From NCBI RefSeq assembly GCF_034119845.1, contig NZ_CP139420.1:2792001-2856000 (forward strand): a DNA stretch of 64,000 nt, in the 5' to 3' direction. The stretch is from Flavobacterium sp. NG2. GTDB taxonomy: Bacteria; Bacteroidota; Bacteroidia; Flavobacteriales; Flavobacteriaceae. Positions 1 to 64,000 of the stretch are shown piece by piece. The first letter of the stretch is position 1. Each line of letters begins with the position of its first letter. Below the pieces are notes generated by a model that saw only the letters and a program-made list of their open reading frames with translations, was not told where the DNA came from and made no database searches. Position numbers and translations under genes: made by a program.

Positions 1-14
1 AATATATGTAAAAA

Positions 15-704
15 TTAAATAGCATTCCAAATGATTTCATTAGGAGTTTGTGCAATTAAAGTTATATTTTCTTTACTTACAGGATGAATGAAGATTAATT
101 TTCTGGCATGCAAGTGAATTCCACCATCAGGATTGCTTCTGTCAAAGCCATATTTTAAATCTCCTTTAATAGGAGAGCCAATAGCTGCAAGCTGCGCTCG
201 TATTTGATGGTGTCTACCAGTATGTAAATTGATTTCTAAAGCAAAATAGTTGTTCAACTCTTTGATGATTGTATAGTCTAAACTTGCAACTTTACTGTCG
301 GGAACCTCTTTTAGATGTGCCTTTGAGCTGTTGTTCTTTTCATTTCGCTTTAAGTAATGAACCAGTTTGTCTTGATTTTTTGGAGGTTTGTTTTTTACAA
401 CGGCCCAATAGGTTTTTTGAGTTTCTCTATTTTTAAATAATTCGTTTAGACGAGTAAGGGCTTTGCTTGTACGTGCAAAAACTACGATTCCGGTGGTAGG
501 TCTGTCTAGGCGATGAACAACACCGAGGAAAACTTCACCCGGCTTGTTGTATTTATCTTTAATATATTCTTTTACAACTTCAGATAAGGGTTTATCACCT
601 GTTTTATCACCTTGTACAATATCACCAACTCTTTTGTTGATGACAATGATGTGATTGTCTTCGTGGATGACTTGTAAGTTGTCTTTGGTTGATACTATTT
701 TCAT
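15..704 (-). CDS. RluA-family RNA pseudouridine synthase
   Basis: Converts uridine to pseudouridine in structural RNA, probably 23S rRNA. The catalytic motif HRLDRPTTG lies near residues 64-72, with Asp67 as the expected nucleophile. The late family motif TGRHHQIR is also present. At 229 residues there is no N-terminal S4 RNA-binding domain, so this is the short RluA/RluC-like form. It is the last gene of a minus-strand run after panB and a four-helix-bundle gene, with 16 bases separating it from the latter. The family is clear; which uridine is modified cannot be read from the sequence. Confidence 0.9.
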   Translation of the reverse strand: MKIVSTKDNLQVIHEDNHIIVINKRVGDIVQGDKTGDKPLSEVVKEYIKDKYNKPGEVFLGVVHRLDRPTTGIVVFARTSKALTRLNELFKNRETQKTYWAVVKNKPPKNQDKLVHYLKRNEKNNSSKAHLKEVPDSKVASLDYTIIKELNNYFALEINLHTGRHHQIRAQLAAIGSPIKGDLKYGFDRSNPDGGIHLHARKLIFIHPVSKENITLIAQTPNEIIWNAI

Positions 705-720
705 AGGGACTTCTTAGATT

Positions 721-1083
721 TTAGACTTCTTCGATTTTTAGACTGGATCTAAATTTTGAAGTCATTTTGACGATTTCATCCAATTTAACAGTTAAGGAAT
801 CGAGATCTTTATAGTTTATAAAGCCTAAATCAGAAGAAATTAAAAGTTGTGTTTCAATTTCGTAGCAGGAACCAATAGCAATTTCTAAAAATCTTAAAAA
901 ATCTTTATTAGAACTTCTAGAAGATCCTTCTGCAATATTTGATGGAATAGATACGGATGCTCTTCTTAATTGGGATGTTATTCCAAATTTTTTATCACTG
1001 GGAAAAGTTGCAGTAATACAATAAATCTCTACACAAAATATTCTGCTTTTTTTCCAAATTAAAAGTTCTTTAAATTGATGCAT
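721..1083 (-). CDS. four-helix bundle protein (S23/IVP family)
   Basis: A 120-residue helical protein of the family first seen in 23S rRNA intervening sequences. The typical features are LxxWKKS near the N-terminus, QLRRASVSIPSNIAEGS in the middle, and a C-terminal amphipathic helix. Its molecular role is unknown. Here it is free-standing between panB and the RluA-type gene, on the same strand, 61 bases after panB and 16 before the RluA gene. It is probably co-transcribed with them. The family is often mobile and scattered in Bacteroidota. Confidence 0.85.
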   Translation of the reverse strand: MHQFKELLIWKKSRIFCVEIYCITATFPSDKKFGITSQLRRASVSIPSNIAEGSSRSSNKDFLRFLEIAIGSCYEIETQLLISSDLGFINYKDLDSLTVKLDEIVKMTSKFRSSLKIEEV

Positions 1084-1144
1084 CGTATGAGTTTTGGTTA
1101 AAGTCCATAAGTCTAAAAAATCTAATTATTCTAGATATCTAAAT

Positions 1145-1963
1145 TTAATATTGTTCTTTTTCGTTAGGAAAATCTAGTGATTTTACATCTGTCACATACT
1201 GACTGATGGCAGTTGTCATGCCTTCATAAAGGTTCATGTAGCGACGTAAAAAACGAGGACTAAATTCATTGTTCATTCCTAGCATATCGTGAATAACGAG
1301 TACCTGTCCGTCAACATTTCCACCCGCTCCAATTCCTATGACAGGAATCGAAATACTTTTAGCTACTTGTTCTGCAAGGTGTGCAGGTATTTTTTCTAAA
1401 ACAATAGCAAAACAACCTATTTTTTCTAATAATTTGGCGTCGCTAATCAGTTTTTCAGCTTCTTGTTCTTCTTTGGCACGAACAGTATAGGTTCCAAATT
1501 TGTATATGGACTGCGGTGTAAGACCTAAATGTCCCATAACCGGTATTCCGGCATTAAGAATTTTTTTGATTGATTCTTTTATTTCCTTTCCACCTTCTAA
1601 TTTAACTGCATGTCCACCGCTTTCTTTCATGATTCTGATAGCAGAACGCAAGGCTTCTTTAGGGTCAGATTGATAACTACCAAAAGGTAAATCAACGACT
1701 ACTAAAGCTCTTTCGATAGCTCGCACTACAGAAGAAGCGTGGTATATCATTTGGTCTAAGGTGATTGGTAATGTTGTTTCGTGACCTGCCATCACATTTG
1801 AAGCAGAATCACCTACAAGGATAACGTCAACACCAGCGGTGTCAACAATTTTCGCCATGGTGTAATCGTAGGCTGTAAGCATAGAGATTTTTTCTCCATG
1901 AACTTTCATGTCAATTAATGACTTGGTAGTTATTCTTTTGTAATCTTTTTTTGCTACAGACAT
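1145..1963 (-). CDS. panB: 3-methyl-2-oxobutanoate hydroxymethyltransferase
   Basis: Transfers a hydroxymethyl group from methylene-tetrahydrofolate to 2-oxoisovalerate, giving ketopantoate, the first step to pantothenate and CoA. The 272-residue length is usual. [18 protein letters not shown], with metal-binding Asp near residue 52, and VVDLPFGSY are the characteristic TIM-barrel motifs. GHLGLTPQS and GIGAGG are further family signatures. The start [10 protein letters not shown] matches relatives. It heads the minus-strand run with the S23-like and RluA-like genes. coaBC, at 42.4 kb, acts later in the same pathway. Confidence 0.97.
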
Positions 1964-2191
1964 TCTGATTTATTTAGGATTAAACCCTAGATGAAATTTG
2001 GGCTAAAAGAGTTTTATTTTGGATGTAAAATTAATCAAATAATTTAATGTTAACCTAATTCTAATAAGAAATGAACTTCATTGTTCTGTAAAGATTAATG
2101 AAGTTCATTTTGTCTGTTGATTATTATTTTTTACTAAAAGTTTTAAAATGAAACGATTAATGATGTGGTCGGTACAATAAAAAGAAGATTG

Positions 2192-2491
2192 TTAATGTGT
2201 TTTCATTTCGCTTTTACGTTTGTTTAATTGCGTTTCGATATCCGCCATTGTTTCTGCAGCGGCAATTTCAAACGAAGTTTCATTAGAGGATGCAAATATT
2301 CGTGGTCCTGGACAGCTCAACGTGACTTCACAAATTTTGCCTTTTCCATGAGAGTCTTTTTCTTCCTTAAAAATAACACCTGCACGTATAACCCAATCAA
2401 AATGTTTAGTCAATGCGTCCAGTTTTTTTATTATAACATGTTCGGCAGTTTTGTTCGTTTCAGCATGTACAAATTGTATAGTCGATTCCAT
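2192..2491 (-). CDS. hpf: HPF/RaiA-family ribosome-associated factor
   Basis: A 99-residue protein of the ribosome hibernation-promoting (sigma-54 modulation) family. Such proteins bind the 30S decoding site and help ribosomes dimerise or go idle during stress. The compact alpha/beta layout fits, with an early HAETN segment, a central strand with CEVTLSCPG, and a late SFEIAAAETMADIETQLNK helix. There is no C-terminal dimerisation domain, so it is the short form. It is divergent from dnaK, about 410 bases away; both are stress genes, but co-regulation is only an inference. Confidence 0.85.
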   Translation of the reverse strand: MESTIQFVHAETNKTAEHVIIKKLDALTKHFDWVIRAGVIFKEEKDSHGKGKICEVTLSCPGPRIFASSNETSFEIAAAETMADIETQLNKRKSEMKTH

Positions 2492-2750
2492 ATAGTACTT
2501 TTTTAAGTTAATAATTAATGTAAGGGGTGTATTTATAAAGTAAGTGCGGTTTAGCTAATTTTAGAATTTAATAGATGGGAGGTGTATTTTCAAATTTACA
2601 CAATTATTTTAATTCTTTAGTATTTTCGAAACTATAAATTAAAGCTTAAATGAATGTTATATTATGTTGTTTTGTTTTGGTAAATTAAAAAATGGAGTTT
2701 GTGGGGTATTTTTTTAAGTTTAGGAAACTAAATGAGGTTGGTAATAGGTT

Positions 2751-2782
2751 ATGACAGTTTGGGGTCAGTGTCAGTTTGTCAT
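2751..2782. promoter_or_regulatory. candidate activator site upstream of dnaK
   Basis: The stretch begins ATGACA and ends TGTCAT, which are inverted copies. Inside it the nonamers GACAGTTTG and GTCAGTTTG form a near direct repeat. Two more near-identical blocks, CGCCATTTT and TGCCATTTT, follow before the promoter. It lies about 55-85 bases upstream of the -24 element of the dnaK sigma-54 candidate, a plausible place for an enhancer-binding protein. The repeats are visible; the function is inferred. The rest of 2507-2904 is AT-rich and shows no gene. Confidence 0.4.
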
Positions 2783-2834
2783 ATTATTTTCCGCCATTTT
2801 AACAAAAACTGCCATTTTTTTAAGCGGATTTTGC

Positions 2835-2851
2835 TTGGCACAATGATTGCT
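2835..2851 (+). promoter_or_regulatory. candidate sigma-54 (-24/-12) promoter of dnaK
   Basis: TTGGCACAATGATTGCT fits the sigma-54 consensus TGGCAC-N5-TTGCW. The invariant GG (2837-2838) and GC (2849-2850) are separated by exactly 10 bases. Transcription would start near 2861-2863, giving a leader of about 43 bases before the dnaK ATG at 2905. No equally good TAnnTTTG box is seen close to this gene. The match is strong by eye but no scoring was done. Confidence 0.65.
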
Positions 2852-2904
2852 TTAAAGTGACCAAGTTATAAAACGAATATATAATAAAATTAAATATAAT
2901 AAAA

Positions 2905-4791
2905 ATGGGTAAAATAATCGGAATTGATTTAGGTACTACAAACTCTTGTGTTTCTGTAATGGAAGGTAATGAAGCAGTTGTAATTCCTAATGCAGAAGGA
3001 AAAAGAACAACGCCATCTATCATTGCTTTTGTAGAAGGTGGAGAAATTAAGGTAGGGGATCCTGCAAAAAGACAAGCAGTAACTAATCCAACTAAGACTA
3101 TTGCTTCTATCAAACGTTTTATGGGACATTCTTTCGGTGAGATTTCAGCTGAAGCTAAAAGAGTTCCTTATTCAGTAGTAAAAGGAGATAACAATACGCC
3201 ACGTGTGGATATTGACGGTCGTTTATATACTGCTCAAGAATTGTCAGCTATGACACTTCAAAAAATGAAAAAAACTGCTGAAGACTATTTAGGTCAAACA
3301 GTAACTGAAGCGGTTATTACTGTTCCTGCTTACTTTAACGATGCACAACGTCAAGCTACTAAAGAAGCTGGTGAAATTGCAGGACTTAAAGTAATGCGTA
3401 TCATCAATGAGCCTACTGCTGCGGCATTAGCTTACGGATTAGATAAAAAAGGAACTGATCAAAAAATTGCTGTTTACGATTTAGGTGGAGGTACTTTTGA
3501 TATTTCTGTTCTTGAATTAGGAGACGGAGTTTTCGAAGTATTATCTACAAATGGAGATACTCACTTAGGAGGTGACGATTTTGACCAAGTTATCATTGAC
3601 TGGTTAGCTGACGAATTTAATGCTGAAGAAGGTATTGACTTACGTTTAGACCCAATGTCATTACAACGTATCAAAGAAGCTGCTGAAAAAGCTAAAATTG
3701 AGTTGTCATCATCTGCTGAAACAGAAATCAACTTACCATACGTAACTGCTACTGCTTCTGGACCAAAACACTTAGTGAAAAAATTATCTCGTTCTCAATT
3801 TGAGAAATTAGCTGATTCATTAGTAAAACGTTCTATGGCTCCTGTAGCTCAAGCCTTGAAAGATGCTGGTTTATCTACTTCAGATATCGACCAAGTAATC
3901 TTAGTAGGTGGTTCTACTCGTATCCCAAGAATTGTTGAAGAAGTTGAAAAATTCTTCGGTAAAAAAGCGTCTAAAGGAGTTAACCCTGATGAGGTTGTAG
4001 CTATTGGAGCTGCTATCCAAGGTGGTGTACTTTCTGGAGATGTAAAAGATGTATTGTTACTTGACGTAACTCCTTTATCTTTAGGTATCGAAACTATGGG
4101 TGGTGTAATGACTACTTTAATTGAGTCTAACACAACTATCCCAACTAAAAAATCTCAAGTTTTCTCTACTGCTGCTGATTCTCAACCATCTGTTGAAATT
4201 CACGTATTGCAAGGAGCTAGAGCAATGGCTGCTGATAACAAAACTATCGGTCGTTTCCATTTAGATGGTATTCCACCAGCACCAAGAGGAGTTCCTCAAA
4301 TTGAAGTAACTTTTGATATTGATGCTAATGGTATCATCAAAGTTTCTGCAACTGACAAAGGAACAGGTAAATCTCATGACATTCGTATCGAAGCTTCTTC
4401 TGGATTAACTGCTGAAGAAATCGAAAAAATGAAAAAAGATGCTGAAGCTAACGCTGAGTCTGATAAAATAGCTAAAGAAAGAGCTGAGAAATTAAACGAA
4501 GCTGATGGAATGATCTTCCAAACTGAATCTCAATTGAAAGAGTTAGGAGATAAACTTTCTGATGATGATAAAGTTGCTGTTGAGTACGCTTTAACTGAAT
4601 TGAGAATGGCTCATCAATCTCAAGACTTACCAGCTATTCAAACTGCTTTAGATAACATCAATGCAGCTTGGAAAAAAGCTACTGAAGCAATGTATGCTCA
4701 AGGAGAACAAGCTCAAGGTGGTGCTCAACCACAAGGAGAACAAACTCAAGGAGATAACGTTGAAGACGTTGAATTCGAAGAAGTAAAATAA
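2905..4791 (+). CDS. dnaK: chaperone DnaK (Hsp70)
   Basis: ATP-driven chaperone that binds exposed hydrophobic peptides together with DnaJ and GrpE. At 628 residues it is complete. The nucleotide-binding domain starts with GIDLGTTNS (5-13) and has the second phosphate motif DLGGGTFD near 192. The substrate-binding domain includes [15 protein letters not shown] Gln/Gly-rich linker near the end ([13 protein letters not shown]) leads to the acidic EEVK tail. No grpE or dnaJ is nearby. A candidate sigma-54 promoter lies upstream and a strong terminator downstream. The last dozen codons are duplicated about 1 kb downstream beyond the RAYT gene. Confidence 0.99.
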
Positions 4792-4798
4792 GTATTTT

Positions 4799-4826
4799 GT
4801 AGAGATGCGATGCATCACGTCTTTAC
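4799..4826. repeat. GATGCATC-centred palindrome after dnaK
   Basis: A near-perfect palindrome centred on GATGCATC, with arms GTAGAGAtGc and cGtCTTTAC. It begins within eight bases of the dnaK stop codon. It resembles short REP-like palindromes found in many Bacteroidota. The second copy of the dnaK tail at 5.8 kb lacks it and runs straight on to the terminator. Confidence 0.7.
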
Positions 4827-4840
4827 ATACAATAATAGAA

Positions 4841-4868
4841 AACCGAGCTAGAAATGGCTCGGTTTTTT
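4841..4868 (+). terminator. dnaK rho-independent terminator
   Basis: Stem AACCGAGC / GCTCGGTT around a short TAGAAATG loop, followed by seven T residues. It lies 50 bases after the dnaK stop. Three diverged copies of the same hairpin occur at about 4949-4974, 5851-5877 and 5957-5984. Confidence 0.9.
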
Positions 4869-4884
4869 TGTTTACATGTGTTAC

Positions 4885-4920
4885 ACCCGACAGGTTTTAA
4901 AAACCTGTCGGGTGTAACAT
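4885..4920. repeat. REP-like palindrome CCCGACAGG...CCTGTCGGG, left copy
   Basis: The arms ACACCCGACAGGTTTT and AAAACCTGTCGGGTGT form an almost perfect palindrome. A second full copy is at 5891-5924. Single arms are at 4987-5003 and 5036-5047, and a decayed version is at 5671-5703. All surround the RAYT gene at 5062-5655, as expected for palindromes recognised by a linked RAYT. Confidence 0.85.
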
Positions 4921-4981
4921 TTAGGGCTGACAATAATAAGAATAAAAATCCGAGCTAAATGGCTCGGATTTTTTACTTATA

Positions 4982-5047
4982 TTCAAAAACCTGTCGGGTG
5001 TACTATTTAGGACTGATACTATTTAAGAATAAAAAAACCTGTCGGGT
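4982..5047. repeat. half-palindrome module left of the RAYT
   Basis: About 58 bases that match 5905-5962 nearly base for base: a single palindrome arm, then ACTATTTAGGACTGA and ACTATTTAAGAATAAAAAAA. It then runs into another palindrome arm (CCTGTCGGGTTT) instead of the terminator hairpin. It marks the left border of the RAYT unit and shows that this module has been copied at least three times locally. Confidence 0.75.
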
Positions 5048-5061
5048 TTAGTTTTTTTATA

Positions 5062-5655
5062 TCAAAACCAATCTATATCATTGAATTCTCCATTTTGACT
5101 ATGAATTGCTTTAAAGTTATCAATATTTTCAAAAAAAGAAATTGTTTTTCCGCGTTGTAATTTTGTTGGTTTATTTGAGATACAAGATAAATAGGAGCTC
5201 CATGGATATTCAATGGGATGTTCGCAAAATCCATGATTGACAGGATTATAATGGATGTATTTTATAATGTTTTGTAAATACTTTTCATTATTAACTTGTT
5301 TCCGTTTAAACGGTCGCTCAAATAAAGCCCCGTGTCTATTAAAACTTTTGTTGATTGATTTTGTATAAGCATTAAATAAATTTCCAAAAGATTGGTGGGG
5401 TGGAATGATTTTTTTTAGTTCAAATGATTCTTGAAGTAGAACCATTTCTTCCAATGATTTAATGCGCACCAATAAATGAAAGTGATTTTTTAATAAACAC
5501 CAAGCGTATGTTTCAGCAATGGGATCAATATGTTTTGCATACAATTGTAAAAAATAATCTTGATTTCTATTTTCTTTAAATAAATTTTCATTGTTGATTC
5601 CTCTATTATAAATATGATAGTACATTCCGAATTCAAGTTTTTCAATTAATTGCAT
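5062..5655 (-). CDS. REP-associated tyrosine transposase (RAYT, Y1 family)
   Basis: A 197-residue single-strand transposase-like protein of the IS200/REP family. It carries the HUH metal motif NHFHLLV (His58, His60), a candidate nucleophile in YIHYNPV (Tyr136), and the family motifs HGALFERPFKRK and YPWSSY. It appears intact. Such proteins nick and join palindromic REP DNA and are usually single-copy rather than true insertion sequences. Palindromes with arms CCCGACAGG flank it on both sides, and both flanks also carry copies of the dnaK tail and terminator. The gene is convergent with dnaK. Confidence 0.9.
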   Translation of the reverse strand: MQLIEKLEFGMYYHIYNRGINNENLFKENRNQDYFLQLYAKHIDPIAETYAWCLLKNHFHLLVRIKSLEEMVLLQESFELKKIIPPHQSFGNLFNAYTKSINKSFNRHGALFERPFKRKQVNNEKYLQNIIKYIHYNPVNHGFCEHPIEYPWSSYLSCISNKPTKLQRGKTISFFENIDNFKAIHSQNGEFNDIDWF

Positions 5656-5802
5656 ATTTTTCTTGATATTTAACCCGTCAGATTTTTGAAACCTTTCGGG
5701 TTTGGTTTATATTTTTTAGTACATATAAAATGAATAATAGTATAAAAGTAATTAATTGTTTACAAATTATAAATAAATAAAAAAAGGAAGCTCAAGAAGA
5801 AA

Positions 5803-5838
5803 AATAATGAAGATGTTGAATTCGAAGAAGTAAAATAA
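5803..5838 (+). pseudogene. duplicated 3' tail of dnaK
   Basis: Reads [11 protein letters not shown] and stop in one frame, matching the last residues of DnaK ([11 protein letters not shown]). Identity continues at the DNA level through TAAGTATT after the stop. There is no start codon or upstream chaperone sequence, so this is a copied fragment. It is followed by copies of the dnaK terminator and of the REP-like palindrome in the same order as behind the real gene, which shows that the duplication included the downstream region. Confidence 0.85.
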
Positions 5839-5850
5839 GTATTAAGATTA

Positions 5851-5987
5851 AATTGAGCTAGAAATAGCTCGGTTTTTTATTTACTGGTGTTACACCCGAC
5901 AGGTTTCAAAAACCTGTCGGGTGAACTATTTAGGACTGACACTATTTAAGAATAAAAAAACCGAGCTAAATGGCTCGGTTTTATTTT
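5851..5987. repeat. right copy of the terminator-palindrome-terminator module
   Basis: Contains a terminator-like hairpin GAGCTAGAAATAGCTC with a T run, the full palindrome CCCGACAGG...CCTGTCGGG (5891-5924), ACTATTTAGGACTGAC, and a second hairpin ACCGAGCTAAATGGCTCGGTT with T residues. The order equals 4841-4975 on the other side of the RAYT. The final hairpin could end transcripts of either dnaK readthrough or the convergent helicase gene at 6045. Confidence 0.85.
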
Positions 5988-6044
5988 TTTGAGAAATATT
6001 GGTTTTAAATATTGAAATTTAATAGATATCAATTTCAATTAATA

Positions 6045-7304
6045 TTAATACCAACGTTTTTTATTCTGTTTTGAATTAGCTGATTTTCTAGATTTATGAC
6101 GTTCACCACTTCGGTTTGAATTTTTGGGTTTTGTAGAACCACCTGGGGCTGTTTCTGGATTTCCAGAATGCCATGGATAAGGATGGTCACTAATGGTTTT
6201 TACATCTACTTTAATTAATTTTTGAATGTCTTTCCAGTATCCATGCTCGTCTTTACCACAAAAAGAAATGGCAACACCACCGTTTCCGGCACGTCCAGTT
6301 CTTCCAATTCGATGTACATAAGTTTCAGGAATATTAGGCAAATCAAAATTAATAACCACTGGTAATTGATCTATGTCAATTCCACGTGCAGCTATATCAG
6401 TAGCTACTAGTACACCTACTTCTTTGTTTTTAAAAGCATCTAGAACGCGTTGTCTAGCGTTTTGAGATTTGTCTCCGTGAATTGCCTCGGCAGGAATATC
6501 TTTTTTGCGTAAAGCTTTAACCACATTATCTGCACCGTGTTTGGTTCTTGAGAAAACCAACACATCTGTTAGATTTTCATTTTTAATCAAATGGTACAAT
6601 AAATTTCGTTTTTCGCCTTTTTCAACATAATAAATACGTTGTTCTACATTCTCAGCAGTAGAAGATACTGGAGAAACAGTAACGGTTTCAGGATTGGTCA
6701 AAAACATTTCGGCTAATTCACGTATAGCAATAGGCATCGTAGCAGAGAAAAATAGTGTTTGTCTGTTTTTAGGAGTCAATTTGACAATTTTCTTCACGTC
6801 ATTTACAAAGCCCATGTCAAGCATTTGGTCTGCCTCATCTAATACTAAGACATGTAAATGGTCTAAATCAATGAATCCTTGTTTGTGTAAATCTAATAGC
6901 CTACCAGGTGTGGCAATCAAAATATCGATCCCTTTTTTGAGGGCATCTACCTGTGGGTTTTGAGAAACTCCACCAAAGATGGTCAACTGGGTTAAGTTGG
7001 TGTATTTTGCATAGGTGTCAAAACTTTGGCCAATTTGAACCGCAAGTTCGCGAGTAGGAGTAACGACTAAGGCACGTATTTGTTTTGCTTTTTTGGATGA
7101 GCCAACAATACGGTGTAATTGATGTATGATAGGGATTGCAAATGCTCCAGTTTTTCCTGTTCCCGTTTGAGCACAACCAATTAAATCATTTCCAGCTAAA
7201 ATCAGCGGAATGGATTGTTCTTGGATAGGAGTAGGGGTTGTATAGCCTTCTTCGTAAATGGCTTTTTGGATACTTTTTGAAAGTGATAATTCTTCGAATA
7301 ACAT
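6045..7304 (-). CDS. rhlE: DEAD-box RNA helicase, RhlE type
   Basis: ATP-dependent RNA helicase, likely acting in ribosome assembly or RNA turnover. From the ATG at 7304 the protein is 419 residues. The Q motif (TTPTPIQEQ) precedes Walker A AQTGTGKT (45-52). DEAD is at 156-159, then FSATMP, and HRIGRTGRAG closes the second RecA domain. The tail is rich in Lys, Arg and Ser, as in RhlE. An in-frame ATG 16 codons further upstream exists, but MLFEELSLSK matches the family start and was chosen. Confidence 0.93.
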   Translation of the reverse strand: MLFEELSLSKSIQKAIYEEGYTTPTPIQEQSIPLILAGNDLIGCAQTGTGKTGAFAIPIIHQLHRIVGSSKKAKQIRALVVTPTRELAVQIGQSFDTYAKYTNLTQLTIFGGVSQNPQVDALKKGIDILIATPGRLLDLHKQGFIDLDHLHVLVLDEADQMLDMGFVNDVKKIVKLTPKNRQTLFFSATMPIAIRELAEMFLTNPETVTVSPVSSTAENVEQRIYYVEKGEKRNLLYHLIKNENLTDVLVFSRTKHGADNVVKALRKKDIPAEAIHGDKSQNARQRVLDAFKNKEVGVLVATDIAARGIDIDQLPVVINFDLPNIPETYVHRIGRTGRAGNGGVAISFCGKDEHGYWKDIQKLIKVDVKTISDHPYPWHSGNPETAPGGSTKPKNSNRSGERHKSRKSANSKQNKKRWY

Positions 7305-7426
7305 ATTTTTGGTATTAAATATCCTGTAATAAGTACAGGGATAGTCTTGCAAAGATAGTGTTATTTATCTATTCCTTATAAATAGGCTGTTTTATGCTCG
7401 AATAAATTATCGTTGTCAACAAATGA

Positions 7427-8455
7427 TTATTGGTTAGTTTTAATAAAATCAGTTACTAAATAGCCGATTAACTTTCCTATTAAATGGTTGTTTTTTTCTT
7501 CGCCTAAATCGGGTGCACCTTCACAAATATGCATATAAGTTGCATTTTTATGTTTTCCAAAAAAAGAAACAAACTGACGCAGTTCTTCAACAGAAAAACC
7601 ACTTACGGTCATGGCACTACTCGCAATATTTGGAATAGCATCTAGGTCGATTTCAATACCATAAGCATCGGTTTTAATGAATTCGTGAGAAGCCACCATT
7701 TCTTGATAGAAATTTTTCTCGGTTCTAATTTTGATGCTATCGTAGGTATTGTAACGTACCCTTTCGTCTGTTTTTTTGATGATATCCAAAACACTTTTTG
7801 AAGTGTAGTTTTCGTGTAACCCAAAAATGAAGTATTTCTTTAAAAAACCTTCTTGATAAGCATAAGAAAAACCGTTACCACTATGACGTCCTTCTAAAAT
7901 TCGAAAATCAGAATGAGCATCAAAGTTAATGGCATTTACAGGTTTTCCTTTGGCAAGTGCCGCTCCTTTAATATTACCGTAAGCGTTATTATGTCCGCCA
8001 CCGATGATAATCGGAATTTTACCTGATTTGATGATGTTGAATATAATATGAGAAACTTCTTTGTCTATTTTTTCGACTAATTGACTAAGTTTTAAGCGAT
8101 CGTCTATATTGTTAAAATTCAATCCTTCGGCCTCTTTCATTTGTTCTCGAACATCAACTTCACCCAGTACGATGATTTGATTTCCTTTACTAAAACGATT
8201 GTGCTGAATATTAGCAATGCTTTTAATGGCCGTTTTCCAAGCAGATGCAGCTCCAGGTCTTCCAAAATTAGCTTGAATCCCCACATCTTCTGGAATCCCT
8301 AGAAGGACATATTTGGCTTCACATGCTTTTAAAAATGAAATTGAGTCTGCTCCAGAAGGAACAGTAATCATTTTTTCGCCAAATTTTATTTCACCACTTC
8401 TATGATTTGTAACCTTTGCAAGGTCTTTCGATGTGAATGGTAAAAGGTTTTCCAT
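7427..8455 (-). CDS. arginase/formimidoylglutamase-family hydrolase
   Basis: A 342-residue binuclear manganese hydrolase of the ureohydrolase fold. Metal ligands are visible: His155 in GGGHNN, Asp179/His181/Asp183 in FDAHSDF, and Asp270/Asp272 in EIDLDAIP. The protein is longer than agmatinases and resembles the Bacteroidota formimidoylglutamase-like group, which would act in histidine breakdown. No hut genes are nearby, so the substrate is not settled. It starts divergently from the coiled-coil protein gene at 8579. Confidence 0.8.
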   Translation of the reverse strand: MENLLPFTSKDLAKVTNHRSGEIKFGEKMITVPSGADSISFLKACEAKYVLLGIPEDVGIQANFGRPGAASAWKTAIKSIANIQHNRFSKGNQIIVLGEVDVREQMKEAEGLNFNNIDDRLKLSQLVEKIDKEVSHIIFNIIKSGKIPIIIGGGHNNAYGNIKGAALAKGKPVNAINFDAHSDFRILEGRHSGNGFSYAYQEGFLKKYFIFGLHENYTSKSVLDIIKKTDERVRYNTYDSIKIRTEKNFYQEMVASHEFIKTDAYGIEIDLDAIPNIASSAMTVSGFSVEELRQFVSFFGKHKNATYMHICEGAPDLGEEKNNHLIGKLIGYLVTDFIKTNQ

Positions 8456-8578
8456 GAATTTTTTTTCTCAAAAATAATATAAATGTGCTAACTAACGTTA
8501 TTAGTTGAATATTTATTCATTAAATTTGGAAAATTATTAAACCAGTAGAAAAACTAACAATTAGAAAACAACTAAAAA

Positions 8579-9472
8579 ATGGAAAATCAACAAAGTAATT
8601 CAAGTCTGAAAGCAGTTATTGCAGTATTAGCAATTTTATTAGTAGGTAGCTTGGTATATATCTTTAAAATTTCGTCAGATGTAGAGACTGTAAAAACAGA
8701 ATTGAAAACTACAACTACTGAAAAAGATTCAGTAATGAAAGATTTACAAGATTTAAAAACTACTTATGATGCGGCAATAGCAGAAAACACATCAATGTCT
8801 GATGAGTTAATTAAAGAAAGAGATAAAGTTGTAAGCTTAATGTCTGATTTAAGTAGGTCAAAAGGGGATGTTTCAAAATACAAAACTCAGTATTTAGCTT
8901 TGCAAAGTAATATGAAAGCTTTGATGGCTGAAAACGAAGGTTTGAAAAAACAAAACACAAAATTAACGGTTCAACGTGATAGTACTAGAGTTGTTTTAGT
9001 TGAGGCTAAAAAAACAAACGAAGTATTAGTAAGCCAAAATGATGAATTAGCAAAAACAGTTGAAAAAGGAGCGAAATTGACGGTATTGAACTTAAAGTCA
9101 TCAGCTTATATTGTTAGAAATCCAGGTCTTTTAAGAAGTACTGAGAAGCAAGTTGAAACAGATAAAGCGTCTAGAGCTGATATGTTGAAAATTAGCTTTA
9201 CAATTGCTGAAAACCAAATCGCTAAATCAGGTGATAAGACTTATTATGTTCAAGTAATTGATAGTAAAAACAATGTATTGGGTGATAAGAAAACTCAAAA
9301 CTTTGGTGATAAATCATTGTCATACAGTTTTGCAACAACTGTTAAATACGAAAACAAAACAGTTCATGTTTCTGAAAACTTACCAGGTAAGGATTTTGCA
9401 AAAGGAACTTATTTTGTAAATGTTTTTGATAAAGATGTATTGGTTTCTAAATCAAGCTTTGATTTGAAATAA
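8579..9472 (+). CDS. membrane-anchored coiled-coil protein
   Basis: A 297-residue protein of unknown function. One membrane segment lies at about residues 10-30 (VIAVLAILLVGSLVYIF). A long coiled coil follows at about 32-165, rich in Lys, Glu and Asp. The C-terminal beta-type domain of about 130 residues contains YYVQVIDSKNNVLGD. Relatives are common in Flavobacteriaceae. It is probably anchored in the inner membrane and projects into the periplasm. A terminator follows at 9491. Confidence 0.75.
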   Translation: MENQQSNSSLKAVIAVLAILLVGSLVYIFKISSDVETVKTELKTTTTEKDSVMKDLQDLKTTYDAAIAENTSMSDELIKERDKVVSLMSDLSRSKGDVSKYKTQYLALQSNMKALMAENEGLKKQNTKLTVQRDSTRVVLVEAKKTNEVLVSQNDELAKTVEKGAKLTVLNLKSSAYIVRNPGLLRSTEKQVETDKASRADMLKISFTIAENQIAKSGDKTYYVQVIDSKNNVLGDKKTQNFGDKSLSYSFATTVKYENKTVHVSENLPGKDFAKGTYFVNVFDKDVLVSKSSFDLK

Positions 9473-9490
9473 TCAATAAACAAGATTAGT

Positions 9491-9519
9491 AAAAAAGGAG
9501 CAATTTGCTCCTTTTTTTT
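9491..9519 (+). terminator. terminator of the coiled-coil protein gene
   Basis: AAGGAGCAATTTGCTCCTTTTTTTT: a seven-base-pair stem with a short loop and a run of T, 18 bases after the stop codon at 9472. Confidence 0.9.
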
Positions 9520-9663
9520 ATGCCATTTTGTAAAAAGTATTGAGGTCTTTAAGGGCTGTTTTTTGGAGCGAAAATGTTGTTTTTAAATACGAGTCGTCCT
9601 GCGGTCTATACCTGCTATTACTGCACAAGAGTTTGCCGCATTCGACAGAGAGTCTGAGTAAAC

Positions 9664-10008
9664 TTAGTTTTTAAAAACAGTTTGACCGTCTTTAGTCAGT
9701 GTAATTTCTTGGCCTTTTCCTCTTAATTCATAGGTGTCGTTTTTGTACCAAATTCCAGAAGCTGGTTTTTGTCCTACTAGTTCAATAGTTTCCCCTTCAA
9801 AATGAAGTACAGCTATATCTTTTGTAATGTTGAATGACATTTCAAGTTTTTTACCATCTTTATCAGTAGCCGTATTGGTTACTATATTGTCAGTGTTTTT
9901 TTCAACTGTTTCTGTTATTGAATCTTCGTTTTCGGTTTTAGCTGTTTCTTTACAAGAAGTCAAGGATAGTGTTGTTAGGAGTATTGTTGTGATGAATGGT
10001 AGTCTCAT
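9664..10008 (-). CDS. MliC-like lipoprotein (putative lysozyme inhibitor)
   Basis: A 114-residue lipoprotein. The signal peptide ends in the lipobox LTSC with Cys at about residue 19. A Thr/Glu-rich linker leads to a small beta domain. KPASGIWYKNDTYELRGKGQEITL matches the SASGxRYxxxxYEhWxKGxExxL pattern of MliC/PliC, the membrane-bound inhibitors of C-type lysozyme. Inhibition of host lysozyme is therefore plausible but not proven; the Ser and Lys of the family signature are present. Confidence 0.7.
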   Translation of the reverse strand: MRLPFITTILLTTLSLTSCKETAKTENEDSITETVEKNTDNIVTNTATDKDGKKLEMSFNITKDIAVLHFEGETIELVGQKPASGIWYKNDTYELRGKGQEITLTKDGQTVFKN

Positions 10009-10233
10009 TTTTAGCTTTTTATTGATAGGATTTCGCTCTAATTGTGTAGGTGACTACAAGTTTAAACAGCGATTAATTCAAATTTAAAGCTCCTATTTAA
10101 AATTTCCAAGAATATAGGAAAAGCTTAACTTTTGTGTCAACTAGTAAATTATTCTAGATATCAGCAAAAAAGGAAACAGACTTTGGTAATCGATTCTTTT
10201 TTGGTAGTGTGAGCATATGCTCAATAAGAAGAA

Positions 10234-10364
10234 GGAAATCCAACGGATTTCAATGTTTATAGAAACGGTTATTTTATTGGTATTTGTACGACCCCGTTGG
10301 GGTCGAATATGTGGATGATTATTTTTTCTATAAACATTTGACCTTTCCAAGGTCGTTGAAATCC
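10234..10364. repeat. dispersed inverted repeat with GACCCCGTTGGGGTC core
   Basis: Left arm GGATTTCAATGTTTATAGAAA (10245-10265) is answered by TTTCTATAAACATTTG...TTGAAATCC (10325-10364). The centre holds the perfect palindrome GACCCCGTTGGGGTC (10290-10304). The right arm contains an extra small hairpin, GACCTTTCCAAGGTC. Similar elements with a CCCCGTTGGGG core are widespread in Flavobacterium spacers. The rest of 10009-10423 shows no gene. Confidence 0.75.
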
Positions 10365-10423
10365 TAATTTTATTGGTGTTTGGGGGATGATAGTTGTGTT
10401 ATAGGGGAAAATCAGGCTGTTTT

Positions 10424-10729
10424 TTAGTTCAATTTTACCCCTTGAATCATAATTGTGGATTTGATAGACTTTTCTTTTAGGTACAAGAATTTTTTTCGCT
10501 CTTCGTCATTTTTGAAATTATCGAAGTCTTCTTGAGTATTAAATTCAACAAGATGAATTTCATAAGGTTGCTCAATGTTTAGTTCAATTATAGAATCCTC
10601 AGTAGGTCTAATTCTTAAGGTAAGTCTGCCGTTGTATTTTAGTATTGTTGGAATGGCAATATTTTCAAATTGATGAAAAACTTCTTCCTGTCCTTCAATT
10701 ACGTAAATGAGTTGTGTGATGTAAATCAT
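10424..10729 (-). CDS. small DUF1330-like protein
   Basis: A 101-residue protein beginning MIYITQLIYVIEGQEEVFHQFE. The pattern fits the dimeric alpha/beta-barrel DUF1330/ABM-like group: a beta strand, a helix with QFENIAIPTILKYNGRL, a strand, then EFNTQEDFDNFKNDEERKKF. Function is unknown. It is isolated on the minus strand between a dispersed repeat and the group II intron remnant. Confidence 0.6.
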   Translation of the reverse strand: MIYITQLIYVIEGQEEVFHQFENIAIPTILKYNGRLTLRIRPTEDSIIELNIEQPYEIHLVEFNTQEDFDNFKNDEERKKFLYLKEKSIKSTIMIQGVKLN

Positions 10730-10885
10730 AATAAGAGTATTTGTATTCAGGGGAATAAGTTCTCTTTTGTTTAATATACTTTATGTTATTTCTTTGTGTG
10801 TGCCAGCGTGGGGTAAAGTTACCGCGTTGCAAACGCTACGATTTGTTTTTCAATTTAAGTAGGTACTCGTTAAAAACGAGCACCA

Positions 10886-11122
10886 GATGGGAATGATTGG
10901 AAGAAACCTGATAGAAAGAGAAAGAATCTCATACGATTAGGAATTGACCAAGACCATGCTTATGCATTTAGTCGCACTCGTAAAGGCGGTTGGGCAATTG
11001 CGCAGAGTCCTATTTTAGGTTCAACCATTACTTTGAAACGCCTAAGGCAAAAAGACTATCAATCCTTGACAGATGTTTACATCGAACTTAATCCACCGTT
11101 TTGCGAACCGCCGAGTACGTGA
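10886..11122 (+). pseudogene. C-terminal fragment of a group II intron maturase
   Basis: An open frame of 78 codons without a start. It matches the maturase-specific C-terminus of intron-encoded reverse transcriptases: W-K-K-P-x-R-x-x-NLIRLGI, then AYAFSRTRKGGWAIAQSPIL, then LRQKDYQSLTDVY. The reverse transcriptase domain is absent. Upstream DNA at 10740-10885 is not intron-like; it includes the hairpin CTCGTTAAAAACGAG. The stop codon falls inside the intron RNA domain V that follows. Confidence 0.85.
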
Positions 11123-11184
11123 CCCGTACGCTCGGTGGTGTGAGAGGCGCACTCCGTTAGTTTCTAGCGGAGCCGTCTACTCGA
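11107..11184 (+). ncRNA. group II intron domains V and VI, 3' end remnant
   Basis: Domain V (11107-11139): lower stem ACCGCCGAG / CTCGGTGGT with one G-U pair, upper stem TACG / CGTA, and the diagnostic two-base CG bulge on the 3' side. The loop is TGACC. Domain VI follows, with stem CTCCG / CGGAG (11152-11172), and the sequence ends CTACTCGAT near 11184, as group II introns do. The 5' part of the intron is missing, so splicing is not possible. Confidence 0.75.
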
Positions 11185-11823
11185 TTAGCGGGTCGTTGTT
11201 TTTTCACGTTGTAATTTTGCTTTACTTTTTCCGCATTTGATTAAGTGAAATGGGTAGTTTTCCGTCACTTCGGTTACTTCAAAAAGTCCAAACTTGTCAA
11301 ATTCTTCTTCAATACTTTGCTTGTCATAAAAGAAGATTTTAACTCCACCAAACATTTCAAAACGGTCTTTACTAATTAGTGTCCCTTGTCTATATGTTTG
11401 TGCATCCTTAGTTATAGCCGTAAAAATCATAAAACCGTCTTCGGTCAATTGGTTAAAGCAGTCTTGGATAAGTTTTGCTCTTTCATCTTTGTCTAACAAG
11501 TAAATTAAACCGTAGCAAAATATTCCATCATACAATTCTTCGTCAAAAGGAATATCTGTTACCGAACCGTGATAAATTTTCAATTCGTTTCCAAAATGAT
11601 TTTTAGCCAAATCAATTGCTGTCTGCGAAATCTCAATACCAGTAACGGTCATTTCGTTTTCAATGAAAATTTGAGCATTTCGACCGTAGCCAATTCCTGG
11701 AATAAGAACATTTTTTACATTATGTTCAACAAAAAAGTCCTTTGTCAAAACCGTAGATTTCGCAGGTTCTAAGCCCCACATTTCTTGCTTGTCCTGAAAT
11801 GCTTGTTCCCAAAATTCTGTCAT
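11185..11823 (-). CDS. class I SAM-dependent methyltransferase
   Basis: A 212-residue methyltransferase of the thiopurine/tellurite-type group. FWEQAFQDKQEMWGLEP opens the protein, VLIPGIGYGRNAQIF (about 41-55) is the SAM-binding glycine motif, and GIEIS and DGIFCYGLIYLL follow. The substrate is unknown. The last dozen codons (GKSKAKLQREKTTTR) extend past the usual end PFHLIKC. The stop codon coincides with the 3' boundary of the group II intron remnant, so the tail may have been altered by that insertion. It is downstream of the HMA-like gene by 12 bases and probably co-transcribed. Confidence 0.85.
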   Translation of the reverse strand: MTEFWEQAFQDKQEMWGLEPAKSTVLTKDFFVEHNVKNVLIPGIGYGRNAQIFIENEMTVTGIEISQTAIDLAKNHFGNELKIYHGSVTDIPFDEELYDGIFCYGLIYLLDKDERAKLIQDCFNQLTEDGFMIFTAITKDAQTYRQGTLISKDRFEMFGGVKIFFYDKQSIEEEFDKFGLFEVTEVTENYPFHLIKCGKSKAKLQREKTTTR

Positions 11824-11835
11824 AGTCTGTTTTGT

Positions 11836-12081
11836 TTATACGCAAATCTTGTCTTCCAAAATTTCAGATTTATGTCCTAATTTTTGTAAAGCAGTCAAAA
11901 TACTCTGCCTTTCAATTTTATATCCTTCAACTCTCAGGACTGTATGTCCACAAGGGTATGATTTTTCCGTTTCGTTCAGGTCGTAGTTAATTTTCAAATC
12001 AGGATTATTTGTTTTGAAATAGTCCAAAACGTGTTTTGCTTGAATTTTGGTTTCAATGTCGGTAATAAATATTTCTGTCAT
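11836..12081 (-). CDS. small HMA-like ferredoxin-fold protein
   Basis: An 81-residue protein with the beta-alpha-beta-beta-alpha-beta pattern of heavy-metal-associated domains: MTEIFITDI, AKHVLDYFK, HTVLRVEG, ILTALQKLGHKSEIL. The N-terminal metal motif CxxC is absent; single Cys residues occur in YPCGH and near the C-terminus. I chose the ATG at 12081 over one 27 codons upstream, because the extension is basic, looks non-coding and overlaps the presumed leader. It is followed after 12 bases by the methyltransferase. Confidence 0.65.
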   Translation of the reverse strand: MTEIFITDIETKIQAKHVLDYFKTNNPDLKINYDLNETEKSYPCGHTVLRVEGYKIERQSILTALQKLGHKSEILEDKICV

Positions 12082-12139
12082 TGTCTTTGTGTTTTTGTTG
12101 TTGTGTCGTTTTACAATGCCCGCTAACTTGTATATACTA

Positions 12140-12197
12140 CTGATATAGTCAGACATATACACCTATATTTGGGTAGACATGTCTGATAAACATCAGA
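12140..12197. promoter_or_regulatory. operator-like inverted repeat upstream of the HMA-like gene
   Basis: CAGACAT (12150-12156) and ATGTCTG (12179-12185) are inverted. CTGAT and ATCAG lie just outside, so the complementarity extends to about 58 bases. It lies about 70-105 bases upstream of the start of the minus-strand HMA-like/methyltransferase pair. The role as a regulator-binding site is inferred from position. Confidence 0.4.
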
Positions 12198-12343
12198 TTT
12201 TATTTTCCCCAAACATACAATATAATCCCTAAAAAATACTTACAAGTAGCATTTCAGTTATCAACATTATTCAAAGATAATTCCTTCTTTACCAAAAACC
12301 TTACGGTTAACCATAATGACATAAAATAATTCACAAAACGCCT

Positions 12344-12488
12344 AGCCCCGGTAGGAGTGAAAAGCGTAAGCAGGTTGAAAACCACTTTTTTCTGGTGGTG
12401 GCAGAGCGACCGCAGGAAGCTCCTGCCAACGCCTAGAAAAAGGGTTTGAAACCAAATACCTTGTAACGAATGACGGGAATAGCTCCTA
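12344..12488 (+). repeat. AGCCCCGATAG-type dispersed repeat, copy 1
   Basis: Opens AGCCCCGGTAGGAGTGAAAAGC and ends TAACGAATGACGGGAATAGCTCCTAA, the conserved arms of a family seen seven times in this window. The interior is unusual: two hairpins (AACCAC/GTGGTGG and a CAGGAAGCTCCTGCC block). It reaches the stop codon of the bestrophin-like gene at 12486. The remaining spacer up to 12140 is AT-rich without a gene. Confidence 0.8.
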
Positions 12489-13349
12489 AATCAATTCCTC
12501 GACATGTTTTTTGATGTTTTCGGCTATTTTTCGGGTGGGTAAATCGTTGGCATCGTGACCGAAGGGTTCTTCGATTTCTTCGGCAATTAATTCTAAACTC
12601 GCCAAAACGTAAAAGATAAAAACCACCACCGGAACGACATAGTAGCCTAGATTAAAGACGTATCCAAAAGGCAGGGTCATGACGTAGAAAAAGATAAACT
12701 TCTTCAAGAATACGCTGTAAGAATAAGGGATGGGCGTGTTTTTGATGCGTTCGCAAGCGCCACAAATATCAGTAAAAGATTGGAGTTCGCTATTGATGAT
12801 GATGAGTTGGTCACCCGTAATTTTTTGTTTTTTGTAAAGTTCGTTTACTTTTTGAAACATCATTTTGGCCACTTGGTTGGGGCGGTGCGTGTGATGATCT
12901 AGCGGATAATCAAGTTCTTCGGACAGTTGATTTCCAGTTTCTTCGTCTTTTAAATGTTTGTTGAGGATGGAGGCGTAACTCGGAATCATTTTGCGGAAAA
13001 AGGCTTTGTCTTTGTCGTCTTCCAAAATCGCATTCAGCTTCAAAGCCAGATTACGACTGTTGTTGACCAAAGCGCCCCATAATTTTCGGCCTTCCCACCA
13101 ACGGTCGTAAGCGGTATTGGTCCTGAAAACCAACAATAACGAAATCACAAATCCCAACATGCCGTGCATCATAGAGATGTTTTTGACATGGCTGTCATCA
13201 GGCAAATGCCAATATTCTATTTCGAGGTAGCCCACAGACGCTGCGTAGCCCCCAATCAAAACCATCAAGGGAAATAATTGTCGGAAGGTATCGGCTTTGT
13301 GAAAACGGAAGATGAAGGTGATCCAGTCTTTGGGGTTGTATGAAATCAT
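12486..13349 (-). CDS. bestrophin-like anion channel protein
   Basis: A 287-residue multi-pass protein of the bestrophin/UPF0187 family. These form pentameric chloride channels in the membrane. Typical elements are YNPKDWITFIFRFHKADTFRQLFP at the start, LLVFRTNTAYDRWWEGRKLWG in the first third, PIPYSYSVFL, and EEPFGHDANDLP near the end. The ATG at 13349 matches relatives; an in-frame ATG 20 codons upstream would add a hydrophobic segment without family support. A dispersed repeat follows directly. Confidence 0.88.
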   Translation of the reverse strand: MISYNPKDWITFIFRFHKADTFRQLFPLMVLIGGYAASVGYLEIEYWHLPDDSHVKNISMMHGMLGFVISLLLVFRTNTAYDRWWEGRKLWGALVNNSRNLALKLNAILEDDKDKAFFRKMIPSYASILNKHLKDEETGNQLSEELDYPLDHHTHRPNQVAKMMFQKVNELYKKQKITGDQLIIINSELQSFTDICGACERIKNTPIPYSYSVFLKKFIFFYVMTLPFGYVFNLGYYVVPVVVFIFYVLASLELIAEEIEEPFGHDANDLPTRKIAENIKKHVEELI

Positions 13350-13699
13350 GTAGTTTTTAGTACAAATATAGCGGTTTTTGAAAAGAAAGAGAGTTAACAC
13401 AAAGGTCACTGAGGAAGCAGGGAGGGCACAAAAAAAGAGTTGGTAATCTATGTGCTTAATTTTGAAACATATAAGTCATTGAAGTAAAAACAGCCAAAAA
13501 CGCAAAATTTAGAACAATTTAGATATTTTGCAATCTGTGTGGTAAATTTTTGAAACATATAAGTCATATAAGTAAATGTGAACTTTAGCTTTTAAGTGCG
13601 TTTAAGTTCAAATAAGTTTAGTTACATTTCTATCAATTAAAAAAAAAACAGCAAATATTTAGCTTAAAAACCTTTGTGCTTTTAGTGCTTCCTCAGTGA

Positions 13700-13890
13700 C
13701 CTTTGTGTTTAAAAAAGCTTACTGCACTTTGCGAAACCTTAGCACGCTTTGCTGTTAAAATAACTTTGTGTCCTCTGTGCTTCCTTAGTGACCTTTGTGT
13801 TAAAAAATCTTACTGAACTTTGCGAAACCTTAGCACGCTTTGCTGTTAAAATAACTTTGTGTCCTCCGTGTTTCCTTAGTGACCTTTGTG
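13700..13890. repeat. 91-92 bp tandem repeat upstream of the bestrophin-like gene
   Basis: Two units start CCTTTGTGTT at 13700 and 13792, and a third partial unit starts at 13883. The units differ at only a few positions and contain ACTTTGCGAAACCTTAGCACG and CCTTAGTGA. Related wording (CACAAAGGTCACTGAGG) occurs inverted at 13399-13415, so 13350-13900 is built largely of one repeat family. No gene is seen there. Confidence 0.85.
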
Positions 13891-13900
13891 TTTAAAAAAA

Positions 13901-16006
13901 CTAGCTAATATAATTCCATATATTTTTCTTCTTGGACAACTCCAAGTAAATCGACTTTATGATTTGGTTTTCGGGTTGGGTTAGGCTTACATCTGTTGAA
14001 AGGATTTTTTGTGCGTGGTAGCGGGCATGTGACAAGATTTCTTTGTCTTTCACGATATCAGCGATTTGTAAATTGAGGACCCCGCTTTGTTGGGTTCCCA
14101 TCATATCGCCAGGACCACGGAGTTTAAGGTCGACTTCGGCAATTTCAAAACCGTCGTTGGTTTGCACCATCGTTTCCATTCGGGTGCGGCTGTCTGAACT
14201 TAGTTTGTGGCTAGTCATTAGGATGCAATAACTTTGTTCGGCACCACGACCTACGCGGCCACGCAACTGGTGGAGCTGTGAGAGTCCAAAACGCTCAGCG
14301 CTTTCGATTATCATCACAGAGGCATTTGGAACGTTTACACCTACTTCAATTACAGTGGTAGCGACCATGATATTGGTTTTTCCTTCGGCAAAGCGTTTCA
14401 TCTCGGCATCTTTATCAGCGGGTTTCATTTTGCCGTGGAGGATGGAAATAGCATAATCGGGGAGAGGGAAGTCCCTTGAAATGCTTTCGTAGCCGTCCAT
14501 CAAATCTTTGAAATCCATTTTTTCGGATTCTTGAATCAATGGATATACAATGTAAATTTGGCGCCCAAGAGCGATTTCGTCCCGAATGAATTTCCAAACT
14601 TTCAAGCGGTTGCTGTCAAATCGATGCACGGTTTTTATCGGTTTACGTCCTGGAGGCAATTCATCAATGATAGAAATATCCAAATCGCCATACAAACTCA
14701 TTGCCAACGTTCTAGGGATAGGCGTAGCGGTCATTACTAAAACGTGGGGTGGAATAGCATTCTTTTTCCATAGTTTAGAACGTTGTTCCACTCCGAAACG
14801 GTGTTGCTCGTCAATTACGGCAAGACCGAGATTATGGAATTTTACTTTGTCTTCTAGTAAGGCATGTGTTCCTATCAGGATTTGTAATCTACCGTTTTCG
14901 AGTTCTTCATGTATGATTTTTCGAGTTGAAGTTTTGGTTGAGCCTGTTAGTATTTTGATATTTAAATTCAGTTTATTAGCGAGTTCTGAAAGTCCGATAA
15001 AATGCTGGTTGGCTAAGATTTCAGTTGGTGCCATCAAACAAGCTTGAAAGCCATTATCAATCGCTAATAAAATACTCATAAAAGCCACAATTGTTTTTCC
15101 TGATCCTACATCTCCTTGTAGTAAACGGTTCATTTGGGCGTTGCTGCCCATGTCGGTTCTAATTTCTTTGATCACTCTTTTTTGTGCTCCTGTGAGTTCA
15201 AAAGGCAAATGGTTTTGGTAAAAATCATTGAAAAAGTCACCCACTAAAGTAAAAGGATGTCCTTTGATTTTATGTTTTTGAATCAGATTTTTCAGGATTA
15301 ACTGAATCTGAATATAAAAGAGTTCTTCAAATTTTAAACGAAATTGGGCTTTCGCCAAAGCTTCGGCACTGGTTGGGAAATGGATATTGAACAAGGCTTC
15401 ACGCTTTGAAATTAACTTCAACTCTTGCGTGAGGTAATCGGGTAAAGTCTCTAAAAATAAGGCTTGTGTTTCTTGAAATAGTTGTTGCATCAACTTATTT
15501 ACCACCCGATTGGTAATGCCTTTGTTGGTCAGTTTTTCAGTCGATGGATATACAGGTTGCATAGCCGAACGCAAACTTTGTTGGTGTTCTGAGAGCAATT
15601 CAATTTCGGGATGCGCCATATTGAATTGGCCGCTAAAAGAAGTGCATTTTCCAAAGATGACAATCACTTCATTCAACTTTAAAGATTCCCGAATCCATTT
15701 GTGACCTTGAAACCAAACCAATTCCATTTTGCCCGTATCATCAATAAAGGTAGCAACTAATCGTTTTCGGTTTTTACCGAATTCTACTGTTTTAAGATGG
15801 ATGATTTTCCCAATGATTTGAACCTCTGCAACGGTATTTTGCAATTCGTTGATTTTGTAATAGCGGGTTCTATCGATGTATCGATTGGGGTATAAATTGA
15901 TTAAATCACTGTATTTATGAATTCCCAATTCCTTACGAAACAATTCCCCTCGATGTGGGCCAACGCCTTTAAGGTATTCGATAGGAGTAAGGAGGAGATT
16001 GTTCAT
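13901..16006 (-). CDS. recG: ATP-dependent DNA helicase RecG
   Basis: Branch-migration helicase that remodels stalled replication forks and Holliday junctions. At 701 residues it is complete. The N-terminal wedge/OB region contains YLKGVGPHR (11-19). Walker A GDVGSGKT is at 298-305, DEQH at 399-402, then TATPIPRTLA, VATTVIEVGVNVPNA and QLHQLRGRVGRG. It is monocistronic and its downstream spacer carries tandem repeats. Confidence 0.97.
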   Translation of the reverse strand: MNNLLLTPIEYLKGVGPHRGELFRKELGIHKYSDLINLYPNRYIDRTRYYKINELQNTVAEVQIIGKIIHLKTVEFGKNRKRLVATFIDDTGKMELVWFQGHKWIRESLKLNEVIVIFGKCTSFSGQFNMAHPEIELLSEHQQSLRSAMQPVYPSTEKLTNKGITNRVVNKLMQQLFQETQALFLETLPDYLTQELKLISKREALFNIHFPTSAEALAKAQFRLKFEELFYIQIQLILKNLIQKHKIKGHPFTLVGDFFNDFYQNHLPFELTGAQKRVIKEIRTDMGSNAQMNRLLQGDVGSGKTIVAFMSILLAIDNGFQACLMAPTEILANQHFIGLSELANKLNLNIKILTGSTKTSTRKIIHEELENGRLQILIGTHALLEDKVKFHNLGLAVIDEQHRFGVEQRSKLWKKNAIPPHVLVMTATPIPRTLAMSLYGDLDISIIDELPPGRKPIKTVHRFDSNRLKVWKFIRDEIALGRQIYIVYPLIQESEKMDFKDLMDGYESISRDFPLPDYAISILHGKMKPADKDAEMKRFAEGKTNIMVATTVIEVGVNVPNASVMIIESAERFGLSQLHQLRGRVGRGAEQSYCILMTSHKLSSDSRTRMETMVQTNDGFEIAEVDLKLRGPGDMMGTQQSGVLNLQIADIVKDKEILSHARYHAQKILSTDVSLTQPENQIIKSIYLELSKKKNIWNYIS

Positions 16007-16115
16007 TAGGCAGTGATAAAAACGAATTTTTAATAGTAAAGCGAAGATAGTTTTTTGTTTTTAATTTCGGAAATGCAACAACAATCTACTTCAAGGAAAA
16101 GCAAGTGTTAATTTG

Positions 16116-16216
16116 GCCACGAATTCACGAATTAAAAGGAGATGTTGTGAATATTAATTTAATCAAGTTTCGAAATCATTATAAATCAAACACTAAAAAA
16201 TTCGTGAATTCGTGGC
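16116..16216. repeat. CCACGAATTCACGAATT inverted repeat
   Basis: GGCCACGAATTCACGAATT (16115-16133) and its inverted copy AATTCGTGAATTCGTGGC (16199-16216) are separated by about 65 AT-rich bases. The RNA could fold into a long hairpin ending in a T run. It lies in the divergent spacer between recG and the DUF1697 gene and belongs to the same loose family as 22271-22507. Confidence 0.85.
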
Positions 16217-16284
16217 TTTTTAAAAACTGATAGATTTGAACTATTTGTAATTAGATAAAAATTGGGAATTCATTTTTAAACGAA

Positions 16285-16292
16285 TATCTTTG
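16285..16292 (+). promoter_or_regulatory. Bacteroidota promoter of the DUF1697 gene
   Basis: TATCTTTG fits the -7 box TAnnTTTG. A TTG at 16262-16264, 23 bases upstream, can serve as the -33 element. The gene starts 19 bases after the box. Confidence 0.55.
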
Positions 16293-16310
16293 AAAAATAA
16301 ACAGACAACA

Positions 16311-16856
16311 ATGACAACGCATCTCGCTTTACTACGTGGAATTAATGTTTCAGGTCACAATATGATGAAAATGGAGGTTTTGAAAACAACCTTGGAAGGA
16401 ATTGGATTTACGAATGTACAAACCTATATTCAATCAGGAAATGTTTTTGTCGATACGGAGGAAGAAAATGCAGCAAAGGTTGGTTTCCAAATCAAACAGG
16501 AAATCTTCAAAGTTTTTGGTCATGAAGTTCCTGTGATTGTTATCAATAAAGCGGATCTAGAAGCTTGTTTTACCAATAATCCTTTCTTAAAAGAAAAGGA
16601 TGCGGATATTAAAAAATTGTATGTGGCTTTTGTTTCGGTCGAATTAAAGCCAGAAAATATAAATGATTTGAAAATTAGTCAATTCAAACCTGATGAAGCT
16701 AGGATTGATGGTAACCGAATTTTTATTAAATATGCTGTAGGCGCAGGAAAAACACGCTTTGATCAGAAATATATTGAGAAGAAGCTAAATGTGTCGGCTA
16801 CGATTAGAAACTGGAATACGGTTACACAGTTGCTAAAAATGTATGAAGAACGGTAG
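16311..16856 (+). CDS. DUF1697 family protein
   Basis: A 181-residue protein with the family signatures HLALLRGINVSGHNMMKM at the start, YIQSGNVF in the first third, and ATIRNWNTVTQLLKM at the end. Function is unknown. The ATG at 16311 was chosen because MTTHLALLRGINV aligns with relatives, and because the upstream in-frame codons overlap the predicted -7 box. Confidence 0.88.
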   Translation: MTTHLALLRGINVSGHNMMKMEVLKTTLEGIGFTNVQTYIQSGNVFVDTEEENAAKVGFQIKQEIFKVFGHEVPVIVINKADLEACFTNNPFLKEKDADIKKLYVAFVSVELKPENINDLKISQFKPDEARIDGNRIFIKYAVGAGKTRFDQKYIEKKLNVSATIRNWNTVTQLLKMYEER

Positions 16857-16954
16857 TTTTTTTAACCACAAATTACACAAATTCAAAAAAGCATTAAATT
16901 ACACTAATTTTTAAAATAAAATTGGTGCTAGAAAAAATATCATTGTAAAGTATA

Positions 16955-16991
16955 AAAGCCTCGTTAATAAAATAGTAGCGAGGCTTTTTTT
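16955..16991. terminator. bidirectional terminator hairpin
   Basis: AAGCCTCG (16956-16963) pairs with CGAGGCTT (16979-16986), followed by a T run, and preceded by A residues, so it could work on both strands. It sits between the convergent DUF1697 and acetate transporter genes. A half copy of the ACCACAAATTACAC repeat precedes it (16862-16906). Confidence 0.8.
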
Positions 16992-17023
16992 ATGGTTTAA
17001 TAAAAGTAATAATCGTTGTAAAC

Positions 17024-17110
17024 AGCCCCGATTGAAGTGAAAATCCTTTTCCTTTTTTCTTTCAAAAAAGGAAAAGATTGCAACGAAAAGCGGGAGCATA
17101 GTTTCCTAAA
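17024..17110 (+). repeat. AGCCCCGATAG-type dispersed repeat, copy 2
   Basis: Begins AGCCCCGATTGAAGTGAAAATCC and ends GATTGCAACGAAAAGCGGGAGC. The interior is a hairpin of TTTTCCTTTTTT against AAAAAAGGAAAA. It lies downstream of the acetate transporter gene. Confidence 0.85.
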
Positions 17111-17140
17111 AACAAAATCGTTCTGCTCCTGAAAATTATA

Positions 17141-17698
17141 TTAATATGGAAGTACTTTTTCGTTCTTAACTTCTTCGAGTAATTCGGCCATAGCCAAGTA
17201 AATAGCGCTTGAGCCACAAATAACGCCTAGACCACCTGCAATGATTCCAATGGTTTCGTTTCCTGTTACTTTATTAAGTGTTAATAGAAAAAACAATAGG
17301 GTTAGGGATAGGAAAACGAATTGTTGCACTTTGCTACCGCCCCAAGTTCCCCACCACATAAATCCAGTGAAAATCCCCCAAATTCCTAGATAACAAGCAA
17401 AGAAGGTAGCGGGAGTTTCTTCGGCTGCTTTGATACCTAAACCTGGTAAAAGCCAAATGCCAACTAGAGAAAGCCAGAAAAAACCATAAGAGATAAAGGC
17501 GGTTCCTGCGAAAGTTTTTTCTCTTTGGAACGATAAAATTCCAGCTATGATTTGTGCAATTCCACCATAGAATATCCCCATGGATAAAATGACGGCGCTA
17601 ACAGGGAATAGTCCAAAATTGTGAAGATTTAGTAAAATCGTTGTCATTCCGAAACCCATTAACCCTAAAGGAGCTGGATTAGCTAGTTTGTTTTCCAT
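17141..17698 (-). CDS. acetate uptake transporter (GPR1/FUN34/YaaH family)
   Basis: A 185-residue inner-membrane protein with six predicted membrane segments. The signature NPAPLGLMGFG appears at about residues 7-17. GGIAQIIAGIL and the aromatic YGFFWLS segment are also family features. Relatives such as SatP take up acetate or succinate with protons. It is monocistronic. Confidence 0.88.
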   Translation of the reverse strand: MENKLANPAPLGLMGFGMTTILLNLHNFGLFPVSAVILSMGIFYGGIAQIIAGILSFQREKTFAGTAFISYGFFWLSLVGIWLLPGLGIKAAEETPATFFACYLGIWGIFTGFMWWGTWGGSKVQQFVFLSLTLLFFLLTLNKVTGNETIGIIAGGLGVICGSSAIYLAMAELLEEVKNEKVLPY

Positions 17699-17838
17699 AA
17701 ATTATTTTTTTTGGTTAGTCTTTTCCAAAAATAGGATTTATTTTATGATATCCTAGAGTAAATCAAACCATAAAAATAATATGGACTAACAAACGCAACC
17801 TTTTCATGATGTCTAGCTCTATCTAGAAACTAAACCCC

Positions 17839-18276
17839 ATGAAGCGACTACTATTATTATTTGGATTTGTATTGTTAATGACTTCCTGCTCTTGTTCACG
17901 TGATTCTGACGATGAAGCGATTGAGGATTATTATTTAGGAAGTTGGGAATTAGTACAAATGACAGGTTCTTTTCATGGTTCTGAAACCACTGGTCAGGAC
18001 ATGGAATGGCAAGAGCGTTATCAGTTTAATAAAAATGGTTCTTTTACCAAAAGAAGAACTACTAATAGTGGGACAAAAGAAGCTCAGGGTACCTATTACA
18101 TTCGAAAACTAGCTGATGAAGTAACCTTAATGTTGCGTTATCCAGAGGATAATGATATCGTGGCCAGTTGCATTTCGCAACACGAGGAAGTTCTTTATTT
18201 TACTGATGATAAGTCCTTGTCAGGTTCTTGGTCAGCTTGTGATGGTCCAGGATTGCTTTATAAAAAAGTGAAATAG
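17839..18276 (+). CDS. lipocalin-like lipoprotein
   Basis: A 145-residue lipoprotein with signal peptide and lipobox MTSC near residue 17. The mature domain begins GSWELVQM and contains YQFNKNGSFTKRR and QGTYYIRK, the strand pattern of lipocalin-like/DUF5004-type domains found in Bacteroidota. Several Cys residues follow (CSCS at the start, C in the later strands). Function is unknown. Confidence 0.7.
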   Translation: MKRLLLLFGFVLLMTSCSCSRDSDDEAIEDYYLGSWELVQMTGSFHGSETTGQDMEWQERYQFNKNGSFTKRRTTNSGTKEAQGTYYIRKLADEVTLMLRYPEDNDIVASCISQHEEVLYFTDDKSLSGSWSACDGPGLLYKKVK

Positions 18277-18300
18277 ATTTCTGTTTAGTTTCTAGGAATT

Positions 18301-18362
18301 TTAGCCACGGATTGAAAGGATTAACACAGATTAATCTTTTTAATCCTTTCAATCTCTAGCTA
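18301..18362. repeat. GATTGAAAGGATTA inverted repeat
   Basis: GATTGAAAGGATTA (18309-18322) faces TAATCCTTTCAATC, separated by about 15 bases. It lies between the convergent lipoprotein and Dph6-type genes and could end transcription from both sides. Confidence 0.75.
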
Positions 18363-18392
18363 ATTAAAATAGCTCTTTTATTCTATAGTGGT

Positions 18393-19130
18393 TTATTTTT
18401 CTACCAAATCACAATACCAAAAACCAAAATCATAAGCAGTTGTATCGTTTGTATCACAAGCGGTATTGGATGGTTTTGTGTCTTTTGGTTTTTCATATTT
18501 ACGATATACGACTTCTCCAATTTCAAAGGCTACTGGTTTTGAGAATATTGGTCCATCAAAAGTAAAGGTGTGAAATTCTCCATTTTCACCACAGACATCA
18601 ACTCCTTCTGGTAAGTCATTGATGAAATCTTGATCAATAACACGACCTACAAAGCTTTTATCAAGGTATTTTTCATTGACACAAACTACAATGGTTTTAA
18701 ATCCTAATGCAATAAACTCCTGAATCAAATCGGTTGTTGGGATTTTCCATAAAGGGAATAGTCCTTTGAAACCCATTGTTGCTAATTTGTCTTCCCGGTA
18801 TTTACGCAAATCTTCCAAAAAGATATCACCAAAAATGGAATGGGTAATTCCTTGTTGTTTAAGTTTGGTTAATGTTTTTGACATCACTTCCTCATAAACT
18901 TTCATCGTTGGCATTTCTGGAATTTGCATGATTTCAAGTGGTAATCCGATGCTTTGTGCTTGCTGGTGTAACAATTCGACACGTACACCATGCATAGAAA
19001 TACGTTGAAACTGTTGGTTAACACTCGTCAACAAACAACTAATTTCAATATCAGGATTTTGTAATGTTTTGTATAAGGCTAGAGCAGAGTCTTTTCCGCT
19101 ACTCCAGTTGAATAAGGCTTTTGTTTTCAA
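18393..19130 (-). CDS. Dph6-type ATP pyrophosphatase (diphthine-ammonia ligase family)
   Basis: A 245-residue PP-loop ATPase. The loop SGKDS is at about 11-15 within FNWSSGKDSALA. EFHTFTFDGP and GVDVCGENGEFHT are the late motifs shared with archaeal and eukaryotic Dph6. Bacteria lack diphthamide, so the true amidation substrate of these bacterial homologues is unknown. It is divergent from the RAYT gene at 19226. Confidence 0.85.
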   Translation of the reverse strand: MKTKALFNWSSGKDSALALYKTLQNPDIEISCLLTSVNQQFQRISMHGVRVELLHQQAQSIGLPLEIMQIPEMPTMKVYEEVMSKTLTKLKQQGITHSIFGDIFLEDLRKYREDKLATMGFKGLFPLWKIPTTDLIQEFIALGFKTIVVCVNEKYLDKSFVGRVIDQDFINDLPEGVDVCGENGEFHTFTFDGPIFSKPVAFEIGEVVYRKYEKPKDTKPSNTACDTNDTTAYDFGFWYCDLVEK

Positions 19131-19225
19131 TGGGGTTTTCTTGTAGATTCAGGGGGTAAACTTACGATAATTTGCAGTTATTTATTTACGAAATTTCAAT
19201 AAATTTGAGTTAGCTAATTTTACTG

Positions 19226-20152
19226 ATGACACTTTTTAATTATAAATATAGAATAGAATCGAACCGATTGAAAAATTGGGATTATTCTAATGAAGGCATT
19301 TATTTTTTAACGCTTGTTTCTCTAAATAGGGAATCCATTTTTGGAGAGATTGTAAATAATGAAATCGTTTTAAATGATTTAGGAAAAATTATTGAGACTG
19401 AAATTCATAATTCGGTTCGGATACGGGATAAATGGATTTTTCATAATTGGGTTATTATGCCCAATCATATTCATTTGTTAATTGAAATAAAAGAGGAGGT
19501 TTTAATTGAAAATTATTTTTTGAATAATACGATAGATGTTGATAAAGAAAAGGATAATGCGGAGAGGCACTGCAGTGCCTCTCTACCTGTCGATGTAAGA
19601 GATCATGATGCTAGAGGGGATTTCGATAATGTAAAGAGGCACTGCAGTGCCTCTCTACCTGAGGGCGAATCGAATGGTGATAGAAAGGAAGAATGTATCT
19701 CTCAACCTGCGGAGGTAAAGGATTGTGATACCGTACAAAATTGTGATAGAGTAGAGAGGCACTGCAGTGCCTCTTTATTTCAGGTGGACGAAAGAAATCG
19801 TGATGTTATAGGTGATTGTGATGGTGTAGAGAGGTACTGCAGTGCCTCTTTACATATAGATGAAACAAATCATATTACTACGGATAAACGTGTGCATTTA
19901 CCAATAATCGAACCAATAAACAGTCCAAAATTTTCCCGAAAACCAAAATCTATCTCCTCTTTCGTCGGTCAATTTAAGTCGGTTACAACCAAAAAAATGA
20001 ATATTCTTAAGGCTACTCATAAAGAAATTATCTGGCAATCGAATTATCATGACCATATAGTGCGTAACTTTGAGTCCTTTCGAACAATTTTTTATTATAT
20101 CAAGAACAATCCTAAAAAATGGGATGAAGATTCTTTGAAAAAAGCCAATTAA
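19226..20152 (+). CDS. RAYT-like transposase with in-frame palindromic repeats
   Basis: A 308-residue Y1-type transposase. The N-terminal half has KYRIESNRLKNWDYS and the HUH motif PNHIHLLIEI (His81, His83). The C-terminal part has SSFVGQFKSVTTKKMN and a candidate catalytic Tyr at 290 or 291 in YYIKNNPKKW. Between them, residues about 110-225 are an insert made of repeats: (E/K)R(H/Y)CSASL at 113-120, 137-144, 177-184 and 202-209, plus a decayed EECISQP at 155-161. Each is encoded by the 20-base palindrome listed separately. The frame stays open, and the M1 peptidase gene starts 10 bases after the stop. Confidence 0.88.
   Translation: MTLFNYKYRIESNRLKNWDYSNEGIYFLTLVSLNRESIFGEIVNNEIVLNDLGKIIETEIHNSVRIRDKWIFHNWVIMPNHIHLLIEIKEEVLIENYFLNNTIDVDKEKDNAERHCSASLPVDVRDHDARGDFDNVKRHCSASLPEGESNGDRKEECISQPAEVKDCDTVQNCDRVERHCSASLFQVDERNRDVIGDCDGVERYCSASLHIDETNHITTDKRVHLPIIEPINSPKFSRKPKSISSFVGQFKSVTTKKMNILKATHKEIIWQSNYHDHIVRNFESFRTIFYYIKNNPKKWDEDSLKKAN
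19563..19849. repeat. four copies of the AGAGGCACTGCAGTGCCTCT palindrome inside the RAYT gene
   Basis: Perfect 20-base palindromes stand at 19563-19582, 19635-19654 and 19755-19774, and a copy with one change (GGTACTG) at 19830-19849. The spacings are 72, 120 and 75 bases, all multiples of three, so every copy is read in the same frame. Bases between them also repeat loosely (GATTGTGATRGNGTAG). I did not see this palindrome elsewhere in the window. Confidence 0.95.
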
Positions 20153-20162
20153 TTATATAAGC

Positions 20163-22244
20163 ATGGTTAAATACCTATTTCTTTTTCTCTCCAGTTTTAT
20201 TTTCGCACAACAAAGCCATTCAGTTGATTTTAAAAATTGTTTAGGAATAATTACATTAAATACCCAAGAAAAATCCATATCAGGGCAGGTGAATTATGAA
20301 TTTGAAGTGTTGCAGTCGATTGACACCATAAGGATAGATGCTCAAAAGATGGCATTTGAAAATGTCAAATTAAATGGAGAAGCTGTTGTTTATAGAAATA
20401 CGGGGACTCAATTACAACTGATATCTAAATTCAAAAAAGGAAAAAATAAATTAGAATTTGACTACAAAGCTTTCCCTAAGCAGGCCTTATATTTTGTTGG
20501 AAATTTTGAAGGAGGGAGTTCGGCTATTGCTTCTCAGATATGGACACAAGGACAAGGAAGGTATACCAGTAACTGGTTTCCAAGTTTTGATGATGTGAAT
20601 GAGAAAGTAATTTTTAAACTTCAAATTACTTTTGATAAAGACTATCAGGTGGTTTCGAATGGTGTTTTGAAGGCAAAAATAGATTCGATAAAGCAAACCA
20701 CTTGGAGCTATGAAATGTGCAAACCGATGAGTTCTTATTTATTGATGTTAGCGATTGGGAAATACGATAAATATACCGCTAAATCGAAATCAGGACTTCC
20801 GCTAGAAATGTACTTAGAAAAAGAAGAAGCGGCTAAGTTTGAAACGACCTATCGTCATTCGGTTGCTATTTTTGATTTTCTCGAAAAGAAGATAGGAGTG
20901 AAGTATCCTTGGAAGGTATATCGTCAGATTCCTGTTCGTGATTTTTTGTATGCAGGAATGGAGAATACCAGTTCGACTATTTTTTCGAGTCGGTATGTGG
21001 TGGATTCGATTGGTTTTGAAGATCGAAGTTATACGAATGTGGATGCACATGAATTAGCCCATCAATGGTTTGGAGATTTGGTTACGGCTGAGAGTGGAAC
21101 ACATCATTGGTTGCAAGAAGGCTTTGCAACCTATTATGCGTTGCTAGCAGAAAGAGATATTAAGGGAGATGATTATTTTTATTCCAAAATGTATGAGTCG
21201 GCACAGCAATTAAAATATGCATCTCGAACCGATACGATTCCCGTTTTGAACGCCAAAGCGAGTTCGTTGACTTTTTATCAAAAGGGAGCTTGGGCATTGT
21301 TTGTTTTGAATGAAGCTATCGGTGATAAAGCTTTTGCGAAAGCGGTAAAAAGTTATTTAAAGAAACACCAATATCAATCGGTTACTACAAATGATTTTTT
21401 TGAAGAAATTAGAAAGGTATCGAATTTCGATTTAGTTTCTTTTAGTAAAGTTTGGCTTGAGGATTACCGATTTAATACGCAAGAAGCGAATAAGTTATTG
21501 TTGAAAAATAAAATGATGCAATTGCTGTTTGAAGTTGAAAGTTTGAAAGCTACGCCTTTAATCGAGAAGCAGGATTTCTTTAAAAAAGTCCTGCAATCGG
21601 AAGTAGATTCATTTGTCAAAAAAGCCATTGTTAATCAATTAAAATCAGAAAAATTTAAAGCTAAAAAAGAGTTGTTAGAGTTGGCTTTAGCTACCCAAGA
21701 TATAGCCGTCAGACAAATTGTAGCAGTGAGTTTGCCAAAAATCTCGGAAGATTTCCGCTTAGAATACGAAACTCTTCTACATGATAAATCGTATCAAACA
21801 CAAGAAATTGCTTTGTATTATTTATGGAAAAACTTCCCAGAAAAGCGTATTGATTATTTGAATCAATCTAAAAACTGGATTGGATTTAATGACTATAATT
21901 TAAGAACGTTGTGGTTGTCATTAGCATTGTCTACTTCCGATTATTTGGCCGATAAGACTGTTCTCATAAACGAACTGATACAGTATTCATCACCAAATTA
22001 CGAAGCGATAACGCGCCAAAATGCATTAGAAAAATTGGTAGGTTTTCGATTGACGAATGATGAAGTACTTAAGAACTTAGTAAAAGCGAAAACACATCAT
22101 ATGTGGCAGTTTTCTAAATTTGGTCGTGATACAATACGAAAAATGCTCAAAGAAGAAGGAATGAAAGCTTCTTTTGAGCATGTTTTGTCAGAATTAAATG
22201 AAGCGGAACAATTTCAGTTAAATCGTTTGTTGAAAGAGTTATAG
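20163..22244 (+). CDS. secreted M1-family metallopeptidase
   Basis: A 693-residue zinc aminopeptidase. A signal peptide ends near FIFAQQ (about 16). The zinc site is HELAH (296-300) with the third ligand Glu319, the exact HExxH-x18-E spacing. The substrate motif reads AGMEN rather than GAMEN or GGMEN. HEAT-like helices fill the C-terminal third. It likely trims peptides outside the inner membrane. It starts 10 bases after the RAYT gene and may be co-transcribed with it by chance. Confidence 0.93.
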   Translation: MVKYLFLFLSSFIFAQQSHSVDFKNCLGIITLNTQEKSISGQVNYEFEVLQSIDTIRIDAQKMAFENVKLNGEAVVYRNTGTQLQLISKFKKGKNKLEFDYKAFPKQALYFVGNFEGGSSAIASQIWTQGQGRYTSNWFPSFDDVNEKVIFKLQITFDKDYQVVSNGVLKAKIDSIKQTTWSYEMCKPMSSYLLMLAIGKYDKYTAKSKSGLPLEMYLEKEEAAKFETTYRHSVAIFDFLEKKIGVKYPWKVYRQIPVRDFLYAGMENTSSTIFSSRYVVDSIGFEDRSYTNVDAHELAHQWFGDLVTAESGTHHWLQEGFATYYALLAERDIKGDDYFYSKMYESAQQLKYASRTDTIPVLNAKASSLTFYQKGAWALFVLNEAIGDKAFAKAVKSYLKKHQYQSVTTNDFFEEIRKVSNFDLVSFSKVWLEDYRFNTQEANKLLLKNKMMQLLFEVESLKATPLIEKQDFFKKVLQSEVDSFVKKAIVNQLKSEKFKAKKELLELALATQDIAVRQIVAVSLPKISEDFRLEYETLLHDKSYQTQEIALYYLWKNFPEKRIDYLNQSKNWIGFNDYNLRTLWLSLALSTSDYLADKTVLINELIQYSSPNYEAITRQNALEKLVGFRLTNDEVLKNLVKAKTHHMWQFSKFGRDTIRKMLKEEGMKASFEHVLSELNEAEQFQLNRLLKEL

Positions 22245-22270
22245 ATCAAGCCAATGATTGTGTGTTTTTA

Positions 22271-22507
22271 ACCACAAATTACACGAATTAGCACAAATTG
22301 TTTTTATTTAAAATAATAATTACACTAATTGAAATTGCTTTTTAAAGGAAATGTAACTTTTATAATAATAGTTAATTAATTAAAAAACATTTATGTACAT
22401 CTTCATTCTTAATGAGGGAATGATGTTTAAAGTTGTTTGACAACTTTTTTTAAATTAGTGTAATTAGCAAGGTTAATAAATTTGTGCTAATTCGTGTAAT
22501 TTGTGGT
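22271..22507. repeat. 29 bp perfect inverted repeat, ends 237 bp apart
   Basis: ACCACAAATTACACGAATT continuing to 22299 is exactly complementary to 22479-22507. A second, inner pair (TTACACTAATT near 22320 and AATTAGTGTAA near 22453) nests inside. The whole spacer between the M1 peptidase and the minus-strand gene at 22565 is this element; no gene is visible. Confidence 0.9.
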
Positions 22508-22564
22508 GTTTTTTTTAATTTTTTTAAATAAAATATTAGACTCTTAGTAGAATCGAAATATAAC

Positions 22565-23086
22565 CTACCACAACTCACTCACTTCGTCTTTGATAAAAGC
22601 GATAGCGGTACTACTGGGTGCTATTTTTTCGAATAAATCATTCAAAACGCGTTCTCTTAAACTATCTGCATCAGTTACTTTTTCGTTTTGTGCAGCCATG
22701 CGAATCATTTGTATTGTGGCATTTTTGGCAGTTAGTATAACCGACCAACATTTTGCCGATATGTAAATTTGCTGAGCCAAATTATGTTCAAACTCTTGTT
22801 CGATTTGGGCTATTATATAGTTTTGGTATTCTGTTTTGTCATTTGATATCGGTTGGATTCGAACCAATAATTGCGAAGGATTAATGCGTTCCATAAACAA
22901 AGTCATACGCTCATACGCTTGTAAGCGTAGTGGTAAAACAGCAGGTTTGGTTTCTTTTTGCAACAACCAACGTCTTGTATTTTGTTGGTCTTTAAAATGA
23001 GCATCAAATAAATAGTAAGCAACTCCTCCAGTAATTAAAGAAGGAATAGTATACGATAGTAATTCTATAAAATGGGATGTATTCAT
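22565..23086 (-). CDS. membrane-anchored hypothetical protein
   Basis: A 173-residue protein with one membrane segment near residues 8-27 (LLSYTIPSLITGGVAYYLF). A helical cytoplasmic part follows, including LPLRLQAYERMTLFMERI and a C-terminal VLNDLFEKIAPSSTAIAFIKDEV. Relatives are conserved in Flavobacteriaceae without a known role. It is divergent from the TSUP transporter gene. Confidence 0.75.
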   Translation of the reverse strand: MNTSHFIELLSYTIPSLITGGVAYYLFDAHFKDQQNTRRWLLQKETKPAVLPLRLQAYERMTLFMERINPSQLLVRIQPISNDKTEYQNYIIAQIEQEFEHNLAQQIYISAKCWSVILTAKNATIQMIRMAAQNEKVTDADSLRERVLNDLFEKIAPSSTAIAFIKDEVSELW

Positions 23087-23171
23087 TATTTCGTGATTTT
23101 TAAGTCACAAAAATATACTTTTTTGGATAGAATTAACTTCAAATGCTGTGTTTATATCCATTTTGGAATCT

Positions 23172-23179
23172 TACTTTTG
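23172..23179 (+). promoter_or_regulatory. -7 box of the TSUP transporter gene
   Basis: TACTTTTG fits TAnnTTTG and lies 25 bases upstream of the ATG at 23205. A clear -33 TTG at normal spacing was not found. Confidence 0.4.
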
Positions 23180-23204
23180 CAGGATTATTTTTTAATGGTT
23201 TAAC

Positions 23205-23975
23205 ATGGAATCTTATATCCTAATTTTACTTTGTGTTGCGGCTTTTGCTGCTGGTTTTATTGACGCCATTGTAGGTGGAGGTGGATTGATTCAAACGCCT
23301 GCAGGATTGATATTATTGCCAAATTTGCCTGTCTCTACAGTCATTGGTACACTTAAAATCCCAGCCTTTAGTGGCACTTCTTTCGCTGCTTTTCAATATT
23401 TAAAAAAGGTAACGATGAATTGGCGATTATTATTTTTAATGATGCTGATTGCTTTGCCCTCTGCTTTTGCAGGCTCCACTTTGTTGACATATATGAGTAA
23501 TGATTTTATGAAGCCGTTGCTGCTTTTTATTCTTTCGTTGTTAGCTATTTATACCTATGCAAAGAAGAATTTTGGACAGCATATCGAAAAAAACATGACT
23601 CCTCGCCAGCAAATTATCAATGCCGCTTTGATTAGTTTTATTGTAGGTTTCTATGATGGTTTTATAGGGCCAGGCACAGGAAGTTTTTTTGTCGTAGCAT
23701 TTATAGCCTTGATGGGATTTGACTTTTTGCATGCTTCAGCCAACGCCAAGATGGTTAATTTAGCGACAAATTTTGGGTCAATCTGCTTGTTTATGCTCAA
23801 AGGAAAAATCATTTGGTTAATCGCAATTCCTATGGCTGTAAGCAATGCATTAGGAGGATGGATAGGTGCCAAATTAGCAATAAATAAAGGGAATCAATTC
23901 ATTCGTATCTTCTTTTTAATCGTTGTTGTGGGGACCTTAGTCCGTTTTGCGTATGATGTTTTTTGGCTTAGATAA
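23205..23975 (+). CDS. TSUP (TauE/SafE) family permease
   Basis: A 256-residue inner-membrane protein with about eight membrane segments. It shows the paired family motifs GFIDAIVGGGGLIQTPA in the first half and GFYDGFIGPGTGSFF in the second. These carriers export sulfite or organosulfur anions or take up sulfate; the substrate here is unknown. The stop lies 16 bases from the convergent VOC gene. Confidence 0.92.
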   Translation: MESYILILLCVAAFAAGFIDAIVGGGGLIQTPAGLILLPNLPVSTVIGTLKIPAFSGTSFAAFQYLKKVTMNWRLLFLMMLIALPSAFAGSTLLTYMSNDFMKPLLLFILSLLAIYTYAKKNFGQHIEKNMTPRQQIINAALISFIVGFYDGFIGPGTGSFFVVAFIALMGFDFLHASANAKMVNLATNFGSICLFMLKGKIIWLIAIPMAVSNALGGWIGAKLAINKGNQFIRIFFLIVVVGTLVRFAYDVFWLR

Positions 23976-23991
23976 GCAATCGTTTTTCTAT

Positions 23992-24411
23992 TTATGCTTT
24001 CATTAATGTCTCAATATCAAACTTAGTCATTTGCATAAAGACCTGCATTACCCTAGGAGCTTTTTCAATATCAGCCATTAATCGGCCTAAAATAGTGGGC
24101 ACTATTTGCCAGGAAACACCAAATTGATCTTCTAACCAACCACATTGTTTATAGACGCCATTAGTGCCTAATTTTTCCCAATAGTGATCAATTTCTTTTT
24201 GAGTTTCACATTCTATCACATAAGAATTTGCAGGCGAAAACTGGTATTGAGGACCTCCATTCAATCCCATAAAAGGATAGCCATTTAATTCAAATCGCAC
24301 CACAATATTGTTTTCGCTTATTATTTTCGAATTTGGAAAAATAGCACAATAATAGTCTGCGGCCACTTTCGCTTGACCGTCAAACCACAAGCAAGGATAT
24401 AATGCATTCAT
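23992..24411 (-). CDS. PhnB-like VOC family protein
   Basis: A 139-residue protein of the glyoxalase/VOC superfamily, PhnB/3-demethylubiquinone-like branch. PCLWFDGQAKVAADYY, FPNSKI and DQFGVSWQIVP are typical. Reaction unknown. It lies 85 bases downstream of a paralogous VOC gene on the same strand and probably shares its transcript. Confidence 0.85.
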   Translation of the reverse strand: MNALYPCLWFDGQAKVAADYYCAIFPNSKIISENNIVVRFELNGYPFMGLNGGPQYQFSPANSYVIECETQKEIDHYWEKLGTNGVYKQCGWLEDQFGVSWQIVPTILGRLMADIEKAPRVMQVFMQMTKFDIETLMKA

Positions 24412-24496
24412 AGTTTTTTATTCTAGATTAGTTTTATTAAAAAAATGTGTGCTAACATCATTTTTTAAACAACGTTTAAGAGGGGATAAAGTTTCA

Positions 24497-24934
24497 TTAT
24501 TCAGTAGGGTGATGATTAAACATCCAACGAATTCCATATCTATCCAAACAACTTCCCCAATAATCACCCCAAAACATATCTTGTAAAGGTTCGATTTCAG
24601 AACCACCTTCTGATAAAGCATTAAACAATCGTTCCGTCTCTTCTCTGCTATCTGGCTCTAGATTAATGTGAATATTGTTACCCGCAATTAGTTGGTGTCC
24701 CATAGATTCAACAATGTCAGTTGCCATGATCTGCGTTCCTCCCAAGATGGGTAGGCAAGCATGCATTACTTTTTTGCCGTCTTCTTCTGAAAATTGAGGA
24801 TTTCCGTCTTGTGAAGGAACGTCTTTGATGTACATAATAGGTCCTACAAATTCAGTTTTGAATACTTTTTTGTAAAAAGTAAAGGCTGCTTCTGCTGTAC
24901 CAGGGAAATTAAGGTAGATTGATACTTTTGCCAT
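24497..24934 (-). CDS. VOC family protein (PhnB-like)
   Basis: A 145-residue protein. YLNFPGTAEAAFTFYKKVF at the start, HACLPILGGTQIMATD in the middle and WGDYWGSCLDRYGIRWMFNH at the end are hallmarks of PhnB-type VOC proteins. The final His/Glu pattern of metal-binding VOC enzymes is only partly preserved, so activity cannot be stated. It precedes a second VOC gene. Confidence 0.88.
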   Translation of the reverse strand: MAKVSIYLNFPGTAEAAFTFYKKVFKTEFVGPIMYIKDVPSQDGNPQFSEEDGKKVMHACLPILGGTQIMATDIVESMGHQLIAGNNIHINLEPDSREETERLFNALSEGGSEIEPLQDMFWGDYWGSCLDRYGIRWMFNHHPTE

Positions 24935-25173
24935 GGAATATAAAATTTATCATTCAAATATTATTGTTTATACTTAATTATTGAGGAATACAATTTAGTT
25001 AAATATATTAGGATATTTTAGTGAGTTAATTGTTGTATTACCAAAACTACAGAATTACTAAAAATAAACAAAGGATAGATAAAGTATGTTTCATTAACAA
25101 ATTGTCTCAGTTTGTTTGGTAAAAGCAAGGTACTGTTTGTATTTGCTATTGATTAGAAACGAGCAAAGAAATG

Positions 25174-25422
25174 CTATTTTTTGATTTCTAATTTGGCTTC
25201 ACCATCTTCTACACTAACATTAGTTTCTTTTTTTTCGTCTTTAGTTTGGATATTTACACCATCTGAACCAATACTTATTGAAGTGCCATTGGCTTCTTCA
25301 TTTGGCTCTTCAGATGTTGACTCAACCTGTGGAGGCGGTGGCGGACTGTGCTCTTTTTTATCTCTACAGGACACAATTGTCAGTACTGAAAGTACACCAA
25401 AAATCATCGTTATTTTTTTCAT
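25174..25422 (-). CDS. small acidic lipoprotein
   Basis: An 82-residue protein. A signal peptide with lipobox TIVSC (Cys at about 19) is followed by a Pro run (PPPPP), an acidic linker and the strand-rich end GTSISIGSDGVNIQTK...NVSVEDGEAKLEIKK. No known domain. It is a likely outer- or inner-membrane lipoprotein, facing away from the gene at 25474. Confidence 0.65.
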   Translation of the reverse strand: MKKITMIFGVLSVLTIVSCRDKKEHSPPPPPQVESTSEEPNEEANGTSISIGSDGVNIQTKDEKKETNVSVEDGEAKLEIKK

Positions 25423-25473
25423 TTTGATCTGTTTTAAATTGGTAAATTAGTAATATACAAGTTACTAAAAAAA

Positions 25474-25818
25474 ATGAAGTCTACTATTTATAAAAAAATA
25501 GAATCGATTATTCAGCTACCTTTTATGAATGAAACTTTTCATTCAGGTGCTGTTTGTTTTGCAGATAGTGAAGAGTTGCGAGATGACTTCAAACTTTATT
25601 TTACAAATTATGACTTAATTAATTACATATATGGTGTTGTTGTTCAGGTATATCCTAATCAAAATTTGAAATCTGTGACCGATTTTAAAATTCCTTTCCC
25701 AGCAAATGTTACTGCATTTTGGGAAACTGTGGAAGTAGGTAAAAAACACCGTCAAAAAAATCCAATTTCGGTTATAGAACTTGCAGATTGCTCTGATTTC
25801 AATTGGGTTGATTCGTAG
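25474..25818 (+). CDS. hypothetical protein
   Basis: A 114-residue soluble protein with no signal peptide or membrane segment. Visible features are FADSEELRDDFKLYFT and the end ISVIELADCSDFNWVD. I do not recognise a family. Coding character (codon use, complete start and stop) supports a real gene. A dispersed repeat follows at 25911. Confidence 0.6.
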   Translation: MKSTIYKKIESIIQLPFMNETFHSGAVCFADSEELRDDFKLYFTNYDLINYIYGVVVQVYPNQNLKSVTDFKIPFPANVTAFWETVEVGKKHRQKNPISVIELADCSDFNWVDS

Positions 25819-25910
25819 TTTTAGAAGCAGAAGGAATTCGTTTCCAAAATAATCAACAGTCCCACCATTCACTTCAAGCTTTGTGGGTTTCAAACCATTT
25901 TCTTGAATAG

Positions 25911-25999
25911 CTAGGAGCTTCCGTTGGTCGCTCTACCTATACAAGAAAATTATGGTTTGCTCCTCCACAAAGGCTTTCCGTTGCTGTTGGGGCTAGGAG
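25911..25999 (-). repeat. AGCCCCGATAG-type dispersed repeat, copy 3 (inverted)
   Basis: Read on the minus strand it begins CTAGCCCCAACAGCAACGG and ends GCGACCAACGGAAGCTCCTAG. It is the most diverged copy in the window. The inner AAACCAT/ATGGTTT pairing partly extends outside the unit (25885-25963). It lies between the convergent genes at 25474 and 26112. Confidence 0.65.
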
Positions 26000-26111
26000 T
26001 GATGTCTTGTTTCCAAAATTTATTTTATAAACTGCATTATGATTTTTTTTAAAGCATACAGGTCTTTGTCCTATGGGTAATCAAGGTTAAAACTGGAGCA
26101 GTTTTTAAAAA

Positions 26112-26552
26112 TTACTGCATAATTAATTGGCCTCTAATTTCACCCCCACTATAAGCGGAACTATGCAGGTTTACATAGTAAAGATTGGCTTTTAAATCTG
26201 CTTCCTGCTCAGTGGTTAAAGCAACGCTAGTATAATTAATAGGAGAAATAAAAGTGCTAAATCCAAATACTGGTGAACCGCTTACCCCAACAGCTCCTTT
26301 GTGTATGTGGGCATTAGTTACCGTTAAACCGGTATAAATAACATTAACAGTAAATATTTTAGTAACGTTATCAAATGTCAAAACTGCCGTACCAGTTGCA
26401 GTTGAAGAGTTTGCTGGAACTTCGCTAGCGCCATTTAGGACAGCTTTAAAAGTAATCATATTGTTGGTTTTATTATCATCATCGTCTTTATCACAAGATG
26501 AAAAACTAACAAGAACAAGTAAAAGAAAAACTAACTTCAGTATAGTTTTCAT
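26112..26552 (-). CDS. CHRD-domain lipoprotein
   Basis: A 146-residue lipoprotein. Signal peptide and lipobox FSSC (Cys about 20) are followed by an Asp-rich stretch (DKDDDDN). The CHRD domain has FKAVLNGASEVPA, GTAVLTFD, AHIHKGAVGVSG, and ends YYVNLHSSAYSGGEIRGQL. CHRD domains occur in chordin and in many secreted bacterial proteins; the function here is unknown. Confidence 0.9.
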   Translation of the reverse strand: MKTILKLVFLLLVLVSFSSCDKDDDDNKTNNMITFKAVLNGASEVPANSSTATGTAVLTFDNVTKIFTVNVIYTGLTVTNAHIHKGAVGVSGSPVFGFSTFISPINYTSVALTTEQEADLKANLYYVNLHSSAYSGGEIRGQLIMQ

Positions 26553-26711
26553 AATAGTTCATTTTAGAGGTTGGTAAATAGTTATTTAAACATTAAATTG
26601 GAATAAATATTCATATAAATGTAATGAAAATAAATTATTTAAAAACCTAAAACCTAACTTAATATATTGAAAATTAGTAATTTAATCTGAAATTGAGTAA
26701 GGCGGTAAAGA

Positions 26712-27185
26712 TTATTGATGGTGATAAGGTTCGTTTCTCAAAATTGTAAAACCACGGTATAATTGTTCGATGAAAAAAAGTCGTACCATTTGGTGAGAAA
26801 AGGTCATTAAGGAGAGTGAAATTTTTCCTTTGGCTTTGGCATAAACCATATCCGAAAAACCATAAGGGCCACCAATAACAAAAACTAAAGTCTTAATACC
26901 AGAGTTCATTTTCTTTTGTAATTCTTCTGAAAAACCAACACTCGAAAAGTTTTTACCGTTTTCGTCTAATAAAACCAGTTGGTCGGTTGGACTTATTTTA
27001 GATAAAATGAGTTCACCTTCTTTTTCCTTTTGCTGACTTTCAGATAAGTTTTTGACGTTTTTGATATCGGGAATAATCTCTAAGTCAAACTTAATGTAGA
27101 AAGACAGTCTTTTGGTATAGTCGTCGATTAAGGTTTGTAATGCTTTATTGTCGGTTTTGCCTATGGCAATGAGTTTGATGTTCAT
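26712..27185 (-). CDS. rlmH: 23S rRNA pseudouridine-1915 N3-methyltransferase
   Basis: A 157-residue SPOUT methyltransferase acting on helix 69 of 23S rRNA in the 70S ribosome. The C-terminal knot is clear: FVIGGPYGFSDMVY, LSLMTFSHQMVRLFFIEQLYR, and the terminal NEPYHHQ. Length and end match the family exactly. It is monocistronic. Confidence 0.97.
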   Translation of the reverse strand: MNIKLIAIGKTDNKALQTLIDDYTKRLSFYIKFDLEIIPDIKNVKNLSESQQKEKEGELILSKISPTDQLVLLDENGKNFSSVGFSEELQKKMNSGIKTLVFVIGGPYGFSDMVYAKAKGKISLSLMTFSHQMVRLFFIEQLYRGFTILRNEPYHHQ

Positions 27186-27230
27186 GGGAAAAGGTTCTAA
27201 AAAGCAAAGATAGAAAACTAGTTGAAAAGG

Positions 27231-27406
27231 TTTAACCGCAAAGTGCGCTAAGTTTTTAAAGAAGCCTAGTAAGATATTTTAAATTTCTTTAATTTCTCAA
27301 ATTTGTGTTTCCTTTAACCGCAAAGTGTACTAAGTTATTCGTAAAGTCCTTTAAAATTTTTTTAATTCATTAAATCTGTATTCCTTTTTAGCGCATTTTG
27401 CGGTTA
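27231..27406. repeat. TTTAACCGCAAAGTG direct repeats with an inverted end
   Basis: Two units start TTTAACCGCAAAGTG at 27231 and 27313 (period 82). The element closes with GCGCATTTTGCGGTTAA (27390-27406), an inverted copy of the opening. It fills the spacer between rlmH and the ABC gene. Confidence 0.8.
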
Positions 27407-27420
27407 ATTAATCACTCTGG

Positions 27421-28662
27421 TTACTCAAAAGTTCGGATTTGACCTATTGACCCAGTTTCAGTTGGTGTTAATTCATAAACGGCATTGGGTGCCAAAAGTT
27501 TTTCTATACGATGAGAAACAAATAGAATTGTAATCTCCGTTTCTTGGGCTAAATGAGAGATAAGTTGGGTTACTAATTCGACGTTTTCATCATCGAGTCC
27601 TTCTGTTGGTTCGTCTAGAATTAATAATGGCGGGTGTTTGAGTACAGCACGAACAATCATTATCAGTCGTTGTTGACCAATGGAAAGATCGAGAAATGAT
27701 TTTTTCTTCAGATGAGTCATGTTAAGAAAATCGAACCATTCGTCAGCTTTTTTTTGTTGTAGGGTGGAAGGTTGTGTATATAAACCAACAGAATCAAAAA
27801 ATCCAGAAAGAATCATTTGTTCTACAGTTTGTTTTTTTTGAAATAAATCGGTCATGGCGGTGGCGTATTGTCCGATGTTTTTCTTGATATCCCAAATACT
27901 TTCTCCACTTCCTTTTTTCATACCAAAGAGATGTAAGTCTTGTCCGTAGCCTTTGGAGTTATCTCCAGAAATTAATGAAAGGATGGTGCTTTTTCCTGAA
28001 CCATTTGGTCCTATAAGTTGCCAGAATTCTCCTTTTTTGATAGTCCAATTGATATTGTTTAAAATAGGTCTTTCATTATAACTTACCGATAAATTATTCA
28101 TTTGGATTAATACCGTTCCAGGACAAACAATCGAGTCAATGGATGAAGGAATTGGTTTTAATGTAAAAGGGTTTGAAGTTGATTCTTTTTGTTTTATGGG
28201 TTCCAGCACAAACGAATTGTCCTTTATTTGTCGTTTGTTAATGACAAAGGGCAATACATCATCAAGACGATTAATGAGTTGAATAAATATAATATGTTGT
28301 GCTAAGTTTTCTAATTGTAATACCAATTCTTTCCTGGAAAAATGATCCAAGTGGTCTAGCGGATTGTCCAGTATAATAAAGTCAGGTTGTTGTTTTATAC
28401 AGTATTTTAGAAATGCTTTTTTACGTTCTCCCGATGAAAAAGTTCTTAGTTGGCGATGGGTTTCAGGTGCGGCTTCAACTGAATCGTATTGATATTCCTT
28501 TTCAATGAATTTTTCGATGGCTAAATCAGAAAAAAGAATCCCTTTTTTAGAATTAAAAGGTTGCAATTCACCATTAGCATTTTGATTTATGAGACTTGTG
28601 ATGAAATCTTTTTTGGCTACTTGATTACTTAAAAGGATATCCCAATGTTCGAGTTGTTGCAT
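27421..28662 (-). CDS. ABC ATPase with a degenerate first domain (ModF-like)
   Basis: A 413-residue soluble protein with two ABC modules and no membrane segment. The second is complete: GPNGSGKS (218-225), the signature SIGQQRL, LILDEPTEGLD, and a switch His in VSHR. The first keeps a signature FSSGER (75-80) and Walker B DFIILDNP (94-101), but no P-loop: the protein begins only about 75 residues before the signature. It resembles ModF/PhrA-type proteins. It may be regulatory rather than a transporter part. Confidence 0.82.
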   Translation of the reverse strand: MQQLEHWDILLSNQVAKKDFITSLINQNANGELQPFNSKKGILFSDLAIEKFIEKEYQYDSVEAAPETHRQLRTFSSGERKKAFLKYCIKQQPDFIILDNPLDHLDHFSRKELVLQLENLAQHIIFIQLINRLDDVLPFVINKRQIKDNSFVLEPIKQKESTSNPFTLKPIPSSIDSIVCPGTVLIQMNNLSVSYNERPILNNINWTIKKGEFWQLIGPNGSGKSTILSLISGDNSKGYGQDLHLFGMKKGSGESIWDIKKNIGQYATAMTDLFQKKQTVEQMILSGFFDSVGLYTQPSTLQQKKADEWFDFLNMTHLKKKSFLDLSIGQQRLIMIVRAVLKHPPLLILDEPTEGLDDENVELVTQLISHLAQETEITILFVSHRIEKLLAPNAVYELTPTETGSIGQIRTFE

Positions 28663-28726
28663 TTATTAGTTTTAGGGTTAAAATTACTTCTTCAGTTTAT
28701 AACAAAAAAAGATTTAACAAATAAAA

Positions 28727-29686
28727 TTAATTGGCTTGCGACTTTTGCACTTTGTTTTTTATTGGAGGAATCGTTTGTAAATAATCATAAATAGCAGCAA
28801 CTTCTTTGTCTGTAAGCAGTGTATAGGGTGTCATAGGATAAGCTAAACTGGTTTTATCATCGACTATTCCAAAGCGTACTGCTTTGATGAATTTTTCCTT
28901 TGACCAATTTCCGATGCCTGTTTCTTTATCTGGTGTTAAATTAGGTGTCAGCATTACTTTTCCGTCTCGGTTTAAGGGCTTGTTTCCACCAGCAAAATAT
29001 CCTTTACTTAATTCTGGTTCTAAAAAGTTATTTGTTTTAAAATCGGCAGAATGACATGAATAACAATCTAAATTGATTGCTAAATATTTTCCAAGTGCAA
29101 CGGTGTTTGTAGTGTCTGGAAGTTGAATTTTTTCGCTAGGTAAAGGAAAAGGTTTCCAAGCAACACGGCATAATAATTTAGTTAAAAAAGCTGGTTTTGT
29201 GGGGGTGTCAGGTGTTGGGTCTGCTTTCATAAGTGGGTCATCTGATCTTAAAAAGGAAATGATTGCGTTTATGTCATCATCCGCCATATGGGGTAATTTA
29301 GCCATATAAGGAGGCGTATATTGTCCATCTTTTTTTACACCTGTTCGCAATAAGTATAAGATTTCGGCATCCGTCCAATTTCCAATTCCATATGTTTTAT
29401 CTTGAGTAATATTTTGAGAATAAATTTCTCCAAATTCTGTAGGAGCATCGAGCATTTTGGTTCCTGTAAGTTTGCCTGTTTCGTGATTCATATGGCAGTT
29501 TGCACAAAGCATTAATGCTAGTTTTTTACCTCTTTTAATGGTTAATGAGTCACTTTTTACTTGATAATCTATCTTTAAAGTCTCGTATTTTGGAACATCG
29601 GTTGCATTTATGTAGACATAACCAGCAGCAGCAATGGTAAATAAGGAGATAATCAAAAGTCCGATAATTTTTAAAATTTTTTTCAT
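28727..29686 (-). CDS. dihaem c-type cytochrome
   Basis: A 319-residue protein with an N-terminal membrane anchor (about 5-27). Two CxxCH haem sites are present: CANCH (61-65) and CYSCH (208-212). Each sits in its own cytochrome c domain, with downstream Met candidates. It likely carries electrons on the outer face of the inner membrane. The sequence resembles the cytochrome c subunits of alcohol or gluconate dehydrogenases, but no dehydrogenase is adjacent. Confidence 0.87.
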   Translation of the reverse strand: MKKILKIIGLLIISLFTIAAAGYVYINATDVPKYETLKIDYQVKSDSLTIKRGKKLALMLCANCHMNHETGKLTGTKMLDAPTEFGEIYSQNITQDKTYGIGNWTDAEILYLLRTGVKKDGQYTPPYMAKLPHMADDDINAIISFLRSDDPLMKADPTPDTPTKPAFLTKLLCRVAWKPFPLPSEKIQLPDTTNTVALGKYLAINLDCYSCHSADFKTNNFLEPELSKGYFAGGNKPLNRDGKVMLTPNLTPDKETGIGNWSKEKFIKAVRFGIVDDKTSLAYPMTPYTLLTDKEVAAIYDYLQTIPPIKNKVQKSQAN

Positions 29687-29938
29687 GTTGCAGATTGTTT
29701 TAAAAAAAATAATAGATTTTTCGAAACATAAATTTACAAAAAATTAACAAGTGTTTCTTATAGTTCTTTGTTTTTTAGAGTGTTATAATTTTTTATTATA
29801 AATAAAAACTACTTTTATATAAATGGAATGCGTAAGTAGTTGTACTTTATAGCTCTAGTATTGCATTTCATTATACCTATATTCTTTTATATCCACAAAA
29901 TATATTCTAATTTAGCCTTATATTAAATTTCTTTAAAA

Positions 29939-30796
29939 ATGATTAGTGAATCACAATTTCAAGACGAGTTACAAATTTTAATTGCAAATGCTATCCGTGA
30001 GGATGTAGGGGACGGAGATCATAGTTCGCTAGCTTGTATTCCTTCAGATGCACAAGGTAAAGCGAAATTATTGGTGAAAGACGAAGGGATTATTGCTGGT
30101 GTGGCTTTGGCTAAAATGGTTTTTGAATATGTTGATGCCAGTTTGAAAATAGAAACTTTTATTGCAGATGGTACGCCAGTAAAGTTTGGTGATGTTGTTT
30201 TTCATGTATCAGGAAGTTCACAATCGATTTTGAAAGCCGAGCGATTGGTGTTGAATTCCATGCAACGTATGTCGGCTATTGCGACGAAAACCAATAGTTA
30301 TGTGCAACTATTAGCAGGAACCGATACTAAAATATTAGACACACGTAAAACAACACCAAGTTTTCGTGTGGCCGAAAAATGGGCCGTAAAAATAGGGGGT
30401 GGCGAAAATCATCGTTTTGCACTCTATGATATGGTGATGTTAAAGGATAATCATATAGATTTTGCAGGCGGAATTAGTTTGGCGATTGCTAAAACTAAAG
30501 AGTATCTGAAAAGAGAAAATCGTGACCTAAAAATAATTGTTGAAGCTAGAGATTTAGATGAAGTTAAAGAAATAGTAGCTAGCGGTGGTGTTTATCGTAT
30601 CCTTTTGGATAATTTTGATTACGAAATGACAAAAGAAGCGGTGAAACTTATTGGTGATCAATGCTTGACTGAATCGTCAGGGAATATCAATGAAGATACG
30701 ATTCGTCAATATGCTGAGTGTGGAGTGAATTACATTTCTTCAGGCGCATTAACACATTCTATTTATAATATGGATTTAAGTTTAAAAGCATTTTAG
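29939..30796 (+). CDS. nadC: nicotinate-nucleotide pyrophosphorylase (carboxylating)
   Basis: Makes nicotinate mononucleotide from quinolinate and PRPP in NAD synthesis. It is 285 residues and complete. EDVGDGDHSS near the start, LDTRKTTPSFR (quinolinate/PRPP site), GGGENHRFALYDMVMLKDNH, and the C-terminal YISSGALTHS are diagnostic. The catalytic Lys and Arg residues are present. No nadA or nadB is in the window. Confidence 0.97.
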   Translation: MISESQFQDELQILIANAIREDVGDGDHSSLACIPSDAQGKAKLLVKDEGIIAGVALAKMVFEYVDASLKIETFIADGTPVKFGDVVFHVSGSSQSILKAERLVLNSMQRMSAIATKTNSYVQLLAGTDTKILDTRKTTPSFRVAEKWAVKIGGGENHRFALYDMVMLKDNHIDFAGGISLAIAKTKEYLKRENRDLKIIVEARDLDEVKEIVASGGVYRILLDNFDYEMTKEAVKLIGDQCLTESSGNINEDTIRQYAECGVNYISSGALTHSIYNMDLSLKAF

Positions 30797-30830
30797 AACG
30801 AATATTGGTTGTGATTGATGATTATATTTA

Positions 30831-30978
30831 AACACATAGATCTTTCTGGTGACAAGCAGGAACATAGATAAAAATGGAATAGATAGTCCAAATAAATTGG
30901 GTTCACATAGCTATGATTTACTAAAAAGAAGCAAAGTGCCTTACTTTTTTCTAAATAAAAAGATGCCCCTATGTGTTT
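30831..30978. repeat. ACACATAG...CTATGTGT inverted repeat, copy 1
   Basis: AAACACATAG (30830-30839) and CTATGTGTTT (30969-30978) form the ends. The inside holds GCAAAGTGCC and further ACATAG words. Related elements stand at 55723-55967 and 59653-59720. It lies between nadC and the YihY-type gene. Confidence 0.7.
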
Positions 30979-31023
30979 TAAAAACTATAAATTGAATTAC
31001 TCTAGCAATAAATTATATCATTA

Positions 31024-31962
31024 ATGTCAGCAGAAATTGAAGAAATATTCAATCGGGTTCCTATACTACGAAACTTAGTTAAGGGATTAAAAAAAATAAA
31101 ACTTCCAAAGTTAGAAGGACTTACGCTCTATGATTTACTTGAATTATATGGGTTAGGGCTGACAGAGAGTGCTTTTTCTAATCGTGCTGGATCAATTGCG
31201 TTTAGTTTTTTCATGGCATTATTTCCTTTTGCTTTATTTATTTTAAATTTAATACCATATATCCCAATTGAAGGATTTCAACAAGATTTTTTAAAATTTG
31301 TTGCTGATGGTGTACCGCCAAATACCTTTTCTGCTATCGAAAGTATTATTGACGATATTTTGAATAATAGTCATTCAGGCTTATTATCAACGGGTTTTTT
31401 CTTGTCTATATTTTTACAGGCTAATGGATTAAATGCGATCCTTGGGGGATTTGAAAAATCAGCTCATGTATTGGTAAAAAGAGGATTTTTTCAACAATAT
31501 TTAGTAGCATTAGGGATGTCGTTAGCTTTGTCATTTTTATTAATAATTACCGTAGCAATCATTGTTGTTTTTGAAGTTGTTATTCAATTGAAAGCAGTTC
31601 AAGACATCCTCAGTGATAGTATTCCAATGATTATTTTAGGAAGGTATGTTTTTTTAGTTTTGATGGTTTTAATCACAACTTCCATTTTATTCAAATTTGG
31701 GACAAAACATAAATACCATGGTGCATTTATATCAGTTGCCTCAGTGTTTACAACTGTTTTGACAATTGTAATCTCCTATTTTTTTGGAGTATGGGTGGTT
31801 CATTTTTCTAAGTATAATGAATTGTATGGGTCTATTGGAACGTTGCTGATTGTGATGTTTTATATTTGGATCAACTGTATGATTTTATTATTAGGTTTTG
31901 AGTTGAATGCGACCATCGATAAACTCAGAAAAGATAACGCTAAAAACCGAATTGAAGATTAA
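31024..31962 (+). CDS. YihY/BrkB-family membrane protein
   Basis: A 312-residue inner-membrane protein with about six membrane segments. The family opening AGSIAFSFFMALFPFALFI, the central GFEKSAHVLVKRGFF, and the end YGSIGTLLIVMFYIWINCMILLLGFELNA are clear. Once called ribonuclease BN, the family is now seen as uncharacterised membrane proteins. The tail is charged and cytoplasmic. priA follows 81 bases later. Confidence 0.92.
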   Translation: MSAEIEEIFNRVPILRNLVKGLKKIKLPKLEGLTLYDLLELYGLGLTESAFSNRAGSIAFSFFMALFPFALFILNLIPYIPIEGFQQDFLKFVADGVPPNTFSAIESIIDDILNNSHSGLLSTGFFLSIFLQANGLNAILGGFEKSAHVLVKRGFFQQYLVALGMSLALSFLLIITVAIIVVFEVVIQLKAVQDILSDSIPMIILGRYVFLVLMVLITTSILFKFGTKHKYHGAFISVASVFTTVLTIVISYFFGVWVVHFSKYNELYGSIGTLLIVMFYIWINCMILLLGFELNATIDKLRKDNAKNRIED

Positions 31963-32043
31963 GTTGTCTTAGCTTCTGTTTGTAAGGATTTGTTATTCAA
32001 ATGCAAAAGAGTTCTTCATTCATAATAAACTAAAATTAAATAA

Positions 32044-34494
32044 ATGCCTTTTTTTGTTGAAGTAATTTTGCCGCTATCACTTGCTAAAACATTCACATAT
32101 AGTGTCTCGGAAGCCGAGTATCATTATATTCAAAAAGGAATGCGATTAGCTGTCCCTTTTGGAAAAAGCAAAATATATACTGCCTTGGTTATTGAAGTTC
32201 ATCAAAATCAGCCTACTTTATATGAAGCTAAGGAAATTGAGCAAATTCTCGACGAAAGACCGATAGTTACCGAAAAACAAATTAAGCATTGGCAATGGAT
32301 TGCCTCCTATTATATGTGTGCGATTGGCGATGTGTATCGAGCTGCCTTGCCTTCAGCATTTTTGTTGGAAAGTGAAACGCAAATTGTTTTAAAAGAAGCT
32401 GGATTTGTTGATGATGCCCAGCTTTCGGATGAAGAATATTTGATTTATCAAGCATTACAAATTCAGTCTCTGTTAAAGATTCAAGAGATTAGCGCTATAC
32501 TTAATAAAAAAACGATTTTTCCAGTCATTCAAAAAATGATTGACAAAAATATCATTGTACTTCAAGAGGAAATTCAAGAAACCTATAAACCCAAATTAGT
32601 TCGATACATTCGTTTACATACTAAATACGATTCGAATGAAGGTCTAGGAATGTTGTTAGAATTATTAAAAAACGCCAATAAACAGAAAGAGGTAGTCTTG
32701 GCTTATTTTCAATTAAGTGCAGTTGAAAAAAAGCCGATTGCTGTTAAAAAACTGACTGAAGTCTCGGGTAGCGCTTCAATTGTAAAAGCGTTGATTAATA
32801 AAGAAATATTCGAAGAGTATTTCATTCAGGAAGACCGAGTGCAATTTGGCGGGAAATCAAGTGACGATAAAATTATATTGAGTGAAGCGCAGCAAAACGC
32901 TTTTGATGCGATTAATGCATCCTTTGTTGAAAAAGAAGTTTGTCTGTTACATGGTGTTACTTCGAGTGGAAAGACTGAGATTTACATCAAACTAATTGAA
33001 AATTGTCTTTCTACAGGCAAGCAAGTCCTGTATTTATTGCCTGAAATTGCTTTAAGTGCGCAATTGGTAAGCCGATTACGAACTTATTTTGGTGATAAAA
33101 TTGCTGTTTTTAATTCGAAATATAATAACAATGAACGAGTAGAAACTTGGAATCAAGTTTTGCAAAATGTAGCCAAGGCACAGATTGTGATAGGGTCTCG
33201 TTCTTCACTTTTTTTACCTTTTCAAAATTTAGGATTGTTGATTGTTGACGAGGAGCACGAGCAAACCTTTAAGCAAATGGATCCAGCACCGCGTTATCAC
33301 GCTCGTGATGCGGCGATTGTCTTGGCGAGTTTGTATAAGGCAAAAGTTTTGTTAGGTTCAGCGACTCCAAGTTTAGAAACCTATTATAATACGCAATCAG
33401 GAAAATACGGATTGGCAACAATTAAGGAGCGTTATGGAAAGGTGATGATGCCGGAGATCGAATTAGTAGACTTAAAGGATAAATACTTTCGTAAAAGAAT
33501 GTCGGGACATTTTAGTGATGTTTTGATTGAAAGAATTACGTATGCTGTCTCTTTGGGAGAGCAAGTGATTTTGTTTCAAAATAGGAGAGGGTATTCGCCT
33601 TTGTTGGAATGTATGACATGTGGACATGTTCCACAATGCCAGCAATGTGATGTGAGTTTGACTTATCATAAACATAAAAACCAATTGCGGTGTCACTATT
33701 GTGGGTATTCTATCGCTAAGCCTACGCATTGTCATAATTGTTCCAGTATTGATTTGACGACCAAAGGATTTGGAACAGAGCAAATTCAACAAGAATTGGT
33801 ACAGTTGTTTCCTAATGCTAAAGTAGGCCGAATGGATCAAGATACGACTAGAGGGAAATTTGGGTTCGAAAAAATAATTGATAGTTTTAAAAATCAAGAA
33901 ATAGATATTTTGGTGGGTACTCAAATGTTAGCTAAAGGGTTGGATTTTGAAAACGTAAGTTTGGTTGGGATTATGAATGCTGACAATATGTTGTTTCATC
34001 CAGATTTTAGAGCTTTTGAAAGAAGTTTTCAAATGATGACACAGGTGGCTGGACGTTCGGGTAGATCGAATAAACAAGGTAGGGTGGTGATTCAAACCTA
34101 TAATCCTAATCACAATACAATCCAGCAAGTAACAAACAATGATTATCTGGGGATGTATCAAGAGCAGTTGTATGATCGAAAGATCTATTATTATCCACCT
34201 TATTTTAGAATCATAAAATTGACTTTAAAGCAAAGGGATTATGATAAATTAAAAGAAGGTTCAACCTGGTTGTATCAAGTTCTTACACAACATCTGCAAA
34301 TACCTGTTCTAGGTCCTGAGGAACCCGCTATAAACAGAATTAGGAATGAATATATACGTACTATAATGATAAAAATTCCACAGGAAACCTCAATTAATAG
34401 TACAAAAAAAACTATCCAGAAAATACTGAATAGTTTTGATGCTGTTCCTCAATATAAGGCTATTAAAGTAACAGTAAATGTCGATTTTTATTAA
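32044..34494 (+). CDS. priA: primosomal helicase PriA
   Basis: Restarts replication at stalled forks by loading the replicative helicase. It is 816 residues and complete. Walker A GVTSSGKT is at about 304-311, DEEH at 402-405, and SATPSLET follows. The zinc region carries the paired CxxC motifs CMTCG, CQQC, CHYCG and CHNC. GTEQIQQEL and VAGRSGR belong to the second helicase domain. The stop is only 7 bases from the stop of the convergent LytTR gene. Confidence 0.98.
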   Translation: MPFFVEVILPLSLAKTFTYSVSEAEYHYIQKGMRLAVPFGKSKIYTALVIEVHQNQPTLYEAKEIEQILDERPIVTEKQIKHWQWIASYYMCAIGDVYRAALPSAFLLESETQIVLKEAGFVDDAQLSDEEYLIYQALQIQSLLKIQEISAILNKKTIFPVIQKMIDKNIIVLQEEIQETYKPKLVRYIRLHTKYDSNEGLGMLLELLKNANKQKEVVLAYFQLSAVEKKPIAVKKLTEVSGSASIVKALINKEIFEEYFIQEDRVQFGGKSSDDKIILSEAQQNAFDAINASFVEKEVCLLHGVTSSGKTEIYIKLIENCLSTGKQVLYLLPEIALSAQLVSRLRTYFGDKIAVFNSKYNNNERVETWNQVLQNVAKAQIVIGSRSSLFLPFQNLGLLIVDEEHEQTFKQMDPAPRYHARDAAIVLASLYKAKVLLGSATPSLETYYNTQSGKYGLATIKERYGKVMMPEIELVDLKDKYFRKRMSGHFSDVLIERITYAVSLGEQVILFQNRRGYSPLLECMTCGHVPQCQQCDVSLTYHKHKNQLRCHYCGYSIAKPTHCHNCSSIDLTTKGFGTEQIQQELVQLFPNAKVGRMDQDTTRGKFGFEKIIDSFKNQEIDILVGTQMLAKGLDFENVSLVGIMNADNMLFHPDFRAFERSFQMMTQVAGRSGRSNKQGRVVIQTYNPNHNTIQQVTNNDYLGMYQEQLYDRKIYYYPPYFRIIKLTLKQRDYDKLKEGSTWLYQVLTQHLQIPVLGPEEPAINRIRNEYIRTIMIKIPQETSINSTKKTIQKILNSFDAVPQYKAIKVTVNVDFY

Positions 34495-34501
34495 GAACGG
34501 C

Positions 34502-35197
34502 TTACTCGATGGAAAGTGCTCTAACTAAATCTTCTTTTTTGTTACGGCTCAAAGGAATTTTTGTCATACCAATTTCGGCAAACTTACTGTTAAAGCGTTC
34601 TACTTTGTCAATGTTTATAATGTAGGACTTATGAACTCTGACAAAACGATTTTTGGGTAAATCATTTTCAAATGCTTTCATAGTAGAAAGAACGAGATTG
34701 CTGTCGTCTTCAGTAACTACTCTAACGTAATCACCAAATGCTTCAATCCATTTAATTTTGGCAGTGTAAACTTTTAATTTTTTCAAATTACTTTTGATAA
34801 AAATATGTTCACCTTCTTCATCTTTATTATCATGTTTATAAAGATATTGGTCAACAGCTCTTTTTACCGATGCATTAAAGCGATCAATTGCAATAGGTTT
34901 TTGCAAATAATCAGTAGCATCATAATCAAAAGCTTTCATAGCATACTCCGCTTTGGATGTTACAAAGATAATTTGTGGTTTGGACTTTAAACCGTCTAAG
35001 AAATCAAAACCACTTATTACTGGCATTTCGATATCTAGAAAGATTAAGTCTACATCATGAACAGACATACAGCTTTTGGCTTCAATTGCATTAGAAAAAT
35101 CACCAATTAAATGTAAATTAGGATGGTTATTCACTAACTTTGCCATAATCATCCGCTGTATGGAACTATCGTCAACAACTACACAGTTTAGTTTCAT
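34502..35197 (-). CDS. LytTR-family response regulator
   Basis: A 231-residue two-domain regulator. The receiver domain has DD at 9-10, phospho-acceptor Asp55 in FLDIEMP, and the conserved Lys in YLQKPI. The LytTR DNA-binding domain occupies about 130-230, with WIEAFGDYVRV, FVRVHKSYIINIDKV and PLSRNKKEDL. No histidine kinase gene is adjacent, so its partner is unknown. It is transcribed away from rpsF. Confidence 0.93.
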   Translation of the reverse strand: MKLNCVVVDDSSIQRMIMAKLVNNHPNLHLIGDFSNAIEAKSCMSVHDVDLIFLDIEMPVISGFDFLDGLKSKPQIIFVTSKAEYAMKAFDYDATDYLQKPIAIDRFNASVKRAVDQYLYKHDNKDEEGEHIFIKSNLKKLKVYTAKIKWIEAFGDYVRVVTEDDSNLVLSTMKAFENDLPKNRFVRVHKSYIINIDKVERFNSKFAEIGMTKIPLSRNKKEDLVRALSIE

Positions 35198-35325
35198 ATT
35201 GTTTTATTTTAAAGATTTGGTTTGGTAAAAATATAAATCTTTTCCATATAAAACTAATTTTCATCGATTTTTTTTGCCTTTAATCGTATTTTTGTGTTTT
35301 TAATCGGATTTTTTTATTTTTAGTC

Positions 35326-35355
35326 TTGCAAATAAGTTTTAAATAGTTACTTTTG
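35326..35355 (+). promoter_or_regulatory. Bacteroidota promoter of the rpsF operon
   Basis: TTG (35326-35328) and TACTTTTG (35348-35355) match the -33 TTG and -7 TAnnTTTG elements at normal spacing, 22 bases between starts. The leader to the rpsF ATG is about 25-30 bases and A-rich, as is usual for highly expressed flavobacterial genes. Confidence 0.75.
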
Positions 35356-35384
35356 CACCCAAATTAACAAATACATACATATTT

Positions 35385-35726
35385 ATGAATCATTATGAAA
35401 CTGTTTTCATTTTAAATCCCGTTTTATCTGATGTTCAGGTGAAGGAAACAGTAAGCAAATTTGAAGATTTTCTTACTAGTAGAGGTGCTGAAATGGTTGC
35501 TAAAGAGGATTGGGGTCTTAAAAAAATGGCTTACGAAATCCAAAACAAAAAAAGTGGTTTTTATCACTTATTCGAATTCAAAGTAGCTCCAGAAGTATTA
35601 ATCGCTTTTGAAACTGAATTTAGACGTGACGAAAGAGTAATGCGTTTCTTGACTGTAAGTCTTGACAAACATGCTATTTCATGGGCTGAAAGAAGAAGAA
35701 CTAAACTTAAATCTCAAAAAGCTTAA
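35385..35726 (+). CDS. rpsF: 30S ribosomal protein S6
   Basis: A 113-residue primary partner of S18 on the 30S platform. MNHYETVFILNPVLS, AKEDWGLKKMAYEIQNKKSGFYH, and FRRDERVMRFLTV are typical. First gene of the rpsF-rpsR-rplI operon; rpsR starts after three bases. The ssb gene that often lies between rpsF and rpsR in other phyla is absent. Confidence 0.98.
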   Translation: MNHYETVFILNPVLSDVQVKETVSKFEDFLTSRGAEMVAKEDWGLKKMAYEIQNKKSGFYHLFEFKVAPEVLIAFETEFRRDERVMRFLTVSLDKHAISWAERRRTKLKSQKA

Positions 35727-35729
35727 ATC

Positions 35730-36026
35730 ATGGCTACATTACAACAATCTGCTTCAGGAAAAAAAGACGGAGATATCAGATATCTTACTCCTTTAAATAT
35801 AGAAACTAACAAGACTAAAAAATATTGTCGTTTCAAAAAATCAGGTATCAAATATATTGATTATAAAGATGCTGATTTCTTATTGAAATTCGTAAATGAG
35901 CAAGGAAAAATTCTTCCTCGTCGTTTAACAGGAACTTCATTAAAATACCAAAGAAAAGTTTCTGTTGCTGTAAAAAGAGCACGTCACTTAGCTTTAATGC
36001 CATATGTGGCTGATTTATTAAAATAA
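35730..36026 (+). CDS. rpsR: 30S ribosomal protein S18
   Basis: A 98-residue protein that binds with S6 on the 30S subunit. [18 protein letters not shown] is the conserved core; the zinc Cys residues of some S18 are reduced to one. [29 protein letters not shown] closes the family motif. The N-terminal extension of about 25 residues is usual in Bacteroidota. Confidence 0.98.
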
Positions 36027-36094
36027 TATTTAAAAATACAGTTGTTGGTTTTCAGTTAAATGAAACCTAACTTCTAAAATAAAAGGACAACAAC

Positions 36095-36532
36095 ATGGAA
36101 CTTATTTTAAAACAAGACGTACAAAACTTAGGATTTAAAGATGATGTAGTAACTGTGAAAGCAGGTTACGGTCGTAACTTCTTAATCCCTCAAGGTTTTG
36201 CTACTTTAGCTACTTCTTCTGCAAAGAAAGTATTAGCTGAAAACTTGAAACAAAGAGCACACAAAGAAGCTAAAGTAATTGCTGATGCTCAAGCATTAGC
36301 TGAATCTTTAAAAGCTATCGAAATTAAAATCTCTGCTAAAGCGGGAGGTGAAAAATTATTCGGATCTATTACTAATATTGATATTGTTGATGCATTAGCA
36401 AAAGCTGGTCAAGTAATTGATAGAAAATTTGTTACTTCTGGAATCGTTAAACGTACTGGTAAATATTCTGCTAGTGTTCGTTTACACAGAGATGTAGTTA
36501 TCGATTTACCATACGAAATTATTGCTGAGTAA
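36095..36532 (+). CDS. rplI: 50S ribosomal protein L9
   Basis: A 145-residue protein of the 50S L1-side region. The N-terminal RNA-binding domain shows LGFKDDVVTVKAGYGRNFLIPQGFA. A connecting helix leads to the C-terminal domain with GGEKLFGSITNIDIVDAL. It follows rpsR by 68 bases, and a strong terminator stands 22 bases after the stop. Confidence 0.98.
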   Translation: MELILKQDVQNLGFKDDVVTVKAGYGRNFLIPQGFATLATSSAKKVLAENLKQRAHKEAKVIADAQALAESLKAIEIKISAKAGGEKLFGSITNIDIVDALAKAGQVIDRKFVTSGIVKRTGKYSASVRLHRDVVIDLPYEIIAE

Positions 36533-36554
36533 TTAGCTTTAATTTTAGATATAG

Positions 36555-36585
36555 AAAATCCCGATGTAAATCGGGATTTTTTTTT
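36555..36585 (+). terminator. terminator of the rpsF-rpsR-rplI operon
   Basis: AAAATCCCGATGTAAATCGGGATTTTTTTTT: an eight-base-pair GC-containing stem, short loop and a long T run. Partial repeats (AACCACGGATTTACACAG near 36664) follow in the spacer. Confidence 0.92.
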
Positions 36586-36808
36586 GTTCTATTCTAAAGA
36601 TGGTTAAATGGAACACAGATGAAACGGGTTAAATCATTTGCTTTTTGTTTTGTTTTTTGGAAAAAACCACGGATTTACACAGATTTTATTAGTGCTTCAG
36701 TAGAAAATATTAGGTATATATTTATGTCTTTTACTTTGTGCTTGGTATCTTTGCAAAAATAAAAACATAGCGACTTAGTGCCTTAGTGGTCCCAAAAAAA
36801 TAAAAAGA

Positions 36809-37282
36809 ATGAAATACGCAAGATTGACCAAAGAACAATTTGAAGAATTAACACAGGAATTTACTAATTTCTTAGCAACCCAGTCTATAGATAAGGCAGA
36901 GTGGGACCAAATTAAATTAGAAAAGCCAGAAGTGGCAGAACAAGAATTGGATGTTTTTTCTGATTTGATCTGGGAAAGTGTGCTTACAAAAGCGGAGTAT
37001 TTAGAGCATTTTTCAAAAAATCATATTTTTATTTTTCAAGCTTTTGATACTTATATTAATTCGATTGTATTGAAATCGTTAGTTCCTGAGGTTGATTTTT
37101 TAACTAAAGAAGGGTTGCAATGGTTGAGTGATAATATGTTTACAGATACTATTGAGATGAAAGTTGGTAAAAAACAATTTACAGATGAGCGTAATAGTTC
37201 GTTATTTGCTCTTATTCAACAAGGTGCATTTTTGAGTGACGGACAATTATATAAACAAATAAATTCGATTATTGAATCCTAA
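36809..37282 (+). CDS. conserved hypothetical protein (DUF6495-like)
   Basis: A 157-residue soluble, acidic, mostly helical protein. It begins MKYARLTKEQFEELTQEFTNFLATQSIDKAEW and contains VFSDLIWESVLTKAEYLEHFSK. Relatives lie upstream of ligA in many Flavobacteriia; the DUF6495 assignment is from memory. Function is unknown. A terminator-like hairpin stands between it and ligA. Confidence 0.75.
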   Translation: MKYARLTKEQFEELTQEFTNFLATQSIDKAEWDQIKLEKPEVAEQELDVFSDLIWESVLTKAEYLEHFSKNHIFIFQAFDTYINSIVLKSLVPEVDFLTKEGLQWLSDNMFTDTIEMKVGKKQFTDERNSSLFALIQQGAFLSDGQLYKQINSIIES

Positions 37283-37301
37283 TTTGGATGATATTTCTTT
37301 T

Positions 37302-39357
<2,056 letters not shown>

Positions 39358-39514
39358 AAGTTGGAAGAGTGAAGTTGGAGGATTTTGGATTTTGGATTTC
39401 AGGTTTTGTGGTGATTATGGAAATTCCTTTATAATTCAAAACGTACATCTTTAATCTAAAATCGATGATTGAATATCTTAAATCATAATTTTCGTGATAT
39501 AATAACAAAGATAT

Positions 39515-39592
39515 GTGCCCCGATAGTAGTGAAAAGCTTTATGGGGGCTTTTGTTTTGCCGCCATAAACTTGAAACGGATAGCGGGACGACT
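39515..39592 (+). repeat. AGCCCCGATAG-type dispersed repeat, copy 4
   Basis: TGCCCCGATAGTAGTGAAAAGC opens and AAACGGATAGCGGGACGA closes it. The inner hairpin pairs TTTATGG with CCATAAA. It is the main element in the 401-base spacer behind ligA, which otherwise shows no gene. Confidence 0.85.
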
Positions 39593-39758
39593 GTGGAATT
39601 GATGTATTTAAGTTGTGCTTCTTGTTATTAATACCTTTTTTGGAAGGGTCTAATTGTTAAGGTTATAACAAAAAGTTTTAAAACCACGTTATAGTTTTTT
39701 AGATTTGCTCTTCGTATTGTGACATAAATACTTAATTTTGTAAATTAGAAAAGTAATT

Positions 39759-40277
39759 ATGCTGTTGAAATATTTAAAGGAATTTTCAGTAAAAAGGAAG
39801 TTGAAAAACAGTTTGTTTGCAGAGAAAAAACAACCTAATTCCAATGCCATTAAGACAGTTGGTTTGCTAATTGACGAAAGTTATTTTAAAAATAAAAAGT
39901 TGTTGGTGGAGCAGTTAGTTACTTCGGGCTTTTTAAAAGTAAACATTGATGTTCTGGTTTATAGAAGTAGGTCTAGTAAGAATAAGGTGTGTGAGTATCC
40001 TGTTTTTACTTCTAATGATGTTAACTGGAATGGTGTTATAAATAATCAAGTAGTAACTGATTTTATAGACAAAGAATTTGATTTATTAATTAGTTATTAT
40101 GATGTGGAAAAAGCGATTTTATTGCTAGTCACACATCATTCAAAAGCAGATTTAAAAGTTGGTTTTTCTTCTATTGACAAACGATTAAATAATTTGATGA
40201 TCAATATAAATGCTGAGAATTATAAAGTATTTGTACATGAATTGTTTAGATACTTAAAAATATTAAATAAAATATAA
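39759..40277 (+). CDS. conserved hypothetical protein (DUF6913-like)
   Basis: A 172-residue protein with a basic N-terminus and no membrane segment. It has an alternating strand/helix pattern: TVGLLIDESYFKNKKLLVEQL, VNIDVLVYRSRS, EFDLLISYYDVEKAILLLVTHHSKADLKVGFS, and FVHELFRYLKIL. It sits 8 bases before dapA, a neighbourhood conserved in Flavobacteriia (from memory), suggesting co-transcription. Function is unknown. A possible -7 box TAATTTTG lies at 39733-39740. Confidence 0.75.
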   Translation: MLLKYLKEFSVKRKLKNSLFAEKKQPNSNAIKTVGLLIDESYFKNKKLLVEQLVTSGFLKVNIDVLVYRSRSSKNKVCEYPVFTSNDVNWNGVINNQVVTDFIDKEFDLLISYYDVEKAILLLVTHHSKADLKVGFSSIDKRLNNLMININAENYKVFVHELFRYLKILNKI

Positions 40278-40285
40278 CCTAACAC

Positions 40286-41167
40286 ATGCAATCATTAATA
40301 GGAACTGGAGCGGCGCTTATAACTCCATTTAACCAAGATTTATCAATTGATATAGAAGCTTTAATTCGTATTGTAAATTTATCAGTTGATGGTGGAGTGG
40401 AATACCTTGTAGTTTTAGGAACTACAGCGGAAACAGCAACACTTAGTGCAGAAGAAAAAGAATTAGTAATTAAAACTGTTATTGAGGCAAATAAAGGAAG
40501 ATTGCCTTTAGTTTTAGGTGTTGGTGGAAATGACACCATGACTTTAGTTAAAGAATTAAAAACAAAAGATTTATCTGCTTTTGAGGCGATTTTATCTGTT
40601 TCACCTTACTACAACAAGCCTACTCAGGAAGGAATATACCAGCATTATAAAGCGGTAGCAGAAGCTTCTCCAATCCCAGTAATTATTTATAATGTACCAG
40701 GTAGAACGTCAAGCAATATGTTGCCAGCTACGGTAATTCGTTTGGCAAATGACTGTAAAAACATTGTAGCACTTAAAGAAGCTTCTGGTGACTTATGTCA
40801 GGCAATGGAAATTATAAAAAACAAACCCAAAGATTTCCTTGTAATATCTGGTGATGATATGTTGGCTTTGCCAATGATTTTTGCTGGAGGAATGGGGGTA
40901 ATTTCGGTAATAGGTCAAAGTTTTCCAACTGCATTTTCAGAAATGATCCGTTTAGGGCTGAATCGTAAAGTAGATGAAGCTTACGAATTACATTATCGTT
41001 TTTCGGATTGTATTGATATGATTTTTGAACAAGGAAACCCAGCAGGTATCAAAGAAGTCTTTAAATCACTGGGCTTGGCAGAGAATTATGTTCGTTTGCC
41101 ATTGGTTTCTGTAGACCAAGATTTAGCTGGAAGAATTGATACTTTTGTAGCTGAATTTGATAAATAA
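40286..41167 (+). CDS. dapA: 4-hydroxy-tetrahydrodipicolinate synthase
   Basis: Condenses pyruvate with aspartate semialdehyde in lysine and diaminopimelate synthesis. It is 293 residues and complete. [10 protein letters not shown] opens the TIM barrel, GTTAETATL forms the substrate loop, the catalytic Tyr is in IIYNVPGRT, and the Schiff-base Lys is in VALKEASGD. It follows the DUF6913-like gene by 8 bases. Confidence 0.98.
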
Positions 41168-41197
41168 ACCGCTAAATTTCTTAAGTAAAGAAATATT

Positions 41198-41227
41198 TTG
41201 TAGTAGCTAAATTAATACCTAAATTTG
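41198..41227 (+). promoter_or_regulatory. Bacteroidota promoter of the bamD-rpoZ-coaBC-porD operon
   Basis: TTG (41198-41200) and TAAATTTG (41220-41227), 22 bases apart by their starts, lie in the spacer after dapA and 65 bases before the bamD ATG. Confidence 0.55.
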
Positions 41228-41291
41228 CGTCGAATCTTCGGTACGATTTTTTGTAGGTTGATGCTAACAATTGAATCGAAAAAATATAAAA

Positions 41292-42086
41292 ATGAAAAAA
41301 TTAGTATCGTTATTATTTCTTGTCCTGTTCTTTTCTTCTTGTAATGAATATCAAAAAGCATTGAAAAATGAAGATATTGGAGTGAAGTATGATATGGGGA
41401 CTAAGTTATATGAAGAAGGGAAGTATTCAAAAGCTATTCGATTGTTTGAACAAATTGCAACTAGTTATAGAGGGAAACCTCAAGCGCAGAAATTGTTTTA
41501 TATGTTTTCGCAGTCGTATTATAAAACCAATCAGTTTTATTTAGCAGGTTATCAATTTGAAAGTTTTGTTTCTAGCTATCCTAAAAGTGAAAAAGTAGAA
41601 GAAGCCGCTTTTTTAGGAGCTAAAAGTTATTCGAAACTGTCCCCTGTCTATAGTTTAGACCAAACAGATACATATAAAGGAATTGAAAAATTACAAAATT
41701 TTATTGATACCTACCCTAATTCAACTTATATGGCTGAGGCTAATGAGTTAGTTAGAAAATTGTCTCAAAAAATTGAAAAAAAGGTATATGAAAATGCCAA
41801 AGGATATAATACGATCTCAGATTACAAATCAGCCTTAGTTGCTTTTGATCTTTTTATCAATGATTATCCAGGTACACCATATAAAGAAGATGCTTTGTTT
41901 TATAAATTTGATTCGGCTTATAAATTAGGAATTAACAGTGTTTCGGACAAAATGGAAGAGCGTTTGTTAGTGGCTAAAAAAGCTTACGCAAGTTTAATTG
42001 ATTTTAAAGCAGATACGAAGTATAAAAAAGAGGCTGACGAGATGTTAGCGCGAGTGGAACAAGATTTACAAAAATTTACTAAATAA
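41292..42086 (+). CDS. bamD: outer membrane assembly lipoprotein BamD
   Basis: Part of the BAM complex that inserts beta-barrel proteins into the outer membrane. From the ATG at 41292 it has 264 residues. The signal peptide ends in the lipobox FFSSC. TPR-like helices follow, with LYEEGKYSKAIRLFEQIA, YKTNQFYLAGYQFESFV and NDYPGTPYKEDALFYKF. An in-frame TTG seven codons upstream is less likely. rpoZ follows 9 bases later. Confidence 0.95.
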   Translation: MKKLVSLLFLVLFFSSCNEYQKALKNEDIGVKYDMGTKLYEEGKYSKAIRLFEQIATSYRGKPQAQKLFYMFSQSYYKTNQFYLAGYQFESFVSSYPKSEKVEEAAFLGAKSYSKLSPVYSLDQTDTYKGIEKLQNFIDTYPNSTYMAEANELVRKLSQKIEKKVYENAKGYNTISDYKSALVAFDLFINDYPGTPYKEDALFYKFDSAYKLGINSVSDKMEERLLVAKKAYASLIDFKADTKYKKEADEMLARVEQDLQKFTK

Positions 42087-42095
42087 AATAAAGTC

Positions 42096-42413
42096 ATGGA
42101 TTTAAAAAAGACGAATGCTCCAGTAAATACAATAACTTATAACAAAACAGTTATTGAAGAACCTACTGGGAATGTGTATGAAGCGATAACCATTATGGCT
42201 AAAAGAGCAAACCAAATCAACTCTGAAATCAAAAAAGAATTGACTGAAAAACTAGAAGAGTTTGCTACATATAATGACAGTCTTGAAGAAGTTTTTGAAA
42301 ACAAAGAGCAAATCGAAGTTTCAAAATTCTATGAAAAATTGCCTAAACCACACGCTTTAGCAGTTCAAGAATGGTTAGACGGAAAAATCTATCACAGAGA
42401 TTCAAACAAATAA
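42096..42413 (+). CDS. rpoZ: RNA polymerase omega subunit (Rpb6-like)
   Basis: A 105-residue subunit that helps assemble RNA polymerase around beta-prime. The Rpb6/omega fold shows NVYEAITIMAKRANQINSEIKKELTEKLEEF. The N-terminal extension and acidic C-terminus are usual for Bacteroidota omega. It lies between bamD and coaBC with 9-base gaps on both sides. Confidence 0.92.
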   Translation: MDLKKTNAPVNTITYNKTVIEEPTGNVYEAITIMAKRANQINSEIKKELTEKLEEFATYNDSLEEVFENKEQIEVSKFYEKLPKPHALAVQEWLDGKIYHRDSNK

Positions 42414-42422
42414 TACGTATCA

Positions 42423-43634
42423 ATGTCAGTTTTAAACGGTAAGAAAATTTTACTAGGTGTTTCTGGTGGGATTGCAGCCTATAAAACAGCATCATTAGTA
42501 CGACTCTTTATAAAAGCAGGTGCACATGTCCAAGTGATAATGACACCTGCTTCTAAGGATTTTGTAACGCCATTAACGTTATCGACCCTTTCTAAAAATC
42601 CTGTTTACTCTAGTTTTTACAACGAAGAGGAACAAGATGCAGAGTGGAACAATCATGTTGAATTAGGTCTTTGGGCTGATTTAATGCTTGTTGCTCCTGC
42701 CACAGCCAATACCCTGTCAAAAATGACTAATGGGAATTGCGACAACCTTCTTATAGCTACTTATTTATCGGCCAAATGTCCTGTGTATGTCGCTCCAGCA
42801 ATGGATTTAGACATGTACAAGCATCCTTCAACGCTTGCAAGTTTCAATGCTTTACAGCAATTTGGAAATACCATTATTCCAGCTGAATCTGGTGAATTAG
42901 CCAGTGGACTTTCGGGTGAAGGTCGTATGGCTGAACCTGAAAACATAGTGGCTTTTATTGAAGCAGATTTAGAAAGTAAGTTGCCTTTAAAAGGTAAGAA
43001 AATTTTAATTACTGCTGGTCCTACCTATGAAGCTATTGATCCTGTCCGTTTTATAGGAAATCATTCTTCTGGTAAAATGGGATTTGATATTGCCAACAGT
43101 GCGGCAAACTTGGGTGCTTCTGTTATTTTAGTTTCGGGACCAACACATTTTAAATCGAATCATGCTTTAATTAATCAAATTAATGTGGTTTCCGCACAAG
43201 AAATGTATGATGCTTGTCATGCGCATTTTGACCAAATGGATGTTGCTATTGCTGCTGCAGCCGTTGCAGATTACAGACCTAAACATGTTGCCAATCAGAA
43301 AATTAAAAAGGCTACAGATGATTTTACAATTGAGCTTGAAAAGACAAAAGACATCTTATTATCGCTAGGTGCAAAGAAGAAAAATCAATTTTTAATTGGT
43401 TTTGCTTTAGAGACGGAGAATGAAATTGAAAATGCAAAGGGGAAAATCCAGAAAAAAAACTTAGATTTGATAGTTCTCAATTCTTTACAAGATGAAGGAG
43501 CAGGATTTAAAAAAGCAACCAATAAAGTGACCTTTATCGATAAAGATTTCAATATTGAACCGATGGAGTTAAAATCCAAGGAAGCTGTTGCTGATGATAT
43601 TTTAAATAAAATAAAAGCCTATTTTCATGAATAA
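42423..43634 (+). CDS. coaBC: bifunctional phosphopantothenoylcysteine synthetase/decarboxylase
   Basis: Carries out two steps of CoA synthesis after pantothenate. It is 403 residues. The N-terminal FMN-dependent CoaC part has GVSGGIAAYKTASLVRLF, the active His in WNNHVELG, and PAMDLDMY. The CoaB part starts near ILITAGPTYEAIDPVRFIGNHSSGKMG and has AAAVADYRP. It overlaps porD by 8 bases. panB at 1.1 kb acts earlier in the same pathway. Confidence 0.98.
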   Translation: MSVLNGKKILLGVSGGIAAYKTASLVRLFIKAGAHVQVIMTPASKDFVTPLTLSTLSKNPVYSSFYNEEEQDAEWNNHVELGLWADLMLVAPATANTLSKMTNGNCDNLLIATYLSAKCPVYVAPAMDLDMYKHPSTLASFNALQQFGNTIIPAESGELASGLSGEGRMAEPENIVAFIEADLESKLPLKGKKILITAGPTYEAIDPVRFIGNHSSGKMGFDIANSAANLGASVILVSGPTHFKSNHALINQINVVSAQEMYDACHAHFDQMDVAIAAAAVADYRPKHVANQKIKKATDDFTIELEKTKDILLSLGAKKKNQFLIGFALETENEIENAKGKIQKKNLDLIVLNSLQDEGAGFKKATNKVTFIDKDFNIEPMELKSKEAVADDILNKIKAYFHE

Positions 43635-44511
43635 ATGGATTCTTTTTTTTGCATTACTATTCTTTTCTAACGTAGAGGCACAACAGTTGAATTGCACTAT
43701 TACAGTCAATTCGGAGAAAATAGCTAATACGAATCAATCTGTTTATAAAACCTTGCAAACCTCTTTGACGGAGTTTGTAAACAAAACGGATTGGACAGGA
43801 AAAGCGTTAAAACAAAACGAAAGAATCAACTGTTCGATGTATATAACGGTGTCTTCAAATAATTCAGATCAGTTTGTGGCTACCATTCAAGTGCAATCCT
43901 CAAGACCTATTTTTAATTCGTCTTATTCGTCTCCTGTATTGAATTTTAACGACAAAGATTTTAATTTTAAATATACAGAATTTGAACGTTTAGTGTATAA
44001 CGCTAATAGTTTTGAATCTAATTTGGTTTCAGTCATTTCGTTTTACACCTATGTTATTTTAGGTTTAGATGCAGATTCATTTGTTCCAAAATCGGGTGAT
44101 GAGTATTTTGAGGTAGCACAAAATATTGCTAACGTAGCCCAGCAAGGCGGTTATAAAGGATGGTCTCAAACCGATGGAATCCAAAATCGTTATTTTTTAA
44201 TCAATGATTTGTTGTCTCCAACTTATTCTGTTATTCGCAATACTATTTCAGAATATCACACTGGTTTGGATTTGATGACTAAAGATTTAAAAGTGGCTAA
44301 AGAAAAAATCAAAAATTCTTTAATTGATTTGAATACATTGTATTCAGCAAAGCCAAACGCTTTCTTGACTCGTGTGTTTTTTGATGCTAAATCAGATGAG
44401 ATTGTTTCTATTTTCTCTGGCGGGCCAACGATTACTATTACCGATTTATTAGAAAGTTTAAATAAAACCTCTCCATTGAATAATAGCAAATGGGAGAATA
44501 TTAAGTACTAA
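43627..44511 (+). CDS. porD: type IX secretion-associated protein PorD (DUF4835)
   Basis: A 294-residue protein with a signal peptide ending near VEAQQ. The periplasmic domain has LNCTITVNSEKI, TEFVNKTDWTG and FYTYVILGLDADSF, features of the DUF4835 family, called PorD in relation to the type IX secretion and gliding machinery. The coaBC-porD-recN neighbourhood is conserved in Flavobacteriia. Its biochemical role is not known. It overlaps coaBC by 8 bases. Confidence 0.88.
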   Translation: MNKWILFFALLFFSNVEAQQLNCTITVNSEKIANTNQSVYKTLQTSLTEFVNKTDWTGKALKQNERINCSMYITVSSNNSDQFVATIQVQSSRPIFNSSYSSPVLNFNDKDFNFKYTEFERLVYNANSFESNLVSVISFYTYVILGLDADSFVPKSGDEYFEVAQNIANVAQQGGYKGWSQTDGIQNRYFLINDLLSPTYSVIRNTISEYHTGLDLMTKDLKVAKEKIKNSLIDLNTLYSAKPNAFLTRVFFDAKSDEIVSIFSGGPTITITDLLESLNKTSPLNNSKWENIKY

Positions 44512-44589
44512 CCCGTTGGGTGCAATTAAGCAAAACTTGTTAAAAAAAGCGATTTTAATTTAAATCAAAAGTAAAATTGAACCAATAAT

Positions 44590-44648
44590 GTCAGTCTGAG
44601 CCTGTCGAAGACCTCATATAAAAGCATTTCGACAAGCTCAATGGGACA
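44590..44648. repeat. GAGCCTGTCGAAG...TTTCGACAAGCTC inverted repeat, copy 1
   Basis: GTCAGTCTGAGCCTGTCGAAG faces TTTCGACAAGCTCAATGGGAC across about 16 bases. This is a very widespread intergenic hairpin type in bacteria. A longer, looser copy is at 50660-50781. It may end the bamD-porD transcript. Confidence 0.8.
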
Positions 44649-44744
44649 TTAGGTATAGAATTAACGATAAAATATAATTAGACCCAACGAATTAAATACT
44701 AAAATCCCTTTTTTAGTATTAATTTAGTGACCAAAACAGATTAG

Positions 44745-46397
44745 ATGATTACCACACTTTCGATAAAAAACTACGCACTAATTGAAAAATTGTCTATTGA
44801 TTTTTCCAAAGGATTTTCGATAATCACGGGAGAAACAGGAGCGGGAAAATCCATTATTTTAGGAGCTTTAGGTTTAGTTTTAGGCAAAAGGGCTGATTTA
44901 TCTTCGTTGAAAAACAAAGAAGAAAAATGCATCATCGAAGCCCATTTTGAAATATCCAAATACAATTTAAAACCATTTTTCGAAGCCAATGATTTGGACT
45001 ACGAAGATGATACTATAATACGACGCGAAATTTTGCCTTCAGGTAAATCGCGAGCTTTTATCAATGATAGTCCTGTAAATTTACAAGAATTGCAAGAGTT
45101 GAGTTTGTACTTGATTGATATCCATTCACAACAACAAACTCAAGAATTGTCAGATGAAAATGTACAATTCAAGATTATTGATGCTATTGCACAAAATACC
45201 GACCTTCTTTTAAACTATCAATCAGTTTTAAAGAAGTATAAGGCAGAAAAATCAAAGTTGAATGCTTTGATTAAAAAACAAGCCGAATCCTATAAAGAGC
45301 AAGAATACAATCAATTTTTATTGACGGAATTGGTCGAAGCCAAATTAAAATCAGGAGAACAAGAAACCTTGGAAGCTGATTTTGAAAAGCTGAACAATGT
45401 GGAAGTCATCAAAGAAGCGATTGACAAATCATTAGCAATTACTAGTGCCGAGTCCATTGGTGTTTTGGCTAATTTGAATGAAATCAAAACAGCTTTACAT
45501 AAAATCGCTGCCTTTTCGCCAGAATATCAAAGTTTACACGAAAGAGTCGTAAGTGTTTTGATTGAAATGGACGATGTCGAAAAAGAACTAAACGACTGTG
45601 CAGAGTCTTTATTGAGTGATCCAGCACAATTGGAATTGATCAATCAAAAGCTACAGTTGATTTATAATTTACAAAAGAAACACCAGGCAGGAACTGTCGA
45701 GGAACTTTTGGAAATCCAATCCAATTTAGAAAACTCCGTTTTAGAATTAGGGAATTTAGAAAGCGATATCGAAGCCTTAAATGGTACGATTGCTGAAAAA
45801 GCAAAGGAACTAGATGCCTTGGCGCAAACCATTTTGGACAATCGCCAAACTGCTATTCCTGTGTTATCAGAGAAATTAATTTCGATTCTAGCGACTTTAG
45901 GAATGCCTAATGTACGTTTTGATATTAAAGTAACGCCAACGGCTACTTATTATGAAAACGGAAAAGACGAATTGCAATTCCTATTCGCTGCTAATAAAGG
46001 AACCGATTTTGGTTTACTAAAAAAAGTAGCTTCGGGAGGGGAGATGTCTCGTATCATGCTTGCCGTCAAAGCGATTTTAGCGCAATACTCTAAATTACCA
46101 ACCTTGATTTTTGACGAAATTGACACCGGAGTTTCTGGAGAAATTGCAATTAGAATGGGTGAAATCATGAAAGAAATGAGTCAGCAAATGCAAATTTTTG
46201 CTATTACGCACCTACCACAAATTGCAGCCAAAGGAAATGCACATTTCAAAGTATTCAAGTCAACCGTGGGCGAAGACACTCAGTCTGAATTAGTTTTACT
46301 AAACGAAGACGACCGAATTGTCGAGATTGCCCAAATGTTATCAGGAACCGTAGTTTCTGATTCGGCCTTAAATCATGCCAAAGCCTTGTTGAACTGA
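44745..46397 (+). CDS. recN: DNA repair protein RecN
   Basis: SMC-like ATPase in double-strand break repair. It is 550 residues. The N-terminal head has GETGAGKS (29-36) and LGKRADLSSL. A long coiled coil spans about 160-370, and the C-terminal head has ASGGEMSRIMLAVKA (signature) and FDEIDTGVSGEIA (Walker B). ITHLPQIAA ends the family pattern. fabV follows 106 bases later. Confidence 0.97.
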   Translation: MITTLSIKNYALIEKLSIDFSKGFSIITGETGAGKSIILGALGLVLGKRADLSSLKNKEEKCIIEAHFEISKYNLKPFFEANDLDYEDDTIIRREILPSGKSRAFINDSPVNLQELQELSLYLIDIHSQQQTQELSDENVQFKIIDAIAQNTDLLLNYQSVLKKYKAEKSKLNALIKKQAESYKEQEYNQFLLTELVEAKLKSGEQETLEADFEKLNNVEVIKEAIDKSLAITSAESIGVLANLNEIKTALHKIAAFSPEYQSLHERVVSVLIEMDDVEKELNDCAESLLSDPAQLELINQKLQLIYNLQKKHQAGTVEELLEIQSNLENSVLELGNLESDIEALNGTIAEKAKELDALAQTILDNRQTAIPVLSEKLISILATLGMPNVRFDIKVTPTATYYENGKDELQFLFAANKGTDFGLLKKVASGGEMSRIMLAVKAILAQYSKLPTLIFDEIDTGVSGEIAIRMGEIMKEMSQQMQIFAITHLPQIAAKGNAHFKVFKSTVGEDTQSELVLLNEDDRIVEIAQMLSGTVVSDSALNHAKALLN

Positions 46398-46503
46398 TGA
46401 AATACTTTATATTTGTCAACTGAAAAATACTAATGATACAAATAATTTAGTTGGTTAATTATCCATTAAGCGACTAACCAAATAAACGAATAAACAATAA
46501 ATT

Positions 46504-47694
46504 ATGATTATAGAACCTAGAATGAGAGGATTTATTTGTTTGACATCTCAACCAAAGGGATGTGAGCAAAACGTAAAAAATCAAATTGAGTATGTAAAAT
46601 CAAAAGGTGCTATTGACGGTGCTAAGAAAGTTTTGGTAATTGGAGCATCCACTGGATTTGGTTTGGCTTCTAGAATTACTTCTGCTTTTGGATCAAATGC
46701 AGCGACTATCGGTGTGTTTTTTGAAAAAGGACCAGCGCCAGGAAAAACAGCTTCACCAGGTTGGTACAACTCTGCGGCTTTCGAAAAAGAAGCTGCAAAA
46801 GCAGGTTTGTATGCAAAAAGTATCAATGGAGATGCTTTCTCTAACGAAATAAAAGAACAAACATTAGACTTAATCAAAGCCGACTTAGGTCAGGTTGATT
46901 TAGTGATTTATAGCTTGGCATCGCCAGTGCGTACCAATCCTATCACAGGAGTAACGCACCGTTCGGTTTTGAAACCTATTGGACAAACTTTTACCAATAA
47001 AACAGTTGATTTTCACTCTGGAAAAGTAACAGAAGTTTCAATCGAGCCATGTAGTGGTGATGATATCGAGAACACTATTGCTGTAATGGGAGGTGAAGAC
47101 TGGGCAATGTGGATGGAGGCGCTTAAAGCGGCTAATTTACTAGCTCCAGGAGCAACTACAGTAGCTTATTCTTATATCGGACCTGAGGTAACTGAGGCGG
47201 TATACCGTAAAGGAACAATTGGTCGTGCCAAAGATCATTTAGAATCAACTGCTTTTGAAATCACCAAAAGCCTTGAGGATATCAACGGAAAAGCCTATGT
47301 TTCAGTAAACAAAGCTTTGGTAACACAAGCAAGTTCAGCGATTCCAGTAATTCCTTTGTACATCTCATTGTTGTACAAAATCATGAAAGAAGAAGGAATT
47401 CACGAAGGTTGTATCGAGCAAATTCAACGTTTGTATTCTGATAGATTATTCAACGGAACCGAAGTTCCTACAGATGAAAAAGGTAGAATCCGCATTGACG
47501 ACTGGGAGTTAAGAGAAGACGTTCAAGCTAAAGTTGCCGCTTTATGGAAAGAAGCTGTAACCGAAAACCTAGAGCAAATAGGAGACCTTGAAGGGTATCG
47601 TAAAGACTTCTACAACCTTTTTGGTTTTGACGTTGACGGCGTAGATTACAAAGCAGACACAGACGAAATGGTAACGATTCCTAGTATCGGATAG
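46504..47694 (+). CDS. fabV: trans-2-enoyl-ACP/CoA reductase FabV
   Basis: NADH-dependent enoyl reductase of fatty acid synthesis. It is 396 residues, about 50% longer than FabI. MIIEPRMRGFICLTSQPKGCEQNV opens the family, VLVIGASTGFGLASRI binds NADH, and the Tyr-x8-Lys active site lies in YSYIGPEVTEAVYRKGTIG. FabV enzymes are typically resistant to triclosan. A second, FabI-type reductase is encoded 6 kb away. Confidence 0.96.
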   Translation: MIIEPRMRGFICLTSQPKGCEQNVKNQIEYVKSKGAIDGAKKVLVIGASTGFGLASRITSAFGSNAATIGVFFEKGPAPGKTASPGWYNSAAFEKEAAKAGLYAKSINGDAFSNEIKEQTLDLIKADLGQVDLVIYSLASPVRTNPITGVTHRSVLKPIGQTFTNKTVDFHSGKVTEVSIEPCSGDDIENTIAVMGGEDWAMWMEALKAANLLAPGATTVAYSYIGPEVTEAVYRKGTIGRAKDHLESTAFEITKSLEDINGKAYVSVNKALVTQASSAIPVIPLYISLLYKIMKEEGIHEGCIEQIQRLYSDRLFNGTEVPTDEKGRIRIDDWELREDVQAKVAALWKEAVTENLEQIGDLEGYRKDFYNLFGFDVDGVDYKADTDEMVTIPSIG

Positions 47695-47718
47695 TAGATT
47701 GCCACTTTTTATATTACA

Positions 47719-47766
47719 ACACCTTAGTTTATATGGTTAACGCCAAATAAACTAAGGTGTTTTTGT
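47719..47766 (+). terminator. fabV terminator
   Basis: ACACCTTAGTTTA (47719-47731) pairs with TAAACTAAGGTGT (47748-47760) and is followed by TTTTGTTTTT. It begins 24 bases after the fabV stop. Confidence 0.9.
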
Positions 47767-47770
47767 TTTT

Positions 47771-47882
47771 AGGAGCAGAAGGATCTGGCATTTTAGGGAA
47801 GTTGTGTTCCTGCCATTCGCTATATCTTGTGGCGGCTTAACGCCTGCCGCCACAAGGATGCCGCTGCTGTCAGGGCTAGGAG
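47771..47882 (-). repeat. AGCCCCGATAG-type dispersed repeat, copy 5 (inverted)
   Basis: On the minus strand it begins CCTAGCCCTGACAGCAGCGGCATCC and contains AAGATATAGCGAATGGCAGGAA. The inner stem CTTGTGGCGGC / GCCGCCACAAG is the same as in copy 6. It lies between the fabV terminator and the SLATT gene; the rest of the spacer to 48027 has no gene. Confidence 0.9.
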
Positions 47883-48027
47883 GGGAGATTTTGTATTTTT
47901 AGGAAATAACTGTAGTAAATGATTGGTTTATATTAGAAAGTTAATATATTTGGCAGTTTAGTAATTCAAAACCTTTCAGGTGTAATTTTTTCAATAAATA
48001 ATAAAGATTAAAGAAAATAATTCCGAA

Positions 48028-48654
48028 ATGCAAACAACCTCTGGTCAGTTATATTTAAACAAAGATTTTAGTGTTGAATTAAATTATAAATTTTGGACAA
48101 CTAAAGGATCACGTTTTATTGCCAGCTCAAGACTTAAGTCAACTAATAAACTCTCGTCATATTCAATAGGTTTTTTATCAGGTTATATGATTATAATAGG
48201 CTTATTAAGCGTTTTTAATCTTAATAACGCACAAATTATAAATAATGAACAATTGGGCTTTATTTCAACAGGACTGTCAATATTAATTTTAGTTTTCAGT
48301 CAACTAGAAGCAGCAAATGACTATGCTTTAAAATCAGATAAATTTCATAATTGTGCATTAGAAATCAGTGATTTATATAATAAATTAAGGTATTTGAAAA
48401 CCAATATCATTAATGAGGATGAAATTAATAAGCTTGCTATGGATTTGTCTATAGAGTATGGTAATATTTTAAAAAAATATGAGAATCATGAATCTATTGA
48501 TTTTGAATATTTCAAAATTTCTAAAAATGATTATTTTAAACTTTCAAGATTTAAAATCTTAAAAATTAAATTTAATTATTATTTAAAAACGAAGTTTCTA
48601 TATCATTTTCTAATTTTATTCCCAGCTATTATAATATATTTTGTCTTAAAGTGA
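48028..48654 (+). CDS. SLATT-domain membrane protein (putative defence effector)
   Basis: A 208-residue protein. The N-terminal region has YKFWTTKGSRFIASSRLKS, followed by two membrane segments at about 46-64 and 78-96. The helix ANDYALKSDKFHNCALEISDLYNKLRYLK is the SLATT hallmark. A third hydrophobic segment ends the protein. SLATT proteins are predicted pore-forming effectors in nucleotide-signalling or reverse-transcriptase-linked conflict systems. No sensor, nucleotidyltransferase or reverse transcriptase stands directly beside it. Confidence 0.75.
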   Translation: MQTTSGQLYLNKDFSVELNYKFWTTKGSRFIASSRLKSTNKLSSYSIGFLSGYMIIIGLLSVFNLNNAQIINNEQLGFISTGLSILILVFSQLEAANDYALKSDKFHNCALEISDLYNKLRYLKTNIINEDEINKLAMDLSIEYGNILKKYENHESIDFEYFKISKNDYFKLSRFKILKIKFNYYLKTKFLYHFLILFPAIIIYFVLK

Positions 48655-48752
48655 TTAAGTTTTATGTTCTTTAATAAGATTAATGATTATCATTTTAACT
48701 AATTAATAAAAAGGTTGAGTATCTGGAAATAATAAATGAATTGATTTTTTTG

Positions 48753-48760
48753 TATCTTTG
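48753..48760 (+). promoter_or_regulatory. -7 box of the toxin-antitoxin operon
   Basis: TATCTTTG fits TAnnTTTG and lies 16 bases upstream of the antitoxin ATG at 48777. No TTG at the ideal -33 position was found. Confidence 0.4.
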
Positions 48761-48776
48761 ATAAAAGTCTAATAAA

Positions 48777-49010
48777 ATGAATTTAGAAGCTAGAAAAATA
48801 GAATTTGTACAGGAATTTTTAAAACTTCAAAGTGAAGAGGTTATTTCGCGTCTAGAGAAAATATTAAAAAAAGAATGTAATTTTTCAGAAGTTAAAAAGT
48901 TTGAACCGATGACTCAAGAGGAGTTAGATAAGAGAATAGATCAATCTGAAGCTGATTTTCTTAATAAAAGATATAAAAGTAGTTCCGAACTTTTAGCCAA
49001 ATACGAATAA
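48777..49010 (+). CDS. antitoxin of a RelE/ParE-type pair
   Basis: A 77-residue helical, charged protein (IEFVQEFLKLQSEEVISRLEKILKKE, then EPMTQEELDKRIDQSEADF). It has the size and layout of the small antitoxins that precede ParE/RelE toxins in Bacteroidota. No DNA-binding domain is obvious. Its stop and the toxin start overlap by one base (TAATG), indicating coupled translation. Confidence 0.8.
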   Translation: MNLEARKIEFVQEFLKLQSEEVISRLEKILKKECNFSEVKKFEPMTQEELDKRIDQSEADFLNKRYKSSSELLAKYE

Positions 49011-49327
49011 TGATATTCAAAATTATTTGGTCTTCTTTTGCTGAAAGCCAACTTGATGAGATTTTTGAATATTATGAGAAAGAAGCAAGTTTTAATGTTG
49101 CCAAAAAACTAGTCGAAGGAATTATTAATGAGCCAAACAAACTTGCACAGAAGCCTTACATTGGACAAGTAGAAGAATTGTTGAATCATAGGGATATTGA
49201 ATATCGTTATTTAGTTTTTAAAAATTATAAACTAATTTATTCAATAGATATAATTAATGGGTTTATAAGAATTTCTGATGTTTTTGATACTCGTCAAAAT
49301 CCAATAAAATTAAAAAGAACAAAATAA
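49010..49327 (+). CDS. RelE/ParE-family toxin
   Basis: A 105-residue protein with the ParE/RelE fold: IIWSSFAESQLDEIFEYYEKEAS at the start, KLAQKPYIGQVEELLN in the middle, and YRYLVFKNYKLIYSID then ISDVFDTRQNPIKL at the end. It may inhibit gyrase (ParE) or cleave mRNA (RelE); the sequence alone does not decide. It overlaps the antitoxin gene by one base and is followed by a terminator. Confidence 0.88.
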   Translation: MIFKIIWSSFAESQLDEIFEYYEKEASFNVAKKLVEGIINEPNKLAQKPYIGQVEELLNHRDIEYRYLVFKNYKLIYSIDIINGFIRISDVFDTRQNPIKLKRTK

Positions 49328-49411
49328 AGACATATTTCTGGTGCATGTCTTTAACGACTACCTACATAAATTAAAAAGCACAATCATAGCCTTTACAAAA
49401 CGAAAAACTAA

Positions 49412-49452
49412 AACAGAAGTCACATATAAAAAAGGGGCTTCTGTTTTTTTAT
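49412..49452 (+). terminator. terminator of the toxin-antitoxin operon
   Basis: AAACAGAAG (49412-49420) pairs with CTTCTGTTT (49440-49448), followed by further T. Apparent coding sequence across this hairpin is not credible. Confidence 0.85.
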
Positions 49453-49526
49453 GGATTGGGTGTTTGTTTTTAGTTAATTTCTTATATTCGTTTAAGAGTG
49501 TAAAATCAATGATAAACAAATAGAGG

Positions 49527-50624
49527 ATGAGTTTCTTAAAAAATATTTTTTCAAAAAATGGAGATGAAATCAACAGTTATGCTGATTTTTGGAAATGGTT
49601 TGAAGCTAATGAAAAGACATTTTATAATGTGGTTAAAAAAGGAACTACAATCGAAAAAGATTTTTTTAATACATTGACTCCCAAGTTGGATGCCTTGCAT
49701 GAGGGTTATTTTTTCTTAACCGGTATGTGTGATGAAAAAACTGCTGAATTGGTCATAACGGCCGAAGGTATTGTTAAGAATATTGTTTTTGTTGAAGAGT
49801 TAGTGCAAGCAGCACCTCAGTTGCCTAATTGGAAATTCACGGCATTAAAATCAGAACTGGATATTGAAAACATACAAATCATTATGGGTGGTTATGAGTT
49901 TAAAAGTGAAAACCTTTCTTTTTACGCCATTGAGCACAAAAATTACCCTGACGAAGTAGATATTGTTATTGTATATGATGATTATAACGAACAAGATAAG
50001 TCGATTATAATCAACGGAGCTTTTATATTTCTGGATAACTTTTTGGGCGAATTGAATTCGGTTACCACCATAGATAGTTTGGCCGTTATTGCAAGAGAAG
50101 AAGCCAAGGAAGACTTGATTCCCATTGCTAAGTTGAAAGATTACTTGATATGGAGAGAAAAAGAATTTGTAGAAAAATACAATGATTATCGTTACTCTAC
50201 TGAAAATGATAGTTTCTCCAGTTTAGAAGCCGAACTCACTAACGGGAAACCTTTGATTGCAATTGTGAATACAAGCTTGTTAGATTGGGAGAATAAAGCC
50301 TCACATCCATGGATTATGAGGGTGATAATTCCTTTTAACGGGGAGAGTAATAACGGTATGCCAAATGAAGAGACCTATCTTTTACTCAATCAAATTGAAG
50401 AGGATATCATGAAGGACTTAAAAGATGCAGATGGTTATTTGAATGTTGGAAGACAAACAGCTGATGGTGTAAGAGAAATTTATTTTGCGTGCAAAGATTT
50501 CCGTAAATCCTCCAAAGTACTAAGTGTCTTGATCGCTAAATACAAAGAGCAAATAAAAATAGAGTACGATTTGTTTAAAGATAAATATTGGCAATGCTTG
50601 GAGAAATTTAAGCCAGGTTATTAA
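49527..50624 (+). CDS. DUF695 domain protein
   Basis: A 365-residue soluble protein. The N-terminal part has the Bacteroidota pattern YADFWKWFEANEKTFYNVVKKG with repeated acidic segments. The C-terminal DUF695 domain runs from about 235, with WENKASHPWIMRVIIPF, GMPNEETYLLLNQIEEDI and GYLNVGRQTADGVREIYFACKDF. Function is unknown. DUF695 proteins are often found in variable genome regions. Confidence 0.82.
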   Translation: MSFLKNIFSKNGDEINSYADFWKWFEANEKTFYNVVKKGTTIEKDFFNTLTPKLDALHEGYFFLTGMCDEKTAELVITAEGIVKNIVFVEELVQAAPQLPNWKFTALKSELDIENIQIIMGGYEFKSENLSFYAIEHKNYPDEVDIVIVYDDYNEQDKSIIINGAFIFLDNFLGELNSVTTIDSLAVIAREEAKEDLIPIAKLKDYLIWREKEFVEKYNDYRYSTENDSFSSLEAELTNGKPLIAIVNTSLLDWENKASHPWIMRVIIPFNGESNNGMPNEETYLLLNQIEEDIMKDLKDADGYLNVGRQTADGVREIYFACKDFRKSSKVLSVLIAKYKEQIKIEYDLFKDKYWQCLEKFKPGY

Positions 50625-50659
50625 ACAGTTGGTTACAATTATTGTCTATTCGTACCTAC

Positions 50660-50781
50660 TGTCACATTGAGCTTGTCGAAATGCTTTAAATGAGATTTTC
50701 GATAGGTTATCGGTAACGATTTTATTTAAAAAGAGCTTCGACCCTTCGATATATTCAAGGCAGGCTTAGCTCAGCCTGACA
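50660..50781. repeat. GAGCTTGTCGAAA...GCTCAGCCTGAC inverted repeat, copy 2
   Basis: TGTCACATTGAGCTTGTCGAAATGC at the left faces TTCGACCCTTCGAT...CAGGCTTAGCTCAGCCTGACA at the right. It is a degenerate, longer member of the family at 44590. The rest of 50625-50934 is AT-rich and shows no gene. Confidence 0.65.
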
Positions 50782-50934
50782 ACTGAAATAAAATTGAATT
50801 TTTGAATTTATTTAAGATATCTTTAGTTAAAGATTTTGATGGATTACAACTAGGAGTTTAAATTAGTTGTATGGTAAACGAATGGAGTTCTACAAAATAA
50901 TAGTGTTGATTATTCGTTTGTAATTTATAAAAAT

Positions 50935-51480
50935 ATGATAATGAAAAATAGACTTCTTTTACTTTTACTGTTGTTGGGGACTTTTGCCCACGCACAATCA
51001 GAAATTTCAAAAACTAAACTTACTGAACTTAAGGCACAGGTAGAAAAAGAAGCAGCTAAATATAAAGATTCTTTAGCCAAAGCGGGAGGAAGCTTTTCGC
51101 AGCCACTAGATATTGAATATAAAACAGATGTGTACCGAATCGAAAAACTAGCTGATAAGAAAATAAAAATTGATTATTCGACAGCAGGGATGAGCAATGC
51201 TATTTATGAACTGAATAGCGATTATGATAAATTGTTGAATAAATACTATGGCATTTTACTAAAAAAATTGAGCATAAAAGATCAGGAAAAATTGAAAGTT
51301 ACCCAAAGAAATTGGCTCAAGTTTAGAGACAGCGAAATTGAATTAATCGGTATTATTGCTAAGGAAGAATATTCTGGAGGAGGAACGATTCAAAGTAATA
51401 TAAGAGCCAGTCGTATTTCTGATTTGACAAAAAATCGTCTTATTGAAATTAAAGAACATTTAAACCAATTTTTAGATTGA
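50935..51480 (+). CDS. secreted LprI-like (DUF1311) protein
   Basis: A 181-residue protein with a signal peptide (NRLLLLLLLLGTFAHAQ). The C-terminal half has the LprI/DUF1311 pattern LNKYYGILLKKLSIKDQEKLKVTQRNWLKFRDSEIELI, then SNIRASRISDLTKNRLIEIKEHL. LprI of mycobacteria inhibits lysozyme; whether this protein does is not known, and the Cys residues of classic members are missing. A second ATG two codons later is an equal start candidate. Confidence 0.78.
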   Translation: MIMKNRLLLLLLLLGTFAHAQSEISKTKLTELKAQVEKEAAKYKDSLAKAGGSFSQPLDIEYKTDVYRIEKLADKKIKIDYSTAGMSNAIYELNSDYDKLLNKYYGILLKKLSIKDQEKLKVTQRNWLKFRDSEIELIGIIAKEEYSGGGTIQSNIRASRISDLTKNRLIEIKEHLNQFLD

Positions 51481-51495
51481 TTTTTTGTGCTGATA

Positions 51496-51758
51496 ACAGG
51501 TCGCTCCTACGGAGCTTACTATCGGTAATTATTGTTTTTCTACAACAAGTTTGTCCCGATGGGACAATAAAAACTATTTGAAAAGAAAGTCTTTGTAGAG
51601 CGAATGTTATTTATTTTAAAAATGATTGAATTGAATAAAATTTTATGATTCTAGTAATAAAATGAGATAATTTAAAAACTCCGTTAGGAGTGTTCTGTTT
51701 GTAGATATGTTTATAAAACAGATTTGTTTTGTTTATGAGCCCCAGAGGGGCGACCTGT
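51496..51758. repeat. ACAGGTCGC...GCGACCTGT composite inverted repeat
   Basis: The outer ends ACAGGTCGC (51496-51504) and GCGACCTGT (51750-51758) are perfectly inverted. Inside are small palindromes CTCCTACGGAG, TTGTCCCGATGGGACAA, ACTCCGTTAGGAGT and GCCCCAGAGGGGC. The element fills the whole spacer before the SRPBCC gene and resembles 10234-10364 in construction. Confidence 0.8.
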
Positions 51759-51795
51759 ATATTTAATTAGATTAGATTTTATAAAAAAAATAAAA

Positions 51796-52209
51796 ATGAG
51801 CACAGAAAAAATCACCGTTCAAGCGACTATCAACGCTGATAAAAACAAGGTTTGGGATTATTACACCAATCCGAAACATATTGTAAACTGGAATTTTGCC
51901 GACCCTAGTTGGTGTTGTTCTAGAGCTGAAAATGATATGAAAGTAGGTGGCGTATACAATGCCCGAATGGAAGCTAAAGACGGTAGTTTTGGTTTTGACT
52001 TTAAAGCAATATATACTGAAATCAACCTTGGAGAACAATTTAGCTATGGATTTGAAGGAAGAACGGTTGTTGTTAGTTTAAAAGAAGAAAACAACAAAAC
52101 CGAAATCACGGTTACTTTTGACCCAGAAACAGAAAATTCTATCGAATTACAGAAGAATGGTTGGCAAGCGATTTTAAACAATTTTAAGAACTATACCGAA
52201 GTAAGCTAA
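51796..52209 (+). CDS. SRPBCC (AHSA1-like) family protein
   Basis: A 137-residue START-like fold protein. ITVQATINADKNKVWDYYTNPKHIVNWNFADP opens it, FDFKAIYTEINLGEQFSYGF and TEITVTFDPETENS follow, and NGWQAILNNFKNYTEV closes it. Such proteins bind hydrophobic ligands or partner proteins; the ligand is unknown. The TlpA-like gene starts 11 bases later. Confidence 0.88.
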   Translation: MSTEKITVQATINADKNKVWDYYTNPKHIVNWNFADPSWCCSRAENDMKVGGVYNARMEAKDGSFGFDFKAIYTEINLGEQFSYGFEGRTVVVSLKEENNKTEITVTFDPETENSIELQKNGWQAILNNFKNYTEVS

Positions 52210-52220
52210 AACCATTTCAA

Positions 52221-52712
52221 ATGAAGAAAATTGTATTGGTAGTAGTTTTTATGATTGCTTTGACTGCTCATTCCCAAGAAAAAAGATTGTGGGCAAAATC
52301 AGTTATTGATCAAAAAGCGCCTAAACTTTCGGTAGAACAATGGTTGTCAAAGAAACCAAATACCAAAGGGAAATTTGTATTAATTGATTTTTGGGCGACT
52401 TGGTGTGGTCCTTGCAAAAGGGCGATTCCAGAATTAAATCATTTTCAAAAAGAATTTGTAAACGATTTGGTTGTCATAGGAATCAGTGATGAGCCTAAAG
52501 AACTAGTTGAAAAAATGACAGTTCCAAAAATGGAATATTACAGTGCTATTGACACTTATAAATCAATGAATGATGTGCTGGAAGTAAAAGGAATTCCGCA
52601 TTGTATCCTAATCGATCCTAATGGTATTGTACGTTGGGAAGGTTGGCCACAACAAGCTGGTTATGAATTGACTTCGTCAGTGATTAAAGGAATTATTGAG
52701 AAGTATAGGTAA
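52221..52712 (+). CDS. secreted TlpA-like thiol-disulfide oxidoreductase
   Basis: A 163-residue thioredoxin-fold protein with a signal peptide (about 1-19, cut near AHSQE). The active site is WCGPC (61-65) in FWATWCGPCKRAIPEL. The cis-Pro loop is in VKGIPHCILIDPNG. It probably reduces disulfides in the periplasm. It lies 11 bases after the SRPBCC gene. Confidence 0.9.
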   Translation: MKKIVLVVVFMIALTAHSQEKRLWAKSVIDQKAPKLSVEQWLSKKPNTKGKFVLIDFWATWCGPCKRAIPELNHFQKEFVNDLVVIGISDEPKELVEKMTVPKMEYYSAIDTYKSMNDVLEVKGIPHCILIDPNGIVRWEGWPQQAGYELTSSVIKGIIEKYR

Positions 52713-52778
52713 GGTAATGGTACTTTTTGTATGTTAATCAAATTTATAACCTTTAAGTTAATAATGAATTATTTTGTG

Positions 52779-52786
52779 TATTTTTG
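52779..52786 (+). promoter_or_regulatory. -7 box of the MNT-HEPN operon
   Basis: TATTTTTG fits TAnnTTTG and stands 19 bases before the ATG at 52806. The -33 element is weak. Confidence 0.4.
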
Positions 52787-52805
52787 ATTATAATTAAAGC
52801 GAATC

Positions 52806-53105
52806 ATGAACCTAATCGAACGACATAGAAGTGCTATTCTAAATTTATGCAAAACGCATAAAGTAAAGTCATTGTATGCTTTTGGTTCTGTTTTGACGAA
52901 TGAATTTAGTAATGAAAGTGATGTTGATTTAATTGTCGATTTTGAACAATTGGATGTTTTGGATTATGGGGATAATTATTATGATCTTAAATTTTCATTA
53001 GAGAAAATCTTAAAAAGAAGTGTTGATTTGTTAGAAGAGAAAGCCATCAAAAATCCGTTTTTTAGAAAATCAATGAATCAAAATAAACAATTGATTTATG
53101 GATAG
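52806..53105 (+). CDS. minimal nucleotidyltransferase (MNT) antitoxin
   Basis: A 99-residue MntA-type protein. The core motif FGSVLTNEFSNESDVDLIVDF supplies Gly27-Ser28 and the metal Asp39/Asp41. In characterised HEPN/MNT pairs the MNT protein neutralises the HEPN RNase, by AMPylation of a Tyr in the HEPN partner. Its last 8 bases overlap the HEPN gene. Confidence 0.9.
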   Translation: MNLIERHRSAILNLCKTHKVKSLYAFGSVLTNEFSNESDVDLIVDFEQLDVLDYGDNYYDLKFSLEKILKRSVDLLEEKAIKNPFFRKSMNQNKQLIYG

Positions 53106-53436
53106 GAATGTAAAAACATGGCTCTATGATGTTTTGAGTTCGATAAATGAGATTGAAAGTTATTTTCTTACGGCTCCTAGATCTTTTGAATTATTTCAAA
53201 ATGATTTAAAAACAAAAAGAGCAGTCGAAAGGAATATAGAAATCATTGGTGAAGCGATGAGTAGAATACTTAAGCAAGATAGCAGTATTGAAATTTCGGA
53301 TTCTAGAAAAATTGTTGATGTACGAAACAGAATAATTCATGGTTATGATTCGGTTTCAGATGAAGTGATTTGGGGAATTGTAATTAAGAATTTACCTGTT
53401 TTGCAAAAAGAAGTTGAAACTTTATTAAATGAATAA
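53098..53436 (+). CDS. HEPN (HepT/DUF86) RNase toxin
   Basis: A 112-residue all-helical protein. The catalytic motif Rx4H is in VRNRIIHGYD (Arg76, His81), with the Tyr that MNT partners modify directly after it (Tyr83). RAVERNIEIIGEAMSRI is the DUF86 signature. It forms a toxin-antitoxin pair with the overlapping MNT gene. Both active sites look intact. Confidence 0.9.
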   Translation: MDRNVKTWLYDVLSSINEIESYFLTAPRSFELFQNDLKTKRAVERNIEIIGEAMSRILKQDSSIEISDSRKIVDVRNRIIHGYDSVSDEVIWGIVIKNLPVLQKEVETLLNE

Positions 53437-53523
53437 TAATTAAAAGTTTAAAATATACAAATTCCTGTCTTTCATAGATGGGATTTTTTTTGCTTTCCTG
53501 AAAATACCAAATGTTTCTAGTTT

Positions 53524-53600
53524 ACCCCCGACAGAAGTGGCATCCTTGTGGCGGCTGGCGTTTATGCCGCCACAAGATATAACGAATGGCGGGAGCGATT
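53524..53600 (+). repeat. AGCCCCGATAG-type dispersed repeat, copy 6
   Basis: CCCCCGACAGAAGTGGCATCC opens it and AAGATATAACGAATGGCGGGAGC closes it. The inner stem CTTGTGGCGGC / GCCGCCACAAG equals that of copy 5. It lies between the MNT-HEPN pair and fabI. Confidence 0.9.
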
Positions 53601-53652
53601 TTCTTAAATACACCTCATATTGTGGTCCTGAAAAATGAAAAAGATTAGGCTA

Positions 53653-53683
53653 TTGCGAGCCAGTGTTGGATTATGTATTTTTG
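53653..53683 (+). promoter_or_regulatory. Bacteroidota promoter of fabI
   Basis: TTG (53653-53655) and TATTTTTG (53676-53683), 23 bases apart by their starts, lie 25 bases before the fabI ATG at 53708. Confidence 0.6.
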
Positions 53684-53707
53684 GGTGATTTTATAAAATA
53701 GTGAACT

Positions 53708-54520
53708 ATGTACAATTTATTGAAAGGGAAAAGAGGAATTATTTTTGGAGCTTTGGATGAACATTCGATTGCTTGGAAAACGGCGGAACGCGTGCATGAG
53801 GAAGGTGGAACTTTTGTGTTGACCAATGCGCCTGCTTCGATACGTTTGGGTGAAATTGATGTTTTGGCTCAAAAAACCAATTCGCAAGTGATTCCTGCTG
53901 ATGCGACTTCGATTGAAGATTTAGAAAACTTAGTAACTCAGTCGATGGAAATTTTGGGTGGTAAGATTGATTTTGTGTTGCATTCTATTGGGATGTCTGT
54001 GAATGTGCGCAAGGGGAATCATTATATCGACCAGAATTATGATTTTACGCAAAAAGGCTGGAATGTGTCGGCAGTTTCTTTTCATAAAGTGATGCAGGTT
54101 TTATATAAAAAAGATGCCATGAACGAGTGGGGAAGCATTGTGGCGTTATCGTATATGGCAGCGCAACGTGTATTCCCGGATTACAATGATATGGCGGATA
54201 ATAAGGCGTTCTTAGAGTCGATTGCCCGTAGTTTTGGGTATTTCTTCGGGAGAGATAAGAACGTACGTGTGAACACGATTTCGCAATCACCTACGGCAAC
54301 AAGAGCGGGACAAGGAGTGAAAGGTTTTGATGAATTCATTGCTTTTGCTGAGAAAATGTCGCCTCTAGGGAATGCTTCGGCTTTGGATTGTGCCAATTAT
54401 GCGTTGACGCTTTTCTCTGATTTGACTAAGAAAGTAACACTACAGAACTTATACAACGACGGCGGATTCTCGAATATGGGAGTAAGCCAAGAAATCATGC
54501 ACATGTTTGAGGAGAAGTAA
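53708..54520 (+). CDS. fabI: enoyl-ACP reductase FabI
   Basis: NADH-dependent reductase completing each round of fatty acid elongation. It is 270 residues and complete. GKRGIIFGALDEHSIAW binds the cofactor, LHSIGMS follows, and the Tyr-x6-Lys active site is in DYNDMADNKAFLES. NTISQSPTATRAG and GGFSNMG end the family pattern. A FabV isoenzyme is encoded at 46.5 kb, giving two non-homologous-length reductases in one region. Confidence 0.95.
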   Translation: MYNLLKGKRGIIFGALDEHSIAWKTAERVHEEGGTFVLTNAPASIRLGEIDVLAQKTNSQVIPADATSIEDLENLVTQSMEILGGKIDFVLHSIGMSVNVRKGNHYIDQNYDFTQKGWNVSAVSFHKVMQVLYKKDAMNEWGSIVALSYMAAQRVFPDYNDMADNKAFLESIARSFGYFFGRDKNVRVNTISQSPTATRAGQGVKGFDEFIAFAEKMSPLGNASALDCANYALTLFSDLTKKVTLQNLYNDGGFSNMGVSQEIMHMFEEK

Positions 54521-54533
54521 TCTCATTTTCTTG

Positions 54534-54600
54534 AACCATTAAGGGATTAAGTTTTATTAAGCTCTTGATTCTTAATAATTCTTAATGCCTTAATGGTTTA
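54534..54600 (+). terminator. AACCATTAAGG...CCTTAATGGTT inverted repeat after fabI
   Basis: AACCATTAAGG (54534-54544) and CCTTAATGGTT (54589-54599) are inverted, with an inner AATTCTTAATG. It lies just after the fabI stop. A similar element with AAACCATTAAGAATTAAG follows the YciO-like gene at 59562. Confidence 0.65.
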
Positions 54601-54658
54601 AAATATTTTTTTTGCTATGTTTAGCTAAAAAAAACATGAATCAATCTGTTTAAAAACA

Positions 54659-55705
54659 ATGAAAGCAACTTACCATAAATACATTCTCGATTTTAAAAGA
54701 CCCTCCGGAACTTCCAGAGGAGTGATGACGCAAAAAGAAACTTGGTTTATCGTTCTTGAAAAAAACGGTAAAAAAGGAATAGGAGAATGCGGGATTCTCC
54801 GTGGATTAAGTGCGGATGATCGTCCGGATTATGAAGAGAAATTACAATGGACGTGTGATAATATTCACTTAGGTAAAGAAGCTTTGTGGAATGCTTTGTT
54901 GGAGTTCCCATCGATACAATTTGGTGTCGAAATGGCGTTTCGTTCTTTGGATAGTGAGGACCCGTTTTTGTTGTTTCCATCGGCCTTTACTAACGAGGGA
55001 AAACCGATCGTAATAAATGGTTTGGTTTGGATGGGTGACGAGGGTTTTATGATGGATCAAATCAACGAAAAAATTAAGCAAGGTTTTACCTGTATAAAAC
55101 TCAAAATTGGAGCGATAGATTTCGATAAAGAACTGCAGTTGTTACGCTTTATACGGACTCATTTCCCACCGAATAAGATGGAAATTAGGGTTGATGCTAA
55201 TGGTGCTTTCGATTTAAATAAAGCTTTAGATAAATTACATCAATTATCTGAATTTAAATTACATAGCATTGAGCAGCCTATTCAAAAAAACAATACTGAC
55301 AGGATGACAGAGTTGTGTAAAACAACACCTTTTCCTATTGCATTAGATGAAGAGTTGATTGGCGTGTTTGCTTTAGAAGATAAGGAAGCTTTATTACAAA
55401 AAATTAAGCCACAATACATCATTTTGAAGCCTAGTTTTGTGGGTGGTTTTAAAGGAACAATGGAGTGGATTATGCTGGCTGAAAAGTATGAAATAGGGTG
55501 GTGGATAACGTCCGCTTTGGAAAGTAATATTGGACTGAATGCGATAGCACAATGGACGTATTTATTGCATAATGCCATGCCACAAGGATTGGGTACAGGA
55601 GCACTTTATACGAATAATTTTGACTGTCCATTAACAGTTTCAGAAGGGAAGTTGTGGTATGATCAAAATGTGGATTGGGGGTTTGATTTTGATATGCTTT
55701 CATAG
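54659..55705 (+). CDS. menC: o-succinylbenzoate synthase
   Basis: Enolase-superfamily dehydratase in menaquinone synthesis. It is 348 residues. FKRPSGTSRGVMTQKETWF is the N-terminal capping part, the KxK motif is in CIKLKIGAIDFD, metal ligands lie in VDANGAF, SIEQPI and ALDEELIG, and the second catalytic Lys in IILKPSFVGGF. The Bacteroidota MenC type fits better than dipeptide epimerase. No other men gene is in the window. Confidence 0.88.
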   Translation: MKATYHKYILDFKRPSGTSRGVMTQKETWFIVLEKNGKKGIGECGILRGLSADDRPDYEEKLQWTCDNIHLGKEALWNALLEFPSIQFGVEMAFRSLDSEDPFLLFPSAFTNEGKPIVINGLVWMGDEGFMMDQINEKIKQGFTCIKLKIGAIDFDKELQLLRFIRTHFPPNKMEIRVDANGAFDLNKALDKLHQLSEFKLHSIEQPIQKNNTDRMTELCKTTPFPIALDEELIGVFALEDKEALLQKIKPQYIILKPSFVGGFKGTMEWIMLAEKYEIGWWITSALESNIGLNAIAQWTYLLHNAMPQGLGTGALYTNNFDCPLTVSEGKLWYDQNVDWGFDFDMLS

Positions 55706-55722
55706 ATGCGGTAAAGCATTTT

Positions 55723-55967
55723 AAACACATAGAAGCATAGAATTTAGATTGAGCTGAAGGCGCTTTGCTTAGGAGAGAAAAGCATAGGTTTGTTGATTAA
55801 AGAATGTTTTTGCAGAATTAAACACTTATAAAAAATTATCTATTTACATTTTAAGAATAAATAACAATTACTTTTCCGATTTTGTAATTACTATTTCCAT
55901 TTGCTATGATTACTATGTCAAGCGAAGTGACTATTCTACAAAGAAAAAACTATGAACCTATGTGTTT
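55723..55967. repeat. ACACATAG...CTATGTGT inverted repeat, copy 2
   Basis: AAACACATAG (55723-55732) and CTATGTGTTT (55958-55967) mark the ends. Inside are GGCGCTTTGCTTAGG and, inverted, AAGCGAAGTGAC. The element makes up most of the 341-base spacer between menC and uvrD; no gene is visible. Confidence 0.75.
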
Positions 55968-56031
55968 AAAAAAATCTTCCAACTGATTAAAATCCTTTAT
56001 CAGTATTAACTCTTAAATCCTTATTTTTGCA

Positions 56032-56039
56032 TAAATAGA
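56032..56039 (+). promoter_or_regulatory. -7 box of the uvrD/pcrA gene
   Basis: TATTTTTG fits TAnnTTTG, 7 bases before the ATG at 56047. Such a short leader would make the mRNA nearly leaderless; the -33 element is unclear. Confidence 0.35.
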
Positions 56040-56046
56040 TTTTTTC

Positions 56047-58383
56047 ATGCAACAATACATTTCCCAACTCAACGAAGCCCAACGTCTGCCAGTATTACAA
56101 AAAGACGGTCCTATGATTATTATTGCGGGTGCCGGTTCCGGTAAAACCCGTGTATTAACCATCCGAATTGCGTATTTAATGCATCAAGGAGTGGACGCTT
56201 TTAATATCTTGTCACTGACGTTTACCAATAAAGCGGCGCGTGAGATGAAAGAGCGAATTGCTTCGATTGTAGGGGCTAGCGAAGCTAAAAATCTTTGGAT
56301 GGGTACTTTTCACTCTATTTTTGCCCGTATTCTAAGGTCGGAAGCTGATAAGTTGGGGTATCCTTCGAATTTTACGATTTACGATTCGCAAGATTCGTTG
56401 CGTTGTATTTCAGGGATTATCAAGGAGATGCAATTAGATAAAGATATTTATAAGCCTAAACAGATTTTGAGTCGTATTTCGACTTTCAAAAATAGTTTGA
56501 TTACCGTTAAAGCATACTATAACGACCCTGATTTGCAAGAAGCCGATGCGATGGCCAAAAAGCCAAGAATGGGGGAAATTTATCAAAATTATGTAGATCG
56601 TTGTTTTAAGTCGGGTGCTATGGATTTTGATGATTTATTGTTGAAAACCAATGAATTATTAACGCGTTTCCCTGAAGTGTTGGCGAAATATCAAAACCGT
56701 TTTCGCTACATCATGGTGGATGAGTACCAAGATACAAATCATTCTCAATATTTGATTGTAAGGGCTTTGTCGGATAAGTTTCAGAACATTTGTGTGGTTG
56801 GAGATGATGCCCAAAGTATTTATGCTTTTCGCGGTGCTAACATCAACAATATTTTGAATTTTCAAAAAGATTACCAAGGGGTACAAACCTATCGTTTGGA
56901 GCAAAACTACCGTTCCACTCGTAATATTGTAGAAGCGGCTAATACCATTATTGATAAAAATAAGGTCAAACTGGATAAGATTGTTTGGACGGATAACGAT
57001 TCTGGACCGAAAATAAAAGTGCACCGAAGCATGACAGATGCCGAAGAAGGGCGTTTTGTGGCGAGTACAATTTTCGAACAAAAGATGCAAAACCAGCTCA
57101 ACAACGGTGCATTTGCGATTTTGTATCGTACCAATGCGCAATCCCGTGCGATGGAGGATGCCTTGCGAAAAAGAGATATTCCGTACCGAATTTACGGTGG
57201 TTTGTCTTTTTATCAAAGGAAAGAAATCAAAGATGTATTGTGTTATTTGCGATTGGTAGTGAATCCAAAAGACGAAGAAGCTTTGGTGCGTGTGATTAAT
57301 TATCCTGCAAGAGGAATTGGAGATACAACAGTCGAGAAATTGACTGTAGCCGCTAATCATTACAAGCGTTCTATTTTTGAAGTGATGCAAAACATCGATA
57401 AAATTGACTTGAAGCTAAACTCGGGTACCAAGCAAAAACTAAAAGATTTTGTATTGATGATTCGCAGTTTTCAAGTGATTAACGAAAATCAAGATGCTTT
57501 TTACTTAACTGATCATGTTGCCAAAAAAACAGGATTAGTTCAAGAATTGAAAAAAGACGCTACTCCGGAAGGAATGATGCGTGTGCAAAATATAGAAGAA
57601 TTATTAAATGGTATCAAGGATTTTACCGAAGGTCAAAAAGAAATTGACGGAGCTCGTGGTTCTTTGGAAGAATTTCTTGAAGATGTTGCGTTGGCAACAG
57701 ATTTAGATAATGATACCTCCGACCAAGACCGTGTGGGATTGATGACGATTCACTTGGCGAAAGGGTTGGAATTCCCTCATGTTTTTGTGGTGGGAATGGA
57801 GGAAGATTTGTTTCCATCAGCGATGAGTATGAGTACAAGAAGTGAATTAGAAGAAGAACGTCGCTTATTTTATGTGGCTTTAACGCGTGCGGAGCATCAA
57901 GCCTATTTAACGTACGCACAATCGCGCTATCGTTGGGGAAAACTAACGGATTGTGAGCCTTCTCGTTTTATTGAAGAAATTGATGGTCAGTTTTTAGAAT
58001 ACTTGACTCCAGCTGAAAGCAATTATCGTTATAAATCGATGATTGACAAAGATATTTTTGACGATGTGGATAAATCTAAATTCCGATTGTCAAAACCTGC
58101 TAATGGAACACCACCACCAAAATACAATGCAAATAGTGCATCTAAGCCTGAGGTGAATGTTAGAAAACTAAAGCCAGTAACGGGGAAAGGACCTTCGGGG
58201 GGAGCTAATTTATTTGATAACAATTTAGTAGCTGGAAATTTAGTAATGCACGAACGCTTTGGACGTGGGCAAGTTATCCAAATTGAAGGAGTAGGAGCGG
58301 ATAAAAAAGCCGAAATTAAGTTTGAAGTTGGAGGCCTTAAGAAATTGTTATTGCGCTTTGCAAAGTTGGATATTATTGGTTAA
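56047..58383 (+). CDS. uvrD: UvrD/PcrA-type DNA helicase
   Basis: Superfamily 1 helicase in excision and mismatch repair and fork maintenance. It is 778 residues and complete. Walker A GAGSGKT is at 28-34, then LTFTNKAAREMKERI, VDEYQDTNHSQY, VVGDDAQSIYAFRGA, YRSTRNI, LMTIHLAKGLEFPHVFVVG and FYVALTRAEH. The C-terminal Tudor-like region (VMHERFGRGQVIQIEG) is typical of PcrA/UvrD. Confidence 0.97.
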   Translation: MQQYISQLNEAQRLPVLQKDGPMIIIAGAGSGKTRVLTIRIAYLMHQGVDAFNILSLTFTNKAAREMKERIASIVGASEAKNLWMGTFHSIFARILRSEADKLGYPSNFTIYDSQDSLRCISGIIKEMQLDKDIYKPKQILSRISTFKNSLITVKAYYNDPDLQEADAMAKKPRMGEIYQNYVDRCFKSGAMDFDDLLLKTNELLTRFPEVLAKYQNRFRYIMVDEYQDTNHSQYLIVRALSDKFQNICVVGDDAQSIYAFRGANINNILNFQKDYQGVQTYRLEQNYRSTRNIVEAANTIIDKNKVKLDKIVWTDNDSGPKIKVHRSMTDAEEGRFVASTIFEQKMQNQLNNGAFAILYRTNAQSRAMEDALRKRDIPYRIYGGLSFYQRKEIKDVLCYLRLVVNPKDEEALVRVINYPARGIGDTTVEKLTVAANHYKRSIFEVMQNIDKIDLKLNSGTKQKLKDFVLMIRSFQVINENQDAFYLTDHVAKKTGLVQELKKDATPEGMMRVQNIEELLNGIKDFTEGQKEIDGARGSLEEFLEDVALATDLDNDTSDQDRVGLMTIHLAKGLEFPHVFVVGMEEDLFPSAMSMSTRSELEEERRLFYVALTRAEHQAYLTYAQSRYRWGKLTDCEPSRFIEEIDGQFLEYLTPAESNYRYKSMIDKDIFDDVDKSKFRLSKPANGTPPPKYNANSASKPEVNVRKLKPVTGKGPSGGANLFDNNLVAGNLVMHERFGRGQVIQIEGVGADKKAEIKFEVGGLKKLLLRFAKLDIIG

Positions 58384-58449
58384 CCTTTTTTGTTAAAAAG
58401 TTTAAGGTTTGAAGTTTCAAGTTAATGGTGTACCTTTAAATAAAAAGAT

Positions 58450-58800
58450 ATGGCTTTTGATGAAATTTTGTCTTTACGAATCCAAAAACAACTTATTGCT
58501 GTTCAAATAGTTTTCATTGAAAAGAAGATGTTTGGTGGTAATGCCTTTATGATTCAAGACAAAATGTGTATTGGAGTCATAAAAAATCAATTGATGTTGC
58601 GGGTAATGGAAGAGTTTTACGAACCTTTATTAGAAGATAATCATGTGAGTCCGATGAATTTTACGGGCAAAACGATGAAAAATTTCCTGTTTGTCGAACC
58701 TGAAGGCTTTACAACAGAAGAGGAATTGTCTAAATGGGTAAAATTAGCCGTTGATTTTGGAGTAAGAGGAATTGTCAAAAGCAAGAAGAAGAAAAAGTAA
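58450..58800 (+). CDS. TfoX N-terminal domain protein
   Basis: A 116-residue protein. KKMFGGNAFMIQDKMCIGVIKNQLMLRV matches the TfoX/Sxy N-terminal domain, and GFTTEEELSKWVKLAVDF follows. The end is a basic run of Lys. Full TfoX proteins control competence, but stand-alone N-domains in Bacteroidota have no proven role. It lies 66 bases after uvrD on the same strand. Confidence 0.88.
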   Translation: MAFDEILSLRIQKQLIAVQIVFIEKKMFGGNAFMIQDKMCIGVIKNQLMLRVMEEFYEPLLEDNHVSPMNFTGKTMKNFLFVEPEGFTTEEELSKWVKLAVDFGVRGIVKSKKKKK

Positions 58801-58920
58801 TGATTTGATTCTAGGAGCTACCTATGATAACTATCTCAAGTAAAACGTCTTAGTTTTAAAAATAAAATCTATGTTCCTAAGTGTTTTTAAAGAAATAATA
58901 GGCATTAATAAATAAAAAAA

Positions 58921-59541
58921 ATGGCAGAGTTCATCAAAATATACGAAGACAAACCTAGTGAAGCTGCAATAGCTAAAGTGGTTAAGGTTTTAAAAGCAGG
59001 AGGATTGGTGATTTACCCTACAGATACTGTTTATGGCTTGGGGTGTGATATTACCAATACGAAAGCACTGGAACGCATTGCTAGAATTAAAGGGGTGAAG
59101 CTTGAAAAAGCTAATTTCTCTTTTATATGCCATGATTTAAGTAATTTGTCTGATTATGTACGCCAGATTGATACGGCTACATTTAAGATACTTAAAAGAG
59201 CTTTGCCTGGTCCTTATACTTTTATTCTTCCAGGGAATAATAATCTACCAAAGGAGTTTAAGAAAAAAACGACTGTAGGTATTCGTGTGCCTGATAATTC
59301 GATTGCTCTGGAAATAGTACGTCAATTAGGAAATCCAATTGTATCGACTTCCATTCGTGATGAAGATGAAGTAATTGAATACACAACTGATCCTGAATTA
59401 ATTTTTGAAAAATGGCAAAACCTTGTTGATATGGTAATCGATGGTGGCTATGGAGATAACGTAGGTTCAACAATAATTGATTTGTCTGAACACGAGCCTG
59501 TGGTCGTTAGAGAGGGAAAAGGAAGTTTGGATATACTTTAG
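58921..59541 (+). CDS. Sua5/YciO/YrdC-family protein, YciO type
   Basis: A 206-residue protein with the double-stranded-RNA-binding fold of threonylcarbamoyl-AMP synthases: GGLVIYPTDTVYGLGCDITN, RIARIKGVKLEKANFSFIC, LPGPYTFIL, and VREGKGSL at the end. Length and the N-terminal segment resemble E. coli YciO more than TsaC, so the role in tRNA t6A synthesis is not certain. It lies 120 bases after the TfoX-like gene. Confidence 0.85.
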   Translation: MAEFIKIYEDKPSEAAIAKVVKVLKAGGLVIYPTDTVYGLGCDITNTKALERIARIKGVKLEKANFSFICHDLSNLSDYVRQIDTATFKILKRALPGPYTFILPGNNNLPKEFKKKTTVGIRVPDNSIALEIVRQLGNPIVSTSIRDEDEVIEYTTDPELIFEKWQNLVDMVIDGGYGDNVGSTIIDLSEHEPVVVREGKGSLDIL

Positions 59542-59561
59542 TAGAGAAACAAAATAAATTT

Positions 59562-59720
59562 AAACCATTAAGAATTAAGAAAATTTAGCTACACAAAGCT
59601 TAGTAAACTTAATTCTTAATGGTTTTTATATTTTCGGTAAATGTTTTTAAAAGCTATGTTTTTCTATCCTAAGCAAAGTGACTTTTTCTCCATTAAAAAC
59701 CTATGAATCTATGTGTTTTT
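59562..59720. repeat. two hairpin elements after the YciO-like gene
   Basis: AAACCATTAAGAATTAAG (59562-59579) faces CTTAATTCTTAATGGTTTTT (59609-59628), a good terminator-like hairpin. Directly after it, 59653-59720 (CTATGTTTTTCTATCC, AAGCAAAGTGAC, ATCTATGTGTTTTT) is a half copy of the ACACATAG family. Confidence 0.75.
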
Positions 59721-59754
59721 AAAAAAAAACTACACAAAATAAGTTAGTTTAGGT

Positions 59755-60483
59755 TTAAAAATTCGGTTTCAAATTGTATTTTTTATAGAATGTATCCAAA
59801 ACCTCTACAACCTCATCAGCGGTATCGACTATTTTTATGATATTTAAATCTTCTGGACTTACTGTTTTTTCACCTTCAATCAGTACTGCTTTAATCCAAT
59901 CCACTAATCCAGACCAGAAAGTAGTTCCAACCAGTATAATGGGGAATTTAGCTATTTTCTTCGTTTGAATTAAAGTTAATGCTTCAAACAATTCATCCAT
60001 AGTTCCAAAACCTCCAGGCATGACCACGAATCCCTGTGAATACTTAACAAACATGACTTTTCGAACAAAGAAATAATCAAAATTCAAGTTTTTGTCGGAA
60101 TCGATATAAGGGTTAAAATGCTGCTCGAAAGGCAATACAATGTTTAGTCCTACCGAAGGACCGCCGCCCAGATGCGCACCTTTATTACCTGCTTCCATGA
60201 TTCCTGGTCCACCGCCAGTGATTACACCGTAACCAGCTTTTCCTATCTTAAATGCGATATTTTCGGCCAGTTGGTAATATTTGTCTTCGGGTTTGGTTCT
60301 TGCCGACCCAAAAATGGTTACACAAGGTCCAATTCTCCCCATAGTTTCGTATCCATTCACAAATTCGGACATGATTTTAAAAATCGCCCAACTGTCATTG
60401 GTTCTAATTTCATTCCAAGTTTTTTGCTTTAAACTATCGTGGATTACTTTTTCTTCATCATTATCAAAGTCTTCTAATCTCAT
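59755..60483 (-). CDS. LOG-family protein (TIGR00730 Rossmann fold)
   Basis: A 242-residue protein with the two signatures GGGPGIMEAGNKGAHLGG and MPGGFGTMDELFEALTLIQTKK. Family members are cytokinin-type riboside-monophosphate phosphoribohydrolases, releasing a base from a nucleotide; the natural substrate in this bacterium is unknown. The N-terminal extension of about 40 residues is charged and helical. Confidence 0.92.
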   Translation of the reverse strand: MRLEDFDNDEEKVIHDSLKQKTWNEIRTNDSWAIFKIMSEFVNGYETMGRIGPCVTIFGSARTKPEDKYYQLAENIAFKIGKAGYGVITGGGPGIMEAGNKGAHLGGGPSVGLNIVLPFEQHFNPYIDSDKNLNFDYFFVRKVMFVKYSQGFVVMPGGFGTMDELFEALTLIQTKKIAKFPIILVGTTFWSGLVDWIKAVLIEGEKTVSPEDLNIIKIVDTADEVVEVLDTFYKKYNLKPNF

Positions 60484-60550
60484 ATTTTGGTTGAATTAAC
60501 AACAACTCATAGTAAGAAATGGGTTGTTGTGGTTAGTTATAGTTTTATTT

Positions 60551-60632
60551 GGAGCTAAATCCAGCTATCCGCTCTATCTTTGCCTGCCTAATGAAGGCAG
60601 TCAAAGGATGCCGCTTCTATCTGGGCTAGTCT
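60551..60632 (-). repeat. AGCCCCGATAG-type dispersed repeat, copy 7 (inverted)
   Basis: On the minus strand it begins CTAGCCCAGATAGAAGCGGCATCC and ends AAGATAGAGCGGATAGCTGGATTTAGCTCC. The inner stem is CTGCCTTCATTAGGCAG. It lies downstream of the MepB-like gene and upstream of the LOG gene. Confidence 0.88.
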
Positions 60633-60746
60633 GGTCCTAACGAATATAACCTATTTTCATAAAAAATCCCAGAATTTCCACACTTATTTTTATGACTTTT
60701 ATAAGAAATAACGTTTGTAATTTGTAAAAGACAGACTATCTATAAA

Positions 60747-61247
60747 TTAGAAACAAAGTTGTTGAAGTTTTACTGGAATTGAATTCTGAGTTTTTAATTC
60801 AATAAAATAGTCCTGTTGCCATTCTTGTGTTTTTTGTGCTTGTTTACTAGTTGTTTTGTCCCAAGGAGGATACACTCTAAAAGCACGTTTTCCTTCTTTT
60901 AAGTCAGTTGAAAAAATGCCTTTTTCAATCAATACTTTTTTTGGAAAAATAAAACACCCAGTTTGTGACACCGTTTCACAATGGATAAATACCAAGTCAA
61001 TACGATCATTTTCATGGAAGGGAGCAATAGGTCTTTCAGGAGTTCTTTTCCATAAAGTTACAAATTGCCCAGTCTTAGTTGGTGTTGTTTTGGCAGTTCT
61101 AAAAAGTGCTTTTTTATCATTCAATAGCAATTCACAAGCATTATATTCTTGGCTTTCTAGTTCTAAATAAATACTTTTGATGCCTAGCTTTAACGGATTA
61201 AAAATAAGTTCATTGGTTGTTTTTAAAAATATTGGAATAACAATCAT
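60747..61247 (-). CDS. MepB-family protein
   Basis: A 166-residue protein. YNACELLLNDKKALFRTAKTTPTKTGQFVTLWKR, CFIFPKKVLIEKGIFST, KEGKRAFRVYPPWDKTTSKQAQKTQEWQ are close to MepB, the gene of unknown function in the staphylococcal mepRAB operon. No MepA efflux pump or MarR-type regulator is adjacent, so a link to drug export is not supported here. Confidence 0.88.
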   Translation of the reverse strand: MIVIPIFLKTTNELIFNPLKLGIKSIYLELESQEYNACELLLNDKKALFRTAKTTPTKTGQFVTLWKRTPERPIAPFHENDRIDLVFIHCETVSQTGCFIFPKKVLIEKGIFSTDLKEGKRAFRVYPPWDKTTSKQAQKTQEWQQDYFIELKTQNSIPVKLQQLCF

Positions 61248-61340
61248 AAGAAGTACTTTTTATGAAATGAAATGGTTTTGTTTTATTTAAAAAATGATAG
61301 AGAGATTTCTCTAATTTCTTAAATCTGTGTTCCTTCTCTC

Positions 61341-64000
61341 TTAACTCAATTCCTTTTTTAAAAATTTCGCTGTATAGCTTTTTTTGTTGTTACTTACTTC
61401 TTCAGGTGTTCCTGTTGCCACAACTTTTCCACCACCTTTACCACCTTCAGGACCTATATCGATAATGTAATCGGCAAGTTTTATCACATCCATATTGTGC
61501 TCGATAATCAGAATGGTATTTCCTTTTGCGACCAATTTATTAATTACCTCCATCAAAACACGAATGTCTTCAAAATGTAGTCCGGTAGTAGGTTCGTCAA
61601 GGATATAAAAGGTGTTTCCTGTATCTTTTTTAGATAATTCGCCAGCTAGTTTAATTCGCTGTGCTTCTCCACCTGATAAGGTTGTACTTTGTTGTCCTAG
61701 CGTAATATAGCCCAAACCTACATCTTGAATAGTCTTTACCTTACGGTGAATTTTAGGGATATTCTCAAAGAATGGAACGGCCTCATCCACGGTCATATTT
61801 AATACATCCGAAATGGATTTTCCTTTGTATCGAATTTCGAGTGTTTCACGGTTAAAACGTTTTCCTTGACAAGTTTCACATTCCACATATACATCAGGTA
61901 AGAAGTTCATTTCAATGGTTCTCACACCTGAACCCTGACAAGTTTCGCAACGCCCACCCTTTACGTTAAAACTAAAACGTCCCGCTTTGTATCCACGGAT
62001 CATACTCTCGGGTGTCATGGTATATAGCTTTCGGATTTCCGTAAAAACTTCGGTATAAGTAGCAGGGTTGGAGCGAGGGGTGCGACCAATTGGACTTTGG
62101 TCAATATCAATTACTTTATCAATATGTTCTAGTCCTTCAATTTTCTTGTAGGGTTGTGGTTTTTTGACGCCATTGAAAAAGTGTGCGTTCAAAATTGGGT
62201 AGAGCGTCTCGTTGATTAGAGTCGACTTTCCGCTTCCTGAAACTCCTGTCACACAAATCAACTTTCCTAAAGGCAATTCAATAGAAACATTCTTTAAGTT
62301 GTTTCCAGTTGCACCAGTTAGTTTTAACGATTTTCCGTTTCCTTCACGACGTTTTTTAGGAATTTCAAACTTCAGTTTTCCATTTAAGTATTGCGCTGTA
62401 ATGGTATCTGAGGCAAGGGTTTCGGCTGGAGTTCCTATACTGATAATCTCTCCTCCAAATTTTCCCGCTTTTGGACCAATGTCAATCACATAATCCGCCC
62501 GTTCCATCATGTCTTTATCGTGCTCTACAACAATTACCGAATTCCCAATATCACGTAATTGTTCTAGTGAACGTATTAATTTTTCATTGTCTCTTTGGTG
62601 TAAACCAATACTTGGTTCATCCAAAATATACAATACACCTACTAATTGCGAACCAATTTGAGTTGCTAATCGGATGCGTTGAGCTTCTCCTCCCGAAAGT
62701 GATTTTGAGCTTCGACTCAATGCTAGGTAGTCTAAACCAACGTTCATCAAGAATGCTAATCGATCTTTGATTTCCTTCAAAACTTCAGAGGCAATCGCCA
62801 TTTGCTTTTCTGATAATTTTTTGTTCAAATCATCAAACCATGCCGTCAAATCCGAAATGTCCATAGCGCACAGTTCGGTTATACTTTTTTCATTGACTCT
62901 AAAGTAGTTGGCTTCTTTTTTTAAACGTGAACCTTCACATACAGCACAGTCAATCTCGTCCATGAATTCCTTGGCCCAACGTCTAATAGTTGTTGAGCCA
63001 CTTTCATCGTGTTGGTTTTTGATGAAATGAGCAATTCCTTCAAAATCAATTTTGTATTCACGTGTTACACCCAAATCTTTTGAGTTAACTGTAAATTTAT
63101 CTTTTCCTCCATTTAAAATCATCTCCATCGCTTCGTCTGAAATACTTTCGATAGGATCAGTGATTTTAAACCCAAAACGCTCTCCAATGATCTCCAATTG
63201 CTTGAAAATCCAGGATGATTTGTATTCGCCCAAAGGCAAAAAACCACCCGCTTTGATTGATAATTTAGGATTAGGAAGTATTTTTTTGATATTGATTTCG
63301 TTCACCGTTCCCAAACCTTTACAATGGTCACAAGCTCCTTTTGGAGAGTTAAACGAAAATAAATTGGGTTCTGGGTTTTGGTACGAAATACCAGTGCTTG
63401 GACACATTAAGTTTCGGCTGAAATAACGTACTTCATTGCTGTCTTGGTCTAAAACCATCAAAACGTTTTCTCCATGATGCATCGCTGTATTAATGCTTTC
63501 ACCCAGTCTTTTTGCTGTGTCGGGAGTCGTGTCAATTGCCATTCTGTCCACCACAATTTCAATGTCATGGGTTTTATAACGATCGAGTTTCATTCCGGGG
63601 GTAATATCTCTAATTTCACCATTAACCCGCACTTTAAGGAAACCTTGTTTGGCAATTTGTTGAAATAATTCGCTATAATGTCCTTTCCTAGCCTTGATAA
63701 CAGGTGCTAGTATATTGATACGCTTGTTTGTGAAATCATTTACAATCAAGTCTTTAATTTGCTCATCAGAGTAAGAAACCATTTTCTCACCCGTATTATA
63801 GCTGTAGGCATCGGCCGCACGTGCATAAAGCAAACGTAAGAAGTCATATATCTCCGTAATCGTCCCCACTGTGGAACGCGGACTTTTACTAGTTGTTTTT
63901 TGTTCAATGGCAATCACTGGTGAAAGCCCGTCAATTTTATCCACATCAGGACGTTCTAATCCGCCCAAAAACTGACGCGCATAAGCCGAAAAAGTTTCGA
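61341..64000 (-). CDS. uvrA: excinuclease ABC subunit UvrA (N-terminus beyond the window)
   Basis: Damage-recognition ATPase of nucleotide excision repair. The window holds about 886 residues; the frame runs to position 64000 and reads AYARQFLGGLERPDVDKIDG, so roughly 70-80 N-terminal residues with the first Walker A lie outside. Seen are both ABC signatures (SLSGGEAQRIRLA and TLSGGEAQRIKLA), the second Walker A GVSGSGKS, and zinc motifs CxxC (CDHCKG, CAVCEG, CETCQG). Walker B sequences ILDEPSIGLH and ILDEPTTGLH are intact. Confidence 0.98.
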   Translation of the reverse strand, partial: ETFSAYARQFLGGLERPDVDKIDGLSPVIAIEQKTTSKSPRSTVGTITEIYDFLRLLYARAADAYSYNTGEKMVSYSDEQIKDLIVNDFTNKRINILAPVIKARKGHYSELFQQIAKQGFLKVRVNGEIRDITPGMKLDRYKTHDIEIVVDRMAIDTTPDTAKRLGESINTAMHHGENVLMVLDQDSNEVRYFSRNLMCPSTGISYQNPEPNLFSFNSPKGACDHCKGLGTVNEINIKKILPNPKLSIKAGGFLPLGEYKSSWIFKQLEIIGERFGFKITDPIESISDEAMEMILNGGKDKFTVNSKDLGVTREYKIDFEGIAHFIKNQHDESGSTTIRRWAKEFMDEIDCAVCEGSRLKKEANYFRVNEKSITELCAMDISDLTAWFDDLNKKLSEKQMAIASEVLKEIKDRLAFLMNVGLDYLALSRSSKSLSGGEAQRIRLATQIGSQLVGVLYILDEPSIGLHQRDNEKLIRSLEQLRDIGNSVIVVEHDKDMMERADYVIDIGPKAGKFGGEIISIGTPAETLASDTITAQYLNGKLKFEIPKKRREGNGKSLKLTGATGNNLKNVSIELPLGKLICVTGVSGSGKSTLINETLYPILNAHFFNGVKKPQPYKKIEGLEHIDKVIDIDQSPIGRTPRSNPATYTEVFTEIRKLYTMTPESMIRGYKAGRFSFNVKGGRCETCQGSGVRTIEMNFLPDVYVECETCQGKRFNRETLEIRYKGKSISDVLNMTVDEAVPFFENIPKIHRKVKTIQDVGLGYITLGQQSTTLSGGEAQRIKLAGELSKKDTGNTFYILDEPTTGLHFEDIRVLMEVINKLVAKGNTILIIEHNMDVIKLADYIIDIGPEGGKGGGKVVATGTPEEVSNNKKSYTAKFLKKELS

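Follow-up and report, generated by a model that had tools for sequence, protein, structure and literature searches.

In-frame REP-like palindromes within a RAYT gene, conserved as nucleic acid more than as peptide across its clade

We analysed a window of 64 kb (the term denotes the whole stretch of DNA) in which a RAYT (TnpAREP) gene carries REP-like palindromes inside its own reading frame. The features of this gene are presented in Table 1.

Table 1. Features of the RAYT gene and its internal palindromes, with their positions in the window.
Feature	Position	Strand	Basis
RAYT (TnpAREP) gene, subclass 2.4 type	19226..20152	+	ATG start, 308 aa; Y1_Tnp and REP_Tyr_transpos matches, structure match 4er8
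HUH motif His81-Ile-His83	19466..19474	+	alignment of relatives
Variable insert, residues ~91-240, predicted unstructured	19496..19945	+	pLDDT
Internal REP-like palindrome 1, exact AGAGGCACTGCAGTGCCTCT	19563..19582	+	pattern scan
Internal REP-like palindrome 2, exact AGAGGCACTGCAGTGCCTCT; GTAA...CTAC feet at 19631-19658	19635..19654	+	pattern scan
Internal REP-like palindrome 3, exact AGAGGCACTGCAGTGCCTCT; GTAG foot at 19751	19755..19774	+	pattern scan
Internal REP-like palindrome 4, one change C to T; GTAG...TTAC feet at 19826-19853	19830..19849	+	pattern scan
Tyr290/Tyr291, in YYIKNNP	20093..20098	+	alignment; Tyr291 invariant

The 308-amino-acid protein is matched by Pfam Y1_Tnp (E 2.5e-6) and, in two stretches, by the NCBIfam model REP_Tyr_transpos (E 2.3e-17); the 63.3 bits of the latter match lie below the curated cut-off of 80, which is an annotation threshold and no biological feature. 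Against the IS200/IS605 model (NCBIfam NF033573) the protein scores 21.4 bits, under the cut-off of 55. A phmmer search of the PDB sequences gave no match at E values up to 1. The AlphaFold model has a mean pLDDT of 69.8 with a confident core: residues ~91-240 reach only 35-61 per block of ten residues, and all other blocks except three lie at 86-98. Based on this model, the top PDB match is 4er8, the E. coli TnpAREP with a bound REP hairpin (Foldseek E 1.0e-3, TMt 0.65, a modest similarity), and the fold is that of a RAYT, IS200-like with the HUH motif and a tyrosine on the following helix. His81, His83 and Tyr291 show no variation across 36 aligned relatives; we take Tyr291 to be the likely nucleophile, its catalytic role being assigned by homology. 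An insert-poor relative, L149, comprises 171 amino acids. The motifs NHIH, IWQSNY and YYIKNNP correspond to NH[IFV]H, WQ and YIxNNP of subclass 2.4. As judged from its sequence, the protein is a RAYT/TnpAREP whose motifs fit that subclass as tabulated in PMC6006769, and the gene would encode an HUH single-strand DNA endonuclease/transposase of this family and subclass.

The four 20-bp palindromes are located between the HUH and Tyr motifs at spacings of 72, 120 and 75 bases and share one codon phase, in which they are translated three times as RHCSASL and once as RYCSASL. The initial annotation had described this arrangement, with three exact copies and one singly changed copy, the phase kept and His81/His83 and Tyr290/291 on either side, and both the pattern scan (hits at 19563, 19635, 19755 and 19830) and the alignment bear it out; the insert that it described also exists, but is somewhat longer than the ~115 residues given. 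Within the gene, the 20-mers are identical at 19-20 of 20 bases; identity among the linkers of units 2-4 is 25-30 of 44 bases. The 120-base gap between palindromes 2 and 3 and the protein register suggested a decayed fifth copy, which was rejected, the best match (13/28) being at background level. Concerning secondary structure, each palindrome folds as RNA at -14.6 to -17.8 kcal/mol (z -4.4 to -5.4). Folding of the 331-base repeat region as single-stranded DNA is much more stable than that of its shuffles (z -9.8); in the best structure, different copies pair with one another instead of forming four hairpins.

At up to three mismatches, AGAGGCACTGCAGTGCCTCT is not matched anywhere else in the 64-kb window, nor in any of 100 window shuffles. 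The genome-wide count suggested by the initial annotation gave 18 sites at the same setting in the 4.15 Mb genome, 4 in the RAYT gene and 14 elsewhere, and 0 for a control pattern; the gene therefore has the associated genome repeat typical of RAYTs. Twelve of the 14 outside sites were examined in the scanned loci: nine lie in no listed reading frame and three in mechanical frames (69 aa, 82 aa and a 5' extension of a 514-aa frame), which we judged spurious. Flanking REPs, also typical of RAYTs, are absent here, as no cognate palindrome is found within 1 kb on either side of the gene. A complete double-foot REP of the GT[AG]G ... C[TC]AC form that characterises subclass 2.4, GTAGAGAGGCACTGCAGTGCCTCTCTAC, is found in the same genome (L031:2538-2565), and each of the four internal copies has at least one altered foot.

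In-gene REPs are already known, since Quentin et al. 2018 (PMC6006769) describe them as a unique and predominant feature of TnpAREP subclass 2.4, which according to the same text is abundant in Bacteroidetes. What had at first been annotated as the peculiarity of one gene is thus a class-wide trait published in 2018, and the window gene is a further case of a known, little-explored phenomenon; it may already be covered in supplementary figure S10 of that paper. The window gene shares with the subclass the NH[IFV]H, WQ and YIxNNP motifs, a variable insert after the HUH strand and double-foot GTAG REPs in frame between HUH and Y. It differs in having four copies, in the arms GAGG/CCTC where the common form is GACG/CGTC, and in having no cognate palindrome in the 1 kb to either side. 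Compared with the canonical RAYT/REPtron (E. coli TnpAREP, 4ER8), the fold with HUH and a single Tyr is alike and gives the top structural match, whereas the REPs flank the gene there (PMC3733652) and lie inside it here. Short palindromes in frame in proteins are also known as Rickettsia palindromic elements (RPE) and as intragenic GTAG/CGTC REPs (Di Nocera et al. 2013, PMC3733652); those occur in many unrelated genes, notably DNA repair genes, whereas the coding copies in the loci read here concentrate in the RAYT gene.

The distribution of internal palindromes was studied in 160 stretches from genomes of the same genus and in smaller loci, which yielded 215 distinct RAYT-like ORFs. The clade of the window gene comprises 121 of them (at least 90 bits to the clade profile), and the other 94 form the remainder; the 121 include fragments and some genes split over two ORFs and are not a random sample, since they were fetched by likeness to the window protein or to a RAYT profile. 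A strict internal palindrome is present in 96/121 clade ORFs compared with 2/94 of the others: 62 of the 121 contain one copy, 23 two and 11 three or more, while the window gene has its four copies at the relaxed setting. When the relaxed pattern, which admits some chance palindromes, is included, the number rises to 110/121, although two relaxed-only cases (L161 and L125) look unrelated by eye. Eleven of the 121, at least two of which are short fragments, contain neither form. The internal palindrome is therefore not indispensable. Most copies are found directly past the HUH strand (profile states 107-125), but the position varies, and some lie in other loops, e.g. at profile states 62-71 or 159-160. 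The strict density is 1.21 per kb in the 215 RAYT-like ORFs. In the same loci, the other ORFs with a length of 150 aa or more contain 45 strict copies over 1171 kb (0.038 per kb), and the remaining sequence contains 252 over 404 kb (0.62 per kb).

In the named collection, a strict internal palindrome was found in 58/81 RAYT ORFs of the best 80 loci of the scan. The density there is 1.72 per kb; the other ORFs contain 62 copies over 382 kb (0.16 per kb). Among these best 80 loci, the carriers belong to Bacteroidota (20/31), Chloroflexota (9/14), Pseudomonadota (6/7) and, for the others, many phyla. The clade-wide and wider-collection counts together rule out an oddity of a single gene. Two tandem arrangements were also seen: the 361-aa RAYT at L235:4989-6074 (+) contains an in-frame tandem array of a 48-base REP-plus-spacer unit with nine strict palindromes, and in L079 and L099 half-REPs (GTAGAGACGCAC or close to it, plus three bases) run into full palindromes within the RAYT ORF, in L079 in tandem.

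The internal palindrome corresponds to the REP type of the clade itself, as the initial annotation had proposed. In the 62 RAYTs of the large loci which have both an internal and a flanking palindrome, the mean similarity of the two cores is 0.62 vs 0.38 when permuted (the largest of 500 permutations being 0.45), and it is at least 0.85 in 33/62 vs 6.4 permuted. The core type also tracks the RAYT tree: in the 95 rows with a typed core it changes 11 times, as few as 12 labels allow; the tree is a FastTree with many weak branches over 113/121 rows, those with at most 110 filled columns being omitted. Palindromes of the GCAC type are present in 41/41 tabulated genomes with a RAYT of the window's subclade (39/41 when internal copies are excluded; the table covers 41 of 42 typed loci, the absent L110 being a fragment outside the 121) and in 119/398 genomes of the genus, a count that ignores kinship. 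Many of these genomes have dozens of copies, up to 137. The window's subclade is mostly without flanking copies. These results support the view that the palindrome is an REP-like element of this RAYT's own clade, its own REP in its own gene. One genome (G004) contains 58 GCAC-type copies and no RAYT match to either the profile or the window protein; they may be remnants after RAYT loss or have another driver.

Concerning orientation, the asymmetric internal copies of 27 genes of the window's subclade are arranged as FR in 14, RF in three and single copies in five, with one gene each of FRF, FRFR, FRFRFR, FRRFR and FF. The mostly alternating orientation and the dominance of FR pairs resemble REPINs/BIMEs, with the difference that the pair is located here within coding sequence. 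The four copies of the window gene are nearly symmetric and show no orientation order.

Silent-site and rate comparisons were restricted to the ORFs with insert borders found by pattern (102/121), 85 of which have an insert palindrome. Four-fold silent counts take codons palindromic in either row; counting only those palindromic in both rows would favour conservation. Identity at these sites, palindrome vs core, is 129/144 vs 498/620 at 90-100% core identity (disjoint pairs: 12 higher, 3 lower), 188/202 vs 597/1036 at 75-90% (33 disjoint pairs: 28 higher, 3 lower), 122/163 vs 349/857 at 60-75% (24 higher, 5 lower) and 50/89 vs 214/677 at 45-60% (13 higher, 1 lower). By the Nei-Gojobori method, the palindromes of the 28 pairs of 80-90% core identity have pS 0.144 and pN 0.126, the core of the same pairs has dS 0.66 and dN/dS 0.11, and the linkers have dS 0.70 and dN/dS 0.44; in the 15 pairs of 90-100%, the palindrome pS of 0.112 exceeds the pN of 0.071, and the core dS is 0.245. 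Overall, dN/dS is 0.44-0.45 in the linkers and 0.61-0.86 in the palindromes, the latter through low dS, with the reservation that pairs within a lineage are not independent and palindrome codons are few. Based on these class-wise rates, the core is a constrained working enzyme, the linkers are under little constraint, and the silent sites of the palindromes are conserved. The complementarity can also be seen when sites are anchored by the left foot alone: at least 5/6 core pairs are complementary in 111/157 such sites, which contain 22 different cores, vs ~25 when the right halves are re-dealt. A literature search, with subscription papers and preprints outside its scope, listed no paper on nucleic-acid-level conservation of internal REPs.

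RAYTs of the AGGGC type are present in eight genomes, that of G015 being a broken fragment. At no more than one mismatch, the AGGGC 18-mer has a single copy, inside the gene, in six of the eight; G412 has two (inside and just upstream) and G362 none. With a broader 16-mer, palindromic copies were found nowhere but at the RAYT locus in 8/8 genomes; each has an internal one, and G076, G416 and G412 also have variants next to the gene. The two matches elsewhere (G006 and G086) are one-strand, non-palindromic and at control level. The pS of these genes is 0.078 in the palindrome vs 0.311 outside, and the pN is 0.105 vs 0.061 (7 sequences, 21 dependent pairs, ~8 silent sites per pair). The AAGGC lineage (L127, L139, L143, L144, L146 and L148) has two copies ~400 bp apart in 6/6 genomes, one upstream of the gene and one internal, with no other copy found in 2/6; here the pS is 0 inside the palindrome and 0.415 outside. 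The internal share of all copies in the genome is 1/1 in G169 and 2/2 in G036. Gene conversion from a pool does not easily explain the AGGGC and AAGGC cases, and arm-to-arm correction would preserve a palindrome but not its sequence. A recent loss of other copies, or their divergence beyond the patterns, is possible. As a general account, the spread of the target into coding sequence, proposed at first, is doubtful, because the AGGGC lineage gave palindromic copies at the RAYT locus alone.

The element belongs to the REP type of the clade itself, is located mostly in the disordered loop and occurs in most of the fetched members, and it is conserved as nucleic acid more than as peptide. We consider it probable (about two chances in three) that the gene is a functional RAYT with its own REP palindromes in a disordered loop, and that these are retained as a nucleic-acid element and probably act in cis. 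A maintained DNA or RNA element is favoured over a tolerated insertion or a protein linker by the clade-wide presence, the match of the core to tree and flanks, the silent-site rates and the locus-only copies. In the proposed mechanism, the four in-frame copies would sit in the long disordered loop that separates the HUH strand from the following helix. This loop would tolerate any peptide, and the sole reason for keeping the frame would be continued production of the enzyme. The copies would serve as hairpin sites bound by the gene's own protein, with feedback on its expression or activity; alternatively, the internal REP would be a substrate copy that travels with the gene. One of these two cis roles is, we infer, the most likely function. 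More tentatively, and with somewhat less than even confidence, subclass 2.4 RAYTs may be self-contained REPtrons, in which the internal REP is a conserved cis-element, the coding sequence doubles as binding site or substrate of its own product under nucleic-acid-level selection at the protein's expense, and the 'repeat' of some lineages exists only in or beside the transposase gene. The measured DNA-element-like conservation of internal REPs, and lineages with copies found only in or beside the RAYT gene, may be new here. To our knowledge, the long-term maintenance of RAYT genes in bacterial genomes is an open question. With a gene that keeps its presumed own target as DNA in frame, it would be simple to ask whether self-regulation is what REP binding serves, as silent recoding would remove the target and leave the protein unchanged.

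The strongest competitor, which we regard as unlikely although worth serious weight, is turnover: REPs hop into an accommodating loop of a nearby RAYT and persist when they are in frame, and the genomic pool renews them through re-insertion or gene conversion. The tolerance component of this reading is the position taken by Quentin et al. (PMC6006769). The loop is indeed variable and predicted to be unstructured, with lax linkers (dN/dS 0.44-0.45), many genomes hold large pools (the GCAC type with up to 137 copies) from which re-invasion or conversion could keep internal copies alike, and tandem expansions such as the nine strict copies of L235 and the tandem half-REPs occur; the excess of pS over pN in the palindromes of the closest pairs was likewise counted against a maintained element, as were the variable position of the copies and genome G004 with its copies and no RAYT match. 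It fits less well with the frequency in the clade compared with that in other ORFs (45 strict copies over 1171 kb), and with the AGGGC lineage, which has no detected pool and yet a pS of 0.078 in the palindrome vs 0.311 in the rest of the gene.

Less probable still is that hairpins in the coding mRNA slow translation or change the stability of the transposase RNA, protein binding being unnecessary. This suggestion of the initial annotation gains from the strong RNA folding of every palindrome given above, but mismatches away from the palindrome centre comprise 39 G-T vs 78 A-C, that is, no sense-strand G-U bias (a count that ignores kinship), and clade-specific cores matching the flanking REPs are left unexplained, since any hairpin would do. 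Selection of the encoded peptide as a linker or interaction motif, also raised at first, is very improbable: one frame does dominate (153 of 178 even-length relaxed palindromes), but 22 are read in the second stop-free frame (the three in the third are apparently unrelated), the encoded sequence differs among lineages, and the dN/dS of 0.61-0.86 arises through low dS. The linker was rejected on this use of two frames and on silent sites about as conserved as amino-acid-changing ones. Chance or low-complexity repeats are refuted by the 0 matches in both the 100 window shuffles and the genome control pattern.

Two further RAYTs of the same genome were observed. The window contains a second one at 5062-5655 (-), which belongs to another clade (NHFH, YIHYNP); it has no strong palindrome within and long CGACAGGTTT...AAACCTGTCG palindromes on both sides (4879-4919 and 5891-5925), so that the ordinary flanking arrangement occurs in the same window as the RAYT with internal palindromes. 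Another RAYT ORF of the window clade is located at L181:5052-5636 (-) (G000:C1 near 3447700, locus L028), where the match crosses a stop. It contains a different, GTAGGGACAGGTCGCGACCTGTCCGTAC-type palindrome in frame, with a further copy just outside, and adjoins an ORF which by eye resembles the N-terminus of Cas9.
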